Shown here piece by piece: positions 1-64,000 of a DNA stretch of 64,000 bases. Under the pieces are notes generated by a model. The model was not told where the DNA came from. It did no database searches and saw only the letters and a program-made list of their open reading frames with translations. Within the stretch, counting starts at the first letter, position 1. Every line of letters begins with the position of its first letter. Source of the stretch: Rhodospirillaceae bacterium (GTDB taxonomy: Bacteria; Pseudomonadota; Alphaproteobacteria; Bin65). Position numbers and translations under genes: made by a program. Location of the stretch: positions 1 through 64,000 of the forward strand of contig JAPPLJ010000063.1 of the NCBI GenBank assembly GCA_028819475.1, in the 5' to 3' direction.

Positions 1-2
1 GG

Positions 3-260
3 CCGGACGCCCCGCCCCACGAGGACCCGTTCGTGTCGGCGCAGGACGACCCGGAGCGGGACGATCCGGATGAGGACGGTCCTGAGCAGGCAGGGGAGCA
101 GGCAGCGGAACAGGACGGGAAGCCGGAGGCCGGCCGGCGGAGAAAGGGAAGCCGGAGGACGGGCCGGCGGAGGAAGGGAAGCCGGAGGACGGCCCCGGCG
201 GCGCGCCCGGAAAGCGGCGGCGGCGGCAAGCCGAACGGGGCGGCGCATGACATTTCATGA
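3..260 (+). CDS. C-terminal end of an unidentified protein (partial)
   Basis: An open frame runs in from the left window edge and stops at TGA 258-260, so only the last 85 residues are visible. They form a low-complexity charged tail: first Asp/Glu/Pro-rich, then Arg/Lys/Gly-rich, with the block GSRRTGRRRK made by a 30-bp DNA repeat. No domain can be recognised, and a tail like this is probably disordered. In many alphaproteobacteria secA lies near the downstream parvulin gene, but this tail lacks the zinc-binding cysteines of a SecA C-terminus, so it is not called SecA. A GTG at 33 could start a short 75-residue protein, but the frame stays open upstream of it. Confidence 0.4.
   Translation, partial: PDAPPHEDPFVSAQDDPERDDPDEDGPEQAGEQAAEQDGKPEAGRRRKGSRRTGRRRKGSRRTAPAARPESGGGGKPNGAAHDIS
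117..204 (+). repeat. Tandem repeat of about 30 bp, three copies
   Basis: Three consecutive copies of a unit beginning GGGAAGCCGGAGG (117-145, 146-175, 176-204) differ at a few positions. The first is 29 nt and the second 30 nt, so the copies are read in different phases. The repeat lies inside the charged tail coded at 3-260 and is a likely site of length variation by slippage. Confidence 0.75.
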
Positions 261-321
261 CACTCCTGCCCGTCCTTGCCCCGACCGTCCTTTCGACGGG
301 CGGGGCGCCAGCCCCTTCCCC

Positions 322-487
322 CGTCATTTCGACCGGAGCCGTCCGGAGGACGGCGGAGTGGAGAAATCTTTCCGCGCCGGCGCTCCGGCCCCGGCATCGC
401 GGGCGAAAGATTTCTCCGCTTCGCCCCGGACAAGTCCGGGGCTACGGTCGAAATGACGGTTGGGGGCGCTCGGTCGAAATGACGGTC
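322..487. repeat. Intergenic nested palindromic element
   Basis: This fills most of the 395-bp gap before the parvulin gene. The outer arms CGTCATTTCGACCG (322-335) and CGGTCGAAATGACG (445-458) are perfect inverted repeats. The inner arms GAGAAATCTTTC (361-372) and GAAAGATTTCTC (404-415) are also perfect. A further right half-copy, CGGTCGAAATGACGG, follows at 473-487. The short open frames across it are side effects of the repeat. A degenerate relative lies at 47770-47836. I see no promoter in the rest of the gap. Confidence 0.75.
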
Positions 488-655
488 GGGGGGAGTTCGG
501 TCGAAGCAACGGCAGCAAGCCGGAAAGGAGCGGCATGACAAATCATGACACTTCATGACGCTCCCGCGTCAGGGGCGTCCGGTGGGTTTCGCCTATCGCA
601 GCGCGGGGATCGGTGATACCACCCGCATAACGCGCGATACCGGAGATTCCCCGCA

Positions 656-1558
656 ATGTTCCCCGCCATTCCCCTGCGCGCCGCCGCTGCGGCGCTGGCA
701 CTGGCTTTGCCGCTTGCCGTGCAATCCGGTGCGCCTGTGCAGGCACAGTCGTCGACGCCGGCCAAGGACCCGGTCGTCGCCACCGTCAACGGCGAAAAGG
801 TGATGCTGTCCGATCTGCGGGCGCTCCATGCCGACCTGCCGGAGCAGATCCGGAAGATCCCCCTGGATCAAATCTACCAGCCGCTGCTCGAGCAGGTCGT
901 CCAGATCAAGCTTCTGGCCGCGAAGGCGCGGGCCGACGGGCTGGACAAGTCCCCGCCCATCGAACGCAGGCTGCGCGCCCTGGCCGACCGGGTGCTGCAG
1001 CAGGCCTACCTGGAGGACCATATCGACAAGGCCGTCACCGAGGACCATCTCGCCAGGGCCTACAAGGAATTCGCCGCCGGCCATCGCGGCGAGGAAGAAG
1101 CGAAGGCCCGGCATATTCTGGTCAAGACCAAGAAGGAGGCGATGGCGGTCATCGAGGCCCTGGAGAAAGGCGGCAAGTTTGCAGAACTCGCCCGGACGAC
1201 ATCGATCGGCCCGTCGAAGGCCGGCGGCGGCGATCTCGGCTGGTTCGCCAGGGGCCAGATGGTCAAGCCGTTCGCCGACGCCGCGTTCGCCTTGAAGAAA
1301 GGCGCGTATACCGGCGTTCCGGTGAAGACCCAGTTCGGCTGGCACGTCATCCTGCTCGAAGACCGCCGCCGCAAGCCGCCGCCGCCGTTCGAGGCGAAGC
1401 GGGCCGAGCTCAAGGCGGAACTGGGCCGGAAGCTGGCGGTTGCGGAGATCGAACGGCTGCAAAAATCGGCCAGCGTCGTCCGATTCGGCCCGGACGGAAA
1501 GCCGCTTGACGATGCGGCGCCGGCCCGGAAAGAAGACGGGCAAGAAAAGAAACAGTAG
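656..1558 (+). CDS. Parvulin-type peptidyl-prolyl cis-trans isomerase (PpiC/SurA-like)
   Basis: A 300-residue periplasmic foldase that catalyses prolyl isomerisation in exported proteins. The first ~30 residues form a signal peptide (Ala/Leu-rich core, cleavage near PVQAQS). A SurA-like helical N-domain (about 40-145) follows, then a rotamase domain (about 150-245) with the family signatures ARHILVK, GGDLGWF, MVKPFADAAF and QFGWHVI. The C-terminus is a charged tail. It lies 100 bp upstream of argJ on the same strand, an arrangement common in Alphaproteobacteria and probably one transcription unit. SurA-family proteins are usually longer with two parvulin domains; here there is one. Confidence 0.92.
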   Translation: MFPAIPLRAAAAALALALPLAVQSGAPVQAQSSTPAKDPVVATVNGEKVMLSDLRALHADLPEQIRKIPLDQIYQPLLEQVVQIKLLAAKARADGLDKSPPIERRLRALADRVLQQAYLEDHIDKAVTEDHLARAYKEFAAGHRGEEEAKARHILVKTKKEAMAVIEALEKGGKFAELARTTSIGPSKAGGGDLGWFARGQMVKPFADAAFALKKGAYTGVPVKTQFGWHVILLEDRRRKPPPPFEAKRAELKAELGRKLAVAEIERLQKSASVVRFGPDGKPLDDAAPARKEDGQEKKQ

Positions 1559-1658
1559 GACTGGATCGGTGTAGACCGTCTCCGCGCCGTCCGGCGCTGC
1601 CGCGTTCGCCTGCGGCCGGGCCGGGAAACGCAACCGGAGACGGGCCGCAAATCGCAAT

Positions 1659-2885
1659 ATGGCTCTTGAAAAATCGCCGCTCGCGCCGGAGCGGTTTCCG
1701 GACCTGCCGGCGGTCGGCGGCGTGCAGATCGCCGGCCGCGCCTGCGGCCTGAAACGCAGCGGCGCCAAGGATCTGATGCTCGCCGAGTTGGCGCCGGGCA
1801 CAACCGTTGCCGGGGTCTTCACCCGCTCGCAATGTCAGTCGGCGCCGGTCGACTGGTGTCGGGCCGCGCTGCCGGGCGGCCGGGCCCGGGCGATCGTGTG
1901 CAATTCCGGCAATGCCAACGCCTTTACCGGCAAGGCGGGCGATACAACGGCGGAACGGACCGCCGAGGCCGCCGCCGCCCTGTTCGGCTGCGCCGAGCGC
2001 GAGGTGTTCCTGGCCTCGACCGGGGTGATCGGCGTTCCGGTCGGGCCGGACCATATCGGCGATTGCCTGCCCGGACTGGCGCGCCATCTGAGCGCCGGCG
2101 CCTGGCGGGACGCGGCCGAAGCGATCATGACGACCGACACCTTCCCCAAGGGCGCCGGCGCGCAGACTTCGATCGGCGGCACGCCGGTCAGCATCGCCGG
2201 CTTCGCCAAGGGCAGCGGCATGATCGCGCCGGACATGGCGACCATGCTGGGCTTCGTCTTCACCGACGCCGACATCCCGGCGCCGCTGCTCCAGAAACTG
2301 CTGGCGCGGTCGAACGACCGGTCGTTCAACGCGATCACGGTCGACGGCGACACCTCGACCTCGGATACCGTGCTGCTGTGCGCCACCGGCGCCGCCGGCA
2401 ACGCGCCGCCCGCGGACCTCCGGGCCGTCCGGGATTTCGAGCGCGCGCTGGATTCGGTCATGATCGACCTTGCCCAGCAGATCGTGCGCGACGGCGAGGG
2501 GGCGAGCAAGTTCGTGACCGTGAATGTGAGCGGCGCGGCCTCCGCCCGGGCGGCGCGGCGCATCGGTCTGACCATCGCCAACTCGCCCCTGGTCAAGACG
2601 GCGATCGCCGGCGAGGACGCCAACTGGGGCCGGATCGTCATGGCGGTCGGCAAGGCCGGCGAGAAAGCGGATCGCGACCGCCTGTCGATCGCCATCGGCG
2701 GCGTTACCATCACGGAAAACGGCCAGCTCGCGCCCGGCTACGACGAGACGCCGGTCGCCCGGCATATGAAAGGGGCGGAGATCGATATCGACGTCGATAT
2801 CGGCATCGGGCGCGGCAGGGCGACCGTGTGGACCTGCGACCTGACCCACGGCTACATCAGCATCAATGCCGACTACCGAAGCTAG
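1659..2885 (+). CDS. argJ: Bifunctional glutamate N-acetyltransferase / ornithine acetyltransferase
   Basis: ArgJ (408 residues) transfers the acetyl group from N-acetylornithine to glutamate, recycling acetyl in arginine synthesis. The bifunctional form can also acetylate glutamate from acetyl-CoA. The precursor cleaves itself into alpha and beta chains before the Thr of the ATML motif, here Thr195 in MATMLGFVF; that Thr becomes the N-terminal nucleophile. Other hallmarks are CNSGNANAFTG, the STGVIG segment and EDANWGRI. Length and motifs are complete. The stop overlaps the start of mutT by 20 bp, implying translational coupling. Confidence 0.96.
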   Translation: MALEKSPLAPERFPDLPAVGGVQIAGRACGLKRSGAKDLMLAELAPGTTVAGVFTRSQCQSAPVDWCRAALPGGRARAIVCNSGNANAFTGKAGDTTAERTAEAAAALFGCAEREVFLASTGVIGVPVGPDHIGDCLPGLARHLSAGAWRDAAEAIMTTDTFPKGAGAQTSIGGTPVSIAGFAKGSGMIAPDMATMLGFVFTDADIPAPLLQKLLARSNDRSFNAITVDGDTSTSDTVLLCATGAAGNAPPADLRAVRDFERALDSVMIDLAQQIVRDGEGASKFVTVNVSGAASARAARRIGLTIANSPLVKTAIAGEDANWGRIVMAVGKAGEKADRDRLSIAIGGVTITENGQLAPGYDETPVARHMKGAEIDIDVDIGIGRGRATVWTCDLTHGYISINADYRS

Positions 2886-3354
2886 GGCCGCCGCGTTTCC
2901 CGTACCGGCCGGCTGCGATCCCGGCGAAAGCACGGCGCCGGCGGAAGCGCCGGGCCGCCCGGTCGTGTTCGTTGCGGCCATCGCCCTGGTCGACATCGAC
3001 AACCGGGTCCTGATCGCGCAGCGGCCGGCGGGCAAGGACATGGCCGGCCTGTGGGAGTTTCCGGGCGGCAAGGTCGAGCCCGGCGAAACGCCGGAAGCGG
3101 CCCTGATCCGCGAGGTGCGCGAAGAGCTGGGCATCGATACTTCGGAAAGCTGCCTTGCGCCGTTCAGTTTCGCCTCCCACGCCTATGCGGATTTCCACCT
3201 GCTCATGCCGCTCTACATCTGCCGGAAATGGCTGGGCGAGCCGGCGCCGCGCGAGCACGGGGCGATAAAATGGGTCCGGCCGATGCGCCTCGGCGACTAT
3301 CCCATGCCACCGGCCGACGCGCCGCTGGTCGCCATGCTGCGGGATTTTCTCTAG
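2866..3354 (+). CDS. mutT: NUDIX hydrolase, MutT-type 8-oxo-dGTP pyrophosphatase
   Basis: MutT removes oxidised guanine nucleotides (8-oxo-dGTP to 8-oxo-dGMP) from the pool. The NUDIX box is intact at residues 68-90 (G-x5-E-x7-REVREELGI), preceded by the LWEFPGGK entry typical of MutT. The ATG at 2866 overlaps argJ and gives a 162-residue protein with a ~34-residue Pro/Ala-rich N-terminal extension not usual in the family. A GTG at 2965 would give the usual ~130-residue form, so the start is uncertain. Placement after argJ is common in Alphaproteobacteria. Confidence 0.9.
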   Translation: MPTTEARAAAFPVPAGCDPGESTAPAEAPGRPVVFVAAIALVDIDNRVLIAQRPAGKDMAGLWEFPGGKVEPGETPEAALIREVREELGIDTSESCLAPFSFASHAYADFHLLMPLYICRKWLGEPAPREHGAIKWVRPMRLGDYPMPPADAPLVAMLRDFL

Positions 3355-3387
3355 CCTTCGCGCAGGGCATCCCCGACGGAGTCGAAG

Positions 3388-4188
3388 ATGCAGGTCAGCC
3401 TCCTGGGCACCGGATTGCCGTTCCCCAACCCGAAGCGGTGCGGGCCGGGCTACGCGGTGCGGGCCGGCGCGCGCAACTTCGTCGTCGATTGCGGCTCCGG
3501 CATCGTCCACCGGATGGTCGAGCTGGGCCTGATGCCCAACGAGGTCGACCATCTGTTCATCACCCATCTCCATTCGGACCACTTCATCGACCTGGGCCAT
3601 TTCATCGTCACCCGCTGGATGATGAGCGACGACCGGCCCTGGCACATCTACGGGCCCGAAGGCACCCGGACGATGGTCGGACAGTTGCTGGAACTCCTGC
3701 GCCCGGATCTCGAACTGCGGATGCGGATCCGGAAGGTGCCCCGGGAAATGCCCGACATCCGGGTCCGCGAACTGACCGAAGGCCCGGCGCTGGACGTAGA
3801 CGGGGTCGCGGTCACTGCGTTCGACGTCGCCCACTATCCGCTCGAACAGGCGTTCGGCTACCGCTTCGAAACGCGGGACCGGCGGATCGTGCTCTCGGGC
3901 GACACCAGCCCGTGCGAAAACCTGATCCGGCACGCGCACCGGGCGGATATCCTGATCCACGAGTGCGTGCAGTACGACAAATGGATCTCGCCGCAGATCG
4001 ACCACAGCCACACGCCATTGGCGCATACGTCGCCGGAGCGGCTCGGCCTCGTCGCGCGGGACGCCGCGCCGGGATTGCTGGTCACGACCCACATGCTGCC
4101 GGAGTCCGAACCGCACGAACTGAGGGAGATCATCCGCCGCGACTATGCCGGGCCGCTGGCCATCGGCGAGGATCTGATGACGTTGTAG
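3388..4188 (+). CDS. Metallo-beta-lactamase-fold hydrolase (RNase Z-like group)
   Basis: A 266-residue cytoplasmic hydrolase with the zinc-binding HxHxDH motif at residues 60-65 (ITHLHSDHF), an N-terminal LLGTG strand and a later LSGDTSPCENL segment that supplies the Asp ligand. The combination LGTG...DCGSG...HLHSDH is shared by RNase Z, arylsulfatase-like and related hydrolases. The substrate cannot be read from sequence. It starts 33 bp after mutT on the same strand, so it may be co-transcribed, with no obvious functional link. Confidence 0.8.
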   Translation: MQVSLLGTGLPFPNPKRCGPGYAVRAGARNFVVDCGSGIVHRMVELGLMPNEVDHLFITHLHSDHFIDLGHFIVTRWMMSDDRPWHIYGPEGTRTMVGQLLELLRPDLELRMRIRKVPREMPDIRVRELTEGPALDVDGVAVTAFDVAHYPLEQAFGYRFETRDRRIVLSGDTSPCENLIRHAHRADILIHECVQYDKWISPQIDHSHTPLAHTSPERLGLVARDAAPGLLVTTHMLPESEPHELREIIRRDYAGPLAIGEDLMTL

Positions 4189-4273
4189 CTGCGGCGGCGG
4201 GCGCCGGGCTATCCTGTTCCCGGCGACCGCGGCGGCAGACAGGGCAGGGGCGTGCGATGGACTTGGGTTCGGC

Positions 4274-6127
4274 ATGATCGAGGGCGAAATCGGGCCGGTC
4301 CTGGCCTTCGGCGCGATCGTCGTGGCGCTGATCCTCTATGCCGCCCCCAGGGTGTCGATGGAGCTGGCGTCGCTGACCGTCATCTGCCTGCTCCTCCTGG
4401 CGTTCCACATTTTCCCGGAAGCCGGCGCCGGCGGCCGCAACGCGCTGGGCCCGGCCGAATTGCTGGCCGGTTTCGCGAACCCGGCCCTGATCGCCCTTCT
4501 GGGACTCATCATCATCGGGCAGGGCCTGGCGCAGACCGGCGCGCTCGACCACGGCGCACGGGCGCTGCTCGGCGCCGCCGGCGGGCGCTCCGAAGTCGCG
4601 CTGTGCCTGTCCCTGCTGGCCGTGCTGCTGGTCAGCGGCGTGCTCAACAACGTGCCCGTCGTCGTCATCTTCATCCCGATCCTCCAGGCCTTCGCCAACC
4701 GCGGCGGCACGGCGCCCAGCCGCTCCCTGATGATCCTGAGCTTCGCGTCGATCCTCGGCGGGATGACGACCCTGATCGGATCGAGCACCAACCTGCTGGT
4801 TTCCGGCCTGCTGACCGATCTCGGCCAGCCCGGCTTCGGCTTCTTCGATTTCACCGTGCCGGGTCTCGCCGTGGCCCTGCCCGGCCTGCTCTTCGCGCTG
4901 CTGGTCGTCCGGCGCCTGCTGCCGGACCGCAGCGTCGGCGACGACGCGGCCCCGGCGACCGGCCGCCAGTTCCTCGCCCAGATCGACGTGGTCCGGGACC
5001 GGCCGCTGGCCGGGCTCCGGCCGGCCGGCGGCTTCTTTCCGCAAATTGCCGATGTCACCGTCCACGCCATCCAGCGCGGCGATGCGAGCCTGCTGCCGCC
5101 TTTCGAAGAGGATGCAGCACTGCAGCCCGGCGACATCCTGATCGTGAGCGCCACGCGGGCGGCCCTGACGAAGGCCGTGCGCGGCCAGATGGATCTGCTG
5201 CATCCGTCCCTCGGCGACGCCTGGGCGGCACGCGAGGATGAGACCCACGGCAAGCCGCCCTGGCTGCGCGGCCGGCAATTGCTCGGCGAGGTCCTGGTCA
5301 CGCCGGGATCGGAGCTGATCGGCCGGACGCTGGAGCAGATCGGATTCCGCTATCGCTACAACTGCGTCGTCGTCGGCGTGCAGCGCCGGGCCGCACGCAT
5401 GCACCGGCCGATCACCGACCTGCCGCTTGCCGCCGGCGACGTGTTGCTGGTGCAGGGCACCACCGAGGCGAAGGCGGCGCTGCGCGGCAGGCCCGGCATC
5501 CTGCCGATCGAATGGTCGGCGAGCGAGGTGCCGTCGGCGCCCGAAGCCTGGCGCGCGCTGGCGATTTTCGGCACCGTGGTCGGGCTCGCGGCGCTGGATA
5601 TCCTGCCGATCGAGATCGGCGCGCTGGCCGGCGCTGCCGCGATGCTGGCGACGGGGGTCATGACCCTGCGCCAGGCGGCGCGCGCCATCGGGGCCGATCT
5701 GGTGCTGGTGATCGCCGCCGCCCTGGCGCTGGGCAAGGCGCTGCAGGCGACCGGCGGCGCGGAGATCCTGTCCGACCTGCTGGCCGACGCCCTGGCGGGA
5801 TCGCCGGTGCCGGTCGTGCTGTCCGCCTTCTTCCTGCTGGTCGCGGTTCTGGCCAACCTGGTCGGCACCAAGGCGGTAGCGGTCCTGTTCACACCGATCG
5901 CGGTCTCGCTGGCGCTCGGGCTGGGCGCGCCGGTGGAGCCGTTCGCGGTGGCCGTGGTCTTCGGCGCCAACTGCGCGTTCGCAACGCCGATGGGCTATCA
6001 GACCAACCTGCTGGTGATGGGCCCGGCAGGCTACCGCTTCCAGGACTTCGTGCGCGCCGGTCTGCCGATGCTGCTCTTCGTGTGGGCGACGGTGAGCGTT
6101 GTCCTTCCGCTGTATTACGGCCTGTAG
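4274..6127 (+). CDS. SLC13-type permease with two TrkA-C (RCK_C) domains
   Basis: A 617-residue inner-membrane transporter. The first ~220 residues hold hydrophobic segments of the ArsB/NhaD/SLC13 type (for example NNVPVVVIFIPILQAFANRGG and GSSTNLLVSG, the duplicated Asn-rich transport motif). The middle (about 230-400) contains two soluble TrkA-C modules, seen in VRDRPLAGLRP and VTPGSELIGRTLEQI. The C-terminal half repeats the membrane unit (NLVGTKAVAVLFTPIA). Family members carry sulfate, dicarboxylates or other anions; the substrate here is unknown. It starts 85 bp after the hydrolase. The in-frame ATG at 4274 gives the complete first helix. Confidence 0.85.
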   Translation: MIEGEIGPVLAFGAIVVALILYAAPRVSMELASLTVICLLLLAFHIFPEAGAGGRNALGPAELLAGFANPALIALLGLIIIGQGLAQTGALDHGARALLGAAGGRSEVALCLSLLAVLLVSGVLNNVPVVVIFIPILQAFANRGGTAPSRSLMILSFASILGGMTTLIGSSTNLLVSGLLTDLGQPGFGFFDFTVPGLAVALPGLLFALLVVRRLLPDRSVGDDAAPATGRQFLAQIDVVRDRPLAGLRPAGGFFPQIADVTVHAIQRGDASLLPPFEEDAALQPGDILIVSATRAALTKAVRGQMDLLHPSLGDAWAAREDETHGKPPWLRGRQLLGEVLVTPGSELIGRTLEQIGFRYRYNCVVVGVQRRAARMHRPITDLPLAAGDVLLVQGTTEAKAALRGRPGILPIEWSASEVPSAPEAWRALAIFGTVVGLAALDILPIEIGALAGAAAMLATGVMTLRQAARAIGADLVLVIAAALALGKALQATGGAEILSDLLADALAGSPVPVVLSAFFLLVAVLANLVGTKAVAVLFTPIAVSLALGLGAPVEPFAVAVVFGANCAFATPMGYQTNLLVMGPAGYRFQDFVRAGLPMLLFVWATVSVVLPLYYGL

Positions 6128-6170
6128 CGGCCAGTAGCGGCCAGTAGCGGCCAGTAGCGGGCAGTAACGG
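6121..6170 (+). repeat. Tandem 10-bp repeat spanning a stop codon
   Basis: Five 10-bp units of CCAGTAGCGG type: three exact (6131-6160) flanked by one imperfect copy on each side. The TAG stop of the upstream transporter lies in the first unit, and every unit carries a TAG or TAA in that frame, so slippage would not extend the protein. Confidence 0.8.
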
Positions 6171-6316
6171 ACGGCACCGGGCGCGGGCGTGGAAGCGTTT
6201 CCGGGTTGCGTCGGGAGATGCCGGGCCGGCCATGGCTGCACCGAAAAGGCCGCGCCGGGATTCCCAATGTCTCAAGATCGCCGCTCATGTTCCTGAAATA
6301 GCGCTGTAAACCAGTT

Positions 6317-6344
6317 TTGGATTTTTCAAGAATTGGTGTAGAAT
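6317..6344 (+). promoter_or_regulatory. Sigma-70-like promoter for the lytic transglycosylase pair
   Basis: TTGGAT (6317-6322), a 16-nt spacer and TAGAAT (6339-6344) lie in a visibly AT-rich patch, unusual for this window. They are 44 bp upstream of the ATG at 6388 in a 260-bp gap that otherwise holds only the 10-bp repeat. Confidence 0.45.
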
Positions 6345-6387
6345 AACGAAATGAAACTCCTATTTCCGGTGTCGGAGGGCAATCCGG

Positions 6388-7692
6388 ATGGGAAAGGTGT
6401 TGAGACAAGTCGGCGCTTTCGCAGCTATCGCGGCAGTATTCACGGTCGCGAATGCTGCCTTAACGCTTGCCGGCACGCCGGAGGTTCTGGCCCGGGCTAC
6501 GGCTGCGGATCGGCCCGCTCCGGGACCGAATCCCCCCAAGGGGCCGGCTTCCCGTCCGTCATTCGCCGCATGGATCGCCGGGCTCAAGACCGAAGCGCGT
6601 ACCAGACGGATCGGCGAAGCCACGCTGACCGCAGCGCTCGACGGACTGCGCCTGAACCGGCGGGCCCTGGAACTGGAGGCGCGCCAGCCGGAATTCGTTA
6701 CGCCGGTCGGCGCCTATGTCGCCGCGCTGACCGGCAAAAAGGCGCTGGCCGCCGGCCGGGAAAAACGCCGGCAGCACGCCGCCCTGCTTGCCAGGATCGA
6801 AGCGGCTTACGGCGTACCCGCGCGTTATCTTCTGGCGATCTGGCGGCTGGAATCCGACTATGGGGCGAATTTCGGCGCCTTCCCGGTGATCGAGACCCTG
6901 GCGACGCTGGCCTATGCCGGCACGCCGAAGCGCCGGCGCTTCTGGCGCCGGCAGTTGTTCGGCGCGTTGCAAATCGTCGACCGCGGCCACGCGCCGCTCG
7001 ACCGGCTGGTCGGCTCGTGGGCCGGCGCGATGGGCCATACCCAGTTTATTCCGACCACGTTTCTCGACCATGCGGTCGATTTCGACGGCGACGGGCGGCG
7101 CGACCTGTGGCGCAGTCTGCCGGACGTTTTCGCCTCGACGGCCAGCTATCTGAGGAAATCCGGCTGGCAGCCGGGCCTGCCGTTCGGCTGGGAAGCGAAG
7201 CTGCCGGAGGGGTTCGACCTCGGCCGGGCCCATATCGGGGAGAGCCGGACCGTCGCCGAATGGCGCGCCCTGGGCGTCCGGCGCGCCGACGGCCGGCCGA
7301 TCCCGGAGATCGACCGGCCGGCCAGCCTGATCGTGCCGGCCGGCTGGAGCGGACCGGTCTTTCTCGTTACGCAGAATTACCGCGCCATCCTTCGCTACAA
7401 CAATGCAGCGGCCTATGCGCTGACGGTAGGCCTGTTTGCCGAACGGCTGGAAGGGCAGGGCAGGCTGGTCGCCCGCTGGCCCGCAGCGGACCGCCTGTTG
7501 TCGCGCTCCGAAAAGGCGGAGTTGCAACGAAAGCTGATGGCGCTCGGCTACGATCCGGGCCCGGTCGACGGAAAGGTCGGCCCGGAAACCAGGAAGGCGA
7601 TACGGGCCTTCCAGAAAAGCGCCGGCAAACCGGCCGACGGTTACGCCAACCATGCATTGCTGGAAGCGGTCCGCGAGGCCGCTCACCGGTAA
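6388..7692 (+). CDS. Lytic murein transglycosylase, MltB family (soluble periplasmic form)
   Basis: A 434-residue enzyme cleaving the glycan strand of peptidoglycan to leave 1,6-anhydromuramic acid. An N-terminal signal segment (about 1-35) is followed by the SLT_2 catalytic domain (about 58-350) with the putative catalytic Glu155 in AIWRLESDYGA. Family landmarks GAMGHTQFIPTTF and the calcium-loop-like DFDGDGRRDLW are present. A C-terminal peptidoglycan-binding domain (about 370-430) carries the LGYDPGPVDGKVGPET signature. There is no lipobox, unlike the paralogue 78 bp downstream, with which it is probably co-transcribed. Confidence 0.9.
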   Translation: MGKVLRQVGAFAAIAAVFTVANAALTLAGTPEVLARATAADRPAPGPNPPKGPASRPSFAAWIAGLKTEARTRRIGEATLTAALDGLRLNRRALELEARQPEFVTPVGAYVAALTGKKALAAGREKRRQHAALLARIEAAYGVPARYLLAIWRLESDYGANFGAFPVIETLATLAYAGTPKRRRFWRRQLFGALQIVDRGHAPLDRLVGSWAGAMGHTQFIPTTFLDHAVDFDGDGRRDLWRSLPDVFASTASYLRKSGWQPGLPFGWEAKLPEGFDLGRAHIGESRTVAEWRALGVRRADGRPIPEIDRPASLIVPAGWSGPVFLVTQNYRAILRYNNAAAYALTVGLFAERLEGQGRLVARWPAADRLLSRSEKAELQRKLMALGYDPGPVDGKVGPETRKAIRAFQKSAGKPADGYANHALLEAVREAAHR

Positions 7693-7770
7693 GCGGCGGG
7701 GTGAAGAGAGAGCAGACGGTCGATCCGCGGCGCCGGGCGCCGGCGGATCGCTGACAGAGGGTAGGTCGAG

Positions 7771-9228
7771 ATGCTGTTCCTTCATCGCTGGAACCGGCCC
7801 GCCGGGTCGTGGCGGCCGGTTCGAAACCTCGCGCTTCTATCCATTGCCGGCGGCATGCTCGCTGCATGCGGCGGCGGAAACTGGGGCTCCGGCAAGGATG
7901 CGTCGGCGCAATACCGGGCCTGTCTGAACAAGGTTTCCGCGCTCTACCGCTATTCGGGCAGCTTCGACGGTTACCTGAGCAAGGCGAAGAAAATCGGGCG
8001 CCGTTGCGGCATCCGGAGTTCGACGCTCCACGCGGGTCTCGGCCGGTTGAACAACCGCAACGTCGGGGTTTCGGACTATGCCGAAGCGGACGGCATCGAA
8101 CTGCGGGAGCAGATCGCCGACGCAACCGGCGCCGACGGCGTCCTGCTGGCCCGGCGGCGCAGCGGCAACGCCGTGCGCGACTATCTGGCTTACCGCGTGA
8201 CTCCGGACCTAGTTCGCAAGGGCCGGAGCATGCGGAAACGCTATCGCCGCCTGCTCAGGCAGATCGAGCGGCGGTATCGCGTTCCTGCGCACTACCTGGT
8301 CGCCTTCTGGGGCATCGAATCCAGATACGGCGCCGTCACCGGGCGCCACCGCGTCGTGCCGACCCTCGCCAAACTCGGCTATCGCAGCAATCGCCGGCGC
8401 TTCTTCTCGAGCGAACTGCTCGGCGCGCTCATGATCGCCGACCGCGGCTTCGCGCGTCTCAGCCGGATGTACGGCAGCGCCGCCGGCGCCATGGGCCAGA
8501 CGCAATTCATGCCGTCTGCCTACATCTACTATGCCGTCGATCACAATGGCGACGGCCGGCGCGACATCTGGCGGAGCAAGGCCGACGTGCTGGCCTCCAT
8601 GGCGAACTACAGCATCAAGCGCGGCGGCTGGGATACCCGGATAAACAGCGCGATCTACGAAGTGCGCCTGCCGCGCCGCCTGCGCGTTATCCGGACGGGG
8701 TTCTACAACCGGCGTCCCCTGAACTACTGGCGTCGGGCCGGCGTCCGCCGGATCGACGGCGGCGCCCTGCCGCGGAGCCGGGAAACAGCCTCGGTCTTTT
8801 TGCCGGCCGGCTGCCGCGGACCGGCATTCCTGCTGACGAGAAATTTCCGCGCCATCATGCGCTACAACAACCTGATCGAATACGCCTTTGCCGTTGCCGT
8901 GCTGGCAGAGAAGATCGAGAACCGGTTCCGGATACGCAAACCCTGGCCGCGGCGCGACTATGCCCTCACAAAACGGGAGCGTGCCGACCTGCAACGCCGG
9001 TTGACCCGCATGGGCTATGGCCGCCTCAGGGCCGACGGCATCCTTGGCGAGAAAAGCCGCCGGGCGATCCAGCGCTACCAGGCGCGCAAGGGGCTGTGCC
9101 CCAGCGGCCACGCAAACACGCGGCTCTACAACCACGTCAGGGGCCGGCGGAGCGGCGGCGGCTATGCCGACAGCGGCGGCGAACCGCAAGCGTTCGGGCC
9201 GGTTATCGAGCGGGCGGAGGCGCAATAG
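7771..9228 (+). CDS. Lytic murein transglycosylase, MltB family (lipoprotein form)
   Basis: A 485-residue paralogue of the preceding gene with a lipoprotein signal: hydrophobic LALLSIAGGML then lipobox LAAC with Cys33, predicting outer-membrane anchoring. An extra region (about 34-140) has no recognised domain. The catalytic SLT_2 domain carries putative Glu183 (AFWGIESRYGA), GAMGQTQFMPSAY and DHNGDGRRDIW. A C-terminal peptidoglycan-binding repeat (LQRRLTRMGYGRLRADG) follows. The pair probably arose by tandem duplication and diverged in location. Confidence 0.9.
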   Translation: MLFLHRWNRPAGSWRPVRNLALLSIAGGMLAACGGGNWGSGKDASAQYRACLNKVSALYRYSGSFDGYLSKAKKIGRRCGIRSSTLHAGLGRLNNRNVGVSDYAEADGIELREQIADATGADGVLLARRRSGNAVRDYLAYRVTPDLVRKGRSMRKRYRRLLRQIERRYRVPAHYLVAFWGIESRYGAVTGRHRVVPTLAKLGYRSNRRRFFSSELLGALMIADRGFARLSRMYGSAAGAMGQTQFMPSAYIYYAVDHNGDGRRDIWRSKADVLASMANYSIKRGGWDTRINSAIYEVRLPRRLRVIRTGFYNRRPLNYWRRAGVRRIDGGALPRSRETASVFLPAGCRGPAFLLTRNFRAIMRYNNLIEYAFAVAVLAEKIENRFRIRKPWPRRDYALTKRERADLQRRLTRMGYGRLRADGILGEKSRRAIQRYQARKGLCPSGHANTRLYNHVRGRRSGGGYADSGGEPQAFGPVIERAEAQ

Positions 9229-9276
9229 CGCGGAATTGCCCGGGCGCGTTAGCGATCGACGCAAATCGCGATCAGG

Positions 9277-9777
9277 CTATTCCATATCGACCGGCACGCC
9301 GGGCCGGTTCTTGCCGCTCCGGATGACCTGGATCGACTGGACGGTCGTGACATGGCGGGCGGAGGTCAGCCGCGTCGTGACCTCGTTCTCGTGCGCGGTG
9401 TTGCGCGCCACGATCTTGAGCAGGAAATCGCCGGCGCCGCGCACCATGTGGCATTCGCGCACCTCGCGCCAATTGGCCATTTCATCCTCGAAGGCGCTCA
9501 GCACTTCCTGGGCCTGGCTGTCCAGGCCGACCAGAACGAAGAACAACACTTCGAAGCCCAGGGCCTCCTGGTCGACCTGGGCGTGGTAACCGCGGATATA
9601 ACCGGCTTCCTCCAACGCGCGGACCCGGCGCAGGCAGGGCGGTGCGGAGATACCCGCGCGCCGCGCCAACTCGACATTGGTCATCCGGCCATGCTCCTGG
9701 AGATCGCGCAAAATCTTCAGGTCGATGGCGTCGAGGCGAACCCGCTTGCCGCTTGCTGTCGTCAGGCGTGCTGGCAT
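9277..9777 (-). CDS. Lrp/AsnC family transcriptional regulator
   Basis: A 166-residue DNA-binding protein with an N-terminal winged helix (about 15-65: LDAIDLKILRDLQEHGRM, then NVELARRAGISAPPCLRRV) and a C-terminal RAM/AsnC ligand domain (about 80-155: VECHMVRGAGDFLLKIVAR-like). Proteins of this kind sense amino acids and often repress themselves. It is divergent from the ELM1-family gene at 9945; the 167-bp region between holds a perfect 7+7 inverted repeat (9905-9922) that may be its operator. Confidence 0.92.
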   Translation of the reverse strand: MPARLTTASGKRVRLDAIDLKILRDLQEHGRMTNVELARRAGISAPPCLRRVRALEEAGYIRGYHAQVDQEALGFEVLFFVLVGLDSQAQEVLSAFEDEMANWREVRECHMVRGAGDFLLKIVARNTAHENEVTTRLTSARHVTTVQSIQVIRSGKNRPGVPVDME

Positions 9778-9904
9778 GGACGGTCGTTCTCCTCCCCGGG
9801 TTCAGCCGCCCCGCATTCGGGGCCGTTTCAGAAAATTTCGCTGTGACAATCGGTTTTTACGCCGGGATTGCCTGTCCAATGCCAGACACGCAATAAAGTT
9901 TCAA

Positions 9905-9922
9905 TGATTTCCGAATCATTCG
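9905..9922. promoter_or_regulatory. Inverted repeat in the Lrp/ELM1 divergent region
   Basis: AATGATT (9905-9911), TCCG, AATCATT (9916-9922) is a perfect dyad of a size that suits an Lrp dimer. It sits 22 bp before the ELM1-family ATG. A weak TTGCCT-N17-CAATAA (9868-9896) lies just upstream, placing the dyad near a plus-strand start site. Confidence 0.4.
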
Positions 9923-9944
9923 CAATTGTGAAAGCGGGCCGGCG

Positions 9945-10943
9945 ATGACGCAGCCGCTCACCGTCTGGGCGGTGACCGAAGGACATATCGGGACGGAAAA
10001 CCAGGCGCGCGGCGTGGCGGAAGCGCTGGTCGGCAGCGGCCCCGGCGCTGTCGTCGTCAAGCGAATCGCAGTCCGCGCGCCCTGGCGCTGGCTGTCTCCC
10101 GCCCTCTGGCCGGCGCCGCTGACGGCGCTCGGCCGCAACGGCGATTTGCTCGAACCGCCGTGGCCGGACGTCCTGATCAGTTGCGGGCGGCGGGCGGCGG
10201 CGCCCAACCTGGCGGTCCGGAAGCGCAGCGGCGGCGCCACCCTGTCGGTGCACATCCAGCGGCCCTACATGCCCAGCGACCGGTTCGATCTGGTTGTCGC
10301 TCCGCGGCACGACGGTCTGGACGGCGCCAACGTCCACGTCACCCGCGCCGCCGTCCATCGGGTAACCGCCGAGCGGCTCGCAGCGGGCCGCAGCGATGCT
10401 GCCGGATGCGCGGATCCGGCCCGCCACGCCGTAACCGTGCTGATCGGCGGTTCGAACCGGCGGCACCGGCTGACCGAAGCGATTGCCGCCCGGTTCGGCG
10501 ACCGGCTGGCCGCTCTGTGCCGCCGTCGCCCGATCGACCTGCGCCTCACGCCGTCGCGCCGCACGCACCCGGCGATCGTCCGCATCCTGGCCGGGAAGCT
10601 GGCCGGAACAGGGGCGGAAATCTGGGACGGTTCGGGCGATAATCCGTACTTCGACTGGCTCGCGATCGCAGACACCATTGTCGTTACCTGGGATTCGGTG
10701 TCGATGACCTCGGAAGCGCTGGCGACGGGCAAGCCCGTCTATGTTCTGCCGCTGGAGGGCGCATCCCGGCGAATCGACCGGTTTCATGCCGGCTTGCAGG
10801 CGGACGGCTACACCCGCCCGTTCGACGGGGCGCTGGAGCGCTGGGACTACGCGCCGCCGGACGATACCGCCGCCGCCGCCGCCGCGATTCGCGCCCGGCT
10901 GCGCGCAAGCGGGCAAGCGGGCGGCGTCATGCGCTCAGGTTGA
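9945..10943 (+). CDS. ELM1-family (mitochondrial fission ELM1-like) protein
   Basis: A 332-residue protein with the hallmarks of the ELM1/DUF1022 family: WAVTEGHIGTENQARGVAEAL at the N-terminus, PDVLISCGRRAAAPNLAVR, the HIQRPYMPSDRFDLVVAPRHDGL-type central block, VLIGGSNRRHRL and the C-terminal VTWDSVSMTSEALATGKPVYVL. The last block resembles glycosyltransferase-B nucleotide-sugar sites. Bacterial members are often labelled nucleoside-diphosphate-sugar epimerases without evidence. The reaction is unknown. No membrane segment or signal is seen. Confidence 0.85.
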   Translation: MTQPLTVWAVTEGHIGTENQARGVAEALVGSGPGAVVVKRIAVRAPWRWLSPALWPAPLTALGRNGDLLEPPWPDVLISCGRRAAAPNLAVRKRSGGATLSVHIQRPYMPSDRFDLVVAPRHDGLDGANVHVTRAAVHRVTAERLAAGRSDAAGCADPARHAVTVLIGGSNRRHRLTEAIAARFGDRLAALCRRRPIDLRLTPSRRTHPAIVRILAGKLAGTGAEIWDGSGDNPYFDWLAIADTIVVTWDSVSMTSEALATGKPVYVLPLEGASRRIDRFHAGLQADGYTRPFDGALERWDYAPPDDTAAAAAAIRARLRASGQAGGVMRSG

Positions 10944-10979
10944 CCCTGCCATTGCTTCCGGGCGGGCCCGACCGTATTT

Positions 10980-11016
10980 TTCTGCCGATGCGCCGCCGCT
11001 CCCGCAATCGGCAGAA
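10980..11016 (+). promoter_or_regulatory. Hairpin-forming inverted repeat in the trxB leader
   Basis: TTCTGCCGAT (10980-10989) and ATCGGCAGAA (11007-11016) are perfect 10-bp arms with a 17-nt loop, ending 21 bp before the trxB ATG. No U-run follows on either strand, so it is not a standard terminator. It could be a regulator site or leader hairpin. Confidence 0.35.
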
Positions 11017-11037
11017 TCCCGTCCCGGATTGCAATTA

Positions 11038-12006
11038 ATGCCACAGACCTTCCACGACCGTGTTCTGATTATCGGCTCCGGCCCGGCGGGATACACCGCC
11101 GCAATCTATGCCGCGCGTGCAAACCTCGCGCCCCGGATGGCGATGGGGCTCCAACCGGGCGGGCAGCTGACGATCACAACGGATGTCGAGAATTATCCCG
11201 GCTTCGCCGACGTGATCCAGGGTCCGTGGCTGATGGAGCAGATGCAGGCCCAGGCCGAGCATGTCGGGACCACCATCACCCACGATCTGATCGTCGCGGT
11301 GGATTTCACGCAGCGGCCGTTCCGCTGCGTCGGCGACGGCGGCGACGTCTACCTCGCCGATACCGCGATCATCGCGACGGGCGCCCAGGCGCGCTGGCTG
11401 GGGCTGCCGAGCGAAGAGAAATTCATGGGCTTCGGCGTTTCGGCCTGTGCGACCTGCGACGGCTTCTTCTATCGCGGCAAGGAAGTGATCGTGGTCGGCG
11501 GCGGCAACACCGCCGTCGAGGAAGCGATCTATCTCACCAATCACGCCACCAGGGTTACGCTGGCGCATCGCCGGGACGAATTGCGGGCGGAGAAGATCCT
11601 GCAGGATCGCCTGTTCGCCAATCCGAAGATCGAGCCGCTCTGGAATACCGTGCTCGAAGAGGTGATCGGCGACGACGATCCGCCGGGGGTGACGGCGGCC
11701 CGGCTGCGCAATGTCCTGACCGGCGAGATCGCGGAAAGGCCGGTGGACGGCATCTTCATCGCGATCGGACACGACCCGGCCACGGCGGTTTTCCGTGACA
11801 AGCTGGCGATGGACGAGGAGGGCTATATCCTGGTTGAGCCCAATACGACCGTGACCAGCGTTCCCGGCGTCTTTGCCGCGGGCGACGTCGTCGACAAGGT
11901 GTACCGGCAAGCGGTCACCGCCGCGGGACTGGGCTGCATGGCGGCCCTGGATGCGGAGAAATTCCTGGCGGAACGGGAGGCTGCGACGCCGATGGCGGCG
12001 GAATAG
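11038..12006 (+). CDS. trxB: Thioredoxin-disulfide reductase
   Basis: A 322-residue FAD/NADPH flavoenzyme that reduces thioredoxin. FAD-binding GSGPAGYTAAIYAAR lies at the N-terminus, the redox-active pair at Cys137-Ala-Thr-Cys140 (SACATCDGFFY), the NADPH site VVGGGNTAVEEA and the C-terminal FAD motif GVFAAGDVVDK with YRQAVTAAGLGC. The ATG at 11038 places the GSGPAG motif at the usual distance from the N-terminus; the frame is open further upstream through non-homologous sequence. It is followed 50 bp later by a LysR gene, a pairing common in Alphaproteobacteria. Confidence 0.96.
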   Translation: MPQTFHDRVLIIGSGPAGYTAAIYAARANLAPRMAMGLQPGGQLTITTDVENYPGFADVIQGPWLMEQMQAQAEHVGTTITHDLIVAVDFTQRPFRCVGDGGDVYLADTAIIATGAQARWLGLPSEEKFMGFGVSACATCDGFFYRGKEVIVVGGGNTAVEEAIYLTNHATRVTLAHRRDELRAEKILQDRLFANPKIEPLWNTVLEEVIGDDDPPGVTAARLRNVLTGEIAERPVDGIFIAIGHDPATAVFRDKLAMDEEGYILVEPNTTVTSVPGVFAAGDVVDKVYRQAVTAAGLGCMAALDAEKFLAEREAATPMAAE

Positions 12007-12056
12007 GCGGTCGGACTGGCTTCGGGCCGGCGTCGGACCGCCGCGGGCGGAATGGC

Positions 12057-12953
12057 ATGGTGGACTGGGACAAATTACGGGTTTTTCTGGCGGTTGCCGA
12101 TGCCGGCAGCTTCACCCATGCCGGCGAGGTTCTGCATTTGAGCCAGTCTGCCGTCAGCCGGCAGATCGGCGCGCTCGAGGAGACGCTCAACACGGCGTTG
12201 TTCAACCGGCACGCCCGCGGCCTGATCCTCACCGAGCAGGGCGAACTGCTGTACCGCAACGTTCGCGAGATGGCGGGCCGGCTGAACGAGACCGAGGCCC
12301 TGATTGCCGAGAGCAAGCAGAAACCGGAGGGGCCGCTGGTCGTCACCGCCCCAACCGGACTGGGCTCGAGCTGGCTGACGCCGCGCATGGGCGAATTTCT
12401 GAAGAAGTATCCGGATATCGACGTCAGCCTGCTTCTGGCCGACGGCGATCTCGACCTGGGAATGCGCGAAGCGGATGTTGCGATCCGCCTGATCGAACCG
12501 ACCCAGCCCGATCTGATCCGCCGCTCCCTGATGACGATTCACAATCACGTCTACGGATCGACGGACTATGTCCGCCGGCACGGCATGCCGAAGACGCCGG
12601 CCGATCTGGACGACCATCGGCTGATCACATTCACGGATCATCCCCCGGCGCCGGCCTTCGTGAATGCCGACTGGATTCTGCGGGCGGGAGCCAACGGCTC
12701 GCGGCCGCGGACGCCGGCCCTGCGCGTCAACAGCGTCTACGGCATTTTCCGGGCGGTGCGCAGCGGCGTCGGCCTGGCGCTGCTGCCCGACTATCTGGTG
12801 GACGGCAATACCAGCATGGTGCGGGTCCTCTCGGAGACGGACGGACCGGCGATGACGGCCTATTTCGTCTATCCGGAAACCTTGCGCAAATCGGCCCGCG
12901 TGGCGGTATTCCGCGATTTCCTGATCCGGAAGATAGCCGAAACCCGTTTCTGA
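12057..12953 (+). CDS. LysR-type transcriptional regulator
   Basis: A 298-residue regulator with an N-terminal winged helix-turn-helix (about 3-62: DWDKLRVFLAVADAGSFTHAG, then LHLSQSAVSRQIGALEE) and a periplasmic-binding-protein-like effector domain (about 90-290). It is co-directional with trxB and 50 bp away. LysR genes next to trxB are frequent in this class, but their targets are mostly unknown. The ligand cannot be predicted from sequence. Confidence 0.92.
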   Translation: MVDWDKLRVFLAVADAGSFTHAGEVLHLSQSAVSRQIGALEETLNTALFNRHARGLILTEQGELLYRNVREMAGRLNETEALIAESKQKPEGPLVVTAPTGLGSSWLTPRMGEFLKKYPDIDVSLLLADGDLDLGMREADVAIRLIEPTQPDLIRRSLMTIHNHVYGSTDYVRRHGMPKTPADLDDHRLITFTDHPPAPAFVNADWILRAGANGSRPRTPALRVNSVYGIFRAVRSGVGLALLPDYLVDGNTSMVRVLSETDGPAMTAYFVYPETLRKSARVAVFRDFLIRKIAETRF

Positions 12954-13124
12954 TCCGGCACGGTGCGCCGGTTTCCGGCTGCACCAGCCATGCACCTGCC
13001 GCATGGCAAATTTGTCGCATCGGCCCTACTGAATCGACCGGTTCGGTTGCATAATCAACGGTGTGGATGTGCGGCGTGGCGCGGCATTGTCCATTGCAAC
13101 CGTAAGGCGTCTGTTTCGTTTTTC

Positions 13125-13217
13125 GGTGCGGTCAGCCGCTCAATGCGCTGCTTCCTCCCAGACGTGAAGCCTCCCTGTTCCTGAGTCCCGGAAAGCCGCT
13201 TTCCGGGACTCATTTTT
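13125..13217 (+). ncRNA. Candidate small RNA resembling suhB/mmgR (alpha-r8)
   Basis: No supportable protein gene occupies the 298-bp gap between the LysR and dctM genes, yet it ends in a strong plus-strand terminator. Upstream of the hairpin are two CCTCCC motifs (13154-13159 and 13170-13175) within CTTCCTCCCAGACGTGAAG and GCCTCCCTGTTCC. From memory, this matches the conserved single-stranded region of the alphaproteobacterial suhB/mmgR RNA (about 77 nt, two anti-Shine-Dalgarno-like motifs, terminator hairpin). The 5' end is a guess; only the 3' end is well defined. Confidence 0.5.
13183..13217 (+). terminator. Rho-independent terminator
   Basis: A perfect 13-bp stem GAGTCCCGGAAAG (13183-13195), loop CCG, CTTTCCGGGACTC (13199-13211), then ATTTTT. 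The U-run is only on the plus side, so it ends plus-strand transcription. It lies 230 bp after the LysR stop, which is why a separate small RNA is proposed. Confidence 0.85.
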
Positions 13218-13251
13218 CGCCTGTTGCCGGCCCGGCGGCCGGCGAATTCCT

Positions 13252-14598
13252 TCAGCCCATCAGGCCGGGCAGCAGCAGGGCGATCTCCGGCATGGCGATG
13301 ATCATCGCCAGGCCGATGAGGCTGGCCACGACGAACGGCCAGACGCCGGCGAAGATCGCCCAGATCCGGACATCGGCAAGCACCGTCTTCACCACAAAGA
13401 CATTCATGCCGATCGGCGGCGTGATCAGGCCGATTTCGACGATGATGATGGCAACGATGCCGAACCAGATCAGGTCGACGCCCATCGGCTCGATCACGGC
13501 GACGAAGATCGGAATGGTCAGCAGCAGCATGGCCAGGCTGTCGAACACGCAGCCGAGCAGCAGATAGATCACGCACATCGCCAGGACGACGCCGACCGGC
13601 GACAGCTCGAAATATTCGATCGCGCTGACGATGCCGTCGACCATCCCGGCGAGATTGGTGAAGTTGGCGAAGATCAGCGCGCCGAACGCCACGACGAAAA
13701 TCATCGACGTCGTGATTCCGGCCTCGATCAGCGGCTCGACGACGGCGCGCCAGCTGAATGCCCTGCGATTGTACAGGGCCATGAGCAGAAACAGCAGGCT
13801 GGCGGCCGCGCCGATGCCGGCGGCTTCCGACGGGGTGAACACGCCGAGATAGATGCCGCCCAGGATGATCGCGAACAGGACGACCACGCCGCCGACGCTG
13901 ATGACCAGTTCAACGATATTGTCCGGCCGTTCGACCTCCGACCGCGGCGCGAGGCCGGGCTTGAGTCGAACGACGGCCACGATCGAAATGATATACAGGA
14001 CGGTCAGCAGGATGCCGGGGATGACACCGGCGATGAACAGCTTGCCGATGTCGCTTTCGGTCAGGATGCCGTAGATCACCATCGGCACGCTGGGCGGAAT
14101 GAGGATGCCGAGGGTGCCGCCGGCGGCGATCGAGCCGGCCGCCAGGCTGTCGGCGTAACCGTATCGCTTCATTGACGGCATGGCGACCTTGGCCATCGTC
14201 GCGGCGGTCGCGAGCGACGATCCCGATACCGCGGCGAAGCCGGCGCATGCCCCGACGGTTGCCATCGCAAGCCCGCCCGGCGCCCGGCCGAACACCATGT
14301 TGCCGGCAGCGTAGAGGCCGTCAGAGAGCCCGGCGCGGTGGATGAAGACGCCCATCAGCACGAACAGCGGCAGCACCGCGAGCCCGTCGTTCAGGCCCAT
14401 ATCGATGATCTGCTGCCCTGCCATGGTCATGGCCGGCTCGGCGCCTTCGGCAATGGCTTGGAAGAAGCCCACATCGTCGGCTTAGCCCCGGACATAGGCG
14501 AAGCCGACGGTCCCGACGATGATCAGCGAGTAGCCCAGCGGAACGCCGGAAAAGCAGATCGCGAACAGCGCCAGGAAGCCGACGAGCGTTGTATCCAT
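13252..14598 (-). pseudogene. dctM: TRAP transporter large permease (DctM), interrupted by an in-frame TAA
   Basis: DctM is the ~430-residue, 12-helix transport subunit of TRAP systems. From the ATG at 14598 the frame reads a normal DctM N-terminus (MDTTLVGFLALFAICFSGVP...) for 38 codons, then TAA (codon 39), and without any frame change resumes ADDVGFFQAIAEGAEP and runs to 13252 as a full-length DctM body (GGTLGILIPPSVPMVIYG and other family blocks). The start is 16 bp downstream of dctQ, as expected. A GTG at 14472 could start a 406-residue product lacking the first helix, but it has no reason to be the native start. Either a recent nonsense mutation or a base-calling error. Confidence 0.8.
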
Positions 14599-14614
14599 TG
14601 CGGCCGGCTCCCGC

Positions 14615-15157
14615 TCAGTCGACCTGGGACATCATCGACACCCCGGCAGGCCGGGTGGCGATGCCGCGCACCAGGAACGCGGCGAGCAGCAGCTGGATGA
14701 CCAGGGTCGCCGCCGCAAAGCCGCACATGACATAGGCGATCGGCGCGAACGGCCAGCCGAGATAATTGGTGATCTGCTTGGCCTCGGCGAGCAGCAGGCC
14801 CTGCTGGTACATCAGGTAACAGATCAGCGCGAGCGCCACCACGGAACACAGGGTGACGAAAAAGACCTGAAGCTGCTTGGTCCGGCCGCGGAAGAACTCC
14901 TCGAACAGTGATACGGTGATGTGGTTCTTGTTCCAGGTCACGATCGGCAAGCCGCCGAAAATGGTCAGCCCCATCAGGAACTTGATGACTTCCTCGGCGC
15001 CGGCGATCGGCTGGTTCAGGACATAGCGGCTGAAGACGTTGGCGAACACCAGCGCCATCATGGAGAAGACCGACAGGCTGACCACCGTGAGAAGCGGGAT
15101 CGTCAACGCCTTCGGCAGGGCGACGGTGTGCGGCGGCGGCGTGGCGTTGTCGTTCAT
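14615..15157 (-). CDS. dctQ: TRAP transporter small permease (DctQ)
   Basis: A 180-residue four-helix membrane protein partnering DctM: helix 1 LTIPLLTVVSLSVFSMMALV, then FANVFSRYVLNQPIAGAEEV, a hallmark of DctQ, followed by GLTIFGGLPIVTWNKNHITV. The ATG at 15157 (MNDNATPPP) gives the usual family length; the frame stays open upstream without homology. No DctP-type solute receptor gene is adjacent on either side, which is unusual because dctPQM normally form one operon. Confidence 0.88.
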   Translation of the reverse strand: MNDNATPPPHTVALPKALTIPLLTVVSLSVFSMMALVFANVFSRYVLNQPIAGAEEVIKFLMGLTIFGGLPIVTWNKNHITVSLFEEFFRGRTKQLQVFFVTLCSVVALALICYLMYQQGLLLAEAKQITNYLGWPFAPIAYVMCGFAAATLVIQLLLAAFLVRGIATRPAGVSMMSQVD

Positions 15158-15443
15158 GCGGTGCTCCGGCGAGCGTGCTTCCGGTTCGCAGCGGTTATGG
15201 CCGCGGCAAGGTCCGGCCGGCGGCAGGATCGATCCCCGCCGCAGCGAGCCTCGGCGGGCGCCCTGAAAGGCGCTGCAACAAAGCACGGCTTGCCGGCCGC
15301 CGTCGAGTCGCGACCCCCGGCACATACGGGGCGCAATCGTGCGCCGGTCCGGTTTTCGCCCGGCGCGCACCTCTCCCCGAATCGTTCCGGCCGGGCGACT
15401 GACGGCTTGTCCGTGCGGGGTCGCCTGGGTACGCAATTGCCAA
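15158..15443. other. Gene-free stretch upstream of dctQ
   Basis: About 290 bp between the divergent dctQ and AbrB-type antitoxin genes. Short open frames here have arginine-rich, non-protein-like composition. I see no recognisable gene, remnant of dctP, or clear promoter for dctQ. Confidence 0.4.
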
Positions 15444-15490
15444 TTCTTTACCATTCGACAATTGGTAAAGAAGTCGGTATCATCTTATCC
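15444..15490 (+). promoter_or_regulatory. Operator and promoter of the AbrB/PIN toxin-antitoxin pair
   Basis: Perfect 9-bp inverted repeat TTCTTTACC (15444-15452) / GGTAAAGAA (15464-15472). The right arm overlaps a promoter-like TTGGTA (15462-15467), N17, TTATCC (15485-15490), 30 bp before the antitoxin ATG. This fits autorepression by the antitoxin or the complex, as known for AbrB/MazE-type antitoxins. Confidence 0.5.
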
Positions 15491-15519
15491 GAAGAGGATT
15501 TACCGGGAGGAACGGTCCC

Positions 15520-15747
15520 ATGCCGCGGGTAAGCGCCAAGCGCCAGATTACGCTCCCCGTCGATCAGTGCAGAGAAATCGGGATCGGCCCCGGGGACGAA
15601 TACCGCAGCTTCGTCGCCGACGGACGGATCACCATCGTCCGGAAAACCCCCGGCGCGGCCAGGGGCTTCCTCAGTGGCGTAACCGGGGATCCCGCCGTCA
15701 CGGACGAGGAATCCCTGGAGGGCGCCCTGGGCGGGCCGCAGCCTTGA
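15520..15747 (+). CDS. AbrB/MazE-type antitoxin
   Basis: A 75-residue protein with a SpoVT/AbrB swapped-hairpin DNA-binding domain (about 1-45: RVSAKRQITLPVDQCREIGIGPGD, then ITIVRK) and an acidic C-terminal tail that would bind and neutralise the toxin. The TGA overlaps the toxin's TTG start (TTGA), so translation is coupled. A dyad overlapping its promoter supports autoregulation. Confidence 0.82.
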   Translation: MPRVSAKRQITLPVDQCREIGIGPGDEYRSFVADGRITIVRKTPGAARGFLSGVTGDPAVTDEESLEGALGGPQP

Positions 15748-16178
15748 TCGCCGCCGATACCAACGTCCTGCTCCGGTATCTGCTGTACGACGACGAAGCC
15801 CAGGCGGCACGCGCGGGCGTCGTCTTCGACGCCGGCGAGACCGTGCTGATCACGGACGTCGTCTTGGCGGAAACCGTATGGACGCTGTCCGGCCGCAGGT
15901 ATCGACTGGGCAAGGGCGAACTGGCGGCTGTCCTCGAACGGTTGTTCAGCGAACCGAACATCCGTTTCGAGGATAACCAGACGGTCTGGCGTGCCGTGCA
16001 GGCGTACAAGAGCACCGCGCCGGCAGGCGGAGCCGGGCCGGCGAAAGGCGCGGGTTTCGCCGATGCGCTGATCGCGTTCAAGGCGCTGCATATCACGTCC
16101 GGCGCCGGCGAGGCGTTGACCGGCGTATACACGTTCGACACGGCCATGCAACGGATTCCGCACACCGTCCCGGCGTAG
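15744..16178 (+). CDS. PIN-domain toxin (VapC family)
   Basis: A 144-residue putative Mg-dependent RNase. PIN acidic residues are visible: Asp5 in MIAADTNVLLRYL, Glu43 in LAETVW, Asp107 in GFADALIA, and Asp132 near FDTAM. The TTG at 15744 is chosen because it overlaps the antitoxin stop and puts Asp5 at the usual distance from the N-terminus. Together with the AbrB-type gene it makes a VapBC-like module. Confidence 0.82.
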   Translation: MIAADTNVLLRYLLYDDEAQAARAGVVFDAGETVLITDVVLAETVWTLSGRRYRLGKGELAAVLERLFSEPNIRFEDNQTVWRAVQAYKSTAPAGGAGPAKGAGFADALIAFKALHITSGAGEALTGVYTFDTAMQRIPHTVPA

Positions 16179-16289
16179 CGCGAAAATACTTCATGAATTT
16201 CAGCAGTTTTGCAGCGCCGGATATTCCTCCGACGGCGGGACAAAGCCGGCGAGAACTTCAAACGCCCTTCGTTCGTCGACGAAAACAAT

Positions 16290-16390
16290 TGTGCCGCCCG
16301 GACTTGTTCCGGGGCCCGGCGTCGCCCGGCACCACTTCGACTTGCGGCACCAGATCCCGGATTAAATCCGGGATGGCACTATTGGTTTGT
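16290..16390. repeat. Intergenic inverted repeats (302-bp gap)
   Basis: Between the PIN toxin gene and the SDR gene there is no supportable coding sequence. The stretch holds ATCCCGGAT-TAA-ATCCGGGAT (16354-16374), a perfect palindrome, and a shorter CCGGAC...TTCCGG dyad just upstream. Both resemble dispersed intergenic palindromes; terminator function for the convergent genes is possible but no U-run is present. Confidence 0.5.
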
Positions 16391-16481
16391 CGAGGCTGAA
16401 AAAAACGCGGCCGCAAAGGTCTTCGCCTGCCTTCCCCGCGCCGCTTCCCCCGACAGTTTCGGAGGGCTTCATCGGGACGGC

Positions 16482-17231
16482 TCAGCGCAGGGTGGTGCCG
16501 CCGTCGATCGTGATCGACTGGCCGGTCATGAAGTCGCTGTCCGAAGAGGCGAGGAAGAGGAGCGCACCGACGAGATCCTCGGGCTGCTGGTCCCTTTTGA
16601 TCAGCCGCGCCTGGGGCGCCATTTCCATGAACCGGCCCCATTTTTCCGGGTTGGCGAGAATCTGATCGCTCAACACGAAGCCCGGACACAGGCTGTTGAT
16701 CTGCACATTGTGCTCGGCGAGTTCCCGGGCGAGCGATTTGGTCATCACCCAGACTGCGCCCTTCGAAGCCGTGTAATGCGGCATCATCGGCGGGCCGACA
16801 TGGACGACGCCGGAAGCGATGTTGACAATCTTGCCGGCCTTCTTCTCCATCATGATCGGCGCAACCGTCTGGATGCACTGGAACTGGCCGCGGACGTTGA
16901 CCTGCAGCATCCGGTCGAACTCGTCGGCCGCGATCTTCAGGAACGGCTTCGGCGTGAGGCTGGCGAAGATGGCCGCGTTGTTGACTAGAATGTCGACCGT
17001 GCCGAATTCCGCTACCGTGAAATCGGTCATCGCCCGGATCTCGTCGAGACTGGAGATATCGGCCCTGATGAAACGGGCCGCATCGCCGATCTCGCCGGCC
17101 AGCGCCGAGCCGTCGAGGATGTCTGAAACCACCACCCTGGCGCCTTCGGCGGCCAGCGCCTTCGCATAGACGGCGCCGATGCCCTGCGCGCCGCCGGTCA
17201 CGATCGCCACCTTGCCTTCGATACGTCCCAT
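16482..17231 (-). CDS. Short-chain dehydrogenase/reductase (SDR)
   Basis: A 249-residue classical SDR: NAD(P)-binding VTGGAQGIG near residue 12, LVNNAAIF, and active-site Tyr-x3-Lys in HYTASKGAVW. The Pro-Gly block CPGFVLS follows. It is the last gene of a minus-strand unit SDR-sulfatase-SDR, with 19 bp separating it from the sulfatase, so it probably oxidises the alcohol released by sulfate ester cleavage. Substrate unknown. Confidence 0.88.
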   Translation of the reverse strand: MGRIEGKVAIVTGGAQGIGAVYAKALAAEGARVVVSDILDGSALAGEIGDAARFIRADISSLDEIRAMTDFTVAEFGTVDILVNNAAIFASLTPKPFLKIAADEFDRMLQVNVRGQFQCIQTVAPIMMEKKAGKIVNIASGVVHVGPPMMPHYTASKGAVWVMTKSLARELAEHNVQINSLCPGFVLSDQILANPEKWGRFMEMAPQARLIKRDQQPEDLVGALLFLASSDSDFMTGQSITIDGGTTLR

Positions 17232-17250
17232 TCCTTTCCCCCTGAACCGC

Positions 17251-18924
17251 TCACGCCATGAAGGGCGAGAGCATTGCCGTGTCGGTCAGCCGCATGCGTT
17301 CGGCCAGCATGCGCCCGGTCATATCCTGCAATCTGTTCCGGGCCGACGGATCGGACCACAGATTGTTCATCTCGTGCGGGTCGGTATTGCGATCGAACAG
17401 CTCCCCGGTCTCTTCGCCCAGGATCCGGGTCAGCCGCCAGCCGTCGTGGATCAGGGTCCAGGTGCGCAGCCCGAAGTCCATGTCGATATGGAGCCCCGGG
17501 CAATCCTCCTCGATCATCAGGCCAGCGCGCCCGGGTTGCTTGCCGGTTGCCGCCGCGCCGGCGATATCGAACCCTTGCATGCCGGCAGCCGCGGCGACGC
17601 CGGCCCGGTTGAGGATCGTCTGAGCGATGTCGATCGAGCCGCCGAGAACGTCGCTGCGCCTGCCGGTAACTCCGGCCGGATCGGCCCAGATGAAGGGCAC
17701 GCGGATCACGCCCTGATAGTGCAAGCCCTGTTTCAGCATCAGGCCGTGGTCGCCCATGAAGTCGCCGTGGTCGGACGTGAAGACGACCACCGTATCATCG
17801 TCGAGGCCCAGCTCCCGCAGCCGGACGAGGATCCGGCCGATCTGGTCGTCCAGGCAGGAGATCAGGCCGTAGGTCAGCGCCAGGATTTCCCTTGTGTGCC
17901 GTTCTCCGGCGAGAAAGCCCCACATGAAATCGTCGTGCTTCCTGCCTTCGGCGGCGTGGGCGCGCAGGGTCCGCAGATAGCGCGGCTCGCCGCGGTTGAC
18001 ATGGTCGTGGGACGGCGGGAGCGGGATTTCCTCCGGATCGTACATGTCCCAGTATTTGCCCGGCGGACAGAAGGGGTTATGCGGGTCCGGGAAACTGCAG
18101 AACAGGAAGAAGGGCTCTTTCCCGCCGGCCTGCCGCTCCAGCCAGTCGATCGTCCGGTCGGCGACCCAGGTGCTGGACCACAACTCCTCCGGCACCGCGG
18201 TGCGCCAGGCCTGGGGAGCGGTGACGCCGCCTTTGTCGAGGCCGTTCGGCGGTCCCACCTTGCTCGCGATATCCGGGTCTTGCCGGGCGCGCCAGACAGC
18301 ATAGTCGCCGCCGACCCAGTCGCCGTGGCCGTTGGCGATCTCGACATGGTCGAAACCGTAATAGGGCGTCGGTACGGTGTAGTCGGGGTTCACCCGCCAC
18401 TGCCCGGTCCACTCCAGGTCGTAGCCCGGTCCGGTGCGCCATTCGCGCGTCGCATTCCACAAGGCGTCGTCGCGGCCGATCGGCTCCTCGCCGACGCCGC
18501 GGGTACGGCGCGGCCGGTCGGGGTCGATGCCCGGCTGCGGTACGGCCATTGCCGATTTGACGCTCGGCGGCTCCGGCGCCTCGAGCGATACGTCCTGTTT
18601 GGAGATGTTCTGGAAGTGCGCCTTACCGATCAGTCCGGTGCTGTAGCCCTCGGCCTTCAACAGGTCGACGAACGTGACCGCATCCAGCGAAAGCGGGAGG
18701 CCGTTCTGGCGCACGCCGCTGGCGCTCGGCGTGCGGCCGGTCAGGATGGTCGCCCGGTTCGGCATACAGATCGGGCAGGAAACGTAGAATTCGTCGAAGG
18801 CAAGGCCGCGGCGGGCGAGGGAATCGATGCTCGGCGTCCGGAGCAACGAGTTGCCGTAGCAGCCCAGGTGATCGGCCCGGTGCTGGTCGGTGATAATGAA
18901 CAGGAAGTTCGGTTTCTTCGCCAC
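17251..18924 (-). CDS. Type I sulfatase (formylglycine-dependent)
   Basis: A 557-residue sulfatase cleaving sulfate esters. The N-terminus NFLFIITDQHRADHLGCYG carries metal ligands, and the formylglycine motif CMPNR (Cys53 to Arg57, in CPICMPNRATILTGR) fits C-x-P-x-R. Later blocks GKAHF and FTSDHGDFMGDHGL supply further metal ligands. No signal peptide is evident, so it is probably cytoplasmic. Maturation would need a formylglycine-generating enzyme, not in this window. It lies between two SDR genes with 12-19 bp gaps. Confidence 0.9.
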   Translation of the reverse strand: MAKKPNFLFIITDQHRADHLGCYGNSLLRTPSIDSLARRGLAFDEFYVSCPICMPNRATILTGRTPSASGVRQNGLPLSLDAVTFVDLLKAEGYSTGLIGKAHFQNISKQDVSLEAPEPPSVKSAMAVPQPGIDPDRPRRTRGVGEEPIGRDDALWNATREWRTGPGYDLEWTGQWRVNPDYTVPTPYYGFDHVEIANGHGDWVGGDYAVWRARQDPDIASKVGPPNGLDKGGVTAPQAWRTAVPEELWSSTWVADRTIDWLERQAGGKEPFFLFCSFPDPHNPFCPPGKYWDMYDPEEIPLPPSHDHVNRGEPRYLRTLRAHAAEGRKHDDFMWGFLAGERHTREILALTYGLISCLDDQIGRILVRLRELGLDDDTVVVFTSDHGDFMGDHGLMLKQGLHYQGVIRVPFIWADPAGVTGRRSDVLGGSIDIAQTILNRAGVAAAAGMQGFDIAGAAATGKQPGRAGLMIEEDCPGLHIDMDFGLRTWTLIHDGWRLTRILGEETGELFDRNTDPHEMNNLWSDPSARNRLQDMTGRMLAERMRLTDTAMLSPFMA

Positions 18925-18936
18925 GCGACGCGCTTC

Positions 18937-19695
18937 CTACAGGTGCACCGAGCCGCCGTCAGCGGCGATGGTCTGGCCGGTGATGTAGCCGCTGGCGTCC
19001 GACGCGAGGAAGACGGCGAGGCCGGTGAGATCGCCGGGCCGGCCCAGTTCCTTGAGGCATTGCACCTCGATCATCTTTTCGCGGATGGCGTCGGTCCGGC
19101 CGACATTCTCGACCTCGGTCTCGATCAGGCCGGGCATGATGGCGTTCGCCGTAATGCCGTCCGGCCCCAGCTCCCGCGCCATCACCCGGGTCATGCCGAT
19201 CACCGCGCTTTTCGACGTCACATAGTGCATGAAGCGCGGCAGGCCCATCGGCACCGTACTCGAAGAAATGTTGATAATACGGCCCTTCTTTCTGGCCCGC
19301 ATGTCCGGCAGGACCGCGGCCGCGCACAGCATGCTGCCCGTGACGTTCACCCGCATCACCCGGTCCCATTCCTCGAGCGGGATGTCTTCGAATCCGCAGC
19401 GGCCCAGCTTAGTGAAGATGGCCGCGTTATTGAGCAGAATGTCCGTGCCGCCAAATGCCTTGCGCGCCGCAGCCGCCATCGCGTCGACGGACGCCGGCTC
19501 GCCGACATCCGCCTGCACGGCGATGGCCGAGCCGCCGGCGTCCTCGATTTCGCCGGCGACCACTGCGGCGTTGGCGCCGTTCAGGTCGGCCACCGCGACG
19601 TTGGCGCCTTCCTGCGCCAAGGCCAGGGCGTAGGCGCGGCCGATGCCCTGTCCGCCGCCGGTGACGATGGCGGTCTTGCTGTCCAGAATTGCCAC
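18937..19695 (-). CDS. Short-chain dehydrogenase/reductase (SDR)
   Basis: A 252-residue classical SDR with VTGGGQGIGRAYALAL, LLNNAAIF, active-site HYVTSKSAVIG and C-terminal SGYITGQTIAADGG. It is the first gene of the SDR-sulfatase-SDR operon. Clearly different from the SDR at 16482, so the two probably act on different steps or stereoisomers. Confidence 0.88.
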   Translation of the reverse strand: MAILDSKTAIVTGGGQGIGRAYALALAQEGANVAVADLNGANAAVVAGEIEDAGGSAIAVQADVGEPASVDAMAAAARKAFGGTDILLNNAAIFTKLGRCGFEDIPLEEWDRVMRVNVTGSMLCAAAVLPDMRARKKGRIINISSSTVPMGLPRFMHYVTSKSAVIGMTRVMARELGPDGITANAIMPGLIETEVENVGRTDAIREKMIEVQCLKELGRPGDLTGLAVFLASDASGYITGQTIAADGGSVHL

Positions 19696-19971
19696 AGTGC
19701 GCCTCCCTCCCGATGCCGCGGCAATGTTCCAGCGTCGCGGCAGAAAGGCAAGCCGCCGGGCGGCGAAGCCGCGTTGTGCCGCACAATCGGGCAGGCGTCA
19801 GAATGCCGGATTTGTCTGGTGTGCAATTCGGCCGGCCGCGGGGTATAGTCGCGGCGCAATCCTTCGCCTCGCAGGCTCGCCGCATTCGCGCGACGGGTCT
19901 GCGCGTCTTTCCGGGGCGTGGGCGGCTCCGGGCCGCGTCCGGCAAGCAGGAATATCGGCAATGAGACTGTC

Positions 19972-21543
19972 GTGAGGCAGCGGAATGTTTTGTGGGCGGT
20001 GCTGACGGCTGGCGTTTTCGTGCTGGCGGCCGGCGCTGCGCACGCAACCGGAGCCGATTCGCAGACCACGGGCGCAGCGGCAGCGCCGCTCGGACTGGAA
20101 GAGCTGTTCAAGCGTTTCCGGATCGATGAGCGCAGCGTCGGCTATATCGCCCTGGATGCCGCCACAGGCGCGGTCCTGACGGCGCGGCGCCCCGACGGCG
20201 CCTTTGTGCCGGCCTCCGCCATCAAGGCGCCGACGGCCGTTATGGCGCTTGAGGTTCTTGGTCCGGCGTATCGTGCGGAGACGCGCCTCTACAGGTCCGG
20301 ATCGGTCGGGGGCGGCGCCCTGAAGGGCGATCTGGTCCTGGTCGGCGGCGGCGATCCCGAACTGTATACCGAAGATTTCCTGCCGATGATCCGGGCGCTG
20401 AAGAAGCGGGGAATCCGGCGGATCGACGGCCGGTTCCTTTTCGACGACGGTTTGTTTCCGGAGGCCCGGGCGTTGAGCGGCGCACACAATATCGATGCCG
20501 CTTACAATCCGGGCGTCGGCGCCCTGTCGCTCAATTTCAACCGGCTGCGGCTGAACTGGCGCAGGTCCGGCAAAAGCCTGAAGGCGCAGATCTTTTCCAA
20601 GACCGACAATATGGTGGTGCCGGTCGATATCGTAGCCGCCGGAGTCGCGCCAGCCGGAACGCGGGCGCGGCGCGGTGTGGTCCGCACCGTAGAGGGTGGA
20701 ACGCCGCGCTGGATGGTCGTGCCGACGACAAAGCGGAGCGGCGCCATGTGGGTGCCGGTCAAACGGCCCGGCCTTGTGGCCGCCCATGTGTTTCAGCAAC
20801 TCGCCGGGCAGCACGGAATCGCCGTGCCCGATCCCGGGCGGGGCGCTTTGCCGGCCGGCGCCGCGCTCGTCGCGGTCCATCGCTCCGAACCGTTGATCGA
20901 GGCGGTGCGGCACTTCCTGAAATACAGCAACAATGTCGCGACCGAAATCATCGGCCTTGCGACGACCCGGCGAATTGCCGGCGCGCCGCTGGATCTCGCG
21001 CAGTCCGGTGCCGCAATGGCGGCCTGGTGGCGCCGGCAGGTTCCCGGCGCGGACCGGTCCGGCCTGCGCATTGCCAACCATTCGGGGTTGAGCCGGGAGA
21101 CACGCATTTCGCCGAGGCAGATGGCGGCCCTCCTGCGCTGGGCGCGCAACCGGGATTATGCCGGCCACCGCCTGTGGGACCTGATGCAGCCCTATTGGGT
21201 CGGCGCCGGAAAGGCCCGCGCGACGAGGCCGCGGCTGCGGAACGGGAATCATGCCGGGTCGCGGCCGGGCGGGAGCGCTGCGGGCCGGTCCGGCCCGGTG
21301 CGGTCGGCAATGCAGATTCGCGGCAAGACCGGTACGCTTAACCACGCCCGGTCTCTCGCCGGCTACATGGTGACCCGGTCGAAGCGCGAGGTCGTGTTCG
21401 CCGTGTTCCTCGACGATGAGCGCGCCCGCCTTGCCGCCGCCGAAGCGGGCCGGCGCTACAGGCAATTGAAGCCGGCCCGCTGGGCGTGGCGATCCCGCGT
21501 GGTGCTCAACAACATCGTCCGCAAGATAATGCTCGAATTCTGA
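19972..21543 (+). CDS. dacB: D-alanyl-D-alanine carboxypeptidase/endopeptidase (PBP4, peptidase S13)
   Basis: A ~523-residue periplasmic penicillin-binding protein of class C that trims or cleaves peptidoglycan peptides. Signal peptide about 1-25 (LTAGVFVLAAGAAHA). Motifs counted from the GTG at 19972: S82-A-I-K85, S319-N-N321 (LKYSNNVATE) and K452-T-G454 (RGKTGTLNHARSLAGY). The GTG is preferred because it puts the basic n-region next to the hydrophobic core; the frame is open to 19918. It is divergent from the sulfatase operon and 42 bp upstream of the molybdopterin gene. Confidence 0.88.
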   Translation: MRQRNVLWAVLTAGVFVLAAGAAHATGADSQTTGAAAAPLGLEELFKRFRIDERSVGYIALDAATGAVLTARRPDGAFVPASAIKAPTAVMALEVLGPAYRAETRLYRSGSVGGGALKGDLVLVGGGDPELYTEDFLPMIRALKKRGIRRIDGRFLFDDGLFPEARALSGAHNIDAAYNPGVGALSLNFNRLRLNWRRSGKSLKAQIFSKTDNMVVPVDIVAAGVAPAGTRARRGVVRTVEGGTPRWMVVPTTKRSGAMWVPVKRPGLVAAHVFQQLAGQHGIAVPDPGRGALPAGAALVAVHRSEPLIEAVRHFLKYSNNVATEIIGLATTRRIAGAPLDLAQSGAAMAAWWRRQVPGADRSGLRIANHSGLSRETRISPRQMAALLRWARNRDYAGHRLWDLMQPYWVGAGKARATRPRLRNGNHAGSRPGGSAAGRSGPVRSAMQIRGKTGTLNHARSLAGYMVTRSKREVVFAVFLDDERARLAAAEAGRRYRQLKPARWAWRSRVVLNNIVRKIMLEF

Positions 21544-21585
21544 GGCTCCGGCCTCGCAAATCCGAAATCTCCAGGAGTCCCGCCC

Positions 21586-23898
21586 ATGAAGTTCGGAATC
21601 GGTCAGCCCGCGCCCCGGCGCGAAGACCGCCGCTTTCTCACCGGCCGCGGCAGATATGTCGACGACATGAACTTTCCCGGCGCGCTGCATGGCGCGGTGG
21701 TCCGCTCTCCGCACGCCAGGGCGAAGATTCTCGCGGTCGATGTCGAAGCGGCGCGCGTGGCGCCGGGCGTGACGGCGGTCTGGACGATCGACGATCTGGA
21801 CGCCGCAGGGATCGGCGACGTACCGTGCCACACTTCGCCGGTCGTCATGGGCGAGCCGCCGCCGAAATTCTGGCCTGCCCGTCCTGCCCTGGCGCGCGGC
21901 GAGGTCCGCTATGTCGGCGAGCCGATCGCCTTCGTCGTCGCCGGGAGCCGCGCGGCAGCCGAAGACGCCGCCGATCTCGTCCTGGTCGATTACGAGGACT
22001 CGGCGCCGGCGGCGACGCTCGCACAGGCCGAAGCGCCCGGCGCGCCGAAAGTCTGGAACGAGGCCGAAGACAATATCTGCTTCGCCTTCGACCGCGGCGA
22101 CGCAGCGGCGGCGGACGCGGCCTTCGAGCGCGCCGCGACGACGGTCTCGCTGCAGATCTACAACAACCGGGTTTCGCCCAACAGCATGGAGCCGCGGGCA
22201 ACGGTCGCCACTGTCGATCCGGCCGACGGCCGCCTGGTCGTCTACACGGCATCGCAGAATCCGCACGGTATCCGGCCGGTCCTGGCGGCCAGCGTCTTCG
22301 GCATCCCGGAGACCGAAATCCGTGTCGTCAGCCCCGATGTCGGTGGCGGCTTCGGCATGAAGAACAACGCCTTTCACGAGGATGTCCTGGTCTGCCACGC
22401 CGCGCGGGTGTTCGGCCGGCCGGTGCGCTGGACGTCGAGCCGCTCCGAAGGGCTGCTCAACGACACCCACGGGCGCGATGTGCTGGCCGATGCCGAACTG
22501 GCGCTGGATGCGGACGGCAAAATCACCGGATTGCGCGTGCGCGCCCGCTACGCCATGGGCGCCTACCTGTCGTCGGCCGCGCCCGCGGCGGCGCTCGTCG
22601 GCTGCCTGATCTACAGCGGCGTGTACGATATCCCGGCCGCCCACCTGTCGATCACCGGCTATTTCACCAATACGGCGATGGTCGGCCCCTATCGCGGCGC
22701 CGGCCGGCCCGAGGCGATCCACGTCATCGAGCGGCTGGTCGATCTGGCGGCGCGCAAGACCGGCATCGACCCGGTCGAGCTGCGCCGGCGCAACATGGTG
22801 GCGCCGGCTCGCCTGCCCTATGCCGGCCCCTTCGGGCCGACCTACGATACCGGCAATTTCCCCGCGCTGCTGGACAAGGCGCTGACCGCCGCGGACTGGG
22901 ACGGCTATGCGCAGCGCGCGACCGCAAGCGCGCAGGCCGGGAAGGTGCGCGGCCGCGGGCTGGCCTATTTCATCGAGACCTGCGGCCTGTTCAACGACCG
23001 GATGGAGATCCGCTTCGACGAAGGCGCGGGCGTGACCGTCCTGGCCGGCACCCACAATCACGGCCAGGGCCACGAGACGGTCTTCACCCAGTTGGTGTCG
23101 GAATGGCTGGGCGTTCCGCCGGAGCGGATCCGTTTCGAGCAGGGCGACACCGACAAGGTCGGCTTCGGCCGCGGCACCTATGCGGCGCGCAGCATGACGG
23201 TCGGCGGCAACGCCCTGCGCGACGCCGCGGACAAGGTGATCGAGCGCGGCAAGTTGCTCGCCTCCGTGCTGTTCGAGGCAGCGCAGGAGGATATCGCGTT
23301 CGACAACGGCGAATTTTCCGTCGCCGGCACCGACAAGAAGGCGGGCTGGGCACAGATTTGCCACGCTGCTTTCATACGCGGTGGGCCCACGGCCGCCTTC
23401 GGGCCGGGGATCGAGGCGACCGGCAGCTTTTCGCCGACGACGCCGAACTTCCCCAACGGCTGCCATATCGTCGAGGTCGAACTTGACCCGGAGACCGGCC
23501 ACGTCGCCGTCGATCGCTATACCTCCGTCGACGATTCCGGCCTGGTGCTGAACCCGCTACTCTATGCAGGGCAGATCCACGGCGGCATCGTCCAGGGCTG
23601 GGGCCAGGCGATGCTGGAACAGGCGCTCTACGACGAAGACAGCGGCCAGCTGCTGACCGGCAGCTTCATGGACTACGGCATGCCGCGCGCCGACGACCTG
23701 CCGGCCTTCGCGCTCGACCATCTGCACATCCCCTGTGCGACCAATCCGCTGGGCATCAAGGGCGCGGGCGAGAGCGGCACGGTCGGCGCTCTGCCGGCGA
23801 TCGTGAACGCCGTGGTCGATGCGCTGGCGGATGCCGGCGTGACCGACATCTCCATGCCGATGACGCCGGCCAAGGTCTGGGCGGCGCTGAATGCCTAG
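21586..23898 (+). CDS. Xanthine/CO dehydrogenase-family molybdopterin-binding large subunit
   Basis: A 770-residue catalytic subunit of a molybdenum hydroxylase. The N-terminal a/b hammerhead (about 1-130: RREDRRFLTGRGRYVDD) is followed by two Mo-cofactor domains. The active-site loop PYRGAGR (368-374) resembles the AYRGAGR of so-called form II CoxL proteins rather than the AYxCSFR of true CO dehydrogenase, so CO oxidation is unlikely. Catalytic Glu729 sits in KGAGESG. The usual FAD (CoxM-like) and 2Fe-2S (CoxS-like) subunit genes are absent from the neighbourhood. Confidence 0.88.
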   Translation: MKFGIGQPAPRREDRRFLTGRGRYVDDMNFPGALHGAVVRSPHARAKILAVDVEAARVAPGVTAVWTIDDLDAAGIGDVPCHTSPVVMGEPPPKFWPARPALARGEVRYVGEPIAFVVAGSRAAAEDAADLVLVDYEDSAPAATLAQAEAPGAPKVWNEAEDNICFAFDRGDAAAADAAFERAATTVSLQIYNNRVSPNSMEPRATVATVDPADGRLVVYTASQNPHGIRPVLAASVFGIPETEIRVVSPDVGGGFGMKNNAFHEDVLVCHAARVFGRPVRWTSSRSEGLLNDTHGRDVLADAELALDADGKITGLRVRARYAMGAYLSSAAPAAALVGCLIYSGVYDIPAAHLSITGYFTNTAMVGPYRGAGRPEAIHVIERLVDLAARKTGIDPVELRRRNMVAPARLPYAGPFGPTYDTGNFPALLDKALTAADWDGYAQRATASAQAGKVRGRGLAYFIETCGLFNDRMEIRFDEGAGVTVLAGTHNHGQGHETVFTQLVSEWLGVPPERIRFEQGDTDKVGFGRGTYAARSMTVGGNALRDAADKVIERGKLLASVLFEAAQEDIAFDNGEFSVAGTDKKAGWAQICHAAFIRGGPTAAFGPGIEATGSFSPTTPNFPNGCHIVEVELDPETGHVAVDRYTSVDDSGLVLNPLLYAGQIHGGIVQGWGQAMLEQALYDEDSGQLLTGSFMDYGMPRADDLPAFALDHLHIPCATNPLGIKGAGESGTVGALPAIVNAVVDALADAGVTDISMPMTPAKVWAALNA

Positions 23899-24578
23899 CC
23901 TGCCGCGCGGAGATAGCGGTTCATCCGCCGTTCGCCGAGGCGGAAGGCTCCGGTGACGGCCAGCGCCAGGGTCAGGTACATCGCGGCGGCGTAGAGATAG
24001 ACCGTATCGTCGTAGCCGCGCGAGAAGACCGAGCGGGTCTCGCCCATCAGGTCGTAGACGGTGATCGTGCTGACCAGCGCGCTGCCTTTCATCAAGAGGA
24101 TGACTTCGTTGCCGTAGGCCGGCCAGGCGATGCGGATGGCGCGCGGGAGGACGATCCGGCGATAGACCGTCGCCCTGGACATGCCGCAGGCTTCGGCGGC
24201 CTCGACCTCGCCTTTCGGCACGGCGGCGATCCCGCCGCGCAGGATTTCGGCGACATAGGCCGTCGTGTTCAGGGTCAGGCCGAGCAGGCCGCAATATTCC
24301 GCGTCGCCGAGCACGATCCAGAACGGGCTCTCCCGCACGGCCTCGAACTGGGCGAGGCCGTAATAGAGCAGGGCGAGCTGGACGATCAGCGGCGTGCCGC
24401 GGAAAAAGTAGATGTAGAGATAGGCCGGAACGGCAATCCAGCGCCGGTCCGACCGCCGTGCCAGCGCGAGGGGAATCGCCAGGACCAGCCCGATCACGCA
24501 GGCCAGCGCGACCAGCTTGACCGTGACGGCCGCGCCGTCGATCAGCCGGTCGCCATATCTGATCCACAGGTCGAGCAT
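23895..24578 (-). CDS. Polar amino acid ABC transporter permease (HisM type)
   Basis: A 227-residue inner-membrane permease with about five helices and the EAA-type loop EAAEACGMSRATVYRRIVLP that contacts the ATPase. It follows the HisQ-type gene by 5 bp, and its stop overlaps the end of the convergent molybdopterin gene by 4 bp. Part of a four-gene operon read from 27084 down to here. Confidence 0.88.
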   Translation of the reverse strand: MLDLWIRYGDRLIDGAAVTVKLVALACVIGLVLAIPLALARRSDRRWIAVPAYLYIYFFRGTPLIVQLALLYYGLAQFEAVRESPFWIVLGDAEYCGLLGLTLNTTAYVAEILRGGIAAVPKGEVEAAEACGMSRATVYRRIVLPRAIRIAWPAYGNEVILLMKGSALVSTITVYDLMGETRSVFSRGYDDTVYLYAAAMYLTLALAVTGAFRLGERRMNRYLRAAG

Positions 24579-24583
24579 CGGGG

Positions 24584-25324
24584 TCAGGCGCTCCGGCGCA
24601 GAAGCTGGCGCGGCATGGCTTCGCCGGCGACACCGCGATTGGCGTGCTGTTCCAGCCGGGCGCGGAAGAAATCGGAGACGATGGTGAGCAGCAGGTAGAG
24701 CACGGTCGCCGCCAGATAGAACACGAACGGGCGCTGGGTCGCCTCCGCCGCCACGCTGGTTTCGCGCATCAGTTCGTCCAACGCGATGACGCTGACCAGC
24801 GACGTGTCCTTGAGCAGGACCATCCAGAGGTTGCCCAGACCCGGCAGGGCAAAGCGCAGCATCTGGGGAAAGCGGACGCGCAGGAAGACCTGCCGGCGCG
24901 TCATGCCGATGGCGAGCGCGGCCTCGATCTGGCCTTTCGGCACGGCCATGAACGCGCCGCGGAAGACTTCGGAAGCGAAGGCGCCGAAGATCAGCCCGAG
25001 GGCGAGCGATCCGGCGAGCCGCTTGTTGAAGTCGAAGCCGCCGTCATGGCCGAAGAGGTTGAGCAGCGCCTCGATCGCCGCGCCGCCGCTGTAATAGACC
25101 AGCAGGATGATCAGCAGTTCCGGGATGCCCCGGACGAGCAGGCTGTAGGCTTCGGCGATGCCGCGCAACACCGGCGAGCGCGAGAGCTTGGCGCCGGCCG
25201 CCGCCAGGCCGAGGGCGAGGCCGATCGCCAGGGAATAGAGCGCGATCTCCAGCGTGACGAGGGCGCCGACAACGAGTTCATCGCCGAAACCCGTGTCGCC
25301 GAACTGGAGAATTTCAGGAATCAT
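24584..25324 (-). CDS. Polar amino acid ABC transporter permease (HisQ type)
   Basis: A 246-residue permease with a periplasm-facing N-terminus and the ATPase-contact loop EAALAIGMTRRQVFLRVRFP. Paired with the HisM-type gene. A terminator-like hairpin (25360-25389) separates it from the binding-protein gene upstream, which probably lowers permease expression relative to the binding protein. Confidence 0.88.
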   Translation of the reverse strand: MIPEILQFGDTGFGDELVVGALVTLEIALYSLAIGLALGLAAAGAKLSRSPVLRGIAEAYSLLVRGIPELLIILLVYYSGGAAIEALLNLFGHDGGFDFNKRLAGSLALGLIFGAFASEVFRGAFMAVPKGQIEAALAIGMTRRQVFLRVRFPQMLRFALPGLGNLWMVLLKDTSLVSVIALDELMRETSVAAEATQRPFVFYLAATVLYLLLTIVSDFFRARLEQHANRGVAGEAMPRQLLRRSA

Positions 25325-25359
25325 CCCGCCGCCGTAGATTCGGAGGTCCGGCCGCCAAA

Positions 25360-25389
25360 GAAAAAGCCCCCGTCCGGCGGGAGGGGGCT
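25360..25389 (-). terminator. Terminator or attenuator between binding protein and permease genes
   Basis: On the minus strand AGCCCCC ... GGGGGCT forms a GC-rich stem (25365-25389) followed by TTTTTC. It lies inside the operon, 27 bp after the binding-protein stop, so it is more likely a partial terminator that raises the binding-protein to permease ratio than the operon end. Confidence 0.7.
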
Positions 25390-25415
25390 TCTATCGTGCT
25401 TCCCGGAACCGGCAT

Positions 25416-26168
25416 CTAGTAGATGTCGAACGGAAAGTATTTCGCGTTGATCTTGGCGTAGGTGCCATTCTTGCGCAGGGCGAGGATTGCGGCGTTCACT
25501 CTTTCAAGAAGTTCAGTGTCATCCTTGCGGGCGGCGATGCCGATCTTGTCCTCGTTGCTGATCTGGCCGCCCGCCATCTCGAAGCCCTTGTTCTTCTTGA
25601 CCCAGTCGTAGGACGGCAGCAGGTCGGACAGGATGGCGTCGACGCGGCCGGCCTTCAGGTCGAGCCAGGCAGCGGTCTGCTTGTCGTAGACCTTGATCTT
25701 CGCGACCTTGCGGTAATTGTCTTCGAGATACTGCGAGCTGACCGTCGCGCGCTGGGCGCCGAGGGTCTTGCCCTTGATGCCGTCGGCCGTCGGCTTGAAG
25801 CCGTTGCCCTTTTTCGCGACGAACTGGAGATAGTTCGAATAGTAGGGCGTGGAGAAGGCGACCTTCTTCTTGCGCTCCTCGGTGATCGACATGCTGGCGA
25901 CGATCAGGTCGTATTTCTTCGCCAGCAGGCCGGGAATGATGCCGTCCCAATCCTGCGCGACCAGCGTGCATTTCGCTTTCATGTGCGCACAGATGGCCCT
26001 GGCGAGGTCGACGTCGAAGCCGACCAGTTCGCCCTTGGCGTTCTTGCTGTTGAAGGGCGGATAGGCGCCCTCGGTGGCGATCCGGATGTCGCGGGCGGCG
26101 GCCGGCGCCGAGAGGATGGCTGCGCCGACCATGGCGGCAGCGGCAAGCAGAGTGATTTTGCGGATCAT
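25416..26168 (-). CDS. Periplasmic polar amino acid-binding protein
   Basis: A 250-residue solute-binding protein of ABC family 3: signal peptide about 1-23 (cleaving near APAAARD), ligand-domain start IRIATEGAYPPFN, the GFDVDLARAIC block and the hinge SMSITEERKKKVAFS. Cys residues in CAHMKAKC may form the disulfide seen in Lys/Arg/His-binding relatives, suggesting a basic amino acid ligand. The ATG at 26168 is preceded by GGGAGACC. Confidence 0.88.
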   Translation of the reverse strand: MIRKITLLAAAAMVGAAILSAPAAARDIRIATEGAYPPFNSKNAKGELVGFDVDLARAICAHMKAKCTLVAQDWDGIIPGLLAKKYDLIVASMSITEERKKKVAFSTPYYSNYLQFVAKKGNGFKPTADGIKGKTLGAQRATVSSQYLEDNYRKVAKIKVYDKQTAAWLDLKAGRVDAILSDLLPSYDWVKKNKGFEMAGGQISNEDKIGIAARKDDTELLERVNAAILALRKNGTYAKINAKYFPFDIY

Positions 26169-26295
26169 CGCGATAGGTCTCCCTGACCGAATTTTTGTTT
26201 CTTCGGTTGCCTCCCCCGGCTCACAGCGGGCTTCCCGAAAACGCCTTCGCATTCCGTCCGGGGCGTTACGGCTGGGAACCAGCTTACAGCGGCCG

Positions 26296-27084
26296 CTACA
26301 TCTGGCTAGACAGGAATTGCTGCAGCCGTTCGGATTTGGGCGCGCCGAACAGGCCGGCCGGCGGGCCTTCCTCCTCGATCCTGCCCCGGTGCAGGAAGAT
26401 CGTGCGGTCCGACACTTCCCGGGCGAACCCCATCTCGTGGGTCACGACGATCATCGTCCGGCCTTCCCGGGCAAGATCCTGCATCACGCGCAGCACTTCG
26501 CCGACCAGCTCGGGATCGAGCGACGAGGTCGGTTCGTCGAACAGCAGCACCTTCGGCTGCATGGCGAGCGCCCGGGCGATGGCGACGCGCTGCTGCTGGC
26601 CGCCGGAAAGTTGCGCGGGATAGCTGGCATGCCTGTCTTCCAGGCCGACCTTTTCCAGCAGCGCCATGGCTTCCTCGCGCGCGGTGGCCCGGCTGCGCTT
26701 CAACACCCGGACCGGCCCTTCGGCAACGTTCTGCAGCACCGTCATGTGGGCCCACAGGTTGAAACTCTGGAACACCATGCCGAGTTGCGAGCGGAGTCGG
26801 ACGATCTGCTTGCGGTCGACGCCGGTCAGCCGGCCGGCGCGGTCGGTGCGGACCTGGAGTTCCTCGCCGTCCAGCACGATCCGGCCCCGATCCGGAATTT
26901 CCAGGAAATTGATGCAGCGCAGAAAGGTGCTCTTGCCCGAGCCGGAACTGCCGATGATCGCGATGACCTCGCCGGCCGCCGCGGTCAGGGACACGCCGTT
27001 CAGGACGTCGAGCGCGCCGAAGCTCTTGTGGATGTCTTCGACGACAAGCGCAGGCGGCGTCGACCCGGCGGGATGTTCCGACAT
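26296..27084 (-). CDS. Polar amino acid ABC transporter ATP-binding protein (HisP type)
   Basis: A 262-residue cytoplasmic ATPase: Walker [11 protein letters not shown]-loop [14 protein letters not shown], signature LSGGQQQR and Walker [12 protein letters not shown]. The ATG at 27084 is chosen because [12 protein letters not shown] then starts at the usual position; longer frames upstream are not homologous. First gene of the ABC operon, ahead of the binding-protein and the two permease genes. Confidence 0.9.
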
Positions 27085-27196
27085 CCGTCCATCTTCTAGT
27101 GCGTATCCGCCATCGATGGAACCGGAGTGAGGCGGCGCTTCCCGCCCGGCCCTCCGATCGGTTACGAATGGTCTGCGGACCGAAAGGAGACACGGC

Positions 27197-27412
27197 ATGA
27201 ACAGGCGGCTGACCGCAATCGTCGAATGGGAGGGCGATGGATACGTCGCGCTGTGCCCGGAAGTGGATGTCGCCAGCCAGGGAGACACCGTGTCCGACGC
27301 GCGCGACAACCTCGCCGAAGCGCTGACCCTGTTTTTCGAGACCGCCTTCGCCGAGGAGATCGACAGGCGGTGCGGTGTAGCGTTTTCGGCAGGACCGCAA
27401 CGCTGCGATTGA
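27197..27412 (+). CDS. Solitary HicB-like antitoxin-family protein
   Basis: A 71-residue protein matching the HicB N-domain: [26 protein letters not shown], then [17 protein letters not shown] good Shine-Dalgarno (GAAAGGAGAC) precedes the ATG. No HicA-type gene (short dsRBD-like toxin) is found in the flanking ~110 bp upstream or the repeat region downstream, so it is an orphan. Whether it regulates anything is unknown. Confidence 0.75.
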
Positions 27413-27496
27413 AGAAGTCAAAATGGCACTAGGGATTCATCTTTAAGGTCTCGGCACCAAAACGCCGCCCCAACCCGCATTTCTCACAAGAATTGT

Positions 27497-27675
27497 CGCC
27501 CCGGCCCCCGAGCCGGGGCCCAGGGCTACTGGCAAATCGGAGGATACGGTTCCAGGAGACAGCAACTACCGCGGCGCTGCGTGGGTTGGATTGCAGAACT
27601 GCGAAACCCCTGCCGCCCATCTCTGAACGCAACGACCGTCGTGCGACTCTGGACCCCGGCTCGGGGGCCGGGGTG
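27497..27675. repeat. Intergenic element with 27-bp inverted ends
   Basis: Arms at 27497-27523 and 27649-27675 match at 25 of 27 positions as inverted repeats; each arm is itself partly palindromic (CCCCGGC...GCCGGGG). About 125 bp lie between. It fills the 288-bp gap between the HicB-like gene and the amidase, where no gene was found. It looks like a non-coding mobile palindrome of the alphaproteobacterial type. Confidence 0.7.
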
Positions 27676-27700
27676 AAATGAAATTTGCGAGAAGTGCTCT

Positions 27701-29158
27701 CTACCCCTCCCGCGCCCACAGCTCCCGGCACAGCACGCCGACCTGGTCCTCGATGGCCTGGGCGGCGTCCAGCGCCAGGTCTTCGCGGAAGCGGCTGGCG
27801 ACGATCTGGCAGGCGTTGGGCAGGCCGTTCAGCGTGCCGACCGGCGCGATTGCGCAGGGCAGGCCGAGCAGGTTCAGCGCCGAGATGAAGCGGGCGGCGG
27901 TGAAGATCTCGTAGACCCGCTGCGGCCCCTGCAGGTCCTCGTTTAGCAGGTTGACCGGCTGGACCGAGGCCGGAGTGAGGATGAGCGGCGTCTCCTCGAG
28001 CTGCGCCATCCATTCCCGGACATGGCGGGAGCGCTGCGCGATCGCCGTCATGTAGCCCTTGAGGTCGAGCCGGTTGGAGAAGGCGAGATAGGCGTCCAGC
28101 GTGTCGGTGAGGGCGGGCGTGGCGACCCGGTCGATGATCTCGCGCTGCATGGTCTGGACCTCCGCCATCAGGATGTCGGTCCACATCTGCCAGGTTTCTT
28201 TCAGCCGCGGCGCCGGGCCTTTCTCGACCGCATAGCCCGCGTCGGCCAGCATCGCCGCCGCGGCGTCGACCTGGGCCATGACCGCCGGGTCGCAGTCCAT
28301 GTCGTCGTCCGGCTGGGCGTAGAGTACGCGGATCGGGCGCTCCGGCGCCGGCCCTTCGAGCGGCACCCCTTCAAGCGGTACGGGGCACCAGAACGGGTCG
28401 CGCCAGTCGCGCGCCGCCATGGCTTCGAGGCCGAGCCGAACGCTCGCGACCTCGCGCGCCATCGGGCCCTGCACCGACATGAGCTGCGCCATCAGGGGCC
28501 GCTCGGCCGGCGCGCTCGGATTGTAGGCCGGCACCCGGCCGAGGGTCGGCTTGATCGTCGCCAGGCCGTTCGACCAGGCCGGGAAGCGCAGCGACCCGCC
28601 GATATCGTTGCCGTGGGCGATGGCGCCGATGCCCGCCGCCACCGCCGCCCCGCCGCCGCCCGACGAGCCGCCCGGATTGTGCAGCGGGCTCCACGGGTTC
28701 TTGGTCGGCCCGTGCAGGGGATTGTCGGTGAAGGCGCGAAACGAGAATTCCGGCGTGTTGGTGAGGCCGAGGATTATGGCGCCCGCCTTGCGCAGGTTGG
28801 CGACGACCGGCGAATCGTCCGGCGCGATGACGTCCTGGAAGGCGGCAATGCCGTTGGTGTTGGCCTGCCCCTTGAAGTCGACGTTGATCTTGACCGTGAC
28901 CGGGACGCCGTGCAGCGCGCCGAGCGGCTTGCCGGCCGCCCGGTGAGCGTCAAGGTCCGCGTCTGCCTGCGCTGCGGCCGCCCGGGCCTCCTCGCGCAGG
29001 TCGATCACGACGGCGTTGAGCGCGGGGTTCGCGGCGTCCATCCGCGCGCTGTGCGCCTCGACCGCCTCGGCTGCGGAAATGTCGCCGTCGCGGATGGCGG
29101 CTGCGGTCGCCGGGGCGGACCATTGCCAGATCGGGCGGGCAGTATCGGATAGCGTCAT
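27701..29158 (-). CDS. Amidase signature family hydrolase
   Basis: A 485-residue hydrolase of the GatA-type amidase family. The Ser-cisSer-Lys triad is indicated by VPVTVKINVD (Lys) and the Gly/Ser-rich stretch GGSSGGGGAAVAAGIGA, followed by HGNDIGGSLRFPA (nucleophile region). The ATG at 29158 begins the usual N-terminus (WQWSAPATAAAIRDGDISA). It stands alone, so it is probably a catabolic amidase rather than GatA; substrate unknown. Confidence 0.88.
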   Translation of the reverse strand: MTLSDTARPIWQWSAPATAAAIRDGDISAAEAVEAHSARMDAANPALNAVVIDLREEARAAAAQADADLDAHRAAGKPLGALHGVPVTVKINVDFKGQANTNGIAAFQDVIAPDDSPVVANLRKAGAIILGLTNTPEFSFRAFTDNPLHGPTKNPWSPLHNPGGSSGGGGAAVAAGIGAIAHGNDIGGSLRFPAWSNGLATIKPTLGRVPAYNPSAPAERPLMAQLMSVQGPMAREVASVRLGLEAMAARDWRDPFWCPVPLEGVPLEGPAPERPIRVLYAQPDDDMDCDPAVMAQVDAAAAMLADAGYAVEKGPAPRLKETWQMWTDILMAEVQTMQREIIDRVATPALTDTLDAYLAFSNRLDLKGYMTAIAQRSRHVREWMAQLEETPLILTPASVQPVNLLNEDLQGPQRVYEIFTAARFISALNLLGLPCAIAPVGTLNGLPNACQIVASRFREDLALDAAQAIEDQVGVLCRELWAREG

Positions 29159-29445
29159 GGGGCAGTCCTGAAACGAAGTGGCGGGCGGCGCCGGGACGGT
29201 TCGAAGCGGTGCCGCCGTCCGGGCCCTCGGGGATGCCCGTAGAGATACCGGTTTTCGCCGCCGTGCCAACAGCCGAATGCGTCAATTCGGCCGTGCGGCG
29301 CCGGTCTGCCTCTGCGCGAACGCCGGCGACGGCGCGCGAACCACTTGCATCGGCGGGCGGGCCGGAGCGACAATGCCGGCGTGACCGACAAACCCGAAAT
29401 CCGCGGCGCTCGCGAAGCGGGCGCGCGACGCCCGGTGCGCTGACG

Positions 29446-30060
29446 GTGGCCGTCGTGGACAGCCTCGAAGCGCTGCGTGCGCACTATCGCGCGCCGGGCG
29501 AACGGTCCCGCCGGAAGGTCGTCGACCGGCTCGACGACCATTGCCGGACCTACATCGCCCATGCGCCGTTCCTCGTGATCGGCACCAGCGCAGCGGACGG
29601 CGGCCCCGGCGACGTCTCGCCTCGCGGCGACCGGCCGGGCTTCGTTCACGTCGTCGACGACCGGACGATCCTGATCCCCGACCGGCCCGGCAACAACCGG
29701 CTCGATACGCTCACCAATATCCTGGAAAACCCGGAAGTCGCGGTGATCTTCATGATCCCGGGCTTCGACGAAACCCTGCGCCTCAACGGCCGCGCCGGCC
29801 TGACCGACGATCCCGAACTGCTGGAACGGCTGGCGATGGGCGGCAAGCCGGCCCTGATGGCGATCCGCGTGCGCGTGCGTGAAGCCTATATCCACTGCAA
29901 CCGCGCCCTGCGCCGGGCGGGCCTGTGGGACGAAGAGAGCAAGCCGGACCGTGGAATCCTGCCCGGAGGTGGCCGCATGGTCCATGAAATGGCCGGGCTG
30001 GACGGCGATCCCGAAGAAGCCGACCGCAGCTATCGGGAGGGGACGCGGACGCTGTATTGA
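29446..30060 (+). CDS. Pyridoxamine 5'-phosphate oxidase-family (FMN-binding split barrel) protein
   Basis: A ~204-residue protein with the split-barrel features of the pyridoxamine-phosphate-oxidase-like group: FLVIGTSAADGGPGDVSPRGD, ILIPDRPGNNRLDTLTNILEN, VIFMIPGF and IRVREAYIHCNRALRRAGLW. FMN is the likely cofactor. GTG 29446 and GTG 29455 are both plausible starts. No operon partner is evident. Confidence 0.8.
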   Translation: MAVVDSLEALRAHYRAPGERSRRKVVDRLDDHCRTYIAHAPFLVIGTSAADGGPGDVSPRGDRPGFVHVVDDRTILIPDRPGNNRLDTLTNILENPEVAVIFMIPGFDETLRLNGRAGLTDDPELLERLAMGGKPALMAIRVRVREAYIHCNRALRRAGLWDEESKPDRGILPGGGRMVHEMAGLDGDPEEADRSYREGTRTLY

Positions 30061-30123
30061 CGAAATCCGGTCAGCAGCCGCTCCGCTATCCGCCCTCCCG
30101 CCGCCAAACTTCCGGAAACCGCG

Positions 30124-30642
30124 ATGTTCAGGCTCATATCCTCAATCGGCGTAGTCATGGCCACCTATGCCGGTTTTGCGCTGCTGGGCCCGGTGCTCGG
30201 CCCCGCCGATTTCCGGATGGCCGCGTTCCTGGTCGAGCCGGCCTGGGCGATCCCCCTGCCGTCGGGCGGGATGTGGCAGGTGGATTTTCGCGTCCTTTTC
30301 CTCCTGGTCGGCCTGATTGCGCTGGCGTTCGAGACCCTGAAGACGGCGCGCGCCGGCGGCAGGACGCTGGGCTATCGCCTGCTCGCGATCCTGTGGCTCG
30401 GCGGCGGCGGCGCCCTGTTCCTGCTGGTCGGCGGCTTCGGCACCTCGACCTTCCTTCTGCTGACCGCCATGGCGGGGTTCGACGCGGCGTCCGGGTTGCT
30501 GGCGCCCCTGTTGAGCAGCCGGCCCGACGCCGATGTCCCGGACGAGGACTCCGAAGCGCCCCGGCTCGAAGCCCCGCACGCCGAAACGCCGGCTGCCGAA
30601 GGCCTGCCGGCGCACGAACCGGCGCCGACCGTCGACAGATAG
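30124..30642 (+). CDS. Small membrane protein of unknown function
   Basis: A 172-residue protein, not recognised. Three hydrophobic segments are visible (about 8-28, 55-75 and 88-115, the last with AILWLGGGGALFLLVGGFG), followed by a ~50-residue acidic, Pro/Ala-rich tail (PDADVPDEDSEAP) that is probably disordered and cytoplasmic. It lies 63 bp after the flavin-type gene and upstream of cytochrome c. Confidence 0.6.
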   Translation: MFRLISSIGVVMATYAGFALLGPVLGPADFRMAAFLVEPAWAIPLPSGGMWQVDFRVLFLLVGLIALAFETLKTARAGGRTLGYRLLAILWLGGGGALFLLVGGFGTSTFLLLTAMAGFDAASGLLAPLLSSRPDADVPDEDSEAPRLEAPHAETPAAEGLPAHEPAPTVDR

Positions 30643-30864
30643 GGCCTTGCAGCGTCATCCGGAAGCGGGCTCCATCGGCCCTTCTGCGGTCGGCAACGCG
30701 ATTCGTCTTCGCCTTATTTCGGCCCCAGGTTTCCGGCACAGGAATTTTGGATTTATCGAAATGGAACGGCATGGCACAGTCGGGAGCGAGACGCCCCGGC
30801 CGGCCGGTCGCCGTTCGACAGGTTTTCGGCGTCAAAGCCGCAAAGGACGAACCCGCCGCCCGAT

Positions 30865-31785
30865 ATGCGCCTGATCAGGCTTTTGCTGTTCCTCGCGGTC
30901 GTAGCGGCTTTTGCCGCCAGCATTCCCGCTTTCTTCCCGTCGCTGATCTGGCAGACGCCGAAGGCCGGCGCGGATTCGGCGACGGCCGACGCCGCGCGCG
31001 GCGCCTATCTGTTCGCCATGGCCGGCTGCGCGGGCTGTCACACCCGCAAGGGCGGCACGCCGCTCGCCGGCGGGCGCGAGATCGCCTCGCCGTTCGGGGT
31101 TTTCGTTTCGCCGAACATCACGCCGGACGCCGCCACCGGGATCGGCGGCTGGACCGAGGCGGATTTCATCCGGGCCATGACGCTGGGCCTGTCGCCCGAC
31201 GAGCGGCACTACTATCCGGCCTTTCCCTATGTCTCCTACACAAGGATGACGCCTGACGACCTGCGCGACCTGTGGGCTTACCTGAAGACCATCCCGCCGG
31301 TCACCGGCCGGACCGGGGGGCACCGGCTGGCCTTTCCCTATTCGTTCCGGCCCGGCCTCGGCCTGTGGAAGCTGCTGTTTCTGGAACCGGGCCGCTACCG
31401 GCCGGACCCCGGGAAATCGCGCAGCTGGAACCGCGGCGCCTATATCGTGACCGGGCCTGCCCATTGCGGCGAGTGCCATACCCGGCGCAACATTCTGGGT
31501 GGATTGCGCAACAGCGTCCGGCTGGCGGGCGCGCCGGACTATGGCGACGGCAAGACCAAGATCGGCGGCGCGCCCAACATCACGCCGCACATGGCAAAGG
31601 GCATCGGCGGCTGGAGCCTCGAGGAGATCGTGTTCGCGCTGCAGACCGGCGTCACGCCGGCGGGCGACGTGCTGGGCGGAGAAATGGAAGAAGTCGTCAC
31701 CAACGTCACGTCGAAGCTGACCGATGCCGACCGCCGGGCGATCGCCGAATATCTCAGAAGCGTGCCGCCCAAGTCGCTGGAATAG
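30865..31785 (+). CDS. Diheme c-type cytochrome
   Basis: A 306-residue protein with an N-terminal signal/anchor helix (about 4-25) and two heme c sites: Cys55-x2-Cys58-His59 (CAGCH) and Cys201-x2-Cys204-His205 (CGECH). Met ligands are probably in the segments after each site. The spacing and PNITPD blocks (twice) match the cytochrome subunits of membrane-bound alcohol/aldehyde or gluconate dehydrogenases (COG2010). No dehydrogenase gene is adjacent, so its electron donor is unknown. Confidence 0.88.
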   Translation: MRLIRLLLFLAVVAAFAASIPAFFPSLIWQTPKAGADSATADAARGAYLFAMAGCAGCHTRKGGTPLAGGREIASPFGVFVSPNITPDAATGIGGWTEADFIRAMTLGLSPDERHYYPAFPYVSYTRMTPDDLRDLWAYLKTIPPVTGRTGGHRLAFPYSFRPGLGLWKLLFLEPGRYRPDPGKSRSWNRGAYIVTGPAHCGECHTRRNILGGLRNSVRLAGAPDYGDGKTKIGGAPNITPHMAKGIGGWSLEEIVFALQTGVTPAGDVLGGEMEEVVTNVTSKLTDADRRAIAEYLRSVPPKSLE

Positions 31786-31857
31786 GACGATGCGGCGCTT
31801 GCCGGCCGGGCGCGCCGGGACGCAGGATCGGGAAGACCTGGGGAAAAGGAGCAAACC

Positions 31858-32280
31858 ATGCCGACGGTGACGAAAGAGGCGGTATTTGCTGCCGCGGCGG
31901 ACGATGTCTGGGCGATCGTGCGCGAATTCGGCCGGCTCGACGATTGGCTGCCGCCGGTCGTCGTCTGCCGAACCGACCGCGACGGGATCGGGGCGCTGCG
32001 GACGCTCACGCTCGGCGACGGCGCGGTGGTCGTGGAACGGCTCGAAGCCCTTGACGACGCAGCGCGGACGCTCACCTACTCGATGGCCGACGCCGGCCCG
32101 ATGCCGCTGGTCGATTACGTCTCGACGATCGCGGTGCGCGCGAACATGGACGGCACCGCGACCATGAAATGGTCCGGCAGCTTCGGCGTTTCCGGCGCGG
32201 ATGAGGGCGAGGTCGTCGCCTCGATCGAAGAGCTGTACCAGACCGGGCTGGATTCGGTAGGCGAGAAGCTGGCCGGGTAG
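31858..32280 (+). CDS. SRPBCC-superfamily (START/polyketide cyclase-like) protein
   Basis: A 140-residue protein with the START-like pattern: an N-terminal strand EAVFAAAADDVWAIVREFGRLDDWLP, central strands (RTLTLGDGAVVVERLEAL) and a long C-terminal helix (VASIEELYQTGLDSVGEKL). Such proteins bind hydrophobic ligands or catalyse cyclisation. Ligand unknown. It follows the cytochrome gene by 72 bp. Confidence 0.75.
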   Translation: MPTVTKEAVFAAAADDVWAIVREFGRLDDWLPPVVVCRTDRDGIGALRTLTLGDGAVVVERLEALDDAARTLTYSMADAGPMPLVDYVSTIAVRANMDGTATMKWSGSFGVSGADEGEVVASIEELYQTGLDSVGEKLAG

Positions 32281-32341
32281 GCCGGTCGGGCAAAATCCGC
32301 CGGAACCATCGGTGCCATTCCGGTCGCCGCAGCCCGCCGCC

Positions 32342-32674
32342 TTAACCCTTCTCCGCTTTCTTCGCGTCGAAATATTTCTTTGTCGTGAAGCTCAGGCCCC
32401 GCTCGGCATAGCCTCGGCACTGGCGGTCCTTGAATTCGACCGCCTTTTCCCACTCGTCCACGTCGTAGAATTCGCGTTCGGCGACGCAGCGGATTTCCGA
32501 GACCGTGCGCGCATCGAGGCCGAGCTTTTCCGCGATCTCCTCGTCGGAAAGGCCGGGCTGCCGCTGTTCGGCCGGCATATGCTCCGGGTAGTTGACCTGG
32601 ATCGACTGGGACATCGCCACGACCCGGTCGCGGTATGTCCGGTAGACCTCGGGATCGACGAAAAAGAAGGGCAT
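32342..32674 (-). CDS. Small protein associated with the iron-sulfur pair
   Basis: A 110-residue protein, not recognised. It is Lys/Glu-rich, with a possible helix-turn-helix-like segment (LSDEEIAEKLGLDARTVSEIR) at about 42-62 and several aromatic residues (FFFVDPEVYRTYRD, WEKAVEFKD). It has two Cys, too few for an iron-sulfur cluster. It is the last gene of the unit with the two iron-sulfur paralogues, 9 bp after the second, and is probably co-translated. Role unknown. Confidence 0.65.
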   Translation of the reverse strand: MPFFFVDPEVYRTYRDRVVAMSQSIQVNYPEHMPAEQRQPGLSDEEIAEKLGLDARTVSEIRCVAEREFYDVDEWEKAVEFKDRQCRGYAERGLSFTTKKYFDAKKAEKG

Positions 32675-32683
32675 GGCCGGCTC

Positions 32684-33556
32684 CTATCGCAGCTGGCGCT
32701 TCTCGGCGCCCACGGGGCACACGCGCATACATTCGAAACACTGGCCCTGGCTGATGTTGGCGTAGGTCATGGACCACAGCGTGCGGGTCATCAGGTTCGA
32801 GTTCAGGATCATCCGCCGGCGGTCCCGGTCGTCCTCCTCGAACAGCTTTTCCATCGCCTTCTGGAAGCCGGGCACCCAGTAGGTCTGCACCCGGGTGGTG
32901 CAGCGCGCGGCGTCGAACCGCCGGCTCGCGATGCGGCCGTCCTCGAGCGTGCCGCCGATGCAGCCGTCCTCCTCGATCGGGCAAACCGCCATGCACGGCG
33001 TCTTGCCGATATCCTCGTACATCTCCACGCATTCCGGAGCCGGGCAGGCGGGGGTTTCCGGCTGCGGATCGGGCGCCAGCGGCAGGGTGGTGATGACGGC
33101 GGAATAATACATGAAGCCGTAGTCCGGATGGAGCACCGGGCCCGCGAGGCTGGCCGAACCGCAGCCCGCCAGCTCCGCCGCCAGCGACATGCTGAGGAAG
33201 GGCTGCCGCCCCTTGTCCAGCGCCTGCGGAACGTTGAGCGCGTAATAGCCGTAGGTGCGCTCGATATGGGTCGCGACCCGGTTGCCGAGGGCAGAGATAC
33301 GGTCGGTCGTCGAACTGACCTCCATATGCTCGTATTTCGGGCTCTGCCAGTCGGCCGCCCGCGGCTGCGCGCCGCCCATGACCACGACGGATTTCGCACC
33401 GGGCAGGTAATCCGCCGGCCGCTTGCCCTCGGGCGCGGCGGTGAAGGCCCTGGCATCGGCGACGCCCATGACCAGGGCGCCGCTCTTCAGGGCGAAGGCG
33501 CGCAGGTCTTCCTTGATGTTGCTGTCGGTTCCGGCGGCGGTCGGCGCGTCTGCCAT
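32684..33556 (-). CDS. QueG/reductive-dehalogenase-like iron-sulfur protein, paralogue B
   Basis: A 290-residue protein with the core pattern of cobalamin-dependent reductases (QueG and reductive dehalogenases): LPGAKSVVVMGG, ELAGCGSAS, PDYGFMYYSAVITTLPLAPD and a C-terminal ferredoxin-like part. Cysteines are arranged as CPAPEC-x11-CMAVCP and CFECMRVCPVG; the first block departs from the usual CxxCxxCxxxCP. No Tat signal or membrane anchor is seen, and it lacks the QueG C-terminal HEAT region. It lies 4 bp after paralogue A. Confidence 0.7.
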   Translation of the reverse strand: MADAPTAAGTDSNIKEDLRAFALKSGALVMGVADARAFTAAPEGKRPADYLPGAKSVVVMGGAQPRAADWQSPKYEHMEVSSTTDRISALGNRVATHIERTYGYYALNVPQALDKGRQPFLSMSLAAELAGCGSASLAGPVLHPDYGFMYYSAVITTLPLAPDPQPETPACPAPECVEMYEDIGKTPCMAVCPIEEDGCIGGTLEDGRIASRRFDAARCTTRVQTYWVPGFQKAMEKLFEEDDRDRRRMILNSNLMTRTLWSMTYANISQGQCFECMRVCPVGAEKRQLR

Positions 33557-33560
33557 GGTC

Positions 33561-34472
33561 TTACTTCAGCTTGCGTTCCTTGCGCCCGATCGGGCACACG
33601 CGCATGCATTCGAAGCACTGGGCCACGCTTTCCTTGTAGAAGCTGACCGAACTGCACGACCGGGCGAAGAAATCCGAGTTGATCATCATCCTCCGCTTGT
33701 CCCGGTCCTCCTCCTCGGCGATCTGTTCGAGCGCCTTCTGGAAGCTCGAAATGCCGAAGTTCATCGAGCGCGAGACGCAGCGTTCCCGGTCGTAATAGAC
33801 ATGCTCCATGTTGCCGTCTTCGTCGATCGAGCCGTCGAGGCAGCCGCCGTCGTCCGCCGGGCAGGCGGCCATGCAGGGCGTCTTGCCGATATGGCGGTAG
33901 GTCTGCACGCACATGGGCGCCGGGCACACCCCCTGTTCGAGCATGTCGTCGTAGTCGAGTTCCAGCGTCGTCAGGCAGGCCGAGTAATAGAGCAGCCCGT
34001 ATTGCGGATTGAGGATGATGTTGGCGGCGAAGGAGCGGGTGCCGCAGCCGGCGAGCACGGCGGCCAGCATCATCGACATGCGCGGCTGGTAGCCGGCGGT
34101 CGGCAGGGCCGGGCCCTGCATGGCGTAGTAGCCGAGCTTCCGCTCGATATGGTCGGCGACGACGTGGATTGCCCGGTCGTTGGCGAAATCGTAGCCGTTG
34201 ACCTCCATGATCCGGTGGTCGGGCGACTGCCAGGCGCCGGCGTTCGGCCCGCGCACGCCGACGACGATGACCGATTTCGCGCCCGGCAGGATATCGTAGG
34301 GGCGATACCCTTCGGGGACATACTCTTCCCAGCGCTCGACCGGCGCGATCCCGACCACGTCGCCGCCGGCCTTGAGCGCGAGCGCCTTGATATCGGCGGT
34401 CCGCCGGGTCCGTTCCGGCAGCCGCGGCGCGGTCTCGCGCTCCTCAGAACGGGTTGCGCTACTGGTGGACAT
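33561..34472 (-). CDS. QueG/reductive-dehalogenase-like iron-sulfur protein, paralogue A
   Basis: A 303-residue paralogue of the next gene, with matching blocks LPGAKSVIVVGV, AVLAGCGTRSF, PQYGLLYYSACLTTLELDYD, CPAPMC, KTPCMAACP and CFECMRVCPIG. The same unusual first cysteine block is conserved, so it is a family trait, not an error. Adjacent, co-transcribed, divergent paralogues suggest a heteromeric complex or substrate specialisation. Cobalamin binding is inferred from family resemblance only. Confidence 0.7.
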   Translation of the reverse strand: MSTSSATRSEERETAPRLPERTRRTADIKALALKAGGDVVGIAPVERWEEYVPEGYRPYDILPGAKSVIVVGVRGPNAGAWQSPDHRIMEVNGYDFANDRAIHVVADHIERKLGYYAMQGPALPTAGYQPRMSMMLAAVLAGCGTRSFAANIILNPQYGLLYYSACLTTLELDYDDMLEQGVCPAPMCVQTYRHIGKTPCMAACPADDGGCLDGSIDEDGNMEHVYYDRERCVSRSMNFGISSFQKALEQIAEEEDRDKRRMMINSDFFARSCSSVSFYKESVAQCFECMRVCPIGRKERKLK

Positions 34473-34516
34473 GAGTTTTCACGGGCTGCGCCGTCGCCGT
34501 TTCGCGGATCCCCTAC

Positions 34517-34544
34517 ACGTTAGAGAATTGCCGGTTCCGGTCAA
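34517..34544 (-). promoter_or_regulatory. Sigma-70-like promoter for the iron-sulfur unit
   Basis: On the minus strand TTGACC (34544-34539), 16 nt, TAACGT (34522-34517), 45 bp upstream of the ATG at 34472. It is in the 256-bp divergent region; the other half holds only GGGCCGGG-type simple repeats (about 34561-34600). Confidence 0.45.
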
Positions 34545-34728
34545 CACGGTCAGCGGCCCAGCAGGGATTGGGCCGGGGTTGGGCCGGGATCGGGCGGAGC
34601 CGGGCCCGGACGGGCAAAGGCCGATAGACCTGCCGCGCCGGTTGCGCCAGACTGTCGGCGAACGGGAGCGACCGGGACGGCGGCTGAGGGAGCCGCGACC
34701 CGACCCGTCGGCGGGGGATGGCGCAGGA

Positions 34729-36027
34729 ATGTCCGATCCGTTTCAGTTGCCGGCGTCGCGAGACGATATCCGGGCGATCCAGAGCCGGCGCAAGCGCGCC
34801 GCCTTCGAGCGCGCAAAGCGGGCGAAATGGTATGCCGCCAGGCTGGACGGCATCGATCCCGACCGCCTGGACGAGCCGGAGGAGTGGGCGAAGATCCCGG
34901 TCCTGGACAAGGACATCCTGCGCCAGTGGTCGCACCGGGAGTTCATGGACCGGCTCTGCATCGTCGACAACACGGACATCGCCGAGTACTGGCGTTCGGG
35001 CGGCTCGACCGGCAAGCCGGTCTTCTATCCGCGCACCTTCGCCGACGTCGACTACGGCATGCTGTCGTGGCGCCGGGCCTGGGGCGTGACCGAAACGCCG
35101 CCGGGCGAACTGGCGCATATCTGCTTTCCCATCGGCGTCCATCCGGCCGGCCAGGTCTGGGCGCGCGGCGCCCACGGCGCGGGCGTCGGCGTGTTGTGGG
35201 CCGGCGCCGGCAATGCGATGCCGACCCGGGCGCAACTGGAGCTGATCGCCAATATCCGGCCGACCGTGCTCGTCGGCATGCCGAGCTTCGCCTTGCACAT
35301 GGCGAACATCGCGGACGCCGAAGGCATCGACCTGCGCGAGAGCAGCATCGCGCGGATCATCACCGCCGCCGAGACGCTGTCGGACGCCAAGCGCGAAAAG
35401 CTCAGCCGCGACTGGGGCGCCGAGGTGTTCGACGTGTTCGGCATGTCCGAGGCCGGGCTGATGGGCGGCGAGGGCAAGGCCCATGACGGCATCCACATCT
35501 GGACCGACCTCTATTTCATCGAGACGGTGGACGAGCAGACCCTGGAGCCGCTCAACGACGAGCGGCCGGGCATGTTGCTGGTCACGCCGCTGGTGACCGG
35601 CCACGCCACGCCCTTCCTGCGCTGGAATTCAGGCGATATCGTCTCGCTGCACGACGGCGGCGCGACCGGCCACCGCTATGCCGAGCTGTTCCCCATGATC
35701 CGCCACGCCCACCGCACCGCCGGCTTCTTCAAGGTGCGCGGGATTAACGTCAATCACACGGACTTCGAGGATTTCATCTTCGCCGACCCGAAGGTGAACG
35801 ATTTTCAGGTGGTGCTGAACACAGGGGAGTCCGGCCTGGAGGACGTCCTGCTGCGCCTGGAGTTGAAGCGCGGCGCCGATACGACGGAAGCCGTGGATAC
35901 GCTGCGCTTCAGAATCCGCCAGACCTTCGAGCTGGCGGTCGCGACCGAGGTGCTGCCCAACGGCGAACTGGGCAAGGATTTCGAGAAATTCATGAAGGCG
36001 CCCCGCTTCGTCGACCGGCGGGTGTAG
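34729..36027 (+). CDS. Phenylacetate-CoA ligase-family (PaaK-like) adenylate-forming enzyme
   Basis: A 432-residue acyl-activating enzyme. Nucleotide-binding SGGSTGKPVFY (about 92-102), AAETLSDAKREKL, the FGMSEAGLMGG segment that holds the adenine, and the PaaK-type C-terminal domain (VRGINVNHTDFEDFIF). It would make an acyl-CoA (or acyl-AMP) from a carboxylic acid. The ATG at 34729 begins the usual N-terminus; the frame is open upstream with Arg/Pro-rich, non-homologous sequence. Substrate unknown. Confidence 0.85.
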   Translation: MSDPFQLPASRDDIRAIQSRRKRAAFERAKRAKWYAARLDGIDPDRLDEPEEWAKIPVLDKDILRQWSHREFMDRLCIVDNTDIAEYWRSGGSTGKPVFYPRTFADVDYGMLSWRRAWGVTETPPGELAHICFPIGVHPAGQVWARGAHGAGVGVLWAGAGNAMPTRAQLELIANIRPTVLVGMPSFALHMANIADAEGIDLRESSIARIITAAETLSDAKREKLSRDWGAEVFDVFGMSEAGLMGGEGKAHDGIHIWTDLYFIETVDEQTLEPLNDERPGMLLVTPLVTGHATPFLRWNSGDIVSLHDGGATGHRYAELFPMIRHAHRTAGFFKVRGINVNHTDFEDFIFADPKVNDFQVVLNTGESGLEDVLLRLELKRGADTTEAVDTLRFRIRQTFELAVATEVLPNGELGKDFEKFMKAPRFVDRRV

Positions 36028-36091
36028 GTGTCGGGGAGGCCGGGCCGGAACCGGTCCGCCGGATGCGCGGCACGAGGCGGCCCCGGCACTA

Positions 36092-36166
36092 AAGTATTCC
36101 GTCGAGAAGACGACATTGGCCCGGTCCGGAATTTTGCCGGTTCAAAATATTATCCAGCGAATACTT
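36092..36166. promoter_or_regulatory. Pair of inverted half-sites upstream of the SDR gene
   Basis: AAGTATTC (36092-36099) and GAATACTT (36159-36166) are exact inverted 8-mers 59 bp apart in an AT-rich stretch before the SDR gene. This spacing could suit a looping dimer, or be chance. Confidence 0.25.
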
Positions 36167-36230
36167 CACCGGTTCGGGTCGAGTTCGGATGATTGACGAA
36201 CATGCGAAGACAATATGGAAGGATACTCCG

Positions 36231-36998
36231 ATGGCGGACGTTTCCCTGCAAAACCGCACCGCGCTGGTCACCGGAGCGGGCTCGGGCATGGGGCAGGCCC
36301 ACGCCGAACTTCTGGCCGGGCGCGGCGCTCACGTCATCGTGCAGGATATCGTGCCCGAACGGACGGAAGCGGTTGCCGGGGCGATCCGCACCGCCGGCGG
36401 TTCGGCCGAGCCGCTGCCTGGCGACGCTGCGGATATCCGCGCCATGCAGGCGGCGGTCGAGGGGATCGCCGGGGCACGCGGCGCGGTCGATATCCTGGTC
36501 AACAATGCCGGCATCTCCGGCCGTCAGCTTCCGTTCGAGCAGATCGACGAGGCCGGTTACGACGCGATGCTGGCCATCCATGTCAAATCGGCCTTCTTTC
36601 TCAGCCAGGCGGTCGTCCCCGGCATGAAGGCCCGGCGCTGGGGCCGGATCATCAACGTGTCCTCGATGTTCGCCATGATCGGCAGCCCGAACGCGCCGCA
36701 TTATACGGTCGCCAAGGGCGCGCTGCTGGGGCTGACCAAGGCGCTGGCGCGCGAGCTCGGCCCGTGGAACATCACCGTCAATGCCCTGGCGCCGGGCCTG
36801 GTGAAGACCGAAATGACGCAGATGAGCCTGAACGACGATGCGGAATTCGAGCGCCGGGCCGCGACGGTGCCGATGCGGCGGCTCGCCGAACCCCGCGACC
36901 TTGCCTATGCGGTCGCCTTCCTGGCTTCCGATCAAGCCGCCCTGATGACGGGCCAGACGATCAGCCCGAACGGCGGCAACGCCATCGTCGGCATCTGA
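36231..36998 (+). CDS. Short-chain dehydrogenase/reductase (SDR)
   Basis: A 255-residue classical SDR with VTGAGSGMGQAHAELLAGRG, LVNNAGISG, active-site HYTVAKGALLGLTKAL and LAPGLVKTEM. The ATG at 36231 has a GGAAGG ribosome site; an ATG at 36189 would add 14 residues without homology. It may share a promoter with or work after the PaaK-like ligase, but a 200-bp gap separates them. Confidence 0.88.
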   Translation: MADVSLQNRTALVTGAGSGMGQAHAELLAGRGAHVIVQDIVPERTEAVAGAIRTAGGSAEPLPGDAADIRAMQAAVEGIAGARGAVDILVNNAGISGRQLPFEQIDEAGYDAMLAIHVKSAFFLSQAVVPGMKARRWGRIINVSSMFAMIGSPNAPHYTVAKGALLGLTKALARELGPWNITVNALAPGLVKTEMTQMSLNDDAEFERRAATVPMRRLAEPRDLAYAVAFLASDQAALMTGQTISPNGGNAIVGI

Positions 36999-37006
36999 AA
37001 CCGGCC

Positions 37007-37072
37007 GACGCCGCAGGAGAGGGTTTCGGGCCTCCCCTGCGGCGTCGGGCGCAGGACCGGAAACGATCCTGC
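37007..37072. terminator. Convergent-gene hairpins (probable bidirectional terminator)
   Basis: GACGCCGCAGGAGAGG (37007-37022) pairs with CCTCCCCTGCGGCGTC (37031-37046) with one mismatch, and a second hairpin GCAGGA...TCCTGC follows (37051-37072). They lie between the convergent SDR and livK genes. No U-run is present, so the function rests on position. Confidence 0.55.
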
Positions 37073-37084
37073 GGGTCTGCCGTA

Positions 37085-38278
37085 CTAGTTCTTGCAGGGC
37101 AGCGACTTGTGCTCGCCGAGCAGGACCCACTCGCTGTTTTTCATGGTCATGACATAGCCCGGCAATTGCGCGTCGCCGGTCTTTTCGAAGCAGATCTGGC
37201 CGATTACGCCGTTGTAGACGACGGTGTGCAGGCCGTCGCGAATCTTCGTGCGCTCTTCGGCCAGCTTTGCCGGATCGCCGGTGACTTTCTGCTCTTCCAT
37301 GACCTGCTTGAGCAGATAGACGGCGTCGTAGGCCGACGCGTCGACATGGTGAGGGAACGGCTTGTCGACGCCGCGCTTCTTGTTCTCGGCGACGAACTTG
37401 CGGGTGAATTCGCGGCTGCGCTCGTCCTTCTTGTACCAGAACCAGGCCGAGAAGACCGCGCCTTCGCCATCTTTGCCCATCTGCCGGGTGATTTCCGGAT
37501 CGGCCCAGATCTGGGCGCCGATGATCGGCGTCATGACGCCCTGGCGGCGCATTTCCTTGAGCACGCGGACGGCGACCGGGGTGATGCCGGCAAGGCCGAC
37601 ATAATCGATCTTCTGTCCCTTGAGTTGCGTGACCTGGGCGGAAACGTCGACCGCCTTGGTCTCGAAGCCGATCGGCGCCTTGGCGAGCTTGACGCCGTTC
37701 TTCGCGAAAATCGGCTTCATGATGAACAGGCCGACGGCCTTGGAAACGACATCGTCGGTACCGTGCATGATCGCTGCGGACTTGATCGACATGCCGCGCT
37801 TCTTGAGCGTCGAAATCACCCGCTGGAACTGAAGGCCCTCATTCTCCGTCATGCGGAAGGCGTAGGAGAATTTGTCCGCCAGCTTGGGCGCCGAGGAGGC
37901 GTTCGGAATCTGGACGATCCTGGCGCGCTCGCCGGCGGCGAAGGCGACCCGCGCCTCCGAGGACGAGAAGGGGCCGACCACGGCCAGCGCGCCGTCGTCG
38001 CGGGCGAATTTCCGCACCGCCACCACGGCCTGCTTCGGATCGCCCGCGGTGTCGAACTTGGCGACCCGGACTTTCTTTCCGTTGATGCCGCCGGCCGCGT
38101 TGATCTCGGCCACCGCAATGTCGATCGCCACTTCCGTGGTCTTCGCGATCGTCGAATAGATGCCGGTCAGGCCCAGGCTTGCGCCGATCACGATGTCATT
38201 CTGCGCTGCCGCCGGCGTACCCGCCGCAGCACCCGCCGCCACCAGGCCGGCGGCCAGAAGGGTTTTCCTCATGCTCAT
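37085..38278 (-). CDS. livK: Branched-chain amino acid-type ABC substrate-binding protein
   Basis: A 397-residue periplasmic-binding protein of the Leu/Ile/Val type (PBP fold I): signal peptide about 1-23 (AAGAAAGTPAAAQ), IVIGASLGLTGIYSTIAK, INAAGGINGKKV, VVGPFSSSEA. The ATG at 38278 has an AGAGGATTG ribosome site. In this operon the ligand may be an amide or an N-heterocycle rather than a branched-chain amino acid, judged from the neighbours. Last gene of the operon. Confidence 0.88.
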   Translation of the reverse strand: MSMRKTLLAAGLVAAGAAAGTPAAAQNDIVIGASLGLTGIYSTIAKTTEVAIDIAVAEINAAGGINGKKVRVAKFDTAGDPKQAVVAVRKFARDDGALAVVGPFSSSEARVAFAAGERARIVQIPNASSAPKLADKFSYAFRMTENEGLQFQRVISTLKKRGMSIKSAAIMHGTDDVVSKAVGLFIMKPIFAKNGVKLAKAPIGFETKAVDVSAQVTQLKGQKIDYVGLAGITPVAVRVLKEMRRQGVMTPIIGAQIWADPEITRQMGKDGEGAVFSAWFWYKKDERSREFTRKFVAENKKRGVDKPFPHHVDASAYDAVYLLKQVMEEQKVTGDPAKLAEERTKIRDGLHTVVYNGVIGQICFEKTGDAQLPGYVMTMKNSEWVLLGEHKSLPCKN

Positions 38279-38364
38279 TTCAATCCTCTTTCTTGCGGGC
38301 CTCCGCCCGCGCTCCCTCATTGCCGGCGCCCCCGTTCCAGCCTTGGGGCCGGGGCCGGCGGCGC

Positions 38365-39069
38365 TCAGTTCCCGCCGAGATACGCCTCTTCCAGGCGATC
38401 GTCGGCGAGAAGCTCCTCGGCCGTCCCGGACAGGACGGTCGCTCCGAGTTCGAGAACATAGCCGCGGTGCGCGGTCTGCAATGCCATGTGGGTGTTCTGC
38501 TCGACCAGCAGGATCGTCAGGCCGTCCCGGTTCAGGTCCGCGATAAGGTCGAACAGGCTCTGGACCAGGATCGGCGACAGGCCGAGGGACGGTTCGTCCA
38601 GCATCATGATCCTGGGTTTCGCCAGCAGCGCGCGCGAGATTGCCAGCATCTGCTGCTCGCCGCCCGAAAGCACCGAAGCCATCATGTCCCGGCGCGCCGC
38701 GAGGTTGGGAAACCGGTCGTAGACCTCGTCGATTTCCCGGTCGAAATGGTCGCTGCGGGAGTAGGCGCCCATCTGCAGATTCTCGTGCACCGTCAGGCTG
38801 ACGAAAATCTGCCGGCCTTCGGGGACCAGGGTCAGGCCGGCGCGCACCCGCTTCGGGCTGCTCCAGCCGGTCACCGTCTCGCCGTTCAGCCGGACCGAGC
38901 CGCCGGCCGGCTTGACGGTGCCCTGCACCGCCTTGAGCAGCGAACTCTTGCCGGCGCCGTTTGCGCCCAGGACGGTGACGATCTCGCCTTCGGCCAGCTC
39001 GAGATCCAGCGCCTTGATCGCGTGGTTGCGGCCGTAGCGGACATCGAGTTCCTCGACCTCAAGAAGCAT
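38365..39069 (-). CDS. livF: LivF-type ABC ATP-binding protein
   Basis: A 234-residue ATPase: Walker A GANGAGKSS, signature LSGGEQQ, Walker B IMMLDEPSLGL, and the LivF-type C-terminus. Its start overlaps the livG stop by 11 bp. 86 bp separate it from livK. Confidence 0.9.
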   Translation of the reverse strand: MLLEVEELDVRYGRNHAIKALDLELAEGEIVTVLGANGAGKSSLLKAVQGTVKPAGGSVRLNGETVTGWSSPKRVRAGLTLVPEGRQIFVSLTVHENLQMGAYSRSDHFDREIDEVYDRFPNLAARRDMMASVLSGGEQQMLAISRALLAKPRIMMLDEPSLGLSPILVQSLFDLIADLNRDGLTILLVEQNTHMALQTAHRGYVLELGATVLSGTAEELLADDRLEEAYLGGN

Positions 39070-39862
39070 CGGCCGCCCCTTCCGCCGCCCCGCGCCCGGC
39101 CATGCTGGTGTCGCTGCCGAGATAGGCCTCGCGGACCTGCGGATCGTCGTTGACCTCGGCCGGCGTGCCTTCGAAGATCTTCTTGCCGAAATTCAGCACC
39201 GCCACATGGTCGCAGAGATTGTGCACGAAATGCATGTCGTGCTCGACGACCAGCAGCGTGACGCCGCTTTCGGAAACCTTTTCGAGCAGCGCGAGCAATT
39301 GCTGGGCCTCGACCTGGTTGAGGCCGGCCGCCGGCTCGTCAAGCAACAGCAGCCTGGGCTGTGAGACCATGGCGCGGACGACTTCGATCCGCTTCTGCAC
39401 GCCATAGGGCAGGTTGGCGACCACCTGGCCGGGATAGGTCTCGAGCCCGGCTTCTTCCAGCGCCTCCTTCGCCGCCGTGGCCCAGCGGTTGCGCGGCCTG
39501 AAGCCGAGCGGATACAGCAGGTCGCCGAGCCGCCGGGCGCGGGCATGCTGGCCGAGCATGACATTCTCGACCGTCGAGAGGTGCGGCATCAGCCGGATGT
39601 TCTGGAACGACCGGGACATGCCGAAGATCACCCGGTCCTTGGCCGGCACATGGGTGATGTCCCGGCCGTCGAGCACCATCGTCCCTCCGTCGACCGGGTA
39701 GACGCCGGTCAGCAGGTTGAACACGGTCGTCTTGCCGGCGCCGTTCGGCCCGATCAGCGCGGTGCGGCTGCCCCGCTTCACGGCGAAGCCGACATCGTCG
39801 ATGACCTTCAGGCCGCCGAAGCTCTTGTGCAGGCCTTCGATGCTGAGGACGTCGTCCGCCAT
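39059..39862 (-). CDS. livG: LivG-type ABC ATP-binding protein
   Basis: A 267-residue ATPase: Walker A GPNGAGKTT, SRSFQNIRLMPHLSTVENVMLG (Q-loop), YGVQKRIEVVRAM in place of a strict LSGGQ, which is the LivG pattern, and Walker B LLLLDEPAAGLN. Its partner LivF lies directly downstream with overlapping ends. Confidence 0.9.
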   Translation of the reverse strand: MADDVLSIEGLHKSFGGLKVIDDVGFAVKRGSRTALIGPNGAGKTTVFNLLTGVYPVDGGTMVLDGRDITHVPAKDRVIFGMSRSFQNIRLMPHLSTVENVMLGQHARARRLGDLLYPLGFRPRNRWATAAKEALEEAGLETYPGQVVANLPYGVQKRIEVVRAMVSQPRLLLLDEPAAGLNQVEAQQLLALLEKVSESGVTLLVVEHDMHFVHNLCDHVAVLNFGKKIFEGTPAEVNDDPQVREAYLGSDTSMAGRGAAEGAADAS

Positions 39863-39873
39863 CGCCGCCCCGC

Positions 39874-40764
39874 CTATGCGGCCCCGGCGGCCGGCGCCGG
39901 GCCGGACCGGCCGCCGAACGGCATCGCGATACGGTCAATCAGCGTCCGCGTGACCAGGCCTTCCGGCCGGAACACCATCATCAGGACGATGATCGCGCCG
40001 AAGAAGATGAACCGGGATTCCGCGATCCAGGCCTGGTCGCTGGCCGTCGCGATCTGGCGCAGCGCCTCGGGCACGATGGTGAAGAAGGCGGCGCCGATCA
40101 GCGGCCCCCAGGCCGTCTGCGTGCCGCCGAGTAGGACGTAGAGCAGAATGTAGATGCTCACCAGAACGTTGAAGGTCTGGGTCTCGACATAGTTGTAGTG
40201 ATGGGCATAGAGGGCGCCGCCCAGGCTCATCAGGGCTGCGCCGAGGGTGAACGCGGCGACCTTGGCGAGGCGCACATCGACGCCGAACAGGGTCGCCACG
40301 GCTTCGTCGTCGTGGATCGAGCGCATCGCCAGGCCCAACCGCGTCGACATCAGGAAAAAACACAGCAATACGACCAGGATCGTGACCGGCACGACGACGA
40401 GGTAATCGGCGTGGGAGTCCACCGGATAGCCCGCGGCCGCGCCGAGGAACTCCAGATTGATGATCAGGCCGGCGACGACTTCCGCGAAGGCGAAGGTCGC
40501 GAGCACCATGTAGACGCCGCGCGTGCGCAGGATCGGGAAGGCGATGACGAAGCCGATCGTTGCGGCAAACACCATGGCGGCCGGGATCGCGAGATACATC
40601 GGCACGCCGGAAGCGTTGAACCAGGCGCTCGCATAGGCGCCGATGGTGATGAACCCGGCGGCGCCGAGATTGAGCTGCCCGGAAGCCGCCGGCAGGAAGA
40701 TGCCGTAGGCGTAGATCACGTTCAGGCACAGGATGATCAGCTGGGATTCGAGATAACCGCTCAT
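39874..40764 (-). CDS. livM: LivM-type ABC permease
   Basis: A 296-residue permease with about nine helices: GIFLPAASGQLNLGAAGFITIGAYA near the N-terminus, then RGVYMVLATFAFAEVV, MRSIHDDEAVATLFGVDV (ATPase contact) and a C-terminal GGTQTAWGPLIGAAFF. Co-transcribed with livH (9 bp) and livG (11 bp). Confidence 0.9.
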   Translation of the reverse strand: MSGYLESQLIILCLNVIYAYGIFLPAASGQLNLGAAGFITIGAYASAWFNASGVPMYLAIPAAMVFAATIGFVIAFPILRTRGVYMVLATFAFAEVVAGLIINLEFLGAAAGYPVDSHADYLVVVPVTILVVLLCFFLMSTRLGLAMRSIHDDEAVATLFGVDVRLAKVAAFTLGAALMSLGGALYAHHYNYVETQTFNVLVSIYILLYVLLGGTQTAWGPLIGAAFFTIVPEALRQIATASDQAWIAESRFIFFGAIIVLMMVFRPEGLVTRTLIDRIAMPFGGRSGPAPAAGAA

Positions 40765-40773
40765 CGCCGCACG

Positions 40774-41889
40774 CTAGAACTTGCCCTTGCCGATGGCGGT
40801 GTGGCCGAACAGGCCGGTCGGGCGGACGATCAGGATCAGCAGCAACAGGCCCCAGATCGGGATTTTCTTGAAGGTGGCGCCGACCATGTAGATCGACATG
40901 ACCTCGACCATGCCGATAAACAGCGCGCCGACGATCGCGCCCCAGACATTGCCCAGGCCGCCAAGCACCATCCCGGCGATGGCGACGGTGGCGACCGTAT
41001 CGCCGACATAGGCGTCGACGGTCGTGTAGTTGATCGTGAACAGGATGCCGGCGATGGCGCACAGCAGGCCGGTGATGACGTAAACGACCGGCACGATCCG
41101 GCCGACCTCGACGCCCATCAGGGGCGCGGTATCAGGCCGCTCCGCGATCGAGCGCAGCGCCCGGCCCAGCTTCGTCGTTTTCAGCATGATCGACAGGCCG
41201 AAGACGATGGCCAGCGACAGGATCAGGCTGAGCAGCTGCGGCACCGAGAACAGCACCGGCCCGACCTCGAAACTGGCGTTGCCGAAGGGCGAGGACGTGG
41301 TCAGCGCATCCGATCCCCAGGTGCTGATGACCGTGTGCTCGATGACGATCAGGAAGCCGAGGGAGCTGACCAGCGGCAGGGCGTGTTCCGTGGCGTCGCC
41401 GTATTTCGCCTTCATGTAGCGGTAGGTGAAGCGCTCGATCAGCAGCGAAAGCACCGAGACCGTGAACAGGGCGACGAATATTCCAACGACCCAGCGGCCG
41501 CCCTTTCCGGTCGCTGCGTCCAGCCAGGCGAAGACCTCATTGCCCGGTTTCGACGCAACGATCTGCCAGAAGATCAGCAGGGCGCCGGCGGCCAGGCCCA
41601 GCGCAGCGCCGGATTTGACCGGCGCCGGCAGTTCGGCGTGCTGCAGCCGGTCGGCGGCCATCATGGCGAGCACGAGCAGAACCGCAATCGCGGTCAGGTC
41701 GAGGGCGATGCCATGTCCTTCGAGAATTGCCCACATCAGGACGGAGGCGAGCATGAACAGCGCCGGCACGGTGAAATTCAGGAAATTCAGCATGCCGATG
41801 ATCAGGGTGAACGCGACCGCCACCATGACGTAGACGCCGCCCAGCATCAGGCCGTTGACGATTTGCTGGGGAAGCTGGGACAGGTCCAT
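40774..41889 (-). CDS. livH: LivH-type ABC permease with an enlarged N-terminal half
   Basis: A 371-residue permease, about 70-80 residues longer than typical LivH. The N-terminal INGLMLGGVYVMVAVAFTLI and the C-terminal LGGLGNVWGAIVGALF are standard. The extra length lies between them (about 60-135) and includes two predicted helices (LTAIAVLLVLAMMAADRL and GAALGLAAGALLIFWQIV) and a short exposed loop. The ATPase loop RSIAERPDTAPLMGVEV is intact. Second gene of the operon, 24 bp after the deacetylase-family gene. Confidence 0.88.
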   Translation of the reverse strand: MDLSQLPQQIVNGLMLGGVYVMVAVAFTLIIGMLNFLNFTVPALFMLASVLMWAILEGHGIALDLTAIAVLLVLAMMAADRLQHAELPAPVKSGAALGLAAGALLIFWQIVASKPGNEVFAWLDAATGKGGRWVVGIFVALFTVSVLSLLIERFTYRYMKAKYGDATEHALPLVSSLGFLIVIEHTVISTWGSDALTTSSPFGNASFEVGPVLFSVPQLLSLILSLAIVFGLSIMLKTTKLGRALRSIAERPDTAPLMGVEVGRIVPVVYVITGLLCAIAGILFTINYTTVDAYVGDTVATVAIAGMVLGGLGNVWGAIVGALFIGMVEVMSIYMVGATFKKIPIWGLLLLILIVRPTGLFGHTAIGKGKF

Positions 41890-41913
41890 GGAGAGGCGCC
41901 GGCGATCCGCCCG

Positions 41914-42819
41914 TCAGGCCGGAATGTGGGATCTGTGGTTTTCCAGGTACCACGCCGCTATGGCTTCGCGGGTCGCCCACCACACGCCCTCGAACCCCCG
42001 GGCATAGTCCAGGAACTCGCGCAGGGCCCGGATCCGGTAGGGATGGCCGGCGACATGCGGATGCAGGCCGACATTCATCAGCCGGCCGCTTTCCGCGCCT
42101 TCGAGGTAAAGCTGGTCGAACTGCTCCTTCAGCAGCTCCAGCGCCATCCCGGTGGACATGCCGCGCCGGTGGAAGAAGGTGAAATCGTTGATCTCCACCG
42201 AATAGGGCGTGGAGACGATCGGGCCCGACGGCGTGCGGATCAGGTAGGGCTGCTCGTCGTTCATGTAGTCGCACAGGAAGATCAGGCCGTTTTCCGCTAG
42301 GATGTCGGCGGTCTGCGAGGTGCCGCGCAGCGAGGAGGACAGCCAGCCCCGGGCGGGCTTGCCGACGACCTGTTCGTAGACGTCGAGGGTGCGCCCGATC
42401 AGGTCGGCCTCGGCGGCCCGGTCGAACTGGTAATTGGTCAGCAGGTCGCCCTGCTCGTAGTTATGCGCCACCAGTTCCCAGCCGCGTTCCTTGACGGCGT
42501 CGATCACCGGCCGCCGTTCCAGCCCCATCTTGGCGTTCATGGTGCAGCCGGCGGGCACGCCGGCCTTGTCGAAGGTGTCGATCATGCGCCAGACGCCGAC
42601 CCGCTGGCCGTACTCGCGCCAGGTGAAGTTGTGATAGTCGGGCACGTTGCCGGGCAGCGGATCGGGCAGCACCGGCGGGCCGCCGGCGTAATAGGGCGCG
42701 GTCGTATCCTTCACCAGGTCCCAGAATTCCAGATTGATTGTCAGGATGAGCGCCAGACGGGCGCCGTTCGGCCATTTCAGCGGATTGCGCGCGGGCAGGG
42801 GGATATAGTCGTAATGCAT
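41914..42819 (-). CDS. Polysaccharide deacetylase-family hydrolase (PuuE/allantoinase-like)
   Basis: A 301-residue NodB-fold protein. Landmarks: PNGARLALILTINLEFWDL, WREYGQRVGVWRMIDTFDKAGV, ELVAHNYEQGDLL, GWLSSSLRGTSQTADILAENG and LHPHVAGHPYRIRALREFL. This subgroup includes non-polysaccharide members such as PuuE allantoinase and cyclic imide hydrolases that open amide rings. The ATG at 42819 (MHYDYIPLPARNPLKWP) is the usual start. It heads the livHMGFK operon, so its substrate is probably what that ABC system imports. Confidence 0.8.
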   Translation of the reverse strand: MHYDYIPLPARNPLKWPNGARLALILTINLEFWDLVKDTTAPYYAGGPPVLPDPLPGNVPDYHNFTWREYGQRVGVWRMIDTFDKAGVPAGCTMNAKMGLERRPVIDAVKERGWELVAHNYEQGDLLTNYQFDRAAEADLIGRTLDVYEQVVGKPARGWLSSSLRGTSQTADILAENGLIFLCDYMNDEQPYLIRTPSGPIVSTPYSVEINDFTFFHRRGMSTGMALELLKEQFDQLYLEGAESGRLMNVGLHPHVAGHPYRIRALREFLDYARGFEGVWWATREAIAAWYLENHRSHIPA

Positions 42820-42976
42820 GGTTTCGCAGGATGCTCCCGGCGCGCCTGCGCCCGCTGCATTTTGCGCAGTAAAGTGCATGCAGCCGATGGAGTATGTCAA
42901 CGCGGCCGGCGGCAGTCGTATCTGCCGGAGTGCCGCAGAGAATCGGCAAAAACCGAAGAGTTGGACCGGAAGGGCG

Positions 42977-44041
42977 ATGGGCGACGGTTATATCCGGAAT
43001 GCCTGGTATGTCGCGGCGTGGCACCACGAGCTTCCGGGCGGCGTGGACCGCGCGCCGCTCGCCCGCACGCTGCTCGGCGAATCGGTCGTGCTGTTCCGTC
43101 AGGCCGACGGAACCCCGGCAGCCCTGGAAGACCGCTGCCCGCACCGGCGCATGCCGCTCTCCATGGGGTCGGTCGTCGGCGACAACCTGCAATGCGGCTA
43201 TCACGGATTCACCCTGAACGCCGCCGGACGCTGCGTGCGCATACCCGGCCAGGACAGCATCCCCGAGGCCGCCCGGGTGCGCGCCTATCCGGTTGTCGAG
43301 AAATGGCGCTGGATCTGGATCTGGCCGGGCGATCCGGCGCTGGCCGACGAAAGCCTGATCCCGGACGTTGCCCTCAACGACCATCCGGACTGGGCCGTCA
43401 CGGAGGGCGATCCCCTGCATGTCGAGGGGCATTGCCAGCTTGTCGTCGACAATCTGATGGACGGCTCGCACGTCTCCTTCGTGCACAAGTCGACGCTCGG
43501 CACCGACGATGTCGCCGACATTCCCGTGCGCGCCGAACGCGACGGCGACCGTGTGCGCATGACCCGCTGGATCCTGGACCGGCCGCCGGCGCCGATCTAC
43601 GCCGCGCTCGGCGGGTTCGAGGGCAATGTCGACCGCTGGCAGATCATCACCTTCGAACCGCCGGCGATGGTGGTGGTCGATATGGGCAGTGCGGCGGCCG
43701 GAACCGGCGCGCCGGAAGGCGACCGCAGCCGGGGCGTGGAACTGCGGTCCTTCAATCTGATCACGCCGGAAACCGACCGGAGCTGTTTCTATTTCTATAC
43801 CCATGTGCGCAACTTCGCGCTGACGGATGCGGACGTGGACCGGCGGGTCAGGGACCTGTTCCGTGAAGCGTTTCTGGAGGACAAGGCCGTCATCGAGGCG
43901 GTGCAGCGGGGCAACGAGCGATTCCCCGACAGCCCGCGCGTCGATGCCGCCTTCGACCGGGCGCCGACGATGGCGCGGCGCACCGTCGAGCGGCGTGCCC
44001 GGCAGGAAGCGGCGGCGCCCCGCGCCGTTGCCGCGGAATAG
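42977..44041 (+). CDS. Rieske non-heme iron oxygenase, alpha subunit (VanA-like)
   Basis: A 354-residue aromatic ring- or O-demethylating oxygenase. Rieske cluster ligands are Cys54-x-His56-x16-Cys73-x2-His76 (CPHRR ... CGYHG). The mononuclear iron site is in DNLMDGSHVSFVHKSTLG. Sequence style and length resemble vanillate demethylase-type single-component oxygenases. It is divergent from the deacetylase-liv operon and 17 bp upstream of the flavin monooxygenase. Its reductase is not in the window. Confidence 0.88.
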   Translation: MGDGYIRNAWYVAAWHHELPGGVDRAPLARTLLGESVVLFRQADGTPAALEDRCPHRRMPLSMGSVVGDNLQCGYHGFTLNAAGRCVRIPGQDSIPEAARVRAYPVVEKWRWIWIWPGDPALADESLIPDVALNDHPDWAVTEGDPLHVEGHCQLVVDNLMDGSHVSFVHKSTLGTDDVADIPVRAERDGDRVRMTRWILDRPPAPIYAALGGFEGNVDRWQIITFEPPAMVVVDMGSAAAGTGAPEGDRSRGVELRSFNLITPETDRSCFYFYTHVRNFALTDADVDRRVRDLFREAFLEDKAVIEAVQRGNERFPDSPRVDAAFDRAPTMARRTVERRARQEAAAPRAVAAE

Positions 44042-44058
44042 CCGGAAGGGCGGGGCGC

Positions 44059-45261
44059 ATGGCGGAAACGGACCGGGTAATCGTCGCGGGCGCGGGGCCG
44101 GTCGGCATGACCGCCGCCGCCTACCTGGCGCTGCACGACATTCCGGTGCTGGTGCTGGAGGCGGGCGACGACCTTGCGACCGACCTGCGCGCCTCGACCT
44201 GGCATCCGCCGACCCTGGACCTGCTGGATTTCTTCGACGGCATCGTCGCGGAGCTTGCCGGCTGGGGCCTTGTCGCGCCGACCTGGCAGTATCGCGACCG
44301 GGAGACCGGCCCCGTCGTCACTTGGGACCTGGGCCTGCTCAGGGACGACACCGGCCACCCCTACCGGATCCAGGCCGAGCAGTGGAAGCTGACCCGCCTG
44401 CTGCACCGGCGCATGGCGGACGTGGCGCATTTCGATCTGCGCTTCGGCCATGAGGTGACCGGGGCCGGCCAGGACGGCGACCGCGCCTGGGTTGCCGCGA
44501 ACACCGCGGACGGCATCGAGAAATTCGAAGGCCACTGGGCGATCGGCTGCGACGGCGCCAACAGCGCGGTGCGCCGCTCGCTGGGCGTCGCCTACGACGG
44601 GCTGACCTTTCCGGAGTTGTTCCTGACGCTCTCGACCGGCTTCGAATTCCGCGGGCCGATGCCGGACCTCACCCTGGTCAACTATTTCGCCGATCCCGAG
44701 GAATGGCTTGTGCTGCTCCGGGTCGTCGACGCCTGGCGGGTGCTGTTCCCGACCGGCCCGGACGAGGACATGCAAGTTGCGCTGACCGACGAACGGGTGC
44801 AGGAGCGGCTGGACGGTGTTGCGCCGGGCTGCGGCCCGTTCGATGTCGTGCACAAGACGTATTACCGGGTCCATCAGCGGGTCGCCGACACCTACCGGAT
44901 CGGCCGCATCCTGCTGGCCGGCGACGCCGCGCACATCAACAACCCGCTCGGTGGCATGGGCATGAACGGCGGCATCCAGGACGCCTTCAGCCTGTGCGAA
45001 AAGCTGGTCTCCGTCTGGCGCGGCGAAGCGGAAGAAACGGTGCTCGACCGCTACGAGCGGCAGCGCCGGAAGATGGCGCTGGATTTCGTGCAGCAGTCGA
45101 CCGTCCGCAACCGCGAGACCCTGATGGAGACCGATCCGGTGCTGCGGGAGAAACGGCACGACGAGATGCGTCGCACGGCCGGGGATCCGGCGAAGGCGCG
45201 CGAATTCCTGCTGCGCAGCTCGATGATCGCCGGGTTGCGCGAAGCCGAGGCCATCCCCTAA
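44059..45261 (+). CDS. FAD-dependent aromatic monooxygenase
   Basis: A 400-residue class A flavoprotein hydroxylase: FAD site VAGAGPVGMTAAAYLAL, DGANSAVRRSLG (DG motif) and GDAAHINNPLGGMGMNGGIQDA. Substrate is probably a phenol or hydroxylated heteroarene. The Cys-free C-terminus suggests no thioredoxin-like domain (as in PhhA-type). Middle gene of the plus-strand oxygenase operon. Confidence 0.88.
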   Translation: MAETDRVIVAGAGPVGMTAAAYLALHDIPVLVLEAGDDLATDLRASTWHPPTLDLLDFFDGIVAELAGWGLVAPTWQYRDRETGPVVTWDLGLLRDDTGHPYRIQAEQWKLTRLLHRRMADVAHFDLRFGHEVTGAGQDGDRAWVAANTADGIEKFEGHWAIGCDGANSAVRRSLGVAYDGLTFPELFLTLSTGFEFRGPMPDLTLVNYFADPEEWLVLLRVVDAWRVLFPTGPDEDMQVALTDERVQERLDGVAPGCGPFDVVHKTYYRVHQRVADTYRIGRILLAGDAAHINNPLGGMGMNGGIQDAFSLCEKLVSVWRGEAEETVLDRYERQRRKMALDFVQQSTVRNRETLMETDPVLREKRHDEMRRTAGDPAKAREFLLRSSMIAGLREAEAIP

Positions 45262-45327
45262 GGACAGAAGCGAACCCCGCACAAGCGGACCTGCCGGGCC
45301 GATCCGGCCGAGCCACAGGAGCGAAAC

Positions 45328-46074
45328 ATGGTCGATTCGATCGGTCACCGCATGAAATTCGGCGTCATTGCGCCGTCCACCAACACGGCCGTGCAGCCGG
45401 AATTCGATTCCTTCCGGCCCTGGGGCGTGACCAACCATTTCGCGCGCATCCACATCCCGGACAATCCGATCGGCAGCGACGAGGATTTCAACCAGCTGAT
45501 GGTCGACATCCGGGCCGAGTTGATGGTGGCGATCGACCGGGTGGTCACCTGCTCGCCGGGCGCCGTGATCATGGGCATGTCGGCGGAAACCTTCTGGGAC
45601 GGTCTCGAAGGTTCCAGGATATTCCACAAGAACTGCGAGGAACGGGCCGGCGTGCCGGTCTCGATGGGTTCGGACGCCTGCCAGGCGGCGCTGCGCAAAT
45701 ACGGCGATATCAAAAGGATCGGCGTGGTCACGCCCTACATGCCGGTGGGCGACGGGAATGTCCGCAAGTTCTTCGAGGATTGCGGCTTCGAGGTGGTCGC
45801 CCTCAAGGGCCTGAAATGCGCCAGCCCGCAGCTGATCGCCCATGTTTCGGAGCGGGAACTGCGCGATGCGATCGTCGAGGTGAACGACAGCCGGGTCGAG
45901 GCCATCGTGCAGGTCGGCACCAACCTCGCCATGGCGCGGGTCGCGGCGATCGCGGAGTTCTGGCTCGACAAGCCGGTGATCGCGATCAACACGGCGACCT
46001 ACTGGTGGTCGCTGCGCCAGCAGGGCATCGACGACAGGGTCTACGGCTGGGGCAGCCTGATGCAGGATTATTGA
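45328..46074 (+). CDS. Maleate isomerase/arylmalonate decarboxylase-like (Asp/Glu racemase superfamily) protein
   Basis: A 248-residue protein with the N-terminal GVIAPSTNTAVQPEF and GSDACQAALRKYGDIKRIGVVTPYMPVG of the maleate isomerase group. The position of the first catalytic Cys reads Gly83-Met84-Ser85-Ala86 (VIMGMSAETFW), and the second reads QVGTNLAM without a Cys. Maleate isomerases use two Cys, so classical isomerisation is unlikely. In context it may act late in the aromatic pathway, on a cis-diacid or maleamate-like product. Confidence 0.78.
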   Translation: MVDSIGHRMKFGVIAPSTNTAVQPEFDSFRPWGVTNHFARIHIPDNPIGSDEDFNQLMVDIRAELMVAIDRVVTCSPGAVIMGMSAETFWDGLEGSRIFHKNCEERAGVPVSMGSDACQAALRKYGDIKRIGVVTPYMPVGDGNVRKFFEDCGFEVVALKGLKCASPQLIAHVSERELRDAIVEVNDSRVEAIVQVGTNLAMARVAAIAEFWLDKPVIAINTATYWWSLRQQGIDDRVYGWGSLMQDY

Positions 46075-46110
46075 GGCTGCCCGGGGCTCGCGATACGCGG
46101 AGGTTTCCGG

Positions 46111-46509
46111 TTACCGAATTGTATCCCATCCAGTGTCGACATCGTAGAGCGAGAGGACGGGATCGCCGGAAATCAGTGTGAGCGATTCTATCGCCGCTTG
46201 CGCAACGAGCATCCGGTCGAAGGGATCGCGGTGGTGCAGCGGCAGGTTGCCGGCGCGCTTTGCATGGGCGGCGTTAATGGCCAGCATCGAAAAGCCGATG
46301 TCGGTAAAACAGGCCGGCATCGTTTCGACCGCGGCGGCGGCGGCCGGAAGCTTTCCGAGTTTCGACTTGATCGCGATTTCCCAGATCGTCGCCGCGCTCA
46401 CGAACGCTTCCGTGTCGGGATGTGCCACGATATCCCGAATGCGTCGGGGAATCCGGTTGTCGCCTTTCAGCCACCAAAGCGCGACATGCGTGTCGAGGAG
46501 GACGCGCAT
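46111..46509 (-). CDS. PIN-domain toxin (VapC family)
   Basis: A 132-residue putative RNase: Asp6 in MRVLLDTHVALWWLKGD, Glu44 in TIWEIAIKSKLGKL, Asp95 in HRDPFDRMLVAQA and Asp116 in LISGDPVLSLYDV. Typical of PIN toxins paired with Phd-type antitoxins. It follows its antitoxin by 5 bp. Confidence 0.88.
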   Translation of the reverse strand: MRVLLDTHVALWWLKGDNRIPRRIRDIVAHPDTEAFVSAATIWEIAIKSKLGKLPAAAAAVETMPACFTDIGFSMLAINAAHAKRAGNLPLHHRDPFDRMLVAQAAIESLTLISGDPVLSLYDVDTGWDTIR

Positions 46510-46514
46510 CGCAA

Positions 46515-46751
46515 TCAGCGATACCAGGCCTCAAGTTCTTCGTCCGGGAGGGGTTCGAAAAATTCCGGACCTACGTCGATAAGCCCCTTCATCGAACCGA
46601 AGCCTTTCGATTTGTCCACCTTCGCCGCGTAGGGCACGAGACGCACAACCGGTCGGTCGCCTCGTGCGATGACGATTTCCTCGCCCGCTTCGACGCGTTT
46701 GATCAACTTCGACAAATGGGTTTTTGCGGCGTGCACCGTAACGGTCGCCAT
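46515..46751 (-). CDS. Phd/YefM-type antitoxin
   Basis: A 78-residue protein: DNA-binding N-terminus TVTVHAAKTHLSKLIKRVEAGEE, IARGDRPVVRLVP, and a C-terminal toxin-binding tail (GPEFFEPLPDEELEAWYR). A strong ribosome site (AAGGAGATC) precedes the ATG. A perfect 10-bp palindrome lies 20 bp upstream and may be its operator. Confidence 0.88.
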   Translation of the reverse strand: MATVTVHAAKTHLSKLIKRVEAGEEIVIARGDRPVVRLVPYAAKVDKSKGFGSMKGLIDVGPEFFEPLPDEELEAWYR

Positions 46752-46771
46752 AATGATCTCCTTAACTAAGA

Positions 46772-46781
46772 GTTAGCTAAC
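46772..46781. promoter_or_regulatory. Palindrome upstream of the Phd-type antitoxin
   Basis: GTTAGCTAAC is a perfect 10-bp palindrome in a conspicuously AT-rich stretch just before the antitoxin start. Phd-type antitoxins bind such short palindromes to repress their own operon. Confidence 0.45.
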
Positions 46782-46907
46782 ATTAGCAACCGCCATGTCG
46801 TGACGCAAGCTCCCCGTTCACGCCCCGGCATCGAGGCGGAAGACCTCCCGGTGGCGCACGATGCGGCCGGCGCATTGGGCCGGCGCAGGCGTTTCGCCCT
46901 GGCCCGG

Positions 46908-47756
46908 TTACAGAATGCCGGGTTTCTCGTGGTGCCGGTCGCGCGCTCCGGCGGCAGCCTCGTCCGGCGGCAGGCCATCGTCCCACAGGCGCGCGATATA
47001 GCGCTCGGCGGTATGGCCGTTCGAGCGGTCCGAACACAGCCACAGGATCGGCGCGCGCATGATCTCGGGCCGCAGCAGCCCGCCGTCGGCGCCGCGTTTC
47101 TGCTGCATGTCGGGCAGGATCGCGGTGTCCGTCGCGCCGCCCGGCAGAAAGACGTTCACGGTCACGCCGGTGCCCTCCAGATCCTGCGCCCAGACCCGGC
47201 TCATCGCCTCGAGCATCGCCTTGCTCGGGCCGTAGGGCGAATAGCCGACGCGAACGATGGTGACGTCGCTGGTCGAGACGTTGACGATCTTGCCGAATCC
47301 CTGCCCGATGAAATGGGGCGTGAAGGCGCGCGCCATGTTGAAGACGCCGTTGATGTTGGTGTCGACGATCTCGCGCCAGCCGTCGAGCGGCGCCTCCCAG
47401 AATTTCGGCCGTTCCTCGACATAGTCGGGATGGATCAGCTTCATGCCGCGGCCGGCATTGTTGACCAGGCAATGCACGGCGCCGAACCTCTCCAGGGTCC
47501 GCTCGCGCACGCGCAGGCAATCGCCATAGTCGCGCACGTCGGCCTGCACGGCGATGAGCCGGTCCGGCCCCGCGATGGCTTCGGCCTGCGCGACGGTATC
47601 GGCCAGTTCGCCGGCTTCGCGGGCGCTGGTCACCGTCACCCGCGCGCCGGCCTCGACCAGGGCGAGCGCCATTTCGAGGCCGAGGCCCCGGCCGCCGCCG
47701 GTGACCACAACGACGCGGTCCCGGAGTGACGGGTAGAGATCGGCGGCGTCTGTCAT
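46908..47756 (-). CDS. Short-chain dehydrogenase/reductase (SDR)
   Basis: A 282-residue classical SDR: VVVTGGGRGLGLEMALALVEAG, LVNNAGRGM, active-site YSPYGPSKAMLEAM and VFLPGGATDT. The ~20-residue C-terminal extension is Arg/His-rich and probably disordered. It is not tightly linked to its neighbours. Confidence 0.87.
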   Translation of the reverse strand: MTDAADLYPSLRDRVVVVTGGGRGLGLEMALALVEAGARVTVTSAREAGELADTVAQAEAIAGPDRLIAVQADVRDYGDCLRVRERTLERFGAVHCLVNNAGRGMKLIHPDYVEERPKFWEAPLDGWREIVDTNINGVFNMARAFTPHFIGQGFGKIVNVSTSDVTIVRVGYSPYGPSKAMLEAMSRVWAQDLEGTGVTVNVFLPGGATDTAILPDMQQKRGADGGLLRPEIMRAPILWLCSDRSNGHTAERYIARLWDDGLPPDEAAAGARDRHHEKPGIL

Positions 47757-47769
47757 CGCTGTTCCCTGC

Positions 47770-47836
47770 GGGAAAGATTTCTCTGCGCCCCTTCGGCAGG
47801 CTCAGCGCAGGCTCTTCGGCCGGTCGAAATAACGGG
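47770..47836. repeat. Degenerate copy of the 322-487 palindromic element
   Basis: GGAAAGATTTCTC (47771-47783) matches the inner arm GAAAGATTTCTC of the 322-487 element, and CGGTCGAAATAACGG (47821-47835) matches its outer arm with one change. The spacing is shorter, so this is a half-element. It fills most of the 91-bp gap between the SDR and deaminase genes. Confidence 0.6.
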
Positions 47837-47847
47837 TGGACTCCGTC

Positions 47848-48888
47848 TCACGCCGCCATCGCCCGCTTCTCCCCGAACCAGCCGGGATAGGCGAACAGGG
47901 CGGACGATCCGCCGGTGTGCAGGAAGACCACCCGCTGCCCGGCCCGGAACGCGCCCTCGCGGACCAGGCCGAGCAGGCCGGCGAAGGCTTTCCCGGTATA
48001 GACCGGATCGAGCAGGATGCCCTCCAGTTCCGCCATCGTGCGCACCGCTTCCAGGGTCGAGTCCGCCGGGATGCCGTAGCCGGGGCCGACGAAGCGGTCG
48101 TCCACCCGGATGTCGGCGGCCCTGACACTGGCAGGCAGGCCGATATGGGCCGCCGTCGCGTGCGCCAGGTCCAGCACCTTCGCTTCCTGCGGGGCGGATT
48201 CGGCGCGCACGCTGACGCCGTAGACCGGGATTTTCGATCCGGCCCCGAGCAGGCCGGTCACCATCCCGGCGTGGGTACCGGCGCTGCCGCTGGCGAGTAC
48301 GATGGCGTCGATGCCCAGCCCGCCCGCTTCGGCCTGTTCGACCAGTTCGGCGGCCGCATTAGCGTAGCCCGCCGCGCCGATGGCGTTCGAGCCGCCGCCC
48401 GGAATGGTATAAACCCGGTCCGCACCACCGGGCAGGCCTGCGACCAGTTCGGCGAGCGCGGTCTCCATGTCGTCGCGCGGCGGACAGCGATGAACGGTGG
48501 CGCCGCACAGCCGGTCGAGCAGCACGTTGCCGTTTTCGTTGTAGTCCCCGTCGGTGAAGCCCGTCCGGTTTTCCAGCAGGACGTGGCATTCCAGGCCGAG
48601 CCGCGCCGCGGCCGCGGCGGTCTGCCGGGCGTGGTTCGACTGGACCGCGCCCTGGGTGGCGACGGCTTCCGCTCCGCGCTCCAGCGCCGCGCCCATCAGG
48701 TATTCCAGCTTGCGCGCCTTGTTGCCGCCGGTCGCCAGCCCGGTGCAGTCGTCACGCTTGATCCAGATCTCCGGCCCGCCCCCCGGCCCGGCAAGCGCTC
48801 CGGCAAGCGCCGCACTCAGCCGTTCGAGCGGCTCCAGCGGCGTCGGCAGATGGGCGAGGCGAACCCGTAGCAGGCTGTCGAGATTCAT
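47848..48888 (-). CDS. PLP-dependent ACC deaminase/D-cysteine desulfhydrase-family enzyme
   Basis: A 346-residue fold type II PLP enzyme: IWIKRDDCTGLATGGNKARKLEYL contains the PLP lysine, QSNHARQTAAAAARLG the phosphate/substrate region, and ASGSAGTHAGMVTGL the PLP phosphate cup. Both ACC deaminase and D-cysteine desulfhydrase share these; they cannot be told apart by eye. The ATG at 48888 begins the usual N-terminus. Confidence 0.85.
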   Translation of the reverse strand: MNLDSLLRVRLAHLPTPLEPLERLSAALAGALAGPGGGPEIWIKRDDCTGLATGGNKARKLEYLMGAALERGAEAVATQGAVQSNHARQTAAAAARLGLECHVLLENRTGFTDGDYNENGNVLLDRLCGATVHRCPPRDDMETALAELVAGLPGGADRVYTIPGGGSNAIGAAGYANAAAELVEQAEAGGLGIDAIVLASGSAGTHAGMVTGLLGAGSKIPVYGVSVRAESAPQEAKVLDLAHATAAHIGLPASVRAADIRVDDRFVGPGYGIPADSTLEAVRTMAELEGILLDPVYTGKAFAGLLGLVREGAFRAGQRVVFLHTGGSSALFAYPGWFGEKRAMAA

Positions 48889-49030
48889 GGTTTTTCTTCC
48901 GGTACAGCTTCCGTCCCGCGATCCGCCGGGCGCCGCTGCACCCGCGTCGAGTCTCCGCCCATCCCGTCTCCGCCAACCGAAGTGTACGCGCGGTGGCAAT
49001 AGAACCGATGTTTGCGCGAGTCGATATCCA

Positions 49031-49606
49031 TCATCGTCGCCGATGCGGCGGCCCGATCCTGGCGAGAGCCTCTGCCGCCCAGCCGGGAACGGCCTCGGCG
49101 ACCCACCAGGCCCCGTCCTTCAGGATCGCAACCTCCCGGTGCGGCCGGTCGGGATCGGTGTTGTCGTAGAGCAGGACCTCGTCCGCGCGCGCGATCGCCG
49201 CCGGGAGATTGGCGTGCGAGCGCGCGAACCGCCGCCTTGCGTCGGCTTCCGGAATATCGTGGCCGCCGAGCGCCACCCGGTTGCGGATGCGGTCGAGCGC
49301 CCGGTCCGGCGAGGCGACCGACACATAGTGCAGGACGATCCGGTAGCCCTCCTGCCGCGCCGCCGTCATGTGGCGGAAAATGCCGGAACCGGCAAGCGTG
49401 GTCTCCACCAGATGCGACCGGCCCGCGGCAAGCGCGTCCCGCCGCCGGCGAAGCGCCTCGCGCCCTGCCTGCAGGGGGTCGCCGGACGCGATGCTGCGCG
49501 CAATGGCGTCGGGGTCGATGATGTCAACGTCACCGAACCAAGTCGTGCGTGTCAGGGTGGACTTGCCGCACCCGTTCGGGCCGGAGACGACGAGAAGGTT
49601 CGGCAC
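49031..49606 (-). CDS. Zeta-toxin-like kinase
   Basis: A 191-residue P-loop protein: Walker A GPNGCGKST (9-17), DPDAIA (31-36) and ETTLAG (68-73), the pattern of zeta toxins, which phosphorylate UDP-GlcNAc (or similar) to block cell-wall synthesis. It is the right size for a short zeta. A small gene lies 20 bp upstream, in the place of an antitoxin, but it does not resemble epsilon, so toxin status is inferred. Confidence 0.75.
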   Translation of the reverse strand: MPNLLVVSGPNGCGKSTLTRTTWFGDVDIIDPDAIARSIASGDPLQAGREALRRRRDALAAGRSHLVETTLAGSGIFRHMTAARQEGYRIVLHYVSVASPDRALDRIRNRVALGGHDIPEADARRRFARSHANLPAAIARADEVLLYDNTDPDRPHREVAILKDGAWWVAEAVPGWAAEALARIGPPHRRR

Positions 49607-49626
49607 GGCCGCGGACGCCGGCCGGG

Positions 49627-49839
49627 TCAGGCGGACTTTCTCTCGGGTCTCTCGGGCGCCTCGATCACCCGGTCCCCGTCCTTGGTCCGTGCGATATAGG
49701 CGCCGTCCGAACGGACGCCGTAGAGCGTGCCGCCGGCCTCGACCTGGGCTGCAAGGTCCGCCTTGATCTGCTCGCGCCAGTCTTTCGGGCGGCCCGGTAT
49801 GTCGGGCGGCGGCGTGTGCGTTTTCCTGTGTTCGCTCAT
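49627..49839 (-). CDS. Small protein upstream of the zeta-like kinase (possible antitoxin)
   Basis: A 70-residue protein: basic N-terminus (MSEHRKTHTPPPD), WREQIKADLAAQVEAGG and a charged C-terminus (DRVIEAPERPERKSA). Not recognised as a known antitoxin family. Its position and short gap before the zeta-like gene are its only functional clue. The ATG at 49839 is preferred over an upstream in-frame ATG. Confidence 0.6.
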   Translation of the reverse strand: MSEHRKTHTPPPDIPGRPKDWREQIKADLAAQVEAGGTLYGVRSDGAYIARTKDGDRVIEAPERPERKSA

Positions 49840-49867
49840 GGCGCCGACCCTACATCCGACCGGCGCG

Positions 49868-49954
49868 CCCATCAACCCGATAACGCGCGGGAACGGGCTG
49901 CGGCCCGAGCGCCTTCGACAGGGCGCTCAACGTGCAGAAGTCGAGGACGGCGTT
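49868..49954 (-). pseudogene. Possible relic of a GNAT (TacT-like) toxin
   Basis: The minus-strand frame reads VLDFCTLSALSKALGPQPVP here. The block FCTLSALS and the following VP resemble ILGFYTLSALS and PVPCALVGRL in the GNAT toxin at 54806-55336. No continuation of the fold is visible in the rest of the 281-bp gap. It may be a decayed fragment, or chance. Confidence 0.3.
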
Positions 49955-50121
49955 GCAGAGCCTTGCCGGTATGCTTCTGCCGTATTCGATCCCGGAAGTT
50001 CGGCAGCATGGGCCCGGCCGGGCCAACAAAGCCGCCGGCCGGCCGGGCTGCGCAAGATGCGCGCGCCGGTCTGCGTGCCGCGGGGTCGGTTGCGACACGC
50101 CCCGGCAATCGGGGGTTCAGG

Positions 50122-51168
50122 CTATTTCGCTGCTTCGGCCGGCACCAGGGCGGCCGGAATCTTCAGGCCGGCCTCCTTGTAGGCGCGGTAGGCGCCGGCG
50201 TGCAGCGGCAGGTTCATCTGCGCGAGCACGGTGTCCCGGGTGATGGATTTGAGCCACGGCGCCGTCGCGTGCATGTCCTTGAGGTTGTCCAGCACGGCCT
50301 TGGTAATCTTGTAGATGTGATCCGCCGCAACGCCCGTGTGCGAGGTGATCGCCGCCCACATGGCGATCGAACTCACCGGCTCTTTGTTCACGACTTTGCC
50401 CTTGTAGCCGGCAGCGTCGATCGAGGCGCGCACGAAGCCGGGCAGGCTGATGAGCCCTTTGGCCGCCGGATGCTGAAAGGCCGATTCGGGCATCGACAGG
50501 AAGCGCAGGTTGCCGCCCAGCGCGAACTGTTCGACCAGCGGATTCGGTACTGTGCCGGCACCGAGATAGGCGGCGACGTTACCGTCCTGGAAAGCCTGCG
50601 AGCCCGACCGCCAGTCGAGGCGCGCGGACGTGAAGTCCTCGCCGTCTTTCAGTCCGCTGGACGACACGATCATCGCCTTGGCGATATTGTAGGCGCCGCC
50701 GCCGGGCGGGCCCATGAATACCCGCTTGCCTTTCAGATCCTTGAAGGTCTCGATGCCGGAGTCCGCCTTGGTGACCACATAGATCGTGCCGAGCGGAAAC
50801 GACAGGATGTTGCGCAGGCGGGCCGCCATTTCCGGCGCGTCCTTCACCTTTTTGTACATGGCGACCTTCTTCTTCATCCAGAAGACGGCGAACGGCGTCG
50901 ACATCATGATGTCGAGCTTGCCGCGCGCGCCCTGCAGCATCGCGCGGGTCTGGGTCTCGCCTGCGGAGAGCTGGATTTTGAGGTCCGTGTTCTTCTGGAC
51001 GATGTTGATGATCGCGGTCGAGATCGTGTAGCCCGGCGAACCGGCCTGCAGGCTCGACATCTTGAGGAAGGTCTGGGCCTGTGCGGCGCCGACGGAGAGC
51101 GCGATCCCCGCAGCGACCGCGGCCGCCGGGACCAGGTTCGAAAGAGCCGGTTTGAAGTTTGCGATCAT
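50122..51168 (-). CDS. TAXI-family TRAP solute-binding protein
   Basis: A 348-residue periplasmic receptor: signal peptide about 1-31 (AAAVAAGIALSVGAAQAQ), KMSSLQAGSPGYTISTAI, DIMMSTPFAVFWMKKKVAMY, FKDLKGKRVFMGPPGGGA. TAXI receptors work with a fused permease, as here. The ATG at 51168 (ribosome site GGGAGGATT) overlaps the permease stop by 4 bp. Confidence 0.9.
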   Translation of the reverse strand: MIANFKPALSNLVPAAAVAAGIALSVGAAQAQTFLKMSSLQAGSPGYTISTAIINIVQKNTDLKIQLSAGETQTRAMLQGARGKLDIMMSTPFAVFWMKKKVAMYKKVKDAPEMAARLRNILSFPLGTIYVVTKADSGIETFKDLKGKRVFMGPPGGGAYNIAKAMIVSSSGLKDGEDFTSARLDWRSGSQAFQDGNVAAYLGAGTVPNPLVEQFALGGNLRFLSMPESAFQHPAAKGLISLPGFVRASIDAAGYKGKVVNKEPVSSIAMWAAITSHTGVAADHIYKITKAVLDNLKDMHATAPWLKSITRDTVLAQMNLPLHAGAYRAYKEAGLKIPAALVPAEAAK

Positions 51169-53237
51169 GAGAATCCTCCCGGTTGGTGGTTGCCGGCTGT
51201 CGGCCGGCCGGGTTGGCGCCTGGATGGACCAAGCAGGTGCCGGGCCACCGGCCCGGCGATCAGGACGGCGGCCGCGGCGAGAGCGGCGAACTGGACTTCG
51301 GCGACGGTGGAGAGCATGGCGATCCCGAGAACCAGCCTCGCAATCCGCTGCCATGCGGGCAGGCGCGCGATCTCCATGCCTGTCAGGGCGGTCGTCAGCA
51401 GCCAGATGGCGAAGGCCAGCCGCGCGCAGGCATAGAGCGCAGTGCCGGCTTCGAAATCGACGACCAGCAGAATCGACGGTTCGTAAACGATGACGAACGG
51501 CACGACGAAGCCGACGACAGACAGTTTCATCGCTGTCAGCCCGGTGGAAATCGGCCCGGCCCGGGCGATCGGCGCTGCCGCGAAGGCGGCGAGGGCGACA
51601 GGCGGCGTGATGGCGGACAGGACGCCGAAATAGAAGACGAAGAAGTGCATCGCCAGGCCGGGCACGCCGAATTTGGCAAACGCCGGGCCCATGATCAGGA
51701 CGATGATCAGGTAGGCGGGCAGCGTCGGCATGCCCATGCCGAGGACGAGGCAGGCGAAGGCGGCGAGCGCGAGGGCGAGGAACAGGCTCTCTCCCGCAAA
51801 TCCCGAGAGCAGGATGGCGATCTGCAATCCGACTCCGGAGAGGCTGAGCGTGCCGAACACGATGCCGATCACGGCGACGCCGACCATCAGTTGCGATCCG
51901 GCGATGCCGCCTTTCACGAGGGCGGTAACGATGCGGCCCGGCTCGCGCCGGACCTCCGGGTTGAGGAAGCTGAACGCGATCGCGAAGACGGTTCCGAGGA
52001 AACCCGCGAAGGTCGGGGTGTAGCCGTCCACCAGGGCATACACGATGGCGGCGATCGGCCCCACGAACATCAGGGAATTCAGCCAGTCCCGCCGGGTCAG
52101 TCCGGCCTCGGTTTCGGCGGTGCGCGCCGCGATTCCGAGGCGCCGCGCCTCCAGCGACGCGAACACGAACAACGAGAGATAGAAGAACAGACCCGGGATC
52201 AGCGCGGCGATTGCGATGGTCACATAGGGATGCCCGGACAGTTCGGCCATCAGGAAGGCCGCCGCACCCATGACCGGCGGCAGGATCTGCCCGCCGGTTG
52301 AGGCCGCCGCCTCGATGCCGCCGGCGAACGGGCCGGAAAAACCGCGGGCGCGCACCATGGGGATGGTGATGGTGCCCGTCCCGACCACGTTTGCCGTGAC
52401 GCTGCCGGACATGGTGCCGAAGGCAGCGCTGGCGATGATCGCCGAATGGGCCGGCCCGGCGCGCGACCGCCGCGAAAGATGCAGGGCGATCTTGATCAGC
52501 GCATCGCCGGCGCCGGTATATTGCAGCACGGCCCCGAACACGACGAAGATGAAGATGACGTCGAGCACAATGCCGGTCGGCAGGCCGAAAATGCCCTGGG
52601 TCGAGAACCAGATCGTTTCGGCCACCTGGCTCAGGTCGAAGCCCGAATGCCGGAATATCCACGGCAGGTCCCGGCCGAAGAAAATGTAAACCAGGCACAG
52701 GCCGGCGAAGATCGACAGCGGCAGCCCGAAATAACGGCTCGACAGAATGACCAATGCGATCATCGCCAGAAGGGCGATCATCTGGTCGTGGAGGGCGTAG
52801 TCGATAATGCTCTCGTTGATATCCTCGTAGAAGGCCAGCAGACGGACGACGCCGGCGACGACGATTCCGACTAGCACGATGTCCCAGGCCCAGGCGGCGG
52901 CGCGGCGCCGGCCGGTCCCGTCTCGGTAGCGCAGCGAAAGGGGGGCGGCGAACGCCGCCGCGACAGTGCAGAGTCCCAGCGCCAGCCCGCGATGCAGCGT
53001 CGGCTCGAACGGGCCGAAATAGCCGGTGTAGATGGTCTGGAGCGCCATACCGAGGGCGAGGACGCCGCCGAGCAGCATGACGAGACGCGTCGTAACGAAC
53101 GTTCCGTCGGCTGCCGAATGGCCGTCCGCATCGTCCGCCGCCCCGTCGGGCGCCGGCGCGAAGATACGGAAGATTACCGCCGGCCGGCCGTTTCCGTGTC
53201 CGGCAAGGGGCCTTTCGGGCGCGCCGGAACCCGTCAT
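51165..53237 (-). CDS. TRAP transporter fused permease (4TM/12TM, TAXI-type)
   Basis: A 690-residue membrane protein fusing DctQ-like (about 60-200) and DctM-like (about 230-690) halves. Visible family blocks: GYFGPFEPTLHRGLALG, GAAFLMAELSGHPYVTIAIAA, LGMGMPTLPAYLIIVLIMGP and AITPPVALAAFAAAPIARA. The ATG at 53237 starts 4 bp after the MarR stop, so marR, permease and receptor form one operon. Confidence 0.9.
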   Translation of the reverse strand: MTGSGAPERPLAGHGNGRPAVIFRIFAPAPDGAADDADGHSAADGTFVTTRLVMLLGGVLALGMALQTIYTGYFGPFEPTLHRGLALGLCTVAAAFAAPLSLRYRDGTGRRRAAAWAWDIVLVGIVVAGVVRLLAFYEDINESIIDYALHDQMIALLAMIALVILSSRYFGLPLSIFAGLCLVYIFFGRDLPWIFRHSGFDLSQVAETIWFSTQGIFGLPTGIVLDVIFIFVVFGAVLQYTGAGDALIKIALHLSRRSRAGPAHSAIIASAAFGTMSGSVTANVVGTGTITIPMVRARGFSGPFAGGIEAAASTGGQILPPVMGAAAFLMAELSGHPYVTIAIAALIPGLFFYLSLFVFASLEARRLGIAARTAETEAGLTRRDWLNSLMFVGPIAAIVYALVDGYTPTFAGFLGTVFAIAFSFLNPEVRREPGRIVTALVKGGIAGSQLMVGVAVIGIVFGTLSLSGVGLQIAILLSGFAGESLFLALALAAFACLVLGMGMPTLPAYLIIVLIMGPAFAKFGVPGLAMHFFVFYFGVLSAITPPVALAAFAAAPIARAGPISTGLTAMKLSVVGFVVPFVIVYEPSILLVVDFEAGTALYACARLAFAIWLLTTALTGMEIARLPAWQRIARLVLGIAMLSTVAEVQFAALAAAAVLIAGPVARHLLGPSRRQPGRPTAGNHQPGGFS

Positions 53238-53241
53238 CGTG

Positions 53242-53736
53242 TCAGTCCGCAGACCGTGAGAGCATGGCGTCCGCGCGGAGCAGGAGCCGATCGACCAGAC
53301 CGACAAGGACGTCGCGTTCCTGTTCCGACAGGGCGGACAGAAGCGCGCGCTGCCGGTCCAGCGCCTGCGGGGCGATGGCGCGGTATTCCGTTTTGCCGGC
53401 CTCGGTGATCCTGAGCAGGGTCTGGCGCCGGTCACGCGGTCCGGCGGACCGCTCGATCCAGCCCTTCTTCGACAGCCGGTCGATGGCGCGGCTGAGCGAT
53501 CCTTTGTCGAGTTGGGTTCTCTCCGATATGGCGCTCGCCGTGGTCGGGCCGAAATGCTCGATCGCCACAAGCGCGCGCCAGTCGATCACGCCGATGCCGT
53601 AGCTTTCTGCGTAGCTGCGGGCAACGACCCGCGAAATGCGGTTCGACAGGACGTTGATCTTGAAGTTGAACCAGGCTTCCAGTTCCGCTTCGTAGTTCGG
53701 GTCGCGTTCCGGGACTTCGGCGCTTCGACCGGCCAT
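53242..53736 (-). CDS. MarR-family transcriptional regulator
   Basis: A 164-residue winged helix regulator: IDWRALVAIEHFGPTTASAISERTQLDKGSLSRAIDRLSKKGWIERSAGPRDRRQTLLRIT. The core and the DxRxx wing are typical. The ATG at 53736 has a GTGGAGGATC ribosome site. It heads the TRAP/TAXI operon and probably binds the palindrome at 53757-53802. Confidence 0.92.
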   Translation of the reverse strand: MAGRSAEVPERDPNYEAELEAWFNFKINVLSNRISRVVARSYAESYGIGVIDWRALVAIEHFGPTTASAISERTQLDKGSLSRAIDRLSKKGWIERSAGPRDRRQTLLRITEAGKTEYRAIAPQALDRQRALLSALSEQERDVLVGLVDRLLLRADAMLSRSAD

Positions 53737-53756
53737 GGTTGATCCTCCACGCCCAA

Positions 53757-53802
53757 AGGATAGCACAGATTAGTTGGTCCGCCAACTAATCTGTGCTATC
53801 GG
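53757..53802. promoter_or_regulatory. Divergent promoters within a perfect 18+18-bp palindrome (MarR operator)
   Basis: ATAGCACAGATTAGTTGG (53760-53777), spacer TCCG, CCAACTAATCTGTGCTAT (53782-53799) is a perfect dyad. Minus promoter: TTGGCG (53785-53780), N17, TATCCT (53762-53757), toward marR. Plus promoter: TTGGTC (53774-53779), N17, TATCGG (53797-53802), toward the alpha/beta hydrolase. Both promoters sit inside or at the ends of the dyad, so one bound MarR dimer could shut both operons. Confidence 0.75.
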
Positions 53803-53834
53803 GCGATTTCCGGCAGCGATGAAGAGAGGCCGAG

Positions 53835-54563
53835 TTGGCCGAAATCGTTTTGGTTCACGGTGGCTGGCACGGCGGCTGGTGCTGGCGTCCTGTGGCGGAC
53901 CGTCTGCGTACGGAGGGCCACACCGTATATGCGCCGTCGTTGACGGGCCTCGCGGACCGTTCGCATCTGCTGGGCCCGGATGTCGGCCTGGAGACCCATA
54001 TTGCCGACATTCGGCACTTGGTCGAATGGGAAGATTTGACCGATGTCGTGCTTGTCGGCCACAGCTATGGCGGCTTCGTCACCACATGCGTGGCGGACCG
54101 GATTCCCAGCCGGATCGGCGCCCTGGTGTATCTCGACGCCTTCGTCCCGGAACCCGGAACATGCGTTGCCGACAACCTTTCGCAGGAACGTCTCGAACTT
54201 GCGCGGACCGAAGCGCAAAAACGGGGTGGAGGATGGCGCGTATCGCCACCGGATGCAGCTCTTTGGACGGATGATCCCGGCTTAAGGGACTGGATCAATG
54301 CTCGGACGACCGATCATCCGCTGCGCACCTTCGAAGACGCGCTGACACTGGCGACAGACTGGGAGCGGGTGGTCAGAAAGATGTATATCCAGGCTGAACG
54401 GCACTCGGAAACCAGATTTCGCGATATTTCCCGAAAGTACGAACCGGATCCGAACTGGACCGTCCACCGGCTGCCGACCTTTCACGACGCGATGCTGACA
54501 ATGCCGGATGAGACAGCCAGGCTGATTCACTCGGCGGTGCCCGATCGATCGTCTGCTCAATAG
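53835..54563 (+). CDS. Alpha/beta hydrolase (methylesterase-like)
   Basis: A 242-residue hydrolase: oxyanion region LVHGGWHGGWCWRPV, nucleophile Ser77 in GHSYGGFV, late Asp in DAFVPE and His in the C-terminal segment LPTFHDAML. It resembles plant-type methylesterases (salicylate/MeJA esterase group). The TTG at 53835 is the best start (LVHGGW at the right distance). Probably co-regulated with the MarR-TRAP operon. Confidence 0.82.
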   Translation: MAEIVLVHGGWHGGWCWRPVADRLRTEGHTVYAPSLTGLADRSHLLGPDVGLETHIADIRHLVEWEDLTDVVLVGHSYGGFVTTCVADRIPSRIGALVYLDAFVPEPGTCVADNLSQERLELARTEAQKRGGGWRVSPPDAALWTDDPGLRDWINARTTDHPLRTFEDALTLATDWERVVRKMYIQAERHSETRFRDISRKYEPDPNWTVHRLPTFHDAMLTMPDETARLIHSAVPDRSSAQ

Positions 54564-54611
54564 GTGCGACAGCGCGGCGAACACGGCGCCGCCGTGCGCA
54601 TCCGACGAACG

Positions 54612-54812
54612 GCGTCACACCCCCCTTACCTTCGGCAGCATCAGGAACTCCCAGGGCGAGGGGAAATCGCCGACCGGGACTTCGATCACCGTCGGGCCGC
54701 CACCTTTGAACGCTTCGCGCAGCCGGAGCCGGAGGTCTTCCGGCGTTTCCGCGTGCAGGCCGCCGGCGCCGAAGCTTTCGGCGAGGCGGACGAGGTCCGG
54801 GCTGGTCAGGTC
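54612..54812 (-). pseudogene. Duplicated 3' end of the thiamine-diphosphate enzyme gene
   Basis: This 201-bp stretch matches 55707-55907 without gaps at about 186 of 201 positions. It encodes the last ~65 codons and the stop of the downstream enzyme gene in the same sense. No upstream coding part exists, so it is a displaced gene end. The GNAT toxin's stop codon (54806-54808) is inside it. Confidence 0.85.
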
Positions 54813-55336
54813 CGCGCCGGATCGTCCGGCCCCCGCAGACCGGGGTGGCCAAGTGGCAGGAACAGCCGCATCGGGCGGTTCCGCAGCGGCGCGAAGCCGA
54901 ATCCTTCGTAAAAGCGTCTTGCGCTGTCGTTGGCGGCGTCCACGACAAGGGCGTGCATGGCCACCGTCTCGCTGGCTGCCACGACACGCCTGATGGCGTC
55001 GGCGAGGAGCATGCTACCAAGACCCTGCCCGTGAACCGAAGAATCGACCGCCAGCCGGCCGACAAGGGCGCACGGCACCGGATGGCGCGGTAGTTTCCGG
55101 GAAAGCGTCTCTGGCAGCGAGGTCAACTCGATCGACAGTGCGCTCAGCGTGTAGAAGCCGAGGATGGCATCGGTGTCTCCGTCGGTGCAGACGAACACGC
55201 GGGCGATCCGGCGCCGTACGTCCTGGCCGGCCTGGCGCGACAGGTAACGGTCCAGTTCCGGCAAACCGCAGGAAAAGGCTGTCCGGTTATGCCGCCTGTC
55301 GAGCGGCCGGATGACCAGCGTGTCGGGATCGGTCAA
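54806..55336 (-). CDS. GNAT acetyltransferase toxin (TacT-like)
   Basis: A 176-residue GNAT enzyme of the kind that acetylates aminoacyl-tRNA to block translation: N-terminus TLVIRPLDRRHNRTAFSCG, FYTLSALS, acetyl-CoA loop VDSSVHGQGLGSMLL, and C-terminal ARRFYEGFGFAPL with the Tyr often catalytic in this group. The antitoxin stop overlaps its start by 4 bp. The last residues (DDPART) are read from the duplicated gene end, so the native C-terminus may differ. Confidence 0.88.
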   Translation of the reverse strand: MTDPDTLVIRPLDRRHNRTAFSCGLPELDRYLSRQAGQDVRRRIARVFVCTDGDTDAILGFYTLSALSIELTSLPETLSRKLPRHPVPCALVGRLAVDSSVHGQGLGSMLLADAIRRVVAASETVAMHALVVDAANDSARRFYEGFGFAPLRNRPMRLFLPLGHPGLRGPDDPART

Positions 55337-55620
55337 CGCGAGTCGACGCGACGACGGTGTTCCTCCAGGGCCGCGCGTAGGCGGTCGTTCGGAGGCGGCG
55401 GGTCGGCGAGGGCGTCGAAGAACCGCATCGCGTCCTCGCGGCCGAGCGTCATGGCCTCGTGCCGGCGGACGGCTTTCTCCGCACTCTCCAGCGCGCTGGA
55501 GACGATGAAGCCGCTGACGGTCTTGCCTTCGACGGCCGCAGCCTGCTCGATCTGCAGCTTTGCCGTTCCGCTCAGGCGCAGATTGATTCGTTCGCTTCGG
55601 GCCGCGTTCGCAGGAGCCAT
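55333..55620 (-). CDS. DUF1778 (TacA-like) antitoxin
   Basis: A 95-residue antitoxin: ribbon-helix-helix N-terminus (ERINLRLSGTAKLQIEQAAAVEGK, then VSGFIVSSALESAEKAV) and a C-terminal toxin-binding part (DAMRFFDALADPPPPNDRLRAALEEH). The ATG at 55620 (ribosome site GAGGATAG) is preferred to an upstream TTG at 55638. Paired with the GNAT toxin. Confidence 0.88.
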   Translation of the reverse strand: MAPANAARSERINLRLSGTAKLQIEQAAAVEGKTVSGFIVSSALESAEKAVRRHEAMTLGREDAMRFFDALADPPPPNDRLRAALEEHRRRVDSR

Positions 55621-55639
55621 GCTTCTATCCTCGTTCAAT

Positions 55640-55651
55640 TACAAATATGTA
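55640..55651. promoter_or_regulatory. Short dyad upstream of the DUF1778 antitoxin
   Basis: TACAAATATGTA carries inverted 4-bp ends (TACA/TGTA) in an AT-rich stretch ~20 bp before the antitoxin ATG. This is a reasonable place for autoregulation, but the dyad is weak. Confidence 0.3.
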
Positions 55652-55706
55652 CGTCGTTATGGTGCCAAATGCAAGATTGTACCGCTTTGGACTGTTCAGG
55701 GTTTGC

Positions 55707-55907
55707 GCGTCACATCCCCCTTACCTTCGGCAGCATGAGAAAGTCCCAGGGCGAGGGGAAATCGCCGACCGGGACTTCGATCACGGTCGGGCCGCCGCCC
55801 TTGAAAGCTTCGCGCAGCCGTTGCCGCAGGTCTTCCGGCGTTTCCGCGCGCAGGCCGCGGGCGCCGAAGCTTTCGGCGAGGCGGACAAAGTCCGGGCTGG
55901 TCAGGTC
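55707..55907. repeat. Right copy of the 201-bp direct repeat flanking the TacAT-like pair
   Basis: The native copy, at the 3' end of the thiamine-diphosphate enzyme gene (its stop is 55710-55712). The left copy is 54612-54812. The ~894 bp between the copies contains exactly the antitoxin and toxin genes. Confidence 0.9.
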
Positions 55908-57338
55908 GGAGGCGATCGGGCGGTTGTCGTAATTCTCGATCTGGAAGCGTCTGACGTTGCCGTAGGCGTTGTCGTTGAAGACGACGGCGGTGAGCGGAAT
56001 GCCGTAGTGGACGGCGGTCGCCAGTTCGGTAATGCCGAACAGCGCGCCGCCGTCGCCGGCAATCGCGACGACCGGCACGTCCGGGCGGGCATGGGCCGCG
56101 CCGAGGCCCGACGGGATGCCCCAGCCCAGGGTGCCTTGGTAGGCCGAGGTCAGATGGGTGCGCGGCATGTAGCTCGGGAAGGCGAGGCGCGCCACGTAGC
56201 CGACCTGGGTCAGCTCGTCGACGAAGATGCCGTCGCGCGGCAGTTCCGCCCGGATCGCGTCCAGCCAGGCCATCTGCGGGCGGAGCCTGTCCCGGTACGC
56301 TTTGGCGAAGCGCGCCTTTTCCGCCGCGGCCCGGTCGCGCCAGGCGTCGCGCTTCGCTTCCCGGCCTTCCAGCGCTGCAACCAGCATCGGCACCGCTTCG
56401 CGCGCATCGGCGTGAACCGCGACATCGGGCGCGCGGACGCGGCCGAGCTCCTCCGGGTCGATGTCGATATGGACGATCTTCAGCGCGTCGTCGGTGCCCC
56501 ACAGCATCTGCTGGTTGAGCCGCGTGCCGATGCCGAGCACGACATCGCAGAGCGCCCACAGCGCATGGCCGACCGGTGCGCCGATGCTCAGCGCGTGCTC
56601 GCTCGAGACGACGCCGCGGCCCGTCCGGTAGGCGACGACGGGGGCGGACAGCATTTCCGCCAGGCTTGTCACTGCCTCGCCGCAGTCGAGCGCGCCGCTC
56701 CCGACGACGATGAGCGGGCGTTCAGCCGCTTCGAGCATTCCGGCGGCGCGTTCGACGGCTTCCGCGTCGATTTCCGGTGCGGGGTCGGCCGGCGCGGTCA
56801 GCGCAGGCGGAACGACGTCCACCGGCGACTTCCAGACGTTGACCGGAACCTCGATGCCGGCCGGCCGGCGCCGGCCGGATTGCACGGCCGTAAAGGCGGA
56901 TTGCAGGACGGCATGGGCATCGCCGCCGCCGGTGATCCGGGCGGCCTGTTTGGTCAGACCCGCCAGGATTCCGAGCTGGTCCGGCAGTTCGTGGAGCAAC
57001 CCGAAGCCCTTGCCGATGGCCCGCAGCGGGATCTGGCCGGCCAGCGCCAGCACCGGCGCGTTGGTCGCGTAGGCCGTGGCCAGCGCGGCGGAAGCATTGA
57101 GAAATCCGGGTCCGGGCACGACGGCGAACGCCTGCGGCCGGCCGGTCGCCAGGGCGGCGCCCAGCGCCATGTAGGCCGCGCCCTGCTCGTGCCGCGCCGT
57201 AACCGGCCTCAGCCGGTTCTGCCGGTCGTAGAGAGCGTCGAAGAAATCGTCGTTCTGCACGCCGGGCAGGCAATAGAGATTTTCGATCCCGTTCTCGATC
57301 AGGGTTTCGATGACGAGTTCGGCGACGGTCTCGGGCAT
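55710..57338 (-). CDS. Thiamine diphosphate-dependent enzyme (acetolactate synthase/benzoylformate decarboxylase-like)
   Basis: A 542-residue enzyme: catalytic-Glu region TARHEQGAAYMALGAALA, central domain VVGSGALDCGEA, and the ThDP motif GDGGALFGITELATAVHYG ... FNDNAYGN. It decarboxylates a 2-oxo acid and may ligate a second carbonyl; the exact member (IlvB-, MdlC- or oxalyl-CoA-like) cannot be chosen by eye. The ATG at 57338 (MPETVAELVIETLI) is the usual start. Divergent from the TauD-type gene. Confidence 0.88.
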   Translation of the reverse strand: MPETVAELVIETLIENGIENLYCLPGVQNDDFFDALYDRQNRLRPVTARHEQGAAYMALGAALATGRPQAFAVVPGPGFLNASAALATAYATNAPVLALAGQIPLRAIGKGFGLLHELPDQLGILAGLTKQAARITGGGDAHAVLQSAFTAVQSGRRRPAGIEVPVNVWKSPVDVVPPALTAPADPAPEIDAEAVERAAGMLEAAERPLIVVGSGALDCGEAVTSLAEMLSAPVVAYRTGRGVVSSEHALSIGAPVGHALWALCDVVLGIGTRLNQQMLWGTDDALKIVHIDIDPEELGRVRAPDVAVHADAREAVPMLVAALEGREAKRDAWRDRAAAEKARFAKAYRDRLRPQMAWLDAIRAELPRDGIFVDELTQVGYVARLAFPSYMPRTHLTSAYQGTLGWGIPSGLGAAHARPDVPVVAIAGDGGALFGITELATAVHYGIPLTAVVFNDNAYGNVRRFQIENYDNRPIASDLTSPDFVRLAESFGARGLRAETPEDLRQRLREAFKGGGPTVIEVPVGDFPSPWDFLMLPKVRGM

Positions 57339-57489
57339 GGTCTGGGCCTCGGGCTGACGGGCGGGCGATGATACCTTCGGGGCAATCGCTGGCAACCGGC
57401 TCGGCGGCCGCGTTTCGGCTCGGTCTCGCACGCGGCCGGGCGATCGATTATGCTGCCGATCCTGTACGACCGACCGAAAGGCGGGACAG

Positions 57490-58437
57490 ATGGACGGCAA
57501 CGTCGACGCGGCCGGATTGCAGGTCGTCCGGCTCCGGCCCAATATCGGCGCGGAAATCCGCGGCACCGATCTGGCCGCCGGGATCACGGCGGCGCAGGCG
57601 GCGGCGATCCGGGCCGCGCTCAACGACCATGAGGTCGTGATCCTGCGCGACCAGCACATTACCGCCGATCAGCAGATGGCCTTCGCCCGGCATTTCGGCG
57701 AGCTCTCGATCCATCCTTTTTCGCCCAACCTGCCGGACAAGCCGGCGCTGATCGTGCTCGACAATTCGGGCGACAATCCGCCGTTCTCAACCGATGTCTG
57801 GCATACCGACGAGAGTTTCCGCAATGCGCCGCCCATGGCGACGATCCTGTGCGCCAAGGTTCTGCCGCCGCTGGGGGGCGATACCCTGTTCGCCAGCATG
57901 ACGAGCGCTTTCGAGGGTCTGAGCGACCGGATGCAGCAGCTGATTTCCGGCCTGGAGGCGGTGCACGATTTCAAGCCGTTCCGCGCGCTGTTCCCCGATA
58001 CGCCGGAAGGCCGCCGGGCACTGCGCGACATGGAAGACGCGTTTCCCGGAACCGCCCATCCGATCGTGCGGATTCATCCGGAAACCAAGCGCAGGGTTCT
58101 GTTCGTCAACCCGCAGTTCACCATCGGCATCAAGGGCATGAAGGAAGAGGAGAGCCGGACCATCCTCGACTTCCTGTTCCGCCAGGCGCGCATTCCCGAA
58201 TACCAGTTCCGCCTCGAATGGGCGGTCGGCACGGTCGCCTTCTGGGACAACCGTTCGGTGCAGCACTATGCAACCCACGATTACCTGCCGCACCGGCGCA
58301 CGATGCAGCGGGTGACCATCAAGGGCGATCCGGTCGTCGGCCTGGTCGACGGGACCGTCCGGACAGCGGATCGGTCGGCCGACGCGGCACGCAACGACGG
58401 CGGCGTGGTCCGCCAGTTCGCGCGGAAAAAATCCTGA
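57490..58437 (+). CDS. TauD/TfdA-family 2-oxoglutarate-dependent dioxygenase
   Basis: A 315-residue Fe(II)/2OG enzyme: His105-x-Asp107 in VWHTDESF, distal His259 in NRSVQHYATHDY and a later Arg in LPHRRTMQRVTI that would bind 2OG. The N-terminus VRLRPNIGAEIRGTDLA is typical of TauD. The ribosome site GAAAGGCGGGAC precedes the ATG. It probably oxidises a sulfonate or aromatic acid. Divergent from the thiamine-diphosphate gene, 151 bp away. Confidence 0.88.
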   Translation: MDGNVDAAGLQVVRLRPNIGAEIRGTDLAAGITAAQAAAIRAALNDHEVVILRDQHITADQQMAFARHFGELSIHPFSPNLPDKPALIVLDNSGDNPPFSTDVWHTDESFRNAPPMATILCAKVLPPLGGDTLFASMTSAFEGLSDRMQQLISGLEAVHDFKPFRALFPDTPEGRRALRDMEDAFPGTAHPIVRIHPETKRRVLFVNPQFTIGIKGMKEEESRTILDFLFRQARIPEYQFRLEWAVGTVAFWDNRSVQHYATHDYLPHRRTMQRVTIKGDPVVGLVDGTVRTADRSADAARNDGGVVRQFARKKS

Positions 58438-58589
58438 CCGGTTTCGCGCCGGCCGTTAAGGACGCCGGGCATGACGCCGGAAACGGCGGCGATGCCGATA
58501 CGACGCATCGGTCGCCGGGTTGCCGGCTTTCGCGGAATGCCGCGAGGCGCTAGGTTCGCCTGTCGAATTCGAGCGGAGAGAGGCGGACC

Positions 58590-59459
58590 ATGGGCGCCAG
58601 GGTGTATCGGGACTACGACCAGGAGGCGCTCGACGCTGCCTACAACGCCCGCGCGACGGTCGATTTCGACGCCACGATCGCGATGTGGGAAGCCGAGGCC
58701 GCGGCAGCGCGCAAGGCGCTGGACGGCGATCTCAACAAACCCTTCGGAACGTCCGACATGGAAGTGCTGGACGTCTTCCCCGCCGGCAGCAGGGGCGGCC
58801 CGATGCACCTGTTCATTCACGGCGGCTACTGGCGCGCGCTGACCAAGGAGGAGCACAGCTTCGTCGCCGCCGGGCTGGTGCCGGCGGGCGCGACGGTCGC
58901 GGTCAACTCCTACGACCTGTGCCCCGCGGTGACGCTCGACACGATTATCGAGCAATGCCGGCAGGCTGTCGTCTGGTGCTGGAACCGTGCGGCAGACTAT
59001 GGCGCGGACCGGGACCGCCTCTTCGTCTCCGGCCATTCCGCCGGCGGCCATCTCACCGCCATGATGCTGGCGACCGACTGGACGCGCTACGGCCTGCCGG
59101 CGGACGCGATCAAGGGCGTCACGCCGATCAGCGGCCTGTTCGACCTGGAGCCCCTGCGCCTCGCCTACATCAACGAGTGGATACAACTGGAAGCGGCCGA
59201 CGTCCCTCGCGTGAGCCCGGTGCACAACCCGCCGCCGCCCCGGCCCGGCAAGAGCGCGCCGGTCACGATCTCCTACGGCACGAAGGACCCAATTGAATTC
59301 GGCCCCCAGGCGGACGCCTACCTGAAATCCCTGGCGGATAACGGCGTTGAGGCGGACCTCTACGTCCAGGGCGGCGCCGACCATTTCGCCGCCGCCTTCT
59401 GCCTGCGCGATCCGGAAAGCCCGCTCGCCCGCCTGATCCAGGCGCAGATGGGGCTGTAG
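58590..59459 (+). CDS. Alpha/beta hydrolase (arylformamidase-like)
   Basis: A 289-residue hydrolase: HGGYW oxyanion motif (LFIHGGYWRALTKEEH), nucleophile Ser150 in GHSAGGHL, the Asp in SYGTKDPIEF and the His in QGGADHFAAAF. HGGYW and spacing match kynurenine formamidase-type esterases. It follows the TauD-type gene by 152 bp on the same strand. The stop TAG begins a GTAGGGGAGGGT repeat. Confidence 0.83.
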   Translation: MGARVYRDYDQEALDAAYNARATVDFDATIAMWEAEAAAARKALDGDLNKPFGTSDMEVLDVFPAGSRGGPMHLFIHGGYWRALTKEEHSFVAAGLVPAGATVAVNSYDLCPAVTLDTIIEQCRQAVVWCWNRAADYGADRDRLFVSGHSAGGHLTAMMLATDWTRYGLPADAIKGVTPISGLFDLEPLRLAYINEWIQLEAADVPRVSPVHNPPPPRPGKSAPVTISYGTKDPIEFGPQADAYLKSLADNGVEADLYVQGGADHFAAAFCLRDPESPLARLIQAQMGL

Positions 59460-59635
59460 GGGAGGGTCGAACCGTTCCCTGCCTCGGCAGCAGGGGCCGG
59501 TTTGCCGTCCCGGCGGGCACATACGCCGCTATATCCCGGAAATCGACCGGCAATCGATTAAAAGAACGCTTGCGGAACAGGCGCAAGCGGCGATAGTTTC
59601 CCTTGTCTCAGCAGGTCGATGAGGGAGCCGGTGAA

Positions 59636-61807
59636 ATGTCGAAGCGGGCGGTTGGCATCCTTGTCGCGGCGATAGCGCTTGTCCTGGTGGCGGCTGTGTC
59701 CCTGCCGGCAGCGGCGCAGACCTTCGATGATGCCTTCGCAGCCTACGAACGCGGCGACTACGCCGCGGCCTATCGCGGCTTCCGGCCCATCGCGGAACGG
59801 GGCGACGCGCGGGCGCAATACTATCTTGGCCAACTGTACAGAAGCGGCCTGGGCGTTCCGCAGGACTTTGCCGAGGCCGCGCGATGGTACGGCCGGGCCG
59901 CCGCGCAGGGCGACGCAAGGGCCCAGACCGCCCTCGCCTATCAGTATCATGTCGGCGAAGGCGTCGCGCAGGACTATGGCGAAGCGCTCCGCTGGTATCG
60001 CCGCGCCGCCGACCGGGGCGATGCCTTGGCGGCTTACAATATCGGCACCATGCACTTTTCCGGCAAGGGCGTCCCGAAAGACTACGTCCAGGCCGAGCGG
60101 TGGTACCGCGTCGCCGCCGGGCGCGGCAGTCACAGGGCCGAATACAATCTCGGCTATATGTTCGAGCACGGCACAGGCGTGCGCCGGGACTACGCCGAGG
60201 CCGGGCGATGGTACCGCCGCGCTGCCGAGAGCGGCCATGCGAAAGCCCAGCACCAGCTTGCCCGGCTGTACGAATTCGGATGGGGCGTGCGGCAGGATTA
60301 TGCCGAGGCCGCAAAATGGTATCGCCGCGCTGCCGACCGGGGACTCGCCGACGCCCAGAACAGTCTCGGCACCCTGTACAGCTACGGCCAGGGTGTGAAA
60401 CGGGACCACGCCGCGGCCGCGCACTGGTTCCGCCGCGCCGCCGAACAGGGCGACGCCATGGCCCAGAGCAATCTCGGCTTCCGCTACGAACATGGCGAGG
60501 GCGTTCCGCAGAGCTACGAAGAAGCCATGCGCTGGTACCGCCGCGCGGCTGCGCAGGGCAACGCCATCGCCCGCAACAGTATCGGCGACATGTACAATCT
60601 CGGCCGGGGCGTCCGGCAGGACCGGGCCGAAGCCGCGCGCTGGTACCGTCTGGCCGCCGGGCAGGGCCTTCCCCTGGCCCAGTACAATCTCGGGCGTTTG
60701 TACGAGCGGGGCGCCGGCGTTCCACGGGATTTCGTCCGGGCGTACAAATGGTTCAGCCTTGCGGCCGCCCGCGCCTCGGCCCGGGAAGCGCAACTCCGCG
60801 GGTATGCGGTGCAGGACCGAAACCGCGTGGCGGCCCGCCTGACGCAGGCGCAACTGGCCCGGGCACAACGGCTGACGCGGGAATGGCGCCCGGGCAGGGA
60901 CGCGAAACCTCCGGCGCGGCCCCCGGCCGGCGACGGCCCGGACCGCAAGACCGTCGCCGCGGCGCAACACGCCCTTGCAGAACTCGGCTACGATCCCGGT
61001 CCGGCGGACGGCGTTATGGGTCCGCGGACCCGCGCGGCCCTCCGCGCTTTCCAGGCGTCGGCCGGATTGCCGGCGGACGGCCGCCTGTCGAAGAAAACCG
61101 CCGAGGCGCTTGTCGCCGCTTTCGTCGCCGCCAAAGCCGCCCCGGCCGGCACCGGTAAAGCCCGCCGTCCGATCGAACTGGCGGGCGCCGGGTCCGGCTT
61201 CCGCGTCGGCGCCGCCGGGCACATCCTGACCAACGCCCATGTCGTGCGCGGGTGCCGCGAAGTGCGGGTTCCGCCTGCGCCGCACATGAAGTCCCGCCGG
61301 GTTGCGGTTGCCGCGCGCAACGATGCGGCGGACCTCGCCCTGCTCGAAGGTCCGGCGGGCGGCCGGTCCGCGGCGTTCCGCCGGGGCCGCGGCATCCGGC
61401 CGGGTGCGGGCGTGGTCGTGGCCGGTTATCCGCTCCACGGTATGCTTGCCGCGGGCGTCAACGTAAGCATCGGCAGCGTCTCGGCCCTGGCCGGGCCCGG
61501 CAACGACAATCGACTGATCCAGATTTCCGCGCCTGTTCAGCCCGGCAACAGCGGCGGTCCGGTGCTGGACTACGCCGGCAATATCGTCGGCGTTGTCGTG
61601 GCGCGCCTCGATGCTGCCAAGACCGCCCGCGCGACGGGCAGCCTGCCGCAAAATGTCAATTTTGCCGTCAGCGCGGGGACGGCGCGCGCCTTCCTCGACG
61701 CGGAAGGCGTTGCCTATGCCACCGCTCCGTCGGTCGAGAAGCGGGCGCCGGAAGATGTCGCGGCGGCGGCGCGCAAGTTCACCGTCCTCGTCGAGTGCTG
61801 GAAGTAG
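59636..61807 (+). CDS. Sel1-repeat/peptidoglycan-binding/trypsin-like protease (large form)
   Basis: A 723-residue secreted or periplasmic protein. Signal peptide about 1-28 (LVLVAAVSLPAAAQ); nine 36-residue Sel1 repeats (about 55-380, consensus AxAQxxLGxxYxxGxGVxxDYAEAxRWYRRAAxxGD); a peptidoglycan-binding domain (about 440-500, LGYDPGPADGVMGPRTR); and a trypsin-like domain (about 515-720) with His535, Asp566 and Ser639 (LTNAHVV, NDAADLAL, PGNSGGPV). Two Cys (VRGCREV and the C-terminal VECWK) may pair. The ATG at 59636 has GAGGGAG upstream. Tandem with the shorter paralogue. Confidence 0.88.
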   Translation: MSKRAVGILVAAIALVLVAAVSLPAAAQTFDDAFAAYERGDYAAAYRGFRPIAERGDARAQYYLGQLYRSGLGVPQDFAEAARWYGRAAAQGDARAQTALAYQYHVGEGVAQDYGEALRWYRRAADRGDALAAYNIGTMHFSGKGVPKDYVQAERWYRVAAGRGSHRAEYNLGYMFEHGTGVRRDYAEAGRWYRRAAESGHAKAQHQLARLYEFGWGVRQDYAEAAKWYRRAADRGLADAQNSLGTLYSYGQGVKRDHAAAAHWFRRAAEQGDAMAQSNLGFRYEHGEGVPQSYEEAMRWYRRAAAQGNAIARNSIGDMYNLGRGVRQDRAEAARWYRLAAGQGLPLAQYNLGRLYERGAGVPRDFVRAYKWFSLAAARASAREAQLRGYAVQDRNRVAARLTQAQLARAQRLTREWRPGRDAKPPARPPAGDGPDRKTVAAAQHALAELGYDPGPADGVMGPRTRAALRAFQASAGLPADGRLSKKTAEALVAAFVAAKAAPAGTGKARRPIELAGAGSGFRVGAAGHILTNAHVVRGCREVRVPPAPHMKSRRVAVAARNDAADLALLEGPAGGRSAAFRRGRGIRPGAGVVVAGYPLHGMLAAGVNVSIGSVSALAGPGNDNRLIQISAPVQPGNSGGPVLDYAGNIVGVVVARLDAAKTARATGSLPQNVNFAVSAGTARAFLDAEGVAYATAPSVEKRAPEDVAAAARKFTVLVECWK

Positions 61808-61989
61808 CGGCGGAGGTTCCGGCAGCGCGCCGGTCGCAACGGAGCGTTCGAAGCCCCGTCGTCAATTCCTGAAGGCTGCCGCGCAGAATCGGGAAAACCG
61901 GCCTCCGACAGAAGCGGCGTACGGTTGCAGGAAATCCAGAACCGGCGATAATCGAAATTCCGCAACGATCGGGCGGGGGAGCCGGTAGG

Positions 61990-63390
61990 ATGACGATGCG
62001 GGCGGTTCTGCCCTTTGTCCCGGCGGTAATGCTTGTCCTGTCGGTTGCGTTCGCACTGCCGGCAGCCGCGCAGACCTATCGGGAATCCCTGGCGGCCTAT
62101 AAGCGCGGCGACTACGCAACGGCCTATCGAGGATTTCGGCGCCTCGCCGGACAGGGTAACGCCAGGGCCCAGTATTTTCTTGCAAACATGTACGGCAAGG
62201 GCCGGGGCGTTCGCCGGAATTACACGACGGCCGTGAGGTGGTATCGCCGCTCTGCCGAACAGGGCGATATCTATTCGCAGGCTATGCTCGGGGTCCACTA
62301 CGAAACCGGCGTCGGCGTCCGGCGGAACCTGATTTACGCGCACAAGTGGTTCAGCCTTGCGATCTCCCGATCCACAGTCGGTCAAAGGGGCGTACGGGAT
62401 TATGCAGCGAAACGTCGAAACAACCTGGCGAGGCGTCTGACCGGATCGGCGCTCAGCCAGGCGCGATGGCTCGCGCGGAAATGGCGGCCGCGCAAGGAAA
62501 CGGCGCTCCGGCCACCGCCGCGAAGAAACGCCCTCCGGCCACGCCAGGTCGCGTCGCTGCAACGTGCCCTGGCCCGTCTCGGCTACGATCCGGGACCCGC
62601 CGACGGCGTTCTGGGTCCGAGGTCCCGGGCCGCCATCCGCGCGTTTCAGGCGTCGGTCGGTCTGCCGGCGAACGGCCGCGTATCGAAGCGGCTGGTGAAC
62701 GCGGTTGTCGATGCGCTCCGGCGCGCTTCCGCCTTCGGCCCGGCCCGCCGTTCTCGCAGAATGGCGGGCACCGGGTCCGGTTTTCGCGTCAGCGCCCGCG
62801 GCCACATTCTGACCAACGCGCATGTCGTGCGCGGCTGTCTCGAAGTGCGGGTCCCGCCGTCGCCGAACGCCCGTTCCCGGCGGGTCGCCGTCGGCGCGCG
62901 CGACGACGGCGCCGATCTTGCCCTGCTCGCCGGTCCGGCGGGCCGGCCTTTCGCGGCGTTCCGCCAGGGGCGCCGCATACGTCCGGCCGCGAGCGTGATC
63001 GTCGCCGGCTATCCGCTCCACGGCCTTCTTGCAACCGGGCTGAACGTCAGCAAGGGCATCGTCTCCGCGCTGGCCGGACCGCGAAACAACCGGCGCATGA
63101 TCCAGATTTCCGCCCCGGTCCAGAGAGGAAACAGCGGCGGGCCGGTGCTGGATTCGGCCGGCAACGTCGTCGGTGTCGTCGTATCGAAGCTCAATGCCCT
63201 CAAGGTTGCCCGCGTAACCGGCGACATTCCTCAGAACGTGAATTTCGCCGTCAGCGCGAGAACGGCGCGGGCCTTCCTCAACGGCGAGGGTGTCGCCTAT
63301 GCGACGGCGCCGTCGGACATTGCCCGGACGCCGGAAGACGTCGCGGCGGCGGCGCGGAAGTTCACCGTCCTCGTCGAGTGCTGGAGGTAG
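61990..63390 (+). CDS. Sel1-repeat/peptidoglycan-binding/trypsin-like protease (short form)
   Basis: A 466-residue paralogue: signal peptide (about 1-28), only two Sel1 repeats, the same peptidoglycan-binding domain (LGYDPGPADGVLGPRSR), and a trypsin-like domain with His278, Asp309 and Ser382 (LTNAHVV, DDGADLAL, RGNSGGPV). The ends VRGCLEV and VECWR match the large form. The last part of the two proteins is far more similar than the front, so copy number of the Sel1 repeats changed after duplication. Confidence 0.88.
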   Translation: MTMRAVLPFVPAVMLVLSVAFALPAAAQTYRESLAAYKRGDYATAYRGFRRLAGQGNARAQYFLANMYGKGRGVRRNYTTAVRWYRRSAEQGDIYSQAMLGVHYETGVGVRRNLIYAHKWFSLAISRSTVGQRGVRDYAAKRRNNLARRLTGSALSQARWLARKWRPRKETALRPPPRRNALRPRQVASLQRALARLGYDPGPADGVLGPRSRAAIRAFQASVGLPANGRVSKRLVNAVVDALRRASAFGPARRSRRMAGTGSGFRVSARGHILTNAHVVRGCLEVRVPPSPNARSRRVAVGARDDGADLALLAGPAGRPFAAFRQGRRIRPAASVIVAGYPLHGLLATGLNVSKGIVSALAGPRNNRRMIQISAPVQRGNSGGPVLDSAGNVVGVVVSKLNALKVARVTGDIPQNVNFAVSARTARAFLNGEGVAYATAPSDIARTPEDVAAAARKFTVLVECWR

Positions 63391-63418
63391 CGGCCGCATT
63401 TGCGGTTGCGGACCGGGT

Positions 63419-63447
63419 GTAGGGGAGGGTTTGAAACCCTCCCCTAC
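63419..63447 (+). terminator. Hairpin after the short Sel1 protease gene
   Basis: GTAGGGGAGGGTTT (63419-63432), one base, AAACCCTCCCCTAC (63434-63447) is a perfect 14-bp stem. No U-run follows, and the same 12-mer GTAGGGGAGGGT recurs at 59456-59467, so it may be a dispersed palindrome used as a terminator. Confidence 0.5.
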
Positions 63448-63592
63448 GGCGTCCGCAGGACGTCGATAGGCTATTCTGCTGGTTCGCCGGAGCCGGTACC
63501 GCGGACACGACTTTCTTTCCGGTTGCCAAAGCGCCCCGGCGAACTCAATTCGGGCTGGCATCGACCGAGCTTCAGAATTACGGACCGCCAGC

Positions 63593-64000
63593 ATGACCGA
63601 ACCGGCCACCGACATTTTATTCGAGACCCAGAGCCAGGGCGCCTTCCGCTACATGGCGCCGGCGGCGGAATCCTCGCTCTACCGCAACGGCAAGGTGCTG
63701 ACCCGGCGCGACCTCGACGGCAGCGACAGCGGCTTCGAGGGCATCGACCTGGAAAGCCGCGAAATGTCGATCGTCGATGCGCGCGACCTGGCGCCTGAGG
63801 AACAGCCGACGCTGGCCGCCAACGGCTTCGAACTGCTCGACCGGCCGACGGCCCATCCCGGGCTCGATTTCCTCGATCACGAGGCGGTGGTGCGGACCTA
63901 TTATCCGGAGTGCGTGGCGATCATGCAGGCGGCGACCGGCGCGGCGACGGTCGCGGCGTTCGACCACAATGTCCGCTCGGCCTCCGGCAAGTCCGACAAG
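63593..64000 (+). CDS. CmcJ/NvfI-family oxidoreductase (partial, N-terminal part)
   Basis: The first 136 residues are visible; the gene continues past the window. The start MTEPATDILFETQSQGAFRYM, FELLDRPTAHPGLDFLDHEAVV, YYPECVAIMQAATGA and VAAFDHNVRSASG match the CmcJ/NvfI (7-alpha-cephem methoxylase/GA4 desaturase-like) 2OG-iron family, which hydroxylates or desaturates small molecules. Catalytic residues lie beyond the edge. Confidence 0.75.
   Translation, partial: MTEPATDILFETQSQGAFRYMAPAAESSLYRNGKVLTRRDLDGSDSGFEGIDLESREMSIVDARDLAPEEQPTLAANGFELLDRPTAHPGLDFLDHEAVVRTYYPECVAIMQAATGAATVAAFDHNVRSASGKSDK

Follow-up and report, generated by a model that had tools for sequence, protein, structure and literature searches.

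A paired QueG/RdhA-like reductase gene set with a small partner gene, linked to acyl-CoA ligases in Alpha- and Gammaproteobacteria

Three adjacent genes of a sponge-associated Rhodospirillaceae bacterium, denoted here A, B and S, encode two paralogous proteins of the QueG/RdhA type and a small helical protein, and are found together, mostly close to genes for acyl-CoA ligases, in Alpha- and Gammaproteobacteria. There is, in our estimate, an even chance that the products form a heteromeric cobalamin/[4Fe-4S] reductase of CoA-activated acids in (halo)aromatic catabolism, with S linking the reductase to the ligase. The genes were analyzed in a window of 64,000 nt (GCA_028819475.1, contig JAPPLJ010000063.1, positions 1-64,000, forward strand), where all three lie on the minus strand at 32342-34472, as the original prediction had placed them. 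The relevant features of the window are the following.

33561..34472, minus strand: A, QueG/RdhA-like reductase subunit, 303 aa (open reading frame, profile, model), with a putative cobalamin-binding fold at about residues 20-175 and a di-[4Fe-4S] module at about residues 183-295
33861..33926, minus strand: first cysteine block of A, CPAPMC-x11-CMAAC, C183..C204 (position from translation)
32684..33556, minus strand: B, paralogous reductase subunit, 290 aa, 47% identical to A
32342..32674, minus strand: S, helical protein, 110 aa, with an HTH-like segment at about residues 43-69
34729..36027, plus strand: PaaK-like (phenylacetate-CoA-ligase-like) AMP-forming ligase, 432 aa, divergent, 257 bp from A
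36189..36998, plus strand: short-chain dehydrogenase 3' of the ligase, a possible pathway neighbor on weak evidence

Because the open reading frames of A and B are separated by 4 bp and those of B and S by 9 bp, co-transcription of the three genes is plausible.

At the cut-offs of Pfam and NCBIfam, no family was found for A, B or S. In particular, A and B score 26.2 and 25.0 bits with the RdhA model TIGR02486 (cut-off 160), whereas with the QueG model TIGR00276 (cut-off 200) B scores 16.1 bits (E 0.0044) and A is not detected. No known family with a known role thus claims either protein and, given also that A and B form clades of their own in the tree, the subfamily is distinct, as originally predicted. 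Searches of the PDB with single sequences gave matches at chance level only, and a profile of relatives was needed; the profile of 42 relatives, compared with all PDB sequences, retrieved class III cobalamin enzymes only (QueG, 8e-12; PceA, 5e-10; a second PCE dehalogenase, 1e-8; NpRdhA, 1e-3). The AlphaFold model of A (pLDDT 80.5) superposes best on QueG (Z 17.8, 206 residues, 3.1 A) and then on the dehalogenases PceA (Z 15) and NpRdhA (Z 14.8), followed by the B12 chaperones CblC (Z 10) and CblD (Z 7), with flavin nitroreductases appearing only after these. The profile and the model both point to a cobalamin-binding nitroreductase-like fold and support the assignment of A and B to the class III cobalamin superfamily as soluble members, in agreement with the soluble cobalamin-type fold proposed earlier. 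Binding of cobalamin by A-B is likely; CobN is present in the genome, which speaks to cobalamin supply only.

The altered first cysteine block that marked these proteins out at the start is exact in both, CPAPMC-x11-CMAACP in A (C183..C204) and CPAPEC-x11-CMAVCP in B (C171..C192), in place of the standard CxxCxxCxxxCP of RdhA, and the pattern CPAPxC-x11-CMAxCP is kept in nearly all relatives; it fails only in both copies at locus L028 and in the B of L016, in which one residue is masked. Relative to QueG, the spacer is lengthened by an insertion that separates the second cysteine from the third. The ligands of the two QueG clusters are Cys 184/187/190/243 and 194/210/236/239 (PMC4646009), and their counterparts in the alignment, C183/C188/C200/C293 and C204/C232/C286/C289 of A, are invariant in 21 sequences; the equivalent eight cysteines are kept in the relatives of B, except where a single residue is masked and where one end seems to be frameshifted. 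Both proteins therefore carry the eight cysteines for two [4Fe-4S] clusters by which the class III superfamily is recognized, together with an additional conserved cysteine common to the two (C211 in A, C199 in B). Neither has a twin-arginine (RR) motif within its first 40 residues, and so the Tat signal of respiratory RdhA is absent from both; the HEAT region is likewise missing since A and B end about 10 residues beyond the last cysteine. Y94 is invariant in A, near the poorly aligning region of the active-site Tyr, and has no counterpart in B or in the unpaired relative on C30 described below. The idea that B is catalytically dead for want of this Tyr was rejected because the C30 protein also lacks it.

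Compared with known systems, A and B share with QueG (TIGR00276; 5d08, 5d6s) the cobalamin-binding nitroreductase-like fold, the di-[4Fe-4S] module and the eight cysteine counterparts. They differ from it by the longer spacer, by the lack of the D-Y-H motif and the C-terminal HEAT domain (as aligned with the QueG of the same genome), by occurring as an obligate pair, and by having a CoA ligase and S as neighbors. RdhA (TIGR02486; PceA 4uqu, NpRdhA 4ras) is of the same superfamily and fold (Z ~15), and its catabolic forms resemble A and B in having no export signal; A and B sometimes lie beside a true RdhA, but are shorter, have altered cysteine spacing, reach only 25-26 bits, and come as two paralogous subunits with S. 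CblC and CblD (MMACHC/MMADHC) share the B12-binding nitroreductase-like fold and are known as a two-protein complex (title of 9mrs); unlike A and B, they are B12-processing chaperones without iron-sulfur clusters.

The association of the three genes is strict. In a scan of one genome per species, each of the 20 close relatives of A is followed by B and then S, often with small overlaps, and in the family of the window organism A and B occur together in all seven genomes that have either. The pairing and the small partner proposed at the outset are thereby borne out, homologues of A being never found alone. The carriers are Alpha- and Gammaproteobacteria, and most relatives come from metagenome-assembled genomes. 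With 47% identity (E 2e-81), far above chance, A and B are indeed divergent paralogues; in the tree, A, B and three further groups form separate, well supported clades, and the branching within the A clade agrees with that within the B clade, from which it follows that the duplication is old and that A and B were inherited jointly. It is probable that A and B form a heteromer. The triplet is rare, as only one of 398 sampled genomes of the phylum, the window's own, contains it. No relatives of A were detected in the plasmid and viral collections; relatives of a second pair type, denoted a and b below, appear in plasmids at 24-32% identity only, annotated as QueG, RdhA or otherwise.

The same genome encodes further reductases of this kind, namely a related singleton on C30 and two more tandem pairs on C4 and C50. 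According to the alignment and the tree, the latter represent a second, independent duplication (a/b) without the 11-residue spacer; the a-b gene order is also observed in relatives from other alphaproteobacterial families. QueG-like genes with a different context are present in Bacillota, as a tandem pair (L029:9953-12037) and alone (L031:9947-10777); by eye, their neighbors are a nitrogenase-like component 1, an ABC transporter and an O-acetylhomoserine sulfhydrylase, perhaps for sulfur salvage. The original prediction missed the other reductase pairs and the acyl-CoA ligase neighbor, and did not see that S is homologous to a domain fused to a ligase.

This last homology changes the interpretation of S. 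About 110 residues at the N terminus of the ligase 3' of the C30 singleton form an extra domain, which in other genomes (L088, L081) is encoded by a gene of its own immediately after the singleton. With hhalign, S matches this domain at 96.7% (E 3.7e-10), whereas none of the shuffled, reversed or unrelated controls exceeds 2%. The HTH-like segment noticed in S before is predicted as a helical segment with modest confidence (pLDDT 72.5), but it is sub-threshold in Pfam (best E 0.0055), and a fold search with this modest model gave no match at E < 1. S was rejected as an ordinary transcription regulator given the weak HTH and the homology to the ligase-fused domain, and because of that homology the segment more plausibly belongs to a domain for docking or assembly than to a promoter-binding regulator. 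A docking role for S itself is a reasonable possibility, short of a probable one.

An acyl-CoA ligase is a more constant neighbor of the reductase genes than RdhA. Among the untruncated A-B-S loci, 16 of 17 encode one within about 3 kb (window, L009, L011-L017, L019, L020, L023-L027), in varied positions and as two ligase types; L028, the exception, lacks one even within about 9 kb, and L010, L018, L021 and L022, where the loci are truncated, were left out of the count. About seven of the 17 loci are from near relatives of the window organism. The link extends to L017, L019, L020 and L023-L027, with other ligases in other positions, and in several unrelated loci the ligase gene overlaps or abuts the reductase genes. 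In the window's genome, the C50 pair overlaps the gene of another ligase from the PaaK-like family of the window ligase, a benzoate-CoA-ligase-like gene lies about 20 bp from the C4 pair, and ligases flank the C30 singleton on both sides. Given 47 AMP-binding matches in 4.48 Mb, the contact of all four reductase loci with a ligase is far from chance. The a/b pairs are likewise near ligases. The ligase families are generic and name no substrate. Other neighbors in the window, a VanA-like Rieske oxygenase, an FAD-dependent hydroxylase and an arylmalonate-decarboxylase-like protein, fit aromatic catabolism; their genes stand in a row at 42977-46074, adjoined on the other strand by a branched-chain amino-acid type ABC transporter.

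There is also a link to true reductive dehalogenases. RdhA genes are adjacent in L025, L032, L082, L083, L128 and L135, and the C30 singleton is flanked by an RdhA above the TIGR02486 cut-off, in which no Tat motif was noticed; a relative of this RdhA lies beside A-B-S in L025. Another alphaproteobacterium has an operon a-b-RdhA-acyl-CoA dehydrogenase-CoA ligase (L128:3518-10156, minus strand). Of 289 genomes of the class, eight contain both this RdhA subfamily and members of the A/B/C30 group (Fisher, 7e-12), and counted by family, which removes relatedness only in part, all five families with the reductases are among the seven with RdhA (3e-8). Outside Alphaproteobacteria, 10 of the 11 A-B-S genomes lack the RdhA subfamily, and therefore A-B-S is not only an RdhA accessory; the same count weakens dehalogenation as a general reaction. 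The A of L013, which is 93% identical to that of the window, comes from bin65 of the sponge Aplysina aerophoba (PMC5649159); sponges commonly contain haloaromatic compounds (PMC6081418). The window's genome has about five RdhA homologues (C30:28474, C67:10586, C21:43243, C43:3840, C30:437708), two of them above the TIGR02486 cut-off and one in a 758-residue open frame that is perhaps of the self-sufficient catabolic type.

In the mechanism that we propose, the adjacent AMP-forming ligase would form the CoA thioester of a carboxylic acid, which is most likely aromatic; a ferredoxin-like donor would deliver electrons via the two [4Fe-4S] clusters to base-off cobalamin; and Co(I) would reduce the thioester, most likely with the loss of a substituent such as halide, while S would help the ligase and the reductase to dock. 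A CoA thioester is, by a little, the favored substrate, and dehalogenation is put forward only tentatively as the reaction. The proposed order has a precedent in 3-chlorobenzoate degradation via benzoyl-CoA reductase, where the ligase acts first and halide is then lost reductively from the CoA thioester (PMC5742626, PMC8050959), although that enzyme is unrelated and ATP-dependent and works by dearomatization followed by loss of HCl.

The chief rival explanation is that A-B reduces a free acid, for instance a haloaromatic one, and that the ligase activates the product later, so that the linkage reflects the order of the pathway and not the substrate. Adjacent genes do not reveal which step comes first, and the catabolic relative NpRdhA has been crystallized with a halogenated hydroxybenzoate in free form (title of 6zy1); the overlapping or abutting genes in unrelated loci and the relationship of S to a ligase-fused domain, which suggests physical coupling, argue the other way, and we regard a free acid as unlikely. 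It is more improbable that A and B serve a neighboring RdhA as electron donors, B12 chaperones or reactivators and are not themselves substrate reductases. The resemblance of their fold to CblC and CblD and the strong co-occurrence with RdhA in Alphaproteobacteria, with adjacency in several loci, would fit such a role, but the ligase is the more constant neighbor, and as a general account this one was rejected on the distribution outside Alphaproteobacteria.

Less probable still is a loss of cobalamin that would leave A and B as simple iron-sulfur electron carriers with two clusters on an old fold: B shows no clear active-site Tyr, but the whole cobalamin-binding fold is retained, and the AGxG and following segments are strongly conserved. 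That A and B represent a local duplication of tRNA epoxyqueuosine reductase, as the weak TIGR00276 score of B might hint, is practically out of the question, with scores far under the cut-off, no D-Y-H motif or HEAT region, and a separate QueG-like gene in the genome (C30:119806).

The literature describes two kinds of class III cobalamin enzymes, the reductive dehalogenases and the epoxyqueuosine reductases (PMC4646009, PMC7585037), and a search of open-access papers for QueG-like or RdhA-like genes with CoA ligases gave no description of the present group. It is conceivable, and we advance it with reserve, that A-B-S represents the first class III cobalamin reductase of heteromeric make-up, with CoA thioesters received from a physically docked ligase as its substrates, and that it belongs to a third branch with at least two independent pair lineages (A/B and a/b). 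If this is true, the branch would stand beside tRNA epoxide reduction and the dehalogenation of free organohalides, and would mean a new reductive chemistry on activated acids. The organisms that carry A-B-S, of which some come from marine sponges, are not known to respire organohalides. The A-B-S triplets are concrete, expressible gene sets for testing, and the L128 operon, being compact, is a further candidate for such tests.

Elsewhere in the window, inspection by eye indicates a sulfatase-like gene with a short-chain dehydrogenase on each side (16482-19695) and two small gene pairs resembling PIN-domain toxin-antitoxin modules (15520-16178 and 46111-46751).
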